Shown one piece after another: positions 1-29,562 of a stretch of DNA of 29,562 bases. The DNA comes from a virus. Positions within the stretch are counted from its first letter, which is position 1; each line of letters starts with the position of its first letter. A program made the translations under genes and the position numbers. Under the pieces are notes generated by a model. The model saw only the letters and a list, made by a program, of their open reading frames with translations. It did not search any database and was not told the DNA's origin. The stretch is taken from the IMG/VR virus record IMGVR_UViG_3300042880_000854, positions 1-29,562 of that record; one strand, written 5' to 3'.

Positions 1-1191
1 TCAAATAGTCCAAACATAGATGCGTTTGGTAGGTTACGTGTTAGTAATCCATTAACATTATTTGACTCAAGTCATAGATATGCAGACAATGGACTATGGT
101 CAAGTAGTGCGTCTACAGGTGGTTCGGTAACATTTAATTCAAGTCAAGGATTAATAGATTTGGACGTTAACACAACAAATGGTTCTGAGGTTATTAGAGA
201 AACAGTTAAAGTTTTTCCATACCAACCAGGTAAAAGTTTACTAGTATTGAATACATTCGTAATGAATCCAGCAAAAGCTGGTCTTAGACAAAGAGTTGGG
301 TATTATGGTACAGAAAATGGTTATTACTTGGAACTTAGTGGTAGCACTGTAAGTTTAGTGGAAAGAAGTTTTATTTCTGGTTCTATAGTTAATACATCTA
401 TAAATCAGTCAAATTGGAATGTTGATAAATTGGATGGTACTGGTGAAAGTGGTATAACTTTAGATTTATCAAAATCTCAAATATTATTTTTGGATATTGA
501 ATGGTTAGGTGTTGGTACAGTTAGAGTTGGGTTCATTATAGATGGAAATTATTATGTTTGTCACAAATTTAATCACGCAAATATAGTTCCATCAACATAT
601 ATAACAACAGCTACACTACCATTAAGATACGAAATTACAAATACGTCAGGTACAACAAGTTCAAGTCAATTAAAACAAATATGTTCTAGTGTAATATCTG
701 AGGGAGGTTATGAATTAAGAGGTTTACAACAAGCAGTAGGTACACCAATAACTTCAGGACGTACATTAACTACCGCAGGTACTTACTACCCAATTGTTTC
801 ACTTAGATTAAAATCAACAAGGTTAGATGCTGTAGTAATATCCACAGCACTTTCATTAGTTGGTACTACTTCAGGTACATATAATTGGCGTTTGGTTTCA
901 TCAGGTATAACATCAGGTGGAAGTTGGGTTAGTGCTGGTGTTGATTCAAGTGTTGAGTATAATTTGACAGCAACATCGTATTCAGGTGGAAGAATATTAG
1001 CTTCAGGATATTTTTTAACAACAAATCAATCAAATTTTTCACTTGACATTTTGAAAGAAGCATTATTTGCTAATCAATTAGAAAGGAATGGTTTATCTGG
1101 TACACCTTTTGAGTTTTTAATAGCAATTTCTGCAGCAGATAATGGCGAAACCGTGTTCGCATCTTTAGATTTTGAGGAAATAAGTAGGTAA
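1..1191 (+). CDS. Phage structural (tail/virion) protein, 5' end outside window
   Basis: The reading frame is open from the first base, so this is the 3' part of a gene; 396 residues are visible. An in-frame TTG at 160 is not needed as a start, because residues before it already carry family sequence. The early segment (about residues 8-32 of the visible part) contains AFGRLRVSNP, then LTLFDSSHRY and DNGLW, followed by a stretch with KVFPYQPGKSLL, TFVMN and RQRVGYYG. I know this combination from large structural proteins of T4-like cyanophages and related marine myoviruses. The chain is rich in Ser, Thr, Gly and beta-type sequence, with no signal peptide or membrane segment visible. It heads a rightward block of virion genes. 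Its exact virion location is not known to me. The structural call is fairly sure; anything finer is inference. Confidence 0.75.
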   Translation, partial: SNSPNIDAFGRLRVSNPLTLFDSSHRYADNGLWSSSASTGGSVTFNSSQGLIDLDVNTTNGSEVIRETVKVFPYQPGKSLLVLNTFVMNPAKAGLRQRVGYYGTENGYYLELSGSTVSLVERSFISGSIVNTSINQSNWNVDKLDGTGESGITLDLSKSQILFLDIEWLGVGTVRVGFIIDGNYYVCHKFNHANIVPSTYITTATLPLRYEITNTSGTTSSSQLKQICSSVISEGGYELRGLQQAVGTPITSGRTLTTAGTYYPIVSLRLKSTRLDAVVISTALSLVGTTSGTYNWRLVSSGITSGGSWVSAGVDSSVEYNLTATSYSGGRILASGYFLTTNQSNFSLDILKEALFANQLERNGLSGTPFEFLIAISAADNGETVFASLDFEEISR

Positions 1192-1222
1192 AAAACTTAT
1201 ATTAAATGTAAAGTTTTTATTT
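1191..1222 (+). terminator. AT-rich hairpin terminator candidate after the first structural gene
   Basis: A perfect 8-bp inverted repeat, AAAAACTT at 1191-1198 and AAGTTTTT at 1211-1218, with a 12-nt loop, starts on the last base of the stop codon and runs into ATTT. The stem is almost all A-T, so it would be weak. Position behind a stop codon and before a candidate promoter supports the call; the low GC counts against it. Confidence 0.4.
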
Positions 1223-1267
1223 GTAGATAACCCCTCCAACTTTTAATAGAATTACAGACATTTTATA

Positions 1268-1277
1268 TTATTTATAA
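1268..1277 (+). promoter_or_regulatory. ATTTAT-type late promoter candidate before the glycosyltransferase-like gene
   Basis: TTATTTATAA lies 35 nt before the ATG at 1313. The same core is found on the sense strand before the other six genes that follow a gap of more than 20 nt. The rest of the 121-nt gap (1192-1312) holds the AT-rich hairpin and otherwise plain AT-rich sequence without a Shine-Dalgarno motif. Confidence 0.35.
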
Positions 1278-1312
1278 AGTCAAATAATTCTCTATATTTT
1301 TATAAAAAATTT

Positions 1313-2293
1313 ATGGAGAATGATTTAGTGTTTGTATCAGCTCATCCTGATATTCCTTATTTTCATTGGCAGACAAAGGTTTACACAAATAATTTTATAG
1401 ACAAAGGAATTAATCCAAAAAATATTCACGTTTTATTTGTAATGGTTAATGGAAGTACAACTCCAAGTAAAGAATCGTTAGAGTTAAAACAATTTGGAAT
1501 TAATGTTCATCATTATTTGGATGATAGAAAAGATAAAAAATATATCCCAAGTTTAAGACCACTCGTATTATCAAGATGGTTAAAACAATATCCACAATTT
1601 GGTAAATATTATTTTTATCATGATTCTGACATTATATTTAGGGAATTACCCAATTTTAATAAATTACTCGAAGATGACTTTGTTTACCTTTCAGATACAT
1701 TAAGTTATATAAATTATGATTATATTAATTCTTGTGCTCAAAGATATGAAACACAATACCCTAATTTACCAAAGGGTTATTTAATACAAATGATGGCCGA
1801 TGTTGTTGGTATTTCGGTTGATTTAATAAAAGACAATAATAATAATTCAGGTGGTGCTCAATACCTAATTAAAAATACCGATTATACTTTTTGGGAAAAG
1901 GTTTATGAAGATTGTGTTATTTTATATGATAGGATTTTTCAATTTGATAAGAATAATAAAATCGGTTGGGGTGAAATACAAATGTGGACTGCTGATATGT
2001 GGTCTTTGTTGTGGAATCTTTGGTTACATAATTTTGAAACAAAAATAACATCAGAGTTAGATTTTTCTTGGGCAACTGATTCAATAGAAATTTACAATAC
2101 TAAACCAATTCTTCATATGGCTGGTGTAACTGATGACCTTAAAAACACAAAATTTTATAAAGGGGATTATATAAATTCAAATCCTTTAGATAAACTTAAA
2201 GAAAATATAAATTTTTTCGATTATATCGATAAGAATAGTTCAACAACAATGTACATTCAGATTATGAAAGAAATCATAGAAAAGGAATGTTAA
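1313..2293 (+). CDS. GT-A-type glycosyltransferase-like protein
   Basis: The 326-residue product has a central YFYHDSDIIF motif with a DxD at residues 104-106, the usual metal and sugar-nucleotide ligand of GT-A glycosyltransferases, on a predicted beta-strand/loop. Further on come SGGAQYL (179-185), a Trp-rich QMWTADMW (223-230) and KPILHMAG (264-271), an order that reminds me of eukaryotic-type O-glycosyltransferases such as the SERGT/hydroxyproline arabinosyltransferase group. The family match is by motif only. No membrane segment or signal peptide is seen, so it should act in the host cytoplasm. Start is ATG 1313, after an A/T-rich stretch without Shine-Dalgarno. It sits among virion genes, so a tail or fibre protein is a more natural target than DNA; the donor sugar cannot be told. 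Confidence 0.6.
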   Translation: MENDLVFVSAHPDIPYFHWQTKVYTNNFIDKGINPKNIHVLFVMVNGSTTPSKESLELKQFGINVHHYLDDRKDKKYIPSLRPLVLSRWLKQYPQFGKYYFYHDSDIIFRELPNFNKLLEDDFVYLSDTLSYINYDYINSCAQRYETQYPNLPKGYLIQMMADVVGISVDLIKDNNNNSGGAQYLIKNTDYTFWEKVYEDCVILYDRIFQFDKNNKIGWGEIQMWTADMWSLLWNLWLHNFETKITSELDFSWATDSIEIYNTKPILHMAGVTDDLKNTKFYKGDYINSNPLDKLKENINFFDYIDKNSSTTMYIQIMKEIIEKEC

Positions 2294-2296
2294 ATG

Positions 2297-2305
2297 TATT
2301 TATTG
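2297..2305 (+). promoter_or_regulatory. ATTTAT-type late promoter candidate before the 506-residue gene
   Basis: TATTTATTG lies 23 nt before the ATG at 2329, in a 35-nt gap. The longer form TATTTATTGTT recurs on the other strand just before the gp25-like gene. Confidence 0.35.
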
Positions 2306-2328
2306 TTGAAATATAATTACACAAAATA

Positions 2329-3849
2329 ATGTACACACTACTTGCTTTTCCATTACCATCACCAACTACACCAGTGTGTAATTGTTTGACTTTGTCATCA
2401 TATACTCAAAGTTATGGAAGTAACTTCACAACCAATTTAACTTTTGATAATTACTTTGATGGTCGAAAGTCATATTTTGGTTACGATCCTTGTTGTGGTG
2501 ATTTAAGACCAATAGAGATAAAATATAGTTCAACTTCGACAAGATGGGAAATGTTTTGGGATGGAAACTTACAGGCCTACTTAACTGATGAAACAAGTTG
2601 TCCAACAGGAACTACATGGACTAATATAGGTTCTACTATGAGTGTATTTTCCGTTTCTGCAATAACTTGTCCTACTTTGAGACAATACACACAACCTAAT
2701 TACATCCAATCAAATGAATGTAGTGTTTTAACTATACATCCTATGGGAGCTATTTGTGAACCAAGTTCACCTGTAGACCCTGGTGGTTATGGTAGTTTAA
2801 GTGTAACTATTACTGGTGGAACACCCCCATATTCGGTTACTCTATTGAATTCAACTGGTAATGTTATAAGAAATATTCCACCAACAAACTCAAGTGAAAC
2901 GAATATTAATAAGATTTTACCAGGTACTTATTTTCTTGAGATTACAGACCAATTTGGTGATTTTCAATTATTGATAAATTGTACAATTGTTGTTCCTACA
3001 ACAACCACAACAACTACGTTACAACCTTTACCACCAACTCCTTCGTTTGTCGAGTATAATATTTGTATTACACTACAAGATCCTAAGAACTTAATTCAGA
3101 TTCCATTTATAATTTCAGGATTTTCGGCAACAAATAATGTTGCCTACCCAACTTGGAAATCACCATCAGGTTATGAGATAATTTATTGGGACTTGGTAAA
3201 TCAATATTGGAAACTTTCAGCATCAACTTTAAGTCAAATTTCAACAACTTATAATCCAGTACCCCAAATTGTAAATACGACTTATCCATTACCAACATCA
3301 CCGAATACTTTCAATTCGGGTAATGTACCATTGAATAATTGGATTGTTACAAATGGCTATCCTTCTTTGACGATTACGAGTGTTAGAAATATATGTGCAA
3401 CACCAACATTGTCCTTTATAATAAACGAAGGTTGGTGGCAGGTTTGGAATTCAAATATTCCAAATCAATATAGAGGTACAAGTTGTGGTGGACAGAATCA
3501 AACACCATATTTCCAATGGCAAACCTTTAATTTACCTATAGGTGTTTCAGTAACAAGTTATGAAATTTTGTGTATTAATACATCAACTTCAGATGTTTAC
3601 TTCGATGTAACTAATATCAGTCCTTTACAAGGAAACATAAATAATAATTCAAGTTGGTTACCAGGTGCATTCATAGGTAGCACAGTTGGTGGTTCTTCCT
3701 TACAAAACTCGAATGGTTGGCAAGGACCTTGTAGTGGGGTAAATTATAGTGTTACTATGACCGCAAATCTTTCATCAGGACCAGCATTAACAAATACAAT
3801 TTATTTTATTTATTGTACTAGTACATTAAATGGTATATGTGTAATATAA
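2329..3849 (+). CDS. Beta-rich virion protein with duplicated module and SprB-like segment
   Basis: I do not recognise the 506-residue product as a named family. Residues 40-114 and about 260-356 look like two diverged copies of one module: each has an aromatic/Gly segment, an I-x-I/Y strand, then W-x-M/L (TRWEM at 71-75, QYWKL at 292-296), a later Trp and a final Cys. Between them, residues 155-215 hold an SprB-like repeat (SLSVTITGGTPPYSVTLL, then LPGTYFLEITDQFGD). A Thr run at 224-230 (PTTTTTTT) followed by a Pro-rich stretch is a likely linker. The C-terminal third (365-506) is Asn/Ser/Gly-rich with several Cys. No clear membrane span or signal peptide is seen. The setting between a glycosyltransferase-like gene and tail genes suggests a fibre or decoration protein. 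That role is inference. Confidence 0.6.
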   Translation: MYTLLAFPLPSPTTPVCNCLTLSSYTQSYGSNFTTNLTFDNYFDGRKSYFGYDPCCGDLRPIEIKYSSTSTRWEMFWDGNLQAYLTDETSCPTGTTWTNIGSTMSVFSVSAITCPTLRQYTQPNYIQSNECSVLTIHPMGAICEPSSPVDPGGYGSLSVTITGGTPPYSVTLLNSTGNVIRNIPPTNSSETNINKILPGTYFLEITDQFGDFQLLINCTIVVPTTTTTTTLQPLPPTPSFVEYNICITLQDPKNLIQIPFIISGFSATNNVAYPTWKSPSGYEIIYWDLVNQYWKLSASTLSQISTTYNPVPQIVNTTYPLPTSPNTFNSGNVPLNNWIVTNGYPSLTITSVRNICATPTLSFIINEGWWQVWNSNIPNQYRGTSCGGQNQTPYFQWQTFNLPIGVSVTSYEILCINTSTSDVYFDVTNISPLQGNINNNSSWLPGAFIGSTVGGSSLQNSNGWQGPCSGVNYSVTMTANLSSGPALTNTIYFIYCTSTLNGICVI

Positions 3850-3857
3850 ACAAAACA

Positions 3858-3869
3858 TAATTTATAAAG
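3858..3869 (+). promoter_or_regulatory. ATTTAT-type motif before the 241-residue gene
   Basis: TAATTTATAAAG ends 4 nt before the ATG at 3874, in a 24-nt gap. It closely matches the motif at 1268 (TTATTTATAA, also followed by AG). If it is a -10 element, the transcript would start at or inside the first codons, that is, be leaderless, or the motif acts in translation instead. Confidence 0.3.
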
Positions 3870-3873
3870 ATAT

Positions 3874-4599
3874 ATGGCAATCAATTCGACTGTATCCGTT
3901 AATCAAACAATTTGTGGTTGTGATGGTGGTCTTACAATTTCAACATTTAATGGTTCACCCCCCTATCAATATTCGATTGATAACGGAATCACATATAAAC
4001 CATTTGGTATTTTTTTTAACTTATGTCAAGGAAATTATGTTGTGTTGGTTACTGATATTTCAGGAAATAGTTCGACTAATTTTGTCACTATCAATCCACC
4101 ACAAAATCCAATAACTTATACAATATACTTAAACACAACTTCTCAAGTAACAAGTTCATCTCCATCTCAGAATAGTGTTTCATATACTACATCGGTATCT
4201 GTTTTTCCTGAATTACAAAGTGGTACAACTATTTCTTTTAAGTTGAGTCACTCTAATTTAGTTAAATCATCACCTAATCTGAATTCAGTTTCAGCAACAA
4301 CAAACTCAACCCTAATTATAGACTCAAACCCAATTTCAGCAACAACATCTGGATTTACAACTGGTTCAACATATAATTCAATTCCTGGTTGTCAAAATCA
4401 AACATTATATTTAAGAACCTATAATGAGGAATGGTCAAACTTAACTTATACTTTAGGAACTAACTTTCAACTAACAACAACCAATATATTATACAAGAAT
4501 GAATTTGTTGATTGTTATGTTGGGACAAGTGAGCACAATTTTTCAATCTCTAATTTATCTATAAGTGGTTGTAGTTGTTGTAACGTAATAACATCATAA
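3874..4599 (+). CDS. SprB-like repeat protein, probable virion or fibre component
   Basis: The 241-residue product opens with one SprB-like unit (about residues 12-75): a Cys pair, GGLTISTFNGSPPYQYSID, then LCQGNYVVLVTDISGN. This is the Gly/Ser-x-PPY ... GxYxVxVTD pattern of the SprB repeat family, known from flavobacterial gliding adhesins. Residues 85-240 are very rich in Ser, Thr and Asn with alternating beta-type sequence and end in a Cys cluster (SISGCSCC). No signal peptide or membrane span is seen, so export as a host-type adhesin is unlikely and assembly into the virion fits better. ATG 3874 is the first in-frame start after the previous stop. It is unlike any named phage protein I know. 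Confidence 0.6.
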   Translation: MAINSTVSVNQTICGCDGGLTISTFNGSPPYQYSIDNGITYKPFGIFFNLCQGNYVVLVTDISGNSSTNFVTINPPQNPITYTIYLNTTSQVTSSSPSQNSVSYTTSVSVFPELQSGTTISFKLSHSNLVKSSPNLNSVSATTNSTLIIDSNPISATTSGFTTGSTYNSIPGCQNQTLYLRTYNEEWSNLTYTLGTNFQLTTTNILYKNEFVDCYVGTSEHNFSISNLSISGCSCCNVITS

Positions 4600-4614
4600 A
4601 AAAATGAATTAACA

Positions 4615-4622
4615 TATTTATA
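4615..4622 (+). promoter_or_regulatory. ATTTAT-type motif before the 1092-residue tail gene
   Basis: TATTTATA is followed by TTGT and then the ATG at 4627, in a 27-nt gap. Only 4 nt separate motif and start, the same tight arrangement as before the gp25-like gene. Read on the minus strand it equals the T4 late promoter TATAAATA, but that would point away from the gene. Confidence 0.3.
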
Positions 4623-4626
4623 TTGT

Positions 4627-7600
4627 ATGGGATATATTCTTAAAAATACATCAGGGTTAATAAATACAAGATTAACAGACGCAGGTAGACAAAAATTATC
4701 ACAAGGTAATTTCAACATATCATACTTTCAAATTGGAGATAGTGAGGTTAGTTATAACGTAATACCAAATTTTAATCCAACAAATTACTTTGTCTTTGAA
4801 CCTAGTTTCACCGCACAAAGTATTGCGGGTGCCCCCCAATCTAATAAAGAAAACATCAAATATCCTATTTATGTTGACGAAATTGGTGGTAATACATATG
4901 GTATTCCTTTTATGGACTCTTATGTTGAATCTGTATATAATACTGCAGCAGAAAGAGGATTTTTTACAGGTACATCAATCAATGATTCAAACGATTATAA
5001 TTGGAGTGCTTTAACAAATAATCTTTATGCAATTAATTCTAATTACGTTGTTCAAATGAACACATTAATTGGAACTAACACAATAGAATTAACATATAAT
5101 AGTTGTAATCCAAGTGTAGTTAGAGGATTTTCTGTTGGTGACATAATAACAATTTATTATGATGGTTCAGGTTTGGTTGATTGTAATTGTTCAAATTTAC
5201 CAACACCTACCCCAACACCTTCAATCACTTCGTCTCCGACACCTACACCAACAATTAATACGAGTCCGACCCCAACACCAACAAGTACAAATTTGTTCCC
5301 TTGTGATAGTCCAACCCCGACTCCAACACCTAGTGCAACATTTTGTATAACACCAACACCAAGTAATGCTTGTCCGCAACCAGCGCCACCTGATTGTGTG
5401 GTCACTTTAGAAAGTTGTTATCCAATTTTAACTTATAAAATTGTTGGGGTATGTTTGAATACTCTTACATTAGATAGGGCAACCCCTGACTTTTCATATT
5501 TGGGTAATGATTGTTATGCAAGAACAATTATATATCCACCAAATATGACTGAGATATATGATAGTATAACACCATTCAGACATTGGAATGATAATGTAAT
5601 TAACTTCGAATCAGTTTGTTACACTGACCAATTTGATGTTAAAGTTTGGAATATGAATATTCCTTGGTCTGAAAGTCCAGCGGGATTAGATTCATCAATT
5701 TCAAATGATTATACTAAATTTGGTTCAGTTAATTATTTGGGTACAAAAGAATACTTAGGTTATGCTTCGAGTAGTGGACAAACTGATACTAGTTCAACTT
5801 TTTATTTTAATTCTTTCGATGAGGTTGTTAGTGTACCACCTGAAGATCAAAAGGCTATAGCAATCATACATTACACAAATCAAACAATTGACTTGTTCTA
5901 TGGTGAAAAATTTGCTATGCAACCTTTCGATGATAGTGTAAATGACACTACAGGTCAAGCAAGAAATTTCAGACTCCATTTACCTTGGATTATGTGGCAT
6001 AAAAATCCAAATTGTTGTTTAGGACAAACATTTTGGGTAGACCCACCTGGTTTTGAAGACTTAGAATTGTTCCAAGTTAATTATATACAATCAACGAAGA
6101 ATGTTGATATGAACGACCCTGGTATTAGATACTTCCATTTATGGGATGATAATCCTAATGTAAATGCGTTAACACCTAATATTCCTAACAGAGTTGGTAA
6201 AGTATTTCCTGACTTAAAAATAATTGTTATTGATGATGAAGAATTAATTGCGGCAATGTCATATAAGTCTAATAGAAATTGGACATTACCAGCACCAAAG
6301 GTTTCATTAATAACACCAAATATATGTGGATTAGACAATAACTCCGTAGAGGGTATATTAACAGGTAATACGGAAAGTTTATATGTAACTTATAGATTAT
6401 CAAATGATTTTGGGTTTACAAATTCACTTCATTGTAATTATTATCAATCAATTAATGGTCCTAACATAACTTGTAATCCAATAACATCTCAAAATGTAAG
6501 TGTTAGATTTGGTGACGAGTTTAATTGTTTATCAACAGCCTCAACAACTATTCAACCTTGTTGGTACACAGGATTTACATTTTGGTTTTTACCAGCCGCT
6601 GAAACATCACCAAATACTTATCAGGCATTCCCATTCGTTAATACAGGACAAAATTTGAACGGATATCCTATATTTAGGTCTTTAACGGATGAGGGTTTAA
6701 TATCAAACATATTTTATAGTGGTGGTAGTTGGGTTTTTAGAGCTAATATTAGTGCAACTGATGCAATTATTAATTTTGATAATGGTGGTCTAATTGGTAA
6801 TTTTACATTACCATTTGATGAAGGTTTAACTGGTTATACTGAATGTAATTACAATCCTTTACTATGTATTACAACATGTGTGGAAAATGAACCTTGTGTT
6901 AATTCAACTTATCTTGAAATCTTGAGTGGGTCAACAAAACTTTATTTGTCAGGTCTTGACTTGACTAGTAGATTAGTTTTTAATAATCCAAATTGGGAAA
7001 TTTATTCAGCAGACACAAAAATTGCAACTTTAACTGGATTAACCAATAATGATATTCCAATAGGTACATGGACACCTGATGTTGTTAGTGTTACTGGTTT
7101 AACATCAAGTTTATTCGAAGATTGTACAACTATTACTTGTAGTAGTTATTCCGCAAGCACTACAGCAAATAGTGCAACAATTAAGGTCGTTGATTGTAGT
7201 TTTGTTATCTCAGATGAAACTAATATTACATCTGGTATTACATATAGTGGATGTGCAATAAACTTAGATGGATCCTTTGATTCGTCAATTGTTCAAATTA
7301 CAGAAGTAACTGAATATGGAAGTATTATGGGTACTTGTCCAACATATTCTGCATTTACTGCCAGTACTATTTGTTCTCAAGTATGTGATGTTACTAATGG
7401 ATTCATAGCAAATAAATTCGAGATTTTATGTCAAAAGGTTGAAGGTAACGTAAGGCCAGAACCAACTGAATGGAAAATTATAGACTTCACTGATCAACTT
7501 AGTGGAACATCAATAAATGGTTTTATAACTCAATCAGGTTTGACTGGTAATACATTTGTAATTACACAAGATTTATACGATAATGCTGACACATATGTTC

Positions 7601-7905
7601 TTACTGATTACATAGATTTACCTTCAGGTACAACATCAAGTCTTAACTTCGGTGACGAATATTATTTCTATGGTAACATCGAAACAGATATTCAGGCCAC
7701 AATATATGAGATGAGATACAAAATCAATTTGGGACAATCAGAGTTTTTAGCATCATCCAATCCAACTTGGGATAGTACCAAAAAGGTACATATAAGTGAA
7801 ATTGGTCTTTACGATTCTGACAAAACACTTATGATTGTTTCTAAGCTACAATCACCTTATCAAAGAACAGGTATTCAACAATTTGTAGTGAAATTTGATT
7901 TCTAA
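4627..7905 (+). CDS. Large tail or fibre protein with Pro-Thr insert
   Basis: The 1092-residue product begins with TRLTDAGRQKLSQG and YFQIGDSE (residues 14-40) and ends with VHISEIGLYDSDKTLMIVSK (about 1055-1074). These two ends resemble the start ('T..G...LA.....ft.fAiGDG') and the 'itEiGLyd.dg.Lm' part of phage tail-collar fibre proteins (DUF3751 type), here far apart. Residues 192-250 are a Pro-Thr tract with interspersed Ser and Cys. The middle contains IIVIDDEELIAAMSYKSNRN (about 535-555), a stretch I associate with uncharacterised phage tail proteins. Cys are frequent throughout. No membrane span is seen. It is followed after 3 nt by the resolvase gene, so the two should share a transcript. 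Tail, baseplate or fibre protein is the likely role; the exact part is unknown. Confidence 0.65.
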   Translation: MGYILKNTSGLINTRLTDAGRQKLSQGNFNISYFQIGDSEVSYNVIPNFNPTNYFVFEPSFTAQSIAGAPQSNKENIKYPIYVDEIGGNTYGIPFMDSYVESVYNTAAERGFFTGTSINDSNDYNWSALTNNLYAINSNYVVQMNTLIGTNTIELTYNSCNPSVVRGFSVGDIITIYYDGSGLVDCNCSNLPTPTPTPSITSSPTPTPTINTSPTPTPTSTNLFPCDSPTPTPTPSATFCITPTPSNACPQPAPPDCVVTLESCYPILTYKIVGVCLNTLTLDRATPDFSYLGNDCYARTIIYPPNMTEIYDSITPFRHWNDNVINFESVCYTDQFDVKVWNMNIPWSESPAGLDSSISNDYTKFGSVNYLGTKEYLGYASSSGQTDTSSTFYFNSFDEVVSVPPEDQKAIAIIHYTNQTIDLFYGEKFAMQPFDDSVNDTTGQARNFRLHLPWIMWHKNPNCCLGQTFWVDPPGFEDLELFQVNYIQSTKNVDMNDPGIRYFHLWDDNPNVNALTPNIPNRVGKVFPDLKIIVIDDEELIAAMSYKSNRNWTLPAPKVSLITPNICGLDNNSVEGILTGNTESLYVTYRLSNDFGFTNSLHCNYYQSINGPNITCNPITSQNVSVRFGDEFNCLSTASTTIQPCWYTGFTFWFLPAAETSPNTYQAFPFVNTGQNLNGYPIFRSLTDEGLISNIFYSGGSWVFRANISATDAIINFDNGGLIGNFTLPFDEGLTGYTECNYNPLLCITTCVENEPCVNSTYLEILSGSTKLYLSGLDLTSRLVFNNPNWEIYSADTKIATLTGLTNNDIPIGTWTPDVVSVTGLTSSLFEDCTTITCSSYSASTTANSATIKVVDCSFVISDETNITSGITYSGCAINLDGSFDSSIVQITEVTEYGSIMGTCPTYSAFTASTICSQVCDVTNGFIANKFEILCQKVEGNVRPEPTEWKIIDFTDQLSGTSINGFITQSGLTGNTFVITQDLYDNADTYVLTDYIDLPSGTTSSLNFGDEYYFYGNIETDIQATIYEMRYKINLGQSEFLASSNPTWDSTKKVHISEIGLYDSDKTLMIVSKLQSPYQRTGIQQFVVKFDF
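5200..5391 (+). repeat. Pro-Thr coding repeat tract
   Basis: The DNA repeats CCAACACCT-like units and encodes blocks of PTPTPTPS, PTPTPT and PTPTPTPS broken by short Ser/Asn/Cys spacers, inside the 1092-residue protein. The antisense strand reads as Gly-Val repeats, which is only the mirror of this composition. Such tracts form stiff, extended linkers and are prone to slippage. Confidence 0.8.
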
Positions 7906-7908
7906 TCT

Positions 7909-8508
7909 ATGACAAAAAAAATTGAATCTAATCCTAAAATATTAGGTCTTGACGTGTCCACCAAAACAATTGGTTGGGCACTTTTTGATATTAATACTAA
8001 AGAACTATTGGAATTGACACACGTTTCACCAATAGTTAAGCCTAAAGAAGAAAACAAAATAAAGGAACTATTTTCCAAATCTGAAATTTTTAGAACAAAA
8101 TTATTAGAATATAAAAATTTGGGAATATCAAAAGTAGTAATCGAAGAACCACTTCTTAATTCTAATAACGTTTATACTATTCAAACATTGTTGAGGTATA
8201 ATACTCTAATTTCTAAGGAGATATATGATGTTTTAGGAATTGTACCTGAATACATTTCAACTTACAATTCTCGTAAATCGGCTTTCCCTTGGTTGGTCAA
8301 AGATAACGGAAAAGGTAAGTTTGTGTTATTTGGTGGATTACCAAAGGATTGTGATAAAAAACAAATAATTTGGGAACAAGTTGCAAAAAGAGAACCCCAA
8401 ATAAATTGGGTTTATACTAAAAACAACACACTCAAAAAGGAAAACTTCGATATGAGTGACGCCTATTGTTGTGTTTTAGGTTATATGAAACAAGAAAATA
8501 TATGGTAA
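7909..8508 (+). CDS. RuvC-like Holliday junction resolvase (RNase H fold)
   Basis: The 199-residue product starts its fold with ILGLDVSTKTIGWALFD (11-27), the first strand and catalytic Asp (D15) of the RuvC group. KVVIEEPL (75-82) supplies the second acid (E79 or E80), and NFDMSDAYCCVLGY (179-192) gives the D-x2-D pair (D181, D184) before the last helix. This matches RuvC D7, E66, D138 and D141 in order and spacing style. Length is close to RuvC (about 170-190). Such enzymes cut four-way junctions symmetrically; in large phages they debranch replicated DNA before packaging. Start is ATG 7909, 3 nt after the tail gene stop, so it should be a late gene. Other RNase H-fold nucleases are possible, but the acid pattern favours a resolvase. 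Confidence 0.72.
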   Translation: MTKKIESNPKILGLDVSTKTIGWALFDINTKELLELTHVSPIVKPKEENKIKELFSKSEIFRTKLLEYKNLGISKVVIEEPLLNSNNVYTIQTLLRYNTLISKEIYDVLGIVPEYISTYNSRKSAFPWLVKDNGKGKFVLFGGLPKDCDKKQIIWEQVAKREPQINWVYTKNNTLKKENFDMSDAYCCVLGYMKQENIW

Positions 8509-8512
8509 AATT

Positions 8513-8540
8513 AAACCCCACTTTTTAGGTGGGGTTTTTT
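8513..8540. terminator. Rho-independent terminator between convergent blocks
   Basis: A perfect 9-bp stem, AAACCCCAC (8513-8521) and GTGGGGTTT (8529-8537), with a 7-nt loop is followed by more T to 8540. It lies 4 nt behind the resolvase stop and 1 nt beyond the stop of the leftward adhesin gene, so it can serve both strands. The rightward U-tract is better than the leftward one (TTTAATTTT). Confidence 0.85.
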
Positions 8541-8541
8541 A

Positions 8542-11500
8542 TTATGGTACTGCAGTATCTCCAACTATTGTCCAAGAATAAACTGCAATTATATTAGACC
8601 TTGATGTGTCAGCAATGCTTCCTATTTGGTATTGTAATCCTTGTACCCCAAACGTGACACCGAACTGAAGTATAGGTAATGTATTCCAAGCTATTAATAA
8701 TGTCTGATAATTAGTTTGATTCATTCCACAATTATCAAGCATATTATCCATAGCTGAGACATTAGAAACATCCCAAGAATCTAAAGCCTGATTGAAGTTG
8801 AATGCTGAATTGAACATATCCATCATATTTGTGACACTTGAAACATCCCAATTGTTAACTGGTTGGTTGAATACACTGGCAGATTCAAACATAGCACTCA
8901 TATTAGTTACACCACTTACATTCCAAGAATTAAGATTTTGATTGAAGGCTATTGCTGACTCAAACATACCTTGCATTGTTGTAACACCTGAAGTATCCCA
9001 ATTATTAAGTGGTTGATTGAAAAGCGTTGTATTTGCAAACAAACCATTCATTAGAACAACGTTACTTGTATTCCAAGTATTTAATGGTTGGTTAAATGCT
9101 GAGGCACCATCGAATGTTCCGTTCATATTAGTTACATTTGAAACATCCCAAATGTCAATATCTTGGTTGAAACTTGTAGCATTTTGGAACATTGCACCCA
9201 TTTGAATGTTGTTCGACATATCCCAAGAACTAATATCTTGATTGAAACCAGTTGCACCTAAAAACATTCTTGTGGTATCAGTACATGCTGATGTATTCCA
9301 ATTATTTAATGGTTGATCGAATGCAGTAACCCCCCTGAAAGTACTATTCATCGTTGTTACATTAGATACATCCCAACTATTCAAGTCACCATCAAACGAC
9401 ACACTATCCCTAAAAGTACTACTTAAACTTGTTATTGTTGATGTATCCCAATATTGACTATTATTTATTGTTGTTAATGACGTACAATCTCTAAACGTAC
9501 TTTGTAAATTGTTTGTTGTAGTCAAATTTGGCACGTCAGAAACAGAGGATAAATCCAAATTACTACAACCATAAAAATGACCAGTCACATTTCCAGGTTC
9601 AAATATACCCCATTGTTGAACTGAAAGAATTTTATCTCTGTCTCCTCCATTATTAAATGTCCATCCAGACAACTGATTAAATATTTGTATAGTATAGATA
9701 CCAGTCGATGAATATGTGTGTTCCGTTAACGGATCATTCCATGTATTAATTGTGTCAGTACTACCATCTCCCCAATCAACGATGAAATCATAATTCCCAG
9801 TAGAATCTAATGGTAATTGAAACTTATCATTAGCTGAAGACCCCATTGATGTTAGTGTTGTATCTATATCAAATATAAATGGTGCCAACACTGGTGGTGA
9901 AGTATCCTCACAACTAATGTCATAATATATTTTAATTCCTACAATAACATCAACATCGATATATTCAGCAGGTGGGTTAGGTATTGTTCCAATAGTTATT
10001 TTATTTTCCACAGGTTCAATAATGACATCACTTATACCTGAAAAACTTAAAAGAAGTGACCTAAGTGTATAGTAATAATCATCGTCACCAGGAAAGTCAT
10101 TCAAACTTGTTCCAGTATAAAATGTCGTTGCTGTTGTTAGTAATGAAACTCCTGATAATACAACATCAACTTCAAATATTGCTTGATTCAGAACACAATT
10201 TGTATCACCAGATGTCAAATCTGTGAAACCTTCAATTAACATTTGTTGTGGACCTTTTCTGATATTTTGACCACTATCTATTAGTTCTCCTTCAAATATT
10301 GTATAAGTTTGGAAAGAAGAAACTAAATTATATCCAATAAGTGTTGTTGTTCTTGTTTGAACACAACCATAAAAATCTGTAATTGTTAAAGTATATGTGC
10401 CTGCGGTTAATGCCGAAACTGTTAAACCAGTTTGTCCATTAACATTTGGACTCCAATTAAGTGTGAATGGTGGTGTCCCATCTGTAATAAATGCTGTTAT
10501 TTCACCATTATTACTGAAACTTGGATTTGTACTTGATAAAACAAAATCAAGTGAGCCTAAGTTTGTTATTGTAAATGGTAGGGTTTGAGTACATAAATTA
10601 GCATCAGTAACCACAGCAGTGTAATTACCAGCAAACAAATTAGTAAATGAGTATGTAAGACCTGTAACGTTTAAGATATCGTAACCATTAATTTGGTATC
10701 TATATGGTGCAGTACCTCCAGTTGTTAATCCTAAAGTGACCGAACCAGTTGGTTGATTACAACTTGAACTTGTTGTTTGTGCAGTTAGTGTGTATAATAC
10801 ATTATTACTTACAACGACTGAACCTGAATAAGGACACAGATTTGATGAATCACTAATTGTTAATGTATAAGTATCAGAGCTTAATGATGTAAAGATAAAT
10901 CCAGCATTTTGTAAAGGTTGGATTCCTATTTGTGAATCGTTGTTTGAGTCAGTTAGAGTGTAAGTATAGGGTGCAGCACCTCCAAAGACAGAAACTGAAA
11001 TTTGACCATCTAAATTATTACAATTGGAATTATCAACGTTAATTGTTACAACAGATAATGCACTTGGTGTTAATAAAGTAGTATATGCTGTAGATTGACA
11101 TAATCCCGCATCCGTAACCGTAACTGAAAAATAACCAGCAGGTAATCCTGAAAAAGTATATGAAGTTGCAAATGTTATAACAATCTCACCATTTGAACCT
11201 TGAATATGATATGGAGCAGTTCCACCTGAGATATATATTGTTGATTGTCCAGTTGCGGAAAAACAAGTTGGTTGTACATCATTAAGTAAAATTGTTCCTA
11301 ATGTTGGAACTTGACCAATTATAGCCCCTTGTGATGTTACACACCCAAGTCCATCTGTAACTGTAACAGAATATGAACCATTCGTTAATCCCGTAATAGA
11401 AGATGTTGTTTCACCATTAGGTAACCAAGAATAAGTATATGGTGGTGTACCAGTTAAACCAGTTACATATAATGAACCCAAACTGTTTACACAGGCCGAA

Positions 11501-12060
11501 TTATTAATTTGATATAAACCAAAATTTAATGTTGATGAACTTTTAACTATACAACTCTCACTTTTTCCTGTACAACCACCACCATCATCAGCAATTACAT
11601 AATATGTTCCAGCAGATAGTGAAGTAAATGTATTACTTGTGTTTTGGGTCGTTGCTGAACTAATGAATCCACTTGTCAACTCATAAAGATAATAAGTGGA
11701 AGCAAAATACAGATTTGATGTTGCAGCAGTTAAAGAACCATTGTCAAAACCACAACTTGTGTTGGTACTATCTATTAATGATACACAAGAACCTGAAGAT
11801 ATATAAACATTTAACAATGAATATGTATTTCCCGAAGGACAACTATCTACTACATAGAATGTATATGTTCCAGCAGATAAAGAGTTTATACTATATCCAG
11901 TAACACCCGCACCTAATGGAAATGTTCCCAATGATGGACTAACCCAATCGATAGTATAATCAGGTGCAGTACCATTAATAGTAATACCAAACGCACCACT
12001 ATTAGTATTTGAACAATCACCAGTTACCCCCGTTAATGTTACTATTAAACTACAAGCCAT
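8542..12060 (-). CDS. SprB-repeat / PKD-like / DUF285-repeat protein, candidate distal tail adhesin
   Basis: The 1172-residue product is built of modules. Residues 1-575 are about seven SprB-like units of 75-90 residues (GTPPYTYSW ... GLTNGSYSVTVTDGLGC is typical). Residues 576-725 are a beta-rich stretch I cannot assign. About 740-795 is a PKD-like domain (FIVDWGDGSTD ... EHTYSSTGIYTIQIF). Residues 870-1119 are ten exact 25-residue BspA-like/DUF285 units (SWDVSNVTNM...MF..A..FNQPLN). The last 50 residues form a separate cap. SprB repeats and DUF285 belong to cell-surface adhesins of Bacteroidota, but no signal peptide or secretion tail is seen, and the ATG overlaps the stop of the baseplate-type gene upstream (TAATG). 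A virion adhesin or receptor-binding fibre is the likeliest role; a host-surface mimic is possible. Confidence 0.65.
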   Translation of the reverse strand: MACSLIVTLTGVTGDCSNTNSGAFGITINGTAPDYTIDWVSPSLGTFPLGAGVTGYSINSLSAGTYTFYVVDSCPSGNTYSLLNVYISSGSCVSLIDSTNTSCGFDNGSLTAATSNLYFASTYYLYELTSGFISSATTQNTSNTFTSLSAGTYYVIADDGGGCTGKSESCIVKSSSTLNFGLYQINNSACVNSLGSLYVTGLTGTPPYTYSWLPNGETTSSITGLTNGSYSVTVTDGLGCVTSQGAIIGQVPTLGTILLNDVQPTCFSATGQSTIYISGGTAPYHIQGSNGEIVITFATSYTFSGLPAGYFSVTVTDAGLCQSTAYTTLLTPSALSVVTINVDNSNCNNLDGQISVSVFGGAAPYTYTLTDSNNDSQIGIQPLQNAGFIFTSLSSDTYTLTISDSSNLCPYSGSVVVSNNVLYTLTAQTTSSSCNQPTGSVTLGLTTGGTAPYRYQINGYDILNVTGLTYSFTNLFAGNYTAVVTDANLCTQTLPFTITNLGSLDFVLSSTNPSFSNNGEITAFITDGTPPFTLNWSPNVNGQTGLTVSALTAGTYTLTITDFYGCVQTRTTTLIGYNLVSSFQTYTIFEGELIDSGQNIRKGPQQMLIEGFTDLTSGDTNCVLNQAIFEVDVVLSGVSLLTTATTFYTGTSLNDFPGDDDYYYTLRSLLLSFSGISDVIIEPVENKITIGTIPNPPAEYIDVDVIVGIKIYYDISCEDTSPPVLAPFIFDIDTTLTSMGSSANDKFQLPLDSTGNYDFIVDWGDGSTDTINTWNDPLTEHTYSSTGIYTIQIFNQLSGWTFNNGGDRDKILSVQQWGIFEPGNVTGHFYGCSNLDLSSVSDVPNLTTTNNLQSTFRDCTSLTTINNSQYWDTSTITSLSSTFRDSVSFDGDLNSWDVSNVTTMNSTFRGVTAFDQPLNNWNTSACTDTTRMFLGATGFNQDISSWDMSNNIQMGAMFQNATSFNQDIDIWDVSNVTNMNGTFDGASAFNQPLNTWNTSNVVLMNGLFANTTLFNQPLNNWDTSGVTTMQGMFESAIAFNQNLNSWNVSGVTNMSAMFESASVFNQPVNNWDVSSVTNMMDMFNSAFNFNQALDSWDVSNVSAMDNMLDNCGMNQTNYQTLLIAWNTLPILQFGVTFGVQGLQYQIGSIADTSRSNIIAVYSWTIVGDTAVP
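8704..9453 (-). repeat. Ten tandem 75-bp units encoding DUF285/BspA-like repeats
   Basis: Each unit encodes exactly 25 residues beginning with aromatic-W/x-D/N-V/T-S and ending in FNQPLN-like sequence. Units differ from one another at many positions, most strongly in the first, third, fourth and last, so the array is old and not freshly expanded. Confidence 0.85.
10336..12060 (-). repeat. About seven SprB-type coding repeats
   Basis: Seven diverged units of 75-90 residues make up residues 1-575 of the adhesin candidate. Shared landmarks are a Cys near the unit start, a G-G/T-x-PY segment, and GxYxxxVTD followed by Cys. The first two units lack the PPY landmark and are the most diverged. Confidence 0.7.
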
Positions 12061-15000
12061 TAACTACAATATATTTGAAAGTTTATTCCGATATCAATAG
12101 TAAATACTAATCCGTTGTCATCAGTTTGACAAGTTTGATTATATACTATAACTTTATCGTTATCAGTTAAATAATAATCATATCCCATATTTTTCAAAGA
12201 GTCTAAAGAAGAAATTAAAGCGTTATAGTATTGAGTTTGACTTGGTGCATTGAAAGGTGTGAATGAATATGTCGAACCATTGAAAAATGGTAGTTGAACC
12301 ATAGTAACATTGTTAATTTTTAACTCTATGTACCACTCACTCGTCAAAGTATTGAGAACACAATCATTCAATTCATAACCATTATTCGTTAAATAGTTAT
12401 TCAATACTTTACCTAAAATACCAGTAATAGAAGTAACTTGAGGATCTGATTGCCATGGATAAATTGAACACTCAACTGATTCTATATTACAATCGTATTC
12501 AAACACATTAGTAATTAATGCACCTGGTCTGTTAAGTGCTGGTCTACCTTTGAATCCACCACCATTATTAGCAGATGTATTACTTGGTGGGAATTTTATC
12601 GATGGAACACTTACACCACTTGGTGGTGTTGTAACTAATACCCCACCTTGAGGATTCCTAATTGGTGGTACAGTTTGTGTTCCCCCTTCATTACCTGCAA
12701 TAAGTTGACATCCTTCTTGTCTTCTCCATACAAATTTTTGTCTATGGAATATCGAATTTTCCATCTTGATACCAGTATTCCATATAGTTGTTGCCGGCAC
12801 CATTTGTTCAATCAATCTAATCCAATAATCACCCATACCATTAACATATTCAATCATATTTTCATACTTGAAATTGTTGTTGGTTAAATTTGCAAACTCC
12901 TCAGATTGAATATATTTCCAATAAATTGATTCTAATGTTGGGTAACCCCCAGTTTTACCATTCGATGCAAATTGTCTATTTCTTACATTAATTGTATTTT
13001 GCCAAAATGTCTGAGCAAATTCAAAAAATGTTTTACGTTTTGGTTGTGGATTTATTATAGTCCAGTCAACTCCGCCCCTATCAGGGTATATTGTGTAAGG
13101 ATTAGGGTCACAATAAGTCGGTGGTACATAGTTAAGACCTTCGTTAGGTATTGGGTAATTATATTTTCTTGACATCGCCCAAACATCATAAACAATACCT
13201 TGTGCTGGATTCATAAAAATGTCAACATTTTTGACATTCATAACCAACTTATCATCATTAACAAAATATCTTGCATTGAGATTTCCATCCAAGTTACTTC
13301 TCAATCCAGTTTCAGAATCGTACCAACTCTTATTATTATCGATTTGAGGTGTTAAAACAAACCCCAAATTCATAAATGGAAATTCTCTATATCGATTCAA
13401 ATATGTTTGTCCATAAGTTGGTGGTAATAACGTTGTTTGTAAGTTTGTACTCTGACCAGTGAAAGTACTGAAAGTTGGTTCAACAACTGCAGGACCTCTA
13501 TGTTGTGGTGTTTGTTCAAACCATCCACCACCAATTTGAAAGAAGTAATCATCTGAATCAGGTGGTGTTGATGGATATCCCTCGTTGTCAATAGGATAAT
13601 CAGACAATGAAAGATTAACACTTGTTATTGAATTAGTTGTTGTGAATCCTGTGTAAGTTATACCCTGAATAGAAAACAAATTTCCTTCTTCAAGTGTGGG
13701 TGTTTCAGAAATGTAAGTACCCCCTGATATTGTTGCCCAATATGTGTTAAACTGACCTAAATTAATTTTGTCATCAGCCAAATAAATATATTCGTTGAAT
13801 TCTGTTAGAGCCTCTGGTGCCCCAATCATTCTCAACAATCCCTCGATAGATTTTCTTGTACCTTTGGCTTTGAAGAGATATGCTGAGTTTAATATGATGT
13901 TTCTATAATACTGATAATTTAACTCATCTGGTGAGGTTTGTGTTGATACTCCAGCAAAGTTAGATGTATCATTGTTTGTTTGTCCAAATACTGAGGTTAG
14001 AAAATCATCACTTGATACTGGTGAAATATTTGTACTCCATCCTAATGTTAATGCTAAATTTCTTAATAACTGAGATGGTATATCATTTCCAACGTTATAG
14101 TTTACTGATGGCATAAATGAAAGTGCTGTGATGTATTTTTGTACATCATCGAAACTTCTACCATAAATTTGTAAAACCTTTTCTACTTTTCTTCCATCAG
14201 TATCAAAATCATTAAAAGCACCAGTAGTTAAAAATCTTGATATTAAGTTCGTTTTATTACTATCATAGAATTCACTAATTTGGTTTAGTGAAATTAAATA
14301 TTGTTGGAAATTGGCAGTTAAAATGTCTATATTCCATCTTCCATATAATGGCCAACTCAAAAATCTATTCTCAATATAGAAAGTACCATCTTCAGCCTCT
14401 ATAGGAACTTTGAAACTTGATGTGTATATTGGGGAAACATTCCTATTCAAAAGAAAGTTTTCCACTTCATCTAAATCCTCGTTGAATGTTTTTGATACAA
14501 CAGAATCATTAGGTCTAACAATAATATCATCATAAGAAATACTTGAACCTGAAAATGGATTACCTGCAACATAAATTGTTAAAACACCTGATGTAAGACT
14601 TGTTGTTGGGATAATTCTTGTTACGTTATACCCATTACCCAAATAATATAAAGAGTAATTAGCATATTGGAGAGTCATATCTCTTAACGGAGAAACTTGT
14701 ACCTCTCTGAGTTGAAGATTTCTTGTTGAGTTGATAGTAAAATCAACCTCAAATGGATTTCTAAGTCTTGCTACATCTAAGTTGAAGTTTGTTTCGTTTG
14801 TTACATCATTATAAATAATATTTGTTGCCGTTAGGCCAGACGTATAGTTTAATCCTATTGCAGTAGATTCAATTGCCGCAGGATAGTAACTTATAATTGT
14901 TGTAATTGCGGCTGACATTCTCTTAACCATCGACCCATAAGTTGTATAGTTAAGAACTTGTGTTAAATCAAAGTTAGGATAAACCTTGAAATTATTTTCA

Positions 15001-15233
15001 ATAATACTTTTTGCTTGTTCAACATCATTGATACCCATAGACTCCAAACTCATAGGATTGGAGAATACACCAGTACTGAAAGTTCTATTTACCTTTTCAG
15101 TTACTGCAGTTGTAAAACTAAAATTACCTTGGGTCAACCCACCTCCAGCAACAAGTTGAACTCCAACTAAATTGTCTGAAAAAGTGTCAGCCCCTGATGC
15201 ACCTTGTGGTGGACAAGTAAAATTATTGGCCAT
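12060..15233 (-). CDS. Large baseplate protein with P2 gpI / T4 gp7-like motif
   Basis: The 1057-residue product contains ILNSAYLFKAKGTRKSIEGL at 447-466, continuing LRMIGAP to 473. This strongly recalls the 'lY..KGT..al...l...lG' core of the Tail_P2_I (gpI) family, whose members correspond to T4 gp7 in the baseplate wedge. The length is close to T4 gp7 (1032). Just before it are helical, charged stretches (320-410); residues 100-310 and 480-850 are beta-rich, and 880-920 is a Pro/Gly/Asn-rich flexible part. The C-terminal 140 residues look like a small separate domain. Both ends overlap neighbours as TAATG, so it is translationally linked to the 302-residue protein and the adhesin candidate. 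gp7-like wedge protein is a reasoned guess from motif, size and operon; baseplate or tail protein is much surer. Confidence 0.55.
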   Translation of the reverse strand: MANNFTCPPQGASGADTFSDNLVGVQLVAGGGLTQGNFSFTTAVTEKVNRTFSTGVFSNPMSLESMGINDVEQAKSIIENNFKVYPNFDLTQVLNYTTYGSMVKRMSAAITTIISYYPAAIESTAIGLNYTSGLTATNIIYNDVTNETNFNLDVARLRNPFEVDFTINSTRNLQLREVQVSPLRDMTLQYANYSLYYLGNGYNVTRIIPTTSLTSGVLTIYVAGNPFSGSSISYDDIIVRPNDSVVSKTFNEDLDEVENFLLNRNVSPIYTSSFKVPIEAEDGTFYIENRFLSWPLYGRWNIDILTANFQQYLISLNQISEFYDSNKTNLISRFLTTGAFNDFDTDGRKVEKVLQIYGRSFDDVQKYITALSFMPSVNYNVGNDIPSQLLRNLALTLGWSTNISPVSSDDFLTSVFGQTNNDTSNFAGVSTQTSPDELNYQYYRNIILNSAYLFKAKGTRKSIEGLLRMIGAPEALTEFNEYIYLADDKINLGQFNTYWATISGGTYISETPTLEEGNLFSIQGITYTGFTTTNSITSVNLSLSDYPIDNEGYPSTPPDSDDYFFQIGGGWFEQTPQHRGPAVVEPTFSTFTGQSTNLQTTLLPPTYGQTYLNRYREFPFMNLGFVLTPQIDNNKSWYDSETGLRSNLDGNLNARYFVNDDKLVMNVKNVDIFMNPAQGIVYDVWAMSRKYNYPIPNEGLNYVPPTYCDPNPYTIYPDRGGVDWTIINPQPKRKTFFEFAQTFWQNTINVRNRQFASNGKTGGYPTLESIYWKYIQSEEFANLTNNNFKYENMIEYVNGMGDYWIRLIEQMVPATTIWNTGIKMENSIFHRQKFVWRRQEGCQLIAGNEGGTQTVPPIRNPQGGVLVTTPPSGVSVPSIKFPPSNTSANNGGGFKGRPALNRPGALITNVFEYDCNIESVECSIYPWQSDPQVTSITGILGKVLNNYLTNNGYELNDCVLNTLTSEWYIELKINNVTMVQLPFFNGSTYSFTPFNAPSQTQYYNALISSLDSLKNMGYDYYLTDNDKVIVYNQTCQTDDNGLVFTIDIGINFQIYCS

Positions 15234-16141
15234 TATTGAGTGATATTTGTGAAGTTTTTACTGAAATCAATATTGTCAACCCTATCTTGTCTAACCTCAT
15301 ATAATAGGTCATTAAATTGGTCTCTAATTTCGTATAGATTGTATTGTTTATATATGTTATTATCACTATCGTATAATGTGTATATACCATCATCAATAGA
15401 TTTGGTTTGATTACCAAATAAACCTATAGCTAAGGTTGAGAAATCGTGTTCCGCAACTTCAATATCCATAACAATTGGATTGAAAAAAGTATTTGTGATT
15501 ATAATACTTTGATTTGGTTGTCCTATGAATGGAATTGCATTTGGTTTGTTTGTTGGTGCTGTTGATGGTGATAAAGTACAGAAGATTAAATTTGTATTTG
15601 AATCAGTGTATCTATATCTTATTGATTTTTGTGATGTGTTTGTCAAATTTTGAACAACTGGTTCACAAAAGAAAGAAGATGTTATTATTCTAAAAAAGTT
15701 TGGTATTTTTGAACCATCTGAGTTCAAATACTCAACTCTAAATCCAACTAAACCTTGATTTACAAATTTATTAATGAATTCGTTTGGAACAGAATTAAGG
15801 TCAATCACAAGTCCTTTCACATTCGGTAATGCGGATAAAATTCCACAATCCAAAATAGTTGTTCTTATTTGAGCAGGTCTTATCATCAGGGTATATATAC
15901 CCAATCTATTAAATTGTTCAGCAGGTAAAGTTAAATTATACAATCCACCCAATATTTCAACGTTGGCATTTCCACCAGTTTCTGAATTATTGAAATATGG
16001 TCTTAGTATTGATTTAGCATCCAACTTTGTTAGTACAAAATTTTGTGTTTCATCTCTTGATGGTGTATAATTCAATATGATTTCCACATCTTCGGGTGAA
16101 ACATCAGCAGGTCTTATTGTACCGTAATTACCTATTGCCAT
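15233..16141 (-). CDS. Uncharacterised phage virion protein, baseplate operon
   Basis: I do not recognise a family for this 302-residue product. It begins MAIGNYGTIRPADVSPEDVE and is mixed alpha/beta. Residues 65-130 (GLYNLTLPAEQFNRLGIYTL, then IRPAQIR and LDCGIL) read like a compact domain, and the middle alternates short beta strands. The C-terminal 60 residues (SIDDGIYTLYDSDNNIYKQY onward) turn helical and charged and could be an arm that binds a partner. No membrane span, signal peptide or catalytic motif is seen. It starts 33 nt after the previous gene, behind an ATTTAT-type motif, and its stop overlaps the next ATG. Operon position points to a baseplate or baseplate-proximal role. Confidence 0.5.
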   Translation of the reverse strand: MAIGNYGTIRPADVSPEDVEIILNYTPSRDETQNFVLTKLDAKSILRPYFNNSETGGNANVEILGGLYNLTLPAEQFNRLGIYTLMIRPAQIRTTILDCGILSALPNVKGLVIDLNSVPNEFINKFVNQGLVGFRVEYLNSDGSKIPNFFRIITSSFFCEPVVQNLTNTSQKSIRYRYTDSNTNLIFCTLSPSTAPTNKPNAIPFIGQPNQSIIITNTFFNPIVMDIEVAEHDFSTLAIGLFGNQTKSIDDGIYTLYDSDNNIYKQYNLYEIRDQFNDLLYEVRQDRVDNIDFSKNFTNITQ

Positions 16142-16160
16142 TTTATATAATCTGTTTTTT

Positions 16161-16168
16161 AATAAATA
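16161..16168 (-). promoter_or_regulatory. ATTTAT-type promoter candidate inside the baseplate operon
   Basis: On the sense strand TATTTATT lies 19 nt before the ATG ending at 16141, in the 33-nt gap between the 391- and 302-residue genes. It is one of only two real gaps downstream of the gp6-like gene, and both contain the motif. Confidence 0.35.
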
Positions 16169-16174
16169 TCAATT

Positions 16175-17350
16175 TTATGTTTTTATAACGTTGAAAAAAC
16201 CATACCCATATTTGGTTAAGTCCCCAACATTATCAACCTCACCCAACCTCATAAATCTTTCCAATGCTGAGTTTTTACCCCTCTCAACAAGTACAGCCGA
16301 TTGTATTTCAGGTTCATCAACCACGTTAAGTAGAAATTCTTGTTTTGTTATTGCTGAACAAACAACATCAATTGGTGTTACACCTGAAAGAACAAAAATT
16401 GTTGTTCCATCTTCATAATCATAGTAATCCATACCATTAATTGTGTAAGCAGTATAAGGTAATTGTGGGTTTCCACTATATACAATACCAACAACACCAG
16501 TTGAACCAGTAACTTGTTCATCAGCTTTATATTTACCACCATAAAGACTATTCTTAGGCCCGTATTGTGATAAGTCTTCGATTGATGACTTTGTAAAACC
16601 CGTTATTATTAAAGGACCTGAAAGATATGGATTTGTCCCTCCTTGGTATATTTCACAAGTTGAGTCACCACTAAACAAAAAGTCATATTCTAAAGGTGTA
16701 CCTGACCAACTACCACCTTGTGGAATGAAAAATGCAGTTCCACTTGGATTGTCAATTGTAACACCAGTAAATGGAACATTAACTTTCTTTTTAATCAAGT
16801 TATTTCCCCAAGGACTCATACCACTAAATGTAATTGTATATTCACCAGGGGTTAAATAAGTGTGGTTATATGGGGATGGTAAGTTAGAATCAACAACTAC
16901 AACAGCTGAGTTGTCCCCCCAATCCAAATAGTACTTTGAAAAACTTAAAAATTTTTTTAATTCGAGCTCCGATGTATTGTAAAAAGAACAAACTAATGGA
17001 GGTGCTGTACTACCTGATACTAAGAAATTTAACATAGTATCTTTTTGTAATATAAAACCATCAAATACAGAATAATATCCGAAATCGACTGCTGTTTGTG
17101 TCAAAAATACTGGTATGGTTAAACCAGTTAATAATGAGGAACCATCAGTTCCACCTGATAATATATCAGTTAAAGCAGAATATGCTATTGTAAAACCAGT
17201 GTAGTTTTGGGTTGTTGTTGTAGTCGTTACTTCACAACAAGGGTCTATCGTTACACCAGTTGGTGAATTACCTGCATTATATTTTACAAAGAATTTATCT
17301 CCATTGATAAATTCTGGTGAAATTCTTATATGAAATTTTCTATCTTGCAT
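16175..17350 (-). CDS. PKD-domain phage virion protein
   Basis: The 391-residue product has a PKD/Ig-like segment at about 135-193: YYLDWGDNSAVVVVD, then YNHTYLTPGEYTITFSG. The WGDNS and HTYxxPGEYTI landmarks are those of PKD domains, which usually serve as stiff surface spacers. Before it, residues 38-48 hold a CC-x2-TTTTTT linker like the Thr run in the rightward 506-residue protein. The C-terminal 80 residues (QEFLLNVVDEPEIQSAVLVE, then RFMRLGEVDNVGDLTKYGYG) are helical and unlike the rest, and may attach the protein to the baseplate. Its ATG overlaps the preceding stop (TAATG). No named family is recognised; structural protein is likely from context. Confidence 0.55.
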   Translation of the reverse strand: MQDRKFHIRISPEFINGDKFFVKYNAGNSPTGVTIDPCCEVTTTTTTQNYTGFTIAYSALTDILSGGTDGSSLLTGLTIPVFLTQTAVDFGYYSVFDGFILQKDTMLNFLVSGSTAPPLVCSFYNTSELELKKFLSFSKYYLDWGDNSAVVVVDSNLPSPYNHTYLTPGEYTITFSGMSPWGNNLIKKKVNVPFTGVTIDNPSGTAFFIPQGGSWSGTPLEYDFLFSGDSTCEIYQGGTNPYLSGPLIITGFTKSSIEDLSQYGPKNSLYGGKYKADEQVTGSTGVVGIVYSGNPQLPYTAYTINGMDYYDYEDGTTIFVLSGVTPIDVVCSAITKQEFLLNVVDEPEIQSAVLVERGKNSALERFMRLGEVDNVGDLTKYGYGFFNVIKT

Positions 17351-18171
17351 TATTGATTTACATATTCATACCACTTTATTGGATTACTGTTATCTCCACC
17401 GATTCTTTGACCTGAACTATTAAAAATTTGATAAGTTTTCCTATCATAGTCCAACACTACTTTATTATAAAAATATGTTGAACCTGAAAAATTAAATCTT
17501 CCGACACCATTTGGTAAAACTGATTGAGGTTGATTCATCATTTTAACGAACACACCGATTTTAGCATCAAAAAACTTTGCACTCATATAAAAAGTATCAA
17601 TATCAATGTAACTTCTACTCCTTAACCAATAAATGAAAAACCCTTCCTTGTCTCCAACATAATCCAATTTGAATTTTGGTTTTTTTATTAAGACATCAGG
17701 AGTATATGGTGATGTTGATGCAGTCATCGTAAATCCTTGTTGAGTCGGAATTATGATGGTAAAATAATTGGTTTGATTTTTCGGGTCAGGATTATCGTAA
17801 AAATCCAGTTTGAAAAATGATTTAGTAAATGAATTACTAAAATAATATATTTCTTTAGTTGTAAATCCTTCAGTCACATATGAGTTCACCCAGTCAGTTA
17901 CTGCTGTAGTTGCAGAAATACTTGTTGTAGACCCGGTATTATAAAAATAAAATTCGTAATTTATTTCAGTTTTGGGGTCTAAAGGTGAAACAACATCATG
18001 AGCAAATTGAGTAATTTCAAAATCTTCAGGTGAACCAATCACTTGTCCAACTATTTCATTTTGATAAATCTCAATACTATCTGACCTATCCAAAAAATCC
18101 CATTGGATTTCGATAGGTAATTGAATTGATTGATTCGTAACTGGTAGTCTAAAATAATAATAATTACTCAC
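17350..18171 (-). CDS. Uncharacterised virion protein with GTG start
   Basis: The 273-residue product is not recognised. It is beta-rich and aromatic (MSNYYYFRLPVTNQSIQLPI at the start; later YFTIIIPTQQGFTMTASTSP and FNFSGSTYFYNKVVLDYDRK). The start is GTG at 18171-18169, read through the stop of the gene before it (GTGAGTAA, 8-nt overlap); the next in-frame ATG would cut deep into the chain. No catalytic motif, signal peptide or membrane span is seen. Tight coupling on both sides to virion-type genes suggests a baseplate component. Confidence 0.5.
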   Translation of the reverse strand: MSNYYYFRLPVTNQSIQLPIEIQWDFLDRSDSIEIYQNEIVGQVIGSPEDFEITQFAHDVVSPLDPKTEINYEFYFYNTGSTTSISATTAVTDWVNSYVTEGFTTKEIYYFSNSFTKSFFKLDFYDNPDPKNQTNYFTIIIPTQQGFTMTASTSPYTPDVLIKKPKFKLDYVGDKEGFFIYWLRSRSYIDIDTFYMSAKFFDAKIGVFVKMMNQPQSVLPNGVGRFNFSGSTYFYNKVVLDYDRKTYQIFNSSGQRIGGDNSNPIKWYEYVNQ

Positions 18172-19927
18172 AAGGGTCTGTTGTAGGATCTTCGATTATG
18201 GTTTGTTCTACGAAATCAGTGCCTTCAGGAATAATCCTGAACATATAGTTTCCATACGGATAATGTGAACCATTTAAGAATGGATAATTAACACCTAAAC
18301 CAGTTGTGTCAACATAACCATAAGAATATATATCTCTCCACTTAAAAACATTATCATTAACTGAGAAATAAGCGTAATTAGGAATGTCATAATTATTTTG
18401 TGGTGGGGCATCTTCTATGTAATCTGAAAAAACTCTGATTGTTAACGGATAATGTGGTTCATAATAATATCCTTTTGGATTTGTTGTTACAGATGTTTCA
18501 TTCAAATTGAATACATTTGAATTATATGTGAGTTTATGATATAAATGTGAAATTACTCTTTCTTTTTGTTCGTAATCATTCCATTCACAAAATGCTCCAT
18601 CTAAAATATCACCTGACCTTAATGAATCAACATAAGTGAAAGTATAACTATCTCGTGTATATTCACTATAATTAAAATTTGTATTTGATTTGGAATTTGA
18701 ATACGCCCACCAATTTGTTGGTGTACCCCCATTTGGTAAATTAAATTGGTATCCTTGTTTTAATTTTCTAAAATCATTATTAACATCTTTACCTAAAGTC
18801 CAACCAAAATAACCTTTCCATAAAATCGTGAAAAATAATTCAGTCAAAGGTCTTTTTTGATTATCAAGTAATGGATTTATTCTTATATCATTATTAAATG
18901 ATAATGTGTAGGCTTGAGACCCTTCTAAAACTGATACTCTTGCAACACCATTTGGTGTAAAACCAGAACTTTCGTATTTCTTTTTAGACCCAAATATATT
19001 TTGTTCAAATCCCGCTTTAACCATAACAGCATCTTCAGGATTAGTTAATATTTGATGTCTTCTTATATAATATTTTGAGATAGTATCACCTGTATTATTG
19101 TTATTAATTACTCTTTTTAATGTTCCGTTAACTCCGTTATTAAATGTTGTACCAGTGTATCCAACATCAATAATATTGAAGGAATATTCATCCGTATTAA
19201 AAAATTCATTACCCAAAGTATAAACTTGGAAAATACTATTGTTGTTATAAGATAAACTTAAAATAACGTATTCACCAACACTTAATCCATGTTTCATTGG
19301 ACTATTAAAAGTAATCAATGGCTTACCATTTGCTATTCTTTTTTGAATAGTGAATGGAATACCAGTTGACGCTGACCAAGATATTAAAACATTATTTTTA
19401 TTTAATACTTCCAATTGTCTGTCAACATTATCATAAGCATAAGTTAAGTAAAAATTCCAATTGTAAGAACTTGCACTTTTTGAAACAAAATTCACATGTA
19501 CTATTGGTGGACTTGTATTACCTGATGGAATAGTGTAACCTGAAATATTATAGTCATTTCTGACAAAATCAAATTCATTAAATTGGGGGTAACCAGACCA
19601 AATAGTTGATGAACCAAATTCACACTGTGTTGCTGCAGCAGCTTCAGCGTTTACATAATACAAATTGTTTTCAAATGGTGGATAATTTGTTGTTCCACTA
19701 AACCTATTTTTGAAAATCAATGAAAACTTACAAGTTGGTCTAAATAAATCTGATATTTGTCTTTCGTCATCAAAAACTTGTTCTAATGAAACGTCAACAC
19801 TTCTATCAAACTCATCCATTTCTTTGTGAGTTTGTAAAAGTGGCACTTGAAAAAATAGATTCGTATTAGGTGCCGATTTGTACCTAAGTGAACCTAAAAC
19901 TACTCTTAAATTATCTACGTTTCCCAT
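18164..19927 (-). CDS. Uncharacterised baseplate-operon protein
   Basis: The 587-residue product has no family I can name. Its N-terminus (MGNVDNLRVVLGSLRYKSAP, then FQVPLLQTHKEMDEFDRS, VSLEQVFDDERQISDLFRPT) is distinctive, charged and partly helical, as if it formed an assembly surface. The rest is rich in Tyr, Asn, Phe and beta strands, with phrases such as GLSVGEYVILSLS (about 213-226) and FTILWKGYFGWTLG. No membrane span or signal peptide is seen. It comes directly after the 1767-residue gene with a TAATG overlap. In T4 the genes after gp6 are 7 and 8, so gp8 is a positional candidate, but this protein is much longer than T4 gp8 (334) and I see no sequence support. Confidence 0.5.
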   Translation of the reverse strand: MGNVDNLRVVLGSLRYKSAPNTNLFFQVPLLQTHKEMDEFDRSVDVSLEQVFDDERQISDLFRPTCKFSLIFKNRFSGTTNYPPFENNLYYVNAEAAAATQCEFGSSTIWSGYPQFNEFDFVRNDYNISGYTIPSGNTSPPIVHVNFVSKSASSYNWNFYLTYAYDNVDRQLEVLNKNNVLISWSASTGIPFTIQKRIANGKPLITFNSPMKHGLSVGEYVILSLSYNNNSIFQVYTLGNEFFNTDEYSFNIIDVGYTGTTFNNGVNGTLKRVINNNNTGDTISKYYIRRHQILTNPEDAVMVKAGFEQNIFGSKKKYESSGFTPNGVARVSVLEGSQAYTLSFNNDIRINPLLDNQKRPLTELFFTILWKGYFGWTLGKDVNNDFRKLKQGYQFNLPNGGTPTNWWAYSNSKSNTNFNYSEYTRDSYTFTYVDSLRSGDILDGAFCEWNDYEQKERVISHLYHKLTYNSNVFNLNETSVTTNPKGYYYEPHYPLTIRVFSDYIEDAPPQNNYDIPNYAYFSVNDNVFKWRDIYSYGYVDTTGLGVNYPFLNGSHYPYGNYMFRIIPEGTDFVEQTIIEDPTTDPCE

Positions 19928-22900
19928 TATTGTATTCTTTCAGTATTTATCCATTTTTTAGCAAATCTATCCCAAGCACTCGCACCTTTTTTCAATCCAA
20001 AATAAAAATAAAATGGTGCACCAACTGTAATTAAATTATTGTCAGGATTATTAACGTCCCAAGAATTATTCAATGGATTGAGTGATGGTGTAACATAGAA
20101 TGGCGAAGTATAAGGACCTGCTGGTGGATTTATCCTCGTGTCTATCGAATATATATAACCCTTTCTATCACCAACAAACAAACTTGTATTTGTTCTGAAA
20201 TATCTTGATAAAGAGTTTGCTCTATCCATAGATTGATATTTGAAACTATGGAACAACGAATTATCTATTGAATTTGAATACCAATCGTTCTTTTGAGAAC
20301 CGAAAATACTATTCAAATTAGGTGTGTTCTCATTGTCTTTAATCTCCCATTGATAAAAAGGAACTTCTTGAGAGTAGCAATAAAAATTATTAAATGCACA
20401 ATTGTCATTTGCCAAAGCTTGGTTATTGATAATAGTTCTTTTTGGTGTTATAAAATCTCGAACTTGTGTATCTGAAGAATAAAAAATACCGAAAATAGTA
20501 TCACCAAATTCACCAGTGTTAAAATAAACTGGATCAATAACTACAGGCACACCAGGAGGTGGGGTTGTGTTTGGGTAAGCCGAAGATTCAAAAGGTACTA
20601 CCCCCAACTCAGAATTTATTGATATCATTTGAGCATAATCAGCATCAACGTTTAATCTTTGATTTACACTAAATAAAGGAACACGTGTGAAGTATTCGAA
20701 TATACTCCCACCATTAGCACCAACTAAGATTGCAATAAAACTTGTATTTGCTAATCTTGTTATTATTAGTAAGTTCAGTAATTCAGACACATCTTGATAA
20801 GAAGTACTACTTAATCTGTTCATAACATATCCATCATACTCATCGGAAAAGACAAGTTCTTGTAAATAGTCGTTTCTCGGACCTAAATCCATAATTGTTG
20901 TAGGGAATAACAGATTCTTTCTATTTGGTAAATATGAAGCTGTTCTACCCAAAAATCCAAAGGTATTAGGGGATGAACCAGGTCCATAAGGACTACTACG
21001 ATAGTAAAAATTATTAGTATCAGAATCATAGTAAATCAAAGCTGGACAAAAAACAGGTATATCGTTACCACTAATGTCTGTAGTTTTATTATTTTTGAAC
21101 GCAAAGGCATATAATGTACCATTTATCCAATTATGTGTAAATAAGTGTGAAAATACATTTCTACAAGCACCAAACGTAATATTCAATCTAGATAACCATT
21201 CAGTAACTAAACCAAGGTCGTAAACTAAAGAACCAAAAACAGTTGTCACTAATTTATAACATCCATTTTCGAAAACTTGTTTACCCAAATATTTTTGACA
21301 ATTACCTGAATTAATGATGTAATCACCACCACCCGGATTAGTTCCATCACGAAGAGTAAGATTAGCATCAAATTCGTAACAACCTAAGTTTCTACTATCA
21401 GAACAATTATTTGTACTTCTAAGTAATTCGGCCGTGAAATTAGGTATTTCAGTATCATCCTCATAAGGTTGACTTCCAAAGGTAGCACCAACATTTAGTG
21501 GAACATCAAAAGTCCCCTCATCAGGTATTATATACATTCCTAAATTTTGGTTTTGTTGCAAAGTATAATAAGTATCACAATTTTGTAATAGTCTATCTGA
21601 GGTTGGTAATCTGTCTGACCTCATAACTAATTTTCTACTTTGAAACTGAGTTGTAGTATAATTCCAATTAATTCCCGAAAAATACATCGGTGAAACATAT
21701 CTAGAAGATTCATATGTTTGTGGTTGTCCAGTACCACTATCAATTATAAGAGTACCGAAAAACTGAAAACTCCCAATACGACCAATATCACCACCTATTG
21801 TCATATAACTACCCCCTTCAACTATTTCATTAGGATAATAACCTCTGTTTTGTGAACTACTATTCAGTACATTCGTTGGTAGATTTTGTTTAGCATAAAC
21901 ATTTGGAATAATAAGAACATTATATTCTATAATATGTTGATTTACATTTTGGTCTGACCCAATTGAAGCCCCCTTAGAAGACTGAAATCCTGCACCACCT
22001 CTAGGCTCAGGAACTTGAGGTAGTGGGCAATTAGTCCAATCTACACTTAAAATATTAGAATTGTCAAGTGAGGAATAGTAATGAGGTAAATTACTTGTAA
22101 AAGCACTAAATGTTTGTTGTGAAGGATTTGGTGCTGGTATATAATCATAAGATGTGTAGTATAATTGGGAATTACTATATGAGTCTAATTGACTTATATC
22201 AGAGATTAAATTTGAATGTGAGACATTGAAAAACCCACCTTGTACTGGAATGTTCAAATGATATTTTCCTTGGACACTTACCAATGTTGGGTCAGCTACA
22301 CCAAATATTCTTCCTAAATCAAATTTAGTCTCTACCCTCGTTGTATATGGGTCAACACCTCTTTGTAAAATCACAATTATATTTTTTTCGTAATCTTGTA
22401 GTGAACGTAAACTAGGTATTGTTTCAACTCTTTGATTAAGAAAATCTCCTATTTCTATATTAATGAAAGTATCGTTGTCTAAAAATCTATTTTTCAAACT
22501 TTGTCCTAAAACAGGAACTCCACCCAATACCGCGTAAAATTGTGCTAAGTTTGCTTGAGTACTGAAATCAGAATACGTCATAGCCGTAATTACTTGAAAA
22601 TATTCAATGTCAGTTGGGAATTTGTGACAATTGGTATTTCCGGTACTACTTCCATCAGATTGAGGAATGGTATAAATAGTTGTTCTCAAACTACCATCAG
22701 GTAGTGTAAATGGAACATTAATTTGAACTTGAGTGGCTCCAGGATTCGTTAAATTCAAATAACTTGTACCAGTTATGGCATTATTTTGAAACTCGTTTAA
22801 TGTTCCCCCACTATAATTTATATCTTTCGTTGTGTTTGGACTAACAAAAGATAGAAGTGTCCCTATAGGAAGACTACTTAGACTATCTGGTGTCATCATC

Positions 22901-25230
22901 AACACAACTACATTATCTGTATGATAGTTACCTGGTGTTAAATATGGACGTGTTGGATTGTTATTATAAGAATATCCACCCCCATTCAATGTTGGTTCAA
23001 TTGACACATAAACTTGATTAATACCACCATTTGGATTATCGAAAGCTTCATCGAAGTATTTTGCTTTCAAATTAAATAAATTTATTCTTTCAGCTGTTGT
23101 AATACTTCTTGTTCTATATGTTGCTGCAGTAATATCACCATCAGTTAGTGAAGCATAAACACCATTTATGGGATATGGTGTCTTACTTACACCTGTTGGT
23201 TTTCTTGGTGGATACTTCACGTAATATCCACTCAATAATAAATTATAGTAGTTATAGTTTATATCATCCTCTATCTTATCCGTATTATAACTACCACCTT
23301 CAAAGTTCGTTATTTGTATCCCTGAAGCATTTGGTAATGGTGGTGGTGGAGGTGTTAAAGAGGTAGATGATGTCTGTATATTAACACCATCCTCACTTAA
23401 ATTATCTGAATCCTTACATGAACAAAATTCACATTGATCGTATAATAACAAAGGTAAATTTATACCTCTAAGTTTTAATTTACGAAGTTGTCTAAGTACA
23501 ACACCCAATGCGAAAATAGCAGCAATCAATCCGACACCTTCAGCGACAAAACCTGCTACCATACCAGCACTAACGACTCCAGCTGCAGCACCGAATATTT
23601 TTATTGGTAATGCTATAAACAACAAAACTGACAAATAAGTTATTAATAATGGTATTAGTGCAACTCTTAACAAAATAATTAAGAAAAATAATACATGTAA
23701 TACCGGTACTAATGCAACTAAAATTGGTCTAAAAATGTATGATGCTAAAGTGTATAAAAGAAAAATTATATCCCATCTAAAAGACGCATCATTCGTTGGG
23801 AACTTATTATTCTCACTTTCACAACTATTGTCCAAAATATTTTTGATTGACACAATTCTATTGGCAATAGTACCATTTCTATATTGGTCAATCAATTGGG
23901 ATATTGTGTATACTTTATTGTATGAAAATTGATAAAAAGTATCTTCACAATTTATTGCAACTTGTGGGTCAGCATAGTCATCCCAATCTAAACTGAAGGC
24001 ATATGATTTTTTTTGGAGAATTGGGTTAGTTGGTGCTAAACCAGTACTTGACCACCCATATTCTCTAACATTTGGAACTAAAAAATACGCCCTTTTGACA
24101 TTCTCATCTAAACTTGGTGATTGATTCCATTTAATTTTGAATCTATATTTTCCTCTAGTTGGAATGCCAACTTCAGGGTCATTCGAAAAGACTCTTTCCC
24201 CAAATTCGTTCGTTGTTACAAAATCCAAATTCATAGGTAGGTCAACTAACCAAGTACCATTATCATCAATAACTTTTCCACCACTTTCTAATTCATATTG
24301 TTCCAAAATGGGTCTACCTTGGTCATCCTCGAATATAGTTTGTCTCAATGCCAATATTTCACCAGGACCTGTTACTAAACTACATAATTCACCTTGAGCA
24401 ACTTTAGGTCTACAATTTCTTTTCAATGCTAAGTTTTCAACATCAGAAAATATTGACCCCATAAAGATTGCAGTTGGTTCAATAACAACATTAGCTTCAG
24501 CTGATAAGTCGAAGTCAGTTCTGTTTATACCGATATTACAAACATCGGGTTGTCCCCATAATGGTTCAATTGTTATCGTTCTATTAAGTGAAACTATTTG
24601 AGGTAATTCGTTTAAGTTACTTGATGACTTAAATCTTGTACCTGAAACTTGTGCTTCTGTTGCTAAACCAGTTCTTATTAAATCTTGTGGCGCTAATGAA
24701 AATTCACCAATGTCAGATAAATCAACATCAACGTGAATTGTTTGTACCCCAATAGGTACACCAAAAATCATAAAGTCACCACTTTCATTTGTAACAGCAG
24801 TAAACTTATAATATTTGTCAAATACTTCTATGAAACTTTGATTAATTAATACATCTTCCTTGTCGAAGAAAGAACCAGTTGGTACGTGCGCAGAATAAGA
24901 CTGAACGTAAGGTAATAAATTATATCTATACCCCACATCATTAATATCTGAAACAGTTTTGTAAGGATAAATGGCCGAAACAATAGGATTGTTTTCGTCT
25001 TCAGTTGCAAGTGGAACAAATATAGATACTTTACAATTTGGTAAACCAAATCCATTATTTATACTTATTCTACCAATTACAACACCATAATCAGCACATT
25101 GTCTAGTATAAATCTCACTTTGTAAAATCTTAAGTGAAAGTATTTCTAAGGATTCAAAATCTTGTTCGAGATGTACGTTAATTGCTTTGTCAACCCCAAC
25201 TTGGGTTCTTATTCTATATGAGTTAGACAT
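19927..25230 (-). CDS. Giant baseplate-operon protein with internal membrane-type segment
   Basis: The 1767-residue product is the largest in the window. Residues 46-170 look like a carboxypeptidase-regulatory/Ig-type beta sandwich (GRISINNGFGLPNCKVSIFV, then TNESGDFMIFGVPIGVQTIH). Residues 487-579 are almost continuously hydrophobic, enough for three or four membrane helices, and end in a basic patch (LRQLRKLKLR). A Cys cluster follows (DQCEFCSC, 598-605), then a Pro run (627-632). The remaining 1100 residues are Tyr/Asn-rich beta sequence with no membrane span; late landmarks are KLVMRSDRLPTSDRL and, at the end, APFYFYFGLKKGASAWDRF. It follows the gp6-like gene by 75 nt. A gp7-type wedge role by position is possible, but the 1057-residue protein fits gp7 better. 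The membrane segment is unusual for a baseplate protein. Confidence 0.6.
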   Translation of the reverse strand: MSNSYRIRTQVGVDKAINVHLEQDFESLEILSLKILQSEIYTRQCADYGVVIGRISINNGFGLPNCKVSIFVPLATEDENNPIVSAIYPYKTVSDINDVGYRYNLLPYVQSYSAHVPTGSFFDKEDVLINQSFIEVFDKYYKFTAVTNESGDFMIFGVPIGVQTIHVDVDLSDIGEFSLAPQDLIRTGLATEAQVSGTRFKSSSNLNELPQIVSLNRTITIEPLWGQPDVCNIGINRTDFDLSAEANVVIEPTAIFMGSIFSDVENLALKRNCRPKVAQGELCSLVTGPGEILALRQTIFEDDQGRPILEQYELESGGKVIDDNGTWLVDLPMNLDFVTTNEFGERVFSNDPEVGIPTRGKYRFKIKWNQSPSLDENVKRAYFLVPNVREYGWSSTGLAPTNPILQKKSYAFSLDWDDYADPQVAINCEDTFYQFSYNKVYTISQLIDQYRNGTIANRIVSIKNILDNSCESENNKFPTNDASFRWDIIFLLYTLASYIFRPILVALVPVLHVLFFLIILLRVALIPLLITYLSVLLFIALPIKIFGAAAGVVSAGMVAGFVAEGVGLIAAIFALGVVLRQLRKLKLRGINLPLLLYDQCEFCSCKDSDNLSEDGVNIQTSSTSLTPPPPPLPNASGIQITNFEGGSYNTDKIEDDINYNYYNLLLSGYYVKYPPRKPTGVSKTPYPINGVYASLTDGDITAATYRTRSITTAERINLFNLKAKYFDEAFDNPNGGINQVYVSIEPTLNGGGYSYNNNPTRPYLTPGNYHTDNVVVLMMTPDSLSSLPIGTLLSFVSPNTTKDINYSGGTLNEFQNNAITGTSYLNLTNPGATQVQINVPFTLPDGSLRTTIYTIPQSDGSSTGNTNCHKFPTDIEYFQVITAMTYSDFSTQANLAQFYAVLGGVPVLGQSLKNRFLDNDTFINIEIGDFLNQRVETIPSLRSLQDYEKNIIVILQRGVDPYTTRVETKFDLGRIFGVADPTLVSVQGKYHLNIPVQGGFFNVSHSNLISDISQLDSYSNSQLYYTSYDYIPAPNPSQQTFSAFTSNLPHYYSSLDNSNILSVDWTNCPLPQVPEPRGGAGFQSSKGASIGSDQNVNQHIIEYNVLIIPNVYAKQNLPTNVLNSSSQNRGYYPNEIVEGGSYMTIGGDIGRIGSFQFFGTLIIDSGTGQPQTYESSRYVSPMYFSGINWNYTTTQFQSRKLVMRSDRLPTSDRLLQNCDTYYTLQQNQNLGMYIIPDEGTFDVPLNVGATFGSQPYEDDTEIPNFTAELLRSTNNCSDSRNLGCYEFDANLTLRDGTNPGGGDYIINSGNCQKYLGKQVFENGCYKLVTTVFGSLVYDLGLVTEWLSRLNITFGACRNVFSHLFTHNWINGTLYAFAFKNNKTTDISGNDIPVFCPALIYYDSDTNNFYYRSSPYGPGSSPNTFGFLGRTASYLPNRKNLLFPTTIMDLGPRNDYLQELVFSDEYDGYVMNRLSSTSYQDVSELLNLLIITRLANTSFIAILVGANGGSIFEYFTRVPLFSVNQRLNVDADYAQMISINSELGVVPFESSAYPNTTPPPGVPVVIDPVYFNTGEFGDTIFGIFYSSDTQVRDFITPKRTIINNQALANDNCAFNNFYCYSQEVPFYQWEIKDNENTPNLNSIFGSQKNDWYSNSIDNSLFHSFKYQSMDRANSLSRYFRTNTSLFVGDRKGYIYSIDTRINPPAGPYTSPFYVTPSLNPLNNSWDVNNPDNNLITVGAPFYFYFGLKKGASAWDRFAKKWINTERIQ

Positions 25231-25245
25231 TAATTATCTTTTTAG

Positions 25246-25252
25246 ATAAATA
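25246..25252 (-). promoter_or_regulatory. ATTTAT-type promoter candidate before the giant gene
   Basis: On the sense strand CTATTTATC lies about 15 nt before the ATG ending at 25230. A second TATTTATT is at 25293-25300 in the same 75-nt gap. A small hairpin (TTATCT/AGATAA, 25234-25249) overlaps the proximal copy and stands 3 nt before the start codon. Confidence 0.35.
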
Positions 25253-25305
25253 GTTTATTTGCTATTTTCAATAAAAGATAAAGGAAGTTGAGAATAAATA
25301 AATTA

Positions 25306-27144
25306 TCAAGAAAAATTAACTGTTTTGAGATTTTTAACCCTAACAACAATATCTTTGTTTGGAAATCTAACTTGATAAGTTTGACTTGGTTCAGCAAAAA
25401 TAGTGTCGTCAACCAATTCGATTTGTTTAGTGGTGGAATCCGAATATCTTTGTGAAGTTTGTGATGATGAATATTGTCCCCCAACTTTATTGAAGATTTG
25501 AATGTCTGAAACTGAAAGTACACCATTTTGAGATTGGACTAATCTTCTTATTTCTGAGACATTTACGTTTTGACCCATTTGTCTATTACCTGGGTCCATA
25601 TATTGTGATACTATATCAATTATTTGAGTTACGAAAGCACCTTGATTTTGACTATTATCCAAAACAACATCAATATTAAATCCTAAATCAACAACATTTG
25701 CAGTTTCAACTGAGACATAATCATTAATCATTCTATAATTAGACAAGTAATTAGCGACATTACTCTTCAATGTATTTGAAACGATTTCTGTTAGCCTACC
25801 TGAATCATCGTAGGACAACATCTTAATTTTAAGTTTGTTATTTTCTTCAGTAACAGAAACTTTAGCAGGTGCGCCAAATTGTGATGGCATCGTTCTGATT
25901 ACAGATTCATAGTCGTTGATTGTTACAGCTCTATTTTGTGCTGCAAAGTTATAAGTGACTAAGTTTCTAACCTCTTCAGTTGTTGGGGCTCCAGCACCAC
26001 CAATTGCTGCTGTAACATTAGTACATGATAAAGAATTAACTACACTTGTATTTACACTTGAAGAAGGCCCATTAACAGCAAAAGAAACAGTCCCGATGTT
26101 GTTAATAACGTTTACACCTAAATTACTACCAGTACCACCACCAACTCTATATTGTATAAACAAAGTTGTGTTTGCTTTTAAGGTACTACCTAATGCTAAG
26201 TTATCAGAATATTTGTATAAATTAAGTTTGAATCCATTTCTTGCAAATTCAGCCAATTGTTCATCCGCTGATTGACTTCCACCACCAAAGGTCATTTTTA
26301 GAAAACCTTCTGGTGTGTATTCGGTAATAAATTTAGTATTTGTTTGTATATATCTACCTACTTTAATACCAGGGTTATCTGATACTTTGGTGGGGTCTTC
26401 AACAAAAACTCTATCCTCAATTAATGCTTTTACTTCATACCATCTATTGTCCAAACCTTGAAATTCTTGTGGTGAAGGAACACTGGCATATTGTGTACCA
26501 TCCTTTAACAATACACTTGTTACACCCAAAACATTTCTTTCGGGTAAAAATAATTCAAAAAATGGTCTTACATCATTTGGTGTTACCACCCTTTTGAAAA
26601 CTTTTGTAGTACCATTAACTACAGTTTCTCTTTTAGTTATTGTATAATTTAATAGTTTGTTGTTACTATCAAAATTTGGTATTTTAAGTCTATTTGGAAA
26701 TCCATCACCACCTACAGCTGAAGCAAAATCGATATCATAAACAGTTTCAAATACTTGTCCAGCACCATTAACTTGAGCACCTCTTCTTAATATCCCACAA
26801 TATCTTAAATCTTCTTTGTCACCAAAAGCCGGAACTATGATACTAAAATCAACTAAAGCTACTGAAGGTCTTTGACCTGGTACTTTAAGACCATAAGTTC
26901 TTGCAATATTGAAAACTGAGGATCTTTGTTGGGCATATTGTAGAATTGTTTCTTGAATACTTCTATCAATATTGTATTGTAAATTATCAGATACTGCAGC
27001 GTTCAAATCTAACAAAGCAGAAAATACTGAAGCGTCATTGAAGTTATCAATTAACTCAGGATAATAAGTTCTTGTAAAGTTTATTAATTCAGTTCTAATT
27101 GCCTGAAAATCCCTGGTTGTATATGATATTTTTTTGTTAGCCAT
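25306..27144 (-). CDS. Baseplate wedge protein gp6-like (baseplate J family)
   Basis: The 612-residue product matches T4 gp6 in layout and size (660). The N-terminus, ISYTTRDFQAIRTELINFTR then YYPELIDNFNDASVFSALLD (6-45), is the conserved opening of gp6/baseplate J proteins in myoviruses. Residues about 380-430 (GGAGAPTTEEVRNLVTYNFA, NRAVTINDYESVIRTMPSQF, APAKVSV) form the J-type core. In T4 six gp6 dimers form the ring that holds the wedges together around the hub. The gene starts 4 nt after the gp25-like stop, as expected for wedge partners. No Shine-Dalgarno is seen. The start at ATG 27144 is the only sensible one. Confidence 0.9.
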   Translation of the reverse strand: MANKKISYTTRDFQAIRTELINFTRTYYPELIDNFNDASVFSALLDLNAAVSDNLQYNIDRSIQETILQYAQQRSSVFNIARTYGLKVPGQRPSVALVDFSIIVPAFGDKEDLRYCGILRRGAQVNGAGQVFETVYDIDFASAVGGDGFPNRLKIPNFDSNNKLLNYTITKRETVVNGTTKVFKRVVTPNDVRPFFELFLPERNVLGVTSVLLKDGTQYASVPSPQEFQGLDNRWYEVKALIEDRVFVEDPTKVSDNPGIKVGRYIQTNTKFITEYTPEGFLKMTFGGGSQSADEQLAEFARNGFKLNLYKYSDNLALGSTLKANTTLFIQYRVGGGTGSNLGVNVINNIGTVSFAVNGPSSSVNTSVVNSLSCTNVTAAIGGAGAPTTEEVRNLVTYNFAAQNRAVTINDYESVIRTMPSQFGAPAKVSVTEENNKLKIKMLSYDDSGRLTEIVSNTLKSNVANYLSNYRMINDYVSVETANVVDLGFNIDVVLDNSQNQGAFVTQIIDIVSQYMDPGNRQMGQNVNVSEIRRLVQSQNGVLSVSDIQIFNKVGGQYSSSQTSQRYSDSTTKQIELVDDTIFAEPSQTYQVRFPNKDIVVRVKNLKTVNFS

Positions 27145-27148
27145 ATTT

Positions 27149-27607
27149 TTATATGTTAATAATTACAAAATCACTTGAGTTAAATGCCGAATCTGTGATT
27201 GTATAATCTATTTTAATTTTTGCAGTATGTTCTAATTGTCCTATGTTTGTAACAACAAATTCCCTTTCACCAGCGTCATTTACAAAAGTTCCCTTGTTTT
27301 CCTCACCATCAGATGCCGCAGTTATAGAGATATTTGTGATTGTTAAACCCGGTAGATATTCACCCACAGAATCTCTTATTTCCGCTTCAATGTCTGAAAA
27401 GGTAGGTCCATCCAATGGTTCGAATATGTACTCATACAATCTTGTACCAAAATCAGGTAAGTAATATCTTGTACCCTTTCTCGTTAGTAATAAATGTACC
27501 AAATTACTTCTAATTTCTTCATCACTGGTTTGTGATAGAGACAAGTAATTACCCTGATATGAGTCCCTAAATGGGAAATTTATTCCATATGTTTTACCAT
27601 CAGCCAT
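27149..27607 (-). CDS. Baseplate wedge protein gp25-like (GPW/gp25 family)
   Basis: The 152-residue product is close to T4 gp25 (132) in length and shows the family core: IRSNLVHLLLTRKGTRYYLP (32-51), DFGTRLYEYIFEP (52-64), then a helix with SDIEAEIRDSVGEYLPGLTI (71-91). The 'R.nl..ll.T..GeR...pdfG..l..~lFep' pattern is diagnostic of GPW/gp25. In contractile tails gp25 sits in the inner wedge core with gp6 and gp7 and helps nucleate the sheath. The gene begins the baseplate run: a gap of 80 nt with a hairpin and two ATTTAT-type motifs separates it from nrdA, and gp6-like follows after 4 nt. Confidence 0.9.
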   Translation of the reverse strand: MADGKTYGINFPFRDSYQGNYLSLSQTSDEEIRSNLVHLLLTRKGTRYYLPDFGTRLYEYIFEPLDGPTFSDIEAEIRDSVGEYLPGLTITNISITAASDGEENKGTFVNDAGEREFVVTNIGQLEHTAKIKIDYTITDSAFNSSDFVIINI

Positions 27608-27610
27608 AAC

Positions 27611-27618
27611 AATAAATA
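27611..27618 (-). promoter_or_regulatory. ATTTAT-type motif directly before the gp25-like gene
   Basis: The sense strand reads TATTTATTGTT then ATG, so the motif ends 3 nt before the start. The extended TATTTATTGTT equals the one at 2297 on the other strand. A second copy, TATTTATA, lies at 27637-27644 on the sense strand and would give a normal leader. Confidence 0.35.
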
Positions 27619-27636
27619 TATAACCTATATTTTTTC

Positions 27637-27644
27637 TATAAATA
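27637..27644 (-). promoter_or_regulatory. Second ATTTAT-type promoter candidate before the baseplate operon
   Basis: TATTTATA on the sense strand lies 29 nt before the gp25-like ATG and just after the terminator hairpin of nrdA, where a new transcript would be expected to begin. On the plus strand it reads TATAAATA, the T4 late promoter consensus, but no gene starts rightward from here. Confidence 0.35.
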
Positions 27645-27656
27645 CCATAAAATAGA

Positions 27657-27681
27657 AAATCACGACATTAAGCCGTGATTT
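27657..27681 (-). terminator. Hairpin terminator after nrdA
   Basis: An 8-bp perfect stem, AAATCACG (27657-27664) and CGTGATTT (27674-27681), with a 9-nt loop lies 6 nt behind the nrdA stop. On the sense strand it is followed by TCTATTTTAT, a moderate U-tract. It would separate nucleotide metabolism from the late baseplate operon. Confidence 0.6.
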
Positions 27682-27687
27682 CTTTAT

Positions 27688-29562
27688 TTAAGATGAACAA
27701 CCAAAACATTCAAAAGGTGAATCTGTTGGTTTGTTTGTTATTACCTCAACGTGTGGTAATGTTGGTGTAACTTTTGGTTTTTCTATTTTAGATATATCTA
27801 CTGCTAAATGTTTTGCACCAGTTGATATTGCTTTAGTTCTAACATAGTAACAAAGTGTTTTCAATCCTTTTTGCCAAGCGTGGAAGTGTGACGATGTTAC
27901 TTTAGATAAAGTTGGGTTACCCATATAGATATTCATTGATTGTGATTGGTCAATAAATGGAGCTCTATCTGCAGCCATATCAATCAATTCTCTTTGTGAA
28001 ATTTCCCAAATGGTCTTGTATTTCTTAATCAAATGTTCAATTCTTTTAACCTTTTGGTTGTATTTCTTATCTTCCTTATCTAAATAATTGTTGAAGTTAA
28101 TATTCTGAATTGAACCTTCATTCAATATAATCTCGTTTTTCAAATCTTCACCCCAAATTCCAAGTTTCTCAAAGTCAGCAATTAGATATTTGTTTACAAT
28201 CATAATCTCACCACCAACTACTCTTCTATTAAAGATTGCTGAGTGTGCTGGTTCAGTCATTTCATAAGAACCTGTTATCTTAGCTGAACTTGCAACTGGC
28301 ATCTGTGCTGTGAACAATGAGTTACAAATACCATATTTCATAACATTTTCTTTCAAATCATTCCAATCCCATCTTCCTGATAAATCAGATTCAGATAATC
28401 CCCACATATCAAATTGGAAGATACCTTTTGACATTGGTGAACCTTCAAAGAAATCATATTTTGGATATTCACCATCGTGAGTTAATTTATTACTTTCACT
28501 AATTGCCGCATAATAAATTGTTTCAAATATTTCTTTGTTTAACTTCTTTGCTTCTTCAGAGGTAAACTCATAATCCATCAGATAAAATACATCAGCCAAA
28601 CCTTGTGTTCCAATTGCAATTGCTCTTTGTTCTTTACCACCTTTTTCACCCTTACTTGTTGAGTAATTGTTGATATTAACAACTTTGTTTAATGCTCTTA
28701 CAACTTTACAAGTTTCATTATAAAGTCCCTCAAAATCGAATTGTCCATCGTGAACAAAGTTCTTTAATACCATTGAAGATAGGGTACAAATAGCAGTTGT
28801 TGTTTCATCAGTATATTGGTAAATCTCATTACAAAGATTTGATTGTTTAATTACCCCAATGTTTTGATGATTTGTTTTTCTGTTTGCACTATCTTTAGAA
28901 CAAAGATAAGGTACACCAGTTTCAATTTGAGATTCAATTACTTTATTCCAAATATCTTGAGCTTTAACTTTTTTACCTAATCCAAGATTAACTGCTTGTT
29001 CATATACAGATTCATATTCATCACCGAAACATTCTTGTAATGGTTTCAATCCCGACTTCTTAATATCATTAGGACAGAATAAATACCAATCACCATTTTC
29101 TTTAACGGCTCTCATGAAGTTATCAGGTATCCATAGAGCTGTAAATAAGTCACGAGCTCTTAATTCTTCAGCACCTGTATTCTTTTTGATTTCTAATAAA
29201 TCTATGATGTCTTTGTGCCAAGGTTCAAGGTATATTGCTGCAGAACCTGGTCTTCTACCTTGTTGATTGAAGAATCTTAATGACTCATTTACAATCTTAA
29301 GATATTTCAACAATCCACCCGCAAATCCACCTGATGTTGATAATCTACTTTCCTTACTTCTGATATTTGACATACAAAGTCCAATACCTGCAGCATCGGC
29401 TGAATAGGTTGAGATATCATTCATAGTTGACAATAACCCCTCTCTTGAGTCATCATTATTATAATGTAACACACAAGATGCTAACTGAGGTATTTTTGTA
29501 CCTGAATTAATCATAATTGGGGTTGCAGGAGAAATAAGTTGAGTTGATAATGATTTGTAGTA
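27688..29562 (-). CDS. nrdA: Class Ia ribonucleotide reductase large subunit, 5' end outside window
   Basis: The frame is open to the window edge; 624 residues are visible and the residues before the internal ATG at 29514 (QLISPATPI) belong to the family, so the start lies outside. It reduces ribonucleoside diphosphates to deoxyribonucleotides with an NrdB radical partner. Visible residues: the first redox Cys in QLASCVL (30), the N-x-C-x-E triad in SNLCNEI (242/244/246), the second redox Cys in AICTLSS (259), the radical-transfer Tyr pair in TLCYYVRTKA, and a C-terminal Cys pair (ECFGCSS). The 214-residue distance from first Cys to catalytic Cys equals that in E. coli NrdA (225 to 439), so about 195 residues are missing. 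No intron or intein interrupts the visible part. Phages use it to supply dNTPs for replication. Confidence 0.93.
   Translation of the reverse strand, partial: YYKSLSTQLISPATPIMINSGTKIPQLASCVLHYNNDDSREGLLSTMNDISTYSADAAGIGLCMSNIRSKESRLSTSGGFAGGLLKYLKIVNESLRFFNQQGRRPGSAAIYLEPWHKDIIDLLEIKKNTGAEELRARDLFTALWIPDNFMRAVKENGDWYLFCPNDIKKSGLKPLQECFGDEYESVYEQAVNLGLGKKVKAQDIWNKVIESQIETGVPYLCSKDSANRKTNHQNIGVIKQSNLCNEIYQYTDETTTAICTLSSMVLKNFVHDGQFDFEGLYNETCKVVRALNKVVNINNYSTSKGEKGGKEQRAIAIGTQGLADVFYLMDYEFTSEEAKKLNKEIFETIYYAAISESNKLTHDGEYPKYDFFEGSPMSKGIFQFDMWGLSESDLSGRWDWNDLKENVMKYGICNSLFTAQMPVASSAKITGSYEMTEPAHSAIFNRRVVGGEIMIVNKYLIADFEKLGIWGEDLKNEIILNEGSIQNINFNNYLDKEDKKYNQKVKRIEHLIKKYKTIWEISQRELIDMAADRAPFIDQSQSMNIYMGNPTLSKVTSSHFHAWQKGLKTLCYYVRTKAISTGAKHLAVDISKIEKPKVTPTLPHVEVITNKPTDSPFECFGCSS

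What the first reader, a model, noticed from the sequence alone, without database searches (positions are those of the whole stretch)
8542..12060. Phage-borne chimera of SprB gliding-adhesin repeats, PKD-like domain and BspA/DUF285 repeats
Three module types typical of Bacteroidota surface proteins are fused in one gene that ends a baseplate operon by a TAATG overlap and lacks a visible signal peptide. SprB carries flavobacteria over surfaces and is exposed on the cell. A phage fibre made of the same repeats could bind the host adhesin layer, travel with it, or mimic it. I know of no described phage receptor-binding protein with this layout.
Basis: partly seen in the sequence, partly recalled or inferred. 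Interest (0 to 1): 0.75.

Follow-up and report, generated by a model that had tools for sequence, protein, structure and literature searches.

The report
Fixed phage stalk with swappable tips
An uncultured freshwater phage, probably of Bacteroidota bacteria, encodes a baseplate-linked adhesin whose stalk of seven immunoglobulin-like repeats keeps the same length in nearly all its relatives, while the end domain is swapped cleanly for unrelated ones, which is how such phages probably change the cells they bind.

Summary
ORF 8542-12060 (1,172 aa) has seven SprB/Ig-like repeats, a PKD-like domain and DUF285 leucine-rich repeats. It is the last gene of a baseplate operon (TAATG overlap) and shows no secretion signal. 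It is homologous to the C-terminal domain of the neighbouring baseplate-operon protein.

About 85 full-length relatives in IMG/VR show what the gene is. The first ~710 residues are nearly constant in length (708-723 aa in 82 of 85) and end at a conserved Y-x-I-x-C. Everything after that is exchangeable: absent, PKD+DUF285, beta-propeller-like, CBM-like, or unknown modules on Thr/Pro linkers. In several pairs, related phages with homologous flanks differ in this tip, with breakpoints at the connector boundary and the stop codon. The core tree needs at least 13 tip changes. The same cassette also caps a different gene near the baseplate in one relative.

Best reading: a receptor-binding protein with a fixed Ig stalk and a tip-exchange slot, probably for Bacteroidota hosts. 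The SprB repeats are scaffold; specificity should lie in the tip. Mimicry of, or travel on, the gliding adhesin is not supported. Virion location and receptor are inferred. New variant of a known kind.

The parts
8542..12060 (-). complete gene of the stalk-and-tip adhesin, 1,172 aa
   Evidence: independent contig L097/L103
12058..12062 (-). TAATG stop/start overlap with the upstream baseplate-operon gene (translational coupling inferred)
   Evidence: found in 78 of 92 relatives
10330..12060 (-). stalk: seven SprB/Ig-like repeats, aa 1-577
   Evidence: Pfam PF13573 E=3.2e-17; AF2 seven beta-sandwiches; leave-one-out repeat test
10252..10329 (-). flexible linker aa 578-603
   Evidence: pLDDT below 50 at 576-590 and 592-601
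9907..10251 (-). alpha/beta connector domain aa 604-718 (order alpha-beta-beta-alpha-beta-beta-beta)
   Evidence: homologous to C-terminal domain of 12060-15233: hhalign probability 96.5, E=9.4e-10, best of 60 column shuffles 4.7; hmmsearch E=4e-8; same order of elements in both models
8545..9906 (-). exchangeable tip aa 719-1172 (PKD + DUF285 + cap)
   Evidence: absent or replaced in relatives with homologous flanks
9655..9888 (-). PKD-like beta-sandwich aa 725-802
   Evidence: PKD sub-threshold; AF2
8725..9630 (-). DUF285 / PARCEL leucine-rich repeat solenoid aa 811-1112
   Evidence: PF03382 E=1.2e-94; TIGR02167; AF2
8545..8724 (-). C-terminal cap aa 1113-1172
   Evidence: AF2 pLDDT about 77-90; 65-83% identical among six related tips
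8512..8538 (-). hairpin plus T-run between the convergent genes (bidirectional terminator, inferred); conserved right-hand flank of the tip slot
12060..15233 (-). upstream baseplate-operon protein, 1,057 aa
12063..12500 (-). its C-terminal domain (aa 912-1057), paralogue of the connector
27149..27607 (-). gp25-like baseplate wedge protein, marks the operon
   Evidence: Pfam GPW_gp25 E=1e-10
25306..27144 (-). baseplate J-like wedge protein
   Evidence: Pfam Baseplate_J E=4.7e-7; PHROG baseplate wedge subunit

Best explanation
A receptor-binding adhesin of a contractile-tailed phage. A fixed-length stalk (seven SprB/Ig-like repeats) is followed, after a flexible linker, by a connector domain that closes the conserved part. 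The connector acts as a socket to which an exchangeable tip is fused; in this phage the tip is a PKD-like domain, a DUF285 leucine-rich solenoid and a cap. The tip makes the specific contact with the cell surface; the stalk carries it at a set distance from the baseplate. Tips are exchanged by recombination between conserved flanks (connector on one side, terminator and the convergent resolvase gene on the other). Shown here: domain layout, constancy of the stalk, clean exchange of the tip, connector homology to the neighbouring protein. Inferred: virion location, receptor binding, Bacteroidota host, recombination route.
For: Last gene of a gp25/J baseplate operon, with a conserved 1-bp overlap to the preceding gene. 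Stalk 708-723 aa in 82 of 85 relatives at about 42-79% identity; tips 2-790 aa. Clean breakpoints in pairs with homologous flanks: L098/L100 (95.4% over 15.46 kb; homology ends in the last codons before the L100 stop and resumes at the stop), L181/L182 (99.0% and 96.2% flanks), L126/L127 (82%, stopping at the connector end and resuming at the stop), window relative L097/L087 (77%). The tree of the conserved part needs at least 13 tip-state changes, 8 for DUF285 alone, of which strongly supported branches force 6. Tips include DUF285, Fib_succ_major, CBM_4_9-like and beta-propeller-like modules. The cassette also caps another gene in L087. Connector homology. No signal peptide or T9SS tail.
Against: No virion proteomics or image exists for this uncultured clade, and no isolate in the phage collection carries the upstream gene. 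The upstream protein gave a poor model and no significant PDB match, so its place in the baseplate is not fixed. About a fifth of relatives (17 of 84) have no tip, so infection does not always need one here; another protein may bind the receptor in those phages.
Confidence: 0.75

Rival explanations
1. One reading: the SprB-like repeats themselves engage, ride on or mimic the host's gliding adhesin layer.
For: SprB-type repeats and a GhpA-like fold are typical of Bacteroidota surface adhesins. Gliding Capnocytophaga swarms can carry phages (PMC10434198), though there lambda was moved by fluid flow.
Against: The repeats are the constant part across the family while tips change. They match generic Ig-like phage decoration and whisker domains. 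Foldseek also matches many unrelated Ig chains.
Confidence: 0.07
2. A side or accessory fibre (whisker or decoration-like) that gives weak, non-specific attachment to cells or polymers, not the decisive receptor-binding protein.
For: Ig-like decoration and whisker hits; tips with carbohydrate-binding-type modules; 17 of 84 relatives lack a tip.
Against: Position at the end of the baseplate operon with a conserved overlap; the pattern of conserved base and swapped end is that of host-range determinants.
Confidence: 0.15
3. A protein displayed on or secreted from the infected cell (a lysogenic-conversion-like adhesin) that happens to sit next to baseplate genes.
For: PKD and DUF285 domains are usually found in bacterial surface proteins (established knowledge of these families).
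Against: No signal peptide, lipobox or T9SS tail; coupled by overlap to a baseplate-operon gene; its connector is a paralogue of that neighbour's C-terminal domain.
Confidence: 0.03

Closest known systems
crAss-like phage BACON tandem-repeat tail protein (PMC6949934)
   Same: Ig-like modules of Bacteroidota surface proteins in tandem in a tail-associated phage protein with a poorly conserved C-terminus; proposed to bind the host
   Different: Other domain family (BACON, not SprB/PF13573); here the repeat number is fixed, a connector closes the stalk, and clean exchange of whole tips is shown
Phage tail fibres with exchangeable distal tips (T4 gp37, Mu S/U type; my own knowledge)
   Same: Conserved proximal part, variable distal part exchanged by recombination, expected to decide host range
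   Different: Stalk is a chain of Ig-like domains, not a trimeric beta-fibre as far as predicted; tips are whole bacterial-type surface modules
PARCEL / DUF285 / TIGR02167 repeats (PMC2996958) and DUF285 proteins of jumbo phages such as Vibrio phage pir03 (PMC7765460)
   Same: The tip solenoid belongs to this repeat family, known to spread horizontally as a modular, variable protein part; already reported in phages
   Different: There described as whole ORFs of unknown place; here a cassette fused to a defined socket in a baseplate-operon gene
Bacteroidota SprB / GhpA grappling-hook adhesins
   Same: SprB-type Ig-like repeat fold; GhpA fragments are the best PDB fold matches
   Different: Those are exported, much larger adhesins (own knowledge); this protein has no export signals and a fixed repeat number
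A0A6J5LD72, 'SprB repeat', uncultured Caudovirales phage
   Same: 714 aa, 35% identical over 732 columns; same length as the tip-less relatives
   Different: Only an automatic annotation; no function described

Membership tests
SprB repeat (PF13573) | sequence match over curated cut-off | tested here: met
   62.3 bits against cut-off 28, five stretches
SprB gliding adhesin (whole protein) | signal peptide for export | tested here: not met
   N-terminus lies in the first Ig repeat; K/R in the first 15 aa in only 7 of 93 relatives; no dedicated predictor was available
SprB gliding adhesin (whole protein) | type IX secretion C-terminal domain | tested here: not met
   no hit in Pfam or NCBIfam; C-terminus is the exchanged tip cap
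DUF285 / PARCEL repeat protein | match to PF03382 and TIGR02167 over cut-offs | tested here: met
   312.6 bits (cut-off 25) and 66.8 bits (cut-off 30)
DUF285 / PARCEL repeat protein | dyad symmetry of the coding repeats | not tested
   DNA-level palindromy was not examined
PKD domain (PF00801) | sequence match over curated cut-off | tested here: inconclusive
   14.4-18.1 bits against 23.5; WGDG motif; beta-sandwich in model
Phage receptor-binding protein with exchangeable tip | coded in tail/baseplate gene block | tested here: met
Phage receptor-binding protein with exchangeable tip | conserved base, distal part replaced between close relatives | tested here: met
Phage receptor-binding protein with exchangeable tip | present in the virion | not testable with these tools
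   no isolate, no proteomics
Phage receptor-binding protein with exchangeable tip | binds a receptor and decides host range | not testable with these tools
   needs binding and infection assays
crAss BACON tail protein | BACON domains | tested here: not met
   no BACON hit in Pfam
T4-like trimeric long tail fibre | homotrimeric fibrous fold | tested here: inconclusive
   monomer model only: chain of Ig-like domains plus solenoid; oligomeric state not modelled

The most novel reading that the evidence does not exclude
A general tip-exchange slot in a large clade of aquatic, probably Bacteroidota-infecting phages: a connector domain, paralogous to the C-terminal domain of the adjacent baseplate-operon protein, serves as a standard socket, and a common pool of tip cassettes (PARCEL, Fib_succ_major, CBM-like, propellers) captured from bacterial surface proteins circulates among phages and even between two genes of one phage.
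Probability: 0.4. Interest if true: 0.7.

Novelty: new variant of a known kind. Interest (0 to 1): 0.52.

Why it matters
It turns an odd chimera into a readable rule: in these uncultured phages the part to look at for host specificity starts right after the conserved Y-x-I-x-C boundary. Metagenomic contigs could then be sorted by tip, hosts predicted, and the tips expressed as ready-made binders for freshwater Bacteroidota. It also gives PARCEL/DUF285 repeats, whose role in phages is undescribed, a likely place and job, and shows a fixed-length Ig stalk keeping its size while the tip changes.

Tried and rejected
Bacteroidota promoter motif (TTTG-N17-21-TAnnTTTG): 67 found against 42-70 expected, no signal. 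Fold search of the upstream protein: low-confidence model, nothing at E<=0.001. Sequence search of the upstream profile in the PDB: none. Isolate phages: no match of the upstream gene; the stalk only in one 642-kb metagenomic phage; for Flavobacterium phage immuto only the J-like wedge protein matched, at 24%. First whole-alignment hhalign of target and upstream protein was insignificant; the homology showed only with deeper sub-alignments. Compensation (tip-less adhesin, cassette moved to the other gene) was seen only for L087, not in general. Assembly artefact rejected: the same adhesin, with or without its tip, occurs in several contigs (L083/L084/L086; L089/L091/L092/L096/L099). T9SS tail in the neighbour 2329-3849 (TIGR04183 E=5.6e-6) is internal (aa 159-208) and read as Ig-like resemblance. 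Single-linkage clusters of tips mix modules because tips are mosaic, so only none / DUF285 / other were used as states in the tree test.

Full report
Observation. The ORF at 8542-12060 is real, complete and on the minus strand. It overlaps the stop of the upstream gene as TAATG and is the last gene of a minus-strand block that starts with gp25-like and J-like baseplate proteins. Pfam gives DUF285 E=1.2e-94, SprB E=3.2e-17 and a sub-threshold PKD match; NCBIfam gives the PARCEL repeat TIGR02167. A leave-one-out test shows seven related Ig-like repeats, each well above 500 shuffles. The AlphaFold2 model from 75 sequences (mean pLDDT 82.9, pTM 0.46) shows seven beta-sandwiches (1-577), a poorly ordered linker (about 576-601), an alpha/beta domain (604-718), a short hinge (719-724), a PKD-like sandwich (725-802), a solenoid (811-1112) and a cap. 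The low pTM means that the domains, not their mutual placement, are reliable.

Relatives. The upstream gene and the target led to over a hundred IMG/VR contigs, some 200-320 kb long; 84-85 non-identical full-length adhesins were compared. The first ~710 residues are conserved from the initiator Met to a conserved Y-x-I-x-C. Their length is 708-723 in 82 of 85. What follows is 2 to 790 residues long and of unrelated kinds: nothing (17), PKD+DUF285 (11), other (56), among them Fib_succ_major (best E=1e-42), CBM_4_9-like and beta-propeller-like matches (some below Pfam cut-offs), and many unknown modules behind Thr/Pro-rich linkers.

Exchange. L098 and L100 are 95.4% identical over 15.46 kb; one has a 425-codon PKD+DUF285 tip, the other stops just after the connector, and homology resumes at the stop codon and terminator. 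L181/L182 (99.0% and 96.2% flanks), L126/L127, L114/L113, L114/L116 and L087/L097 show the same picture at 77-85% or higher identity, with breaks at or within a few dozen bases of the connector end. On a maximum-likelihood tree of the conserved part, tip state changes at least 13 times, DUF285 gain or loss 8 times with 6 forced by strongly supported branches. The tree is a quick search with some long branches, so the counts are indicative. The sister of the window gene, L087, lacks the tip but carries a PKD+DUF285 cassette at the end of another gene, the positional counterpart of window gene 2329-3849.

Connector. Deep sub-alignments show that aa 591-720 and the last ~145 aa of the upstream protein are homologous: hhalign probability 96.5, E=9.4e-10, against at most 4.7 in 60 column shuffles and 20.5 for any other stretch of that protein tested, the latter overlapping the start of the same domain. 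A connector HMM finds upstream proteins at E down to 4e-8. Both models have the order alpha-beta-beta-alpha-beta-beta-beta at usable confidence. The duplicated domain ties the adhesin to the baseplate operon beyond mere neighbourhood. That it is a docking or socket domain is inference.

Host and location. GC is 32%; 0 of 324 ATG-started ORFs in the clade have AGGAG or GGAGG at -20 to -4, as expected for Bacteroidota (general knowledge), though the low G content makes chance matches rare too. The only bacterial relatives of the stalk found were three Bacteroidota MAGs, 26-35% identical over the repeats. GhpA of Aureispira heads the PDB fold hits. A Bacteroidota host is therefore likely but not proven. 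No signal peptide, lipobox or T9SS tail was seen, so a virion protein is much more likely than a cell-surface one.

Mechanism. Most likely (0.75) a receptor-binding adhesin: fixed stalk, connector, exchangeable tip. In the window phage the variable face of the DUF285 solenoid would touch the receptor (inferred).

Novelty. Swappable fibre tips and Ig-like repeats in phage tail proteins are known, DUF285 in phages is reported, and BACON repeats in crAss-like phages are a close analogue. What I found no description of is the combination: a fixed-length SprB-type stalk, a connector shared with the neighbouring baseplate-operon protein, and PARCEL cassettes among the exchanged tips. Literature searches covered open-access full texts only.

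Noticed in passing
window 7909-8508 (+): RuvC-like resolvase gene (phrog_159 E=2.1e-8) lies convergently right behind the tip slot, across a shared hairpin terminator at 8512-8538; a possible aid to, or mere flank for, tip exchange.
   Followed up: partly
window 1313-2293 (+): Protein of phrog_4417 (unknown function) that looks to me like a glycosyltransferase, set among virion genes; might modify the Ser/Thr-rich virion proteins.
   Followed up: no
window 2329-3849 and 3874-4599 (+): Two more genes of the neighbourhood with single SprB/Ig-like repeats; counterparts of 2329-3849 vary from 233 to 744 aa, and one (L087:20014-22248) ends in the PKD+DUF285 cassette.
   Followed up: partly
window 16175-17350 (-): Baseplate-operon protein with a PKD-like domain (E=0.0078), whose relatives are recognised by the tip's PKD profile.
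   Followed up: no
L114:8001-11186: The tip ends in a Hint/intein-like domain (Hom_end_hint E=0.0043, below cut-off) with a CFIKGTKI start; unusual for a phage adhesin.
   Followed up: partly
contig of L156 (272 kb), 15.9-21.5 kb, 65-66 kb and 74-75 kb: 25 DUF285 matches in several large ORFs away from the baseplate; the 208-kb contig of L148 has a 2,051-aa DUF285 ORF.
   Followed up: no
L171, L184, L150, L151 tip ends: Tips ending in a motif such as FQDGDEYIFQ / FMDGDPYYFQ, shared by otherwise different tips.
   Followed up: no
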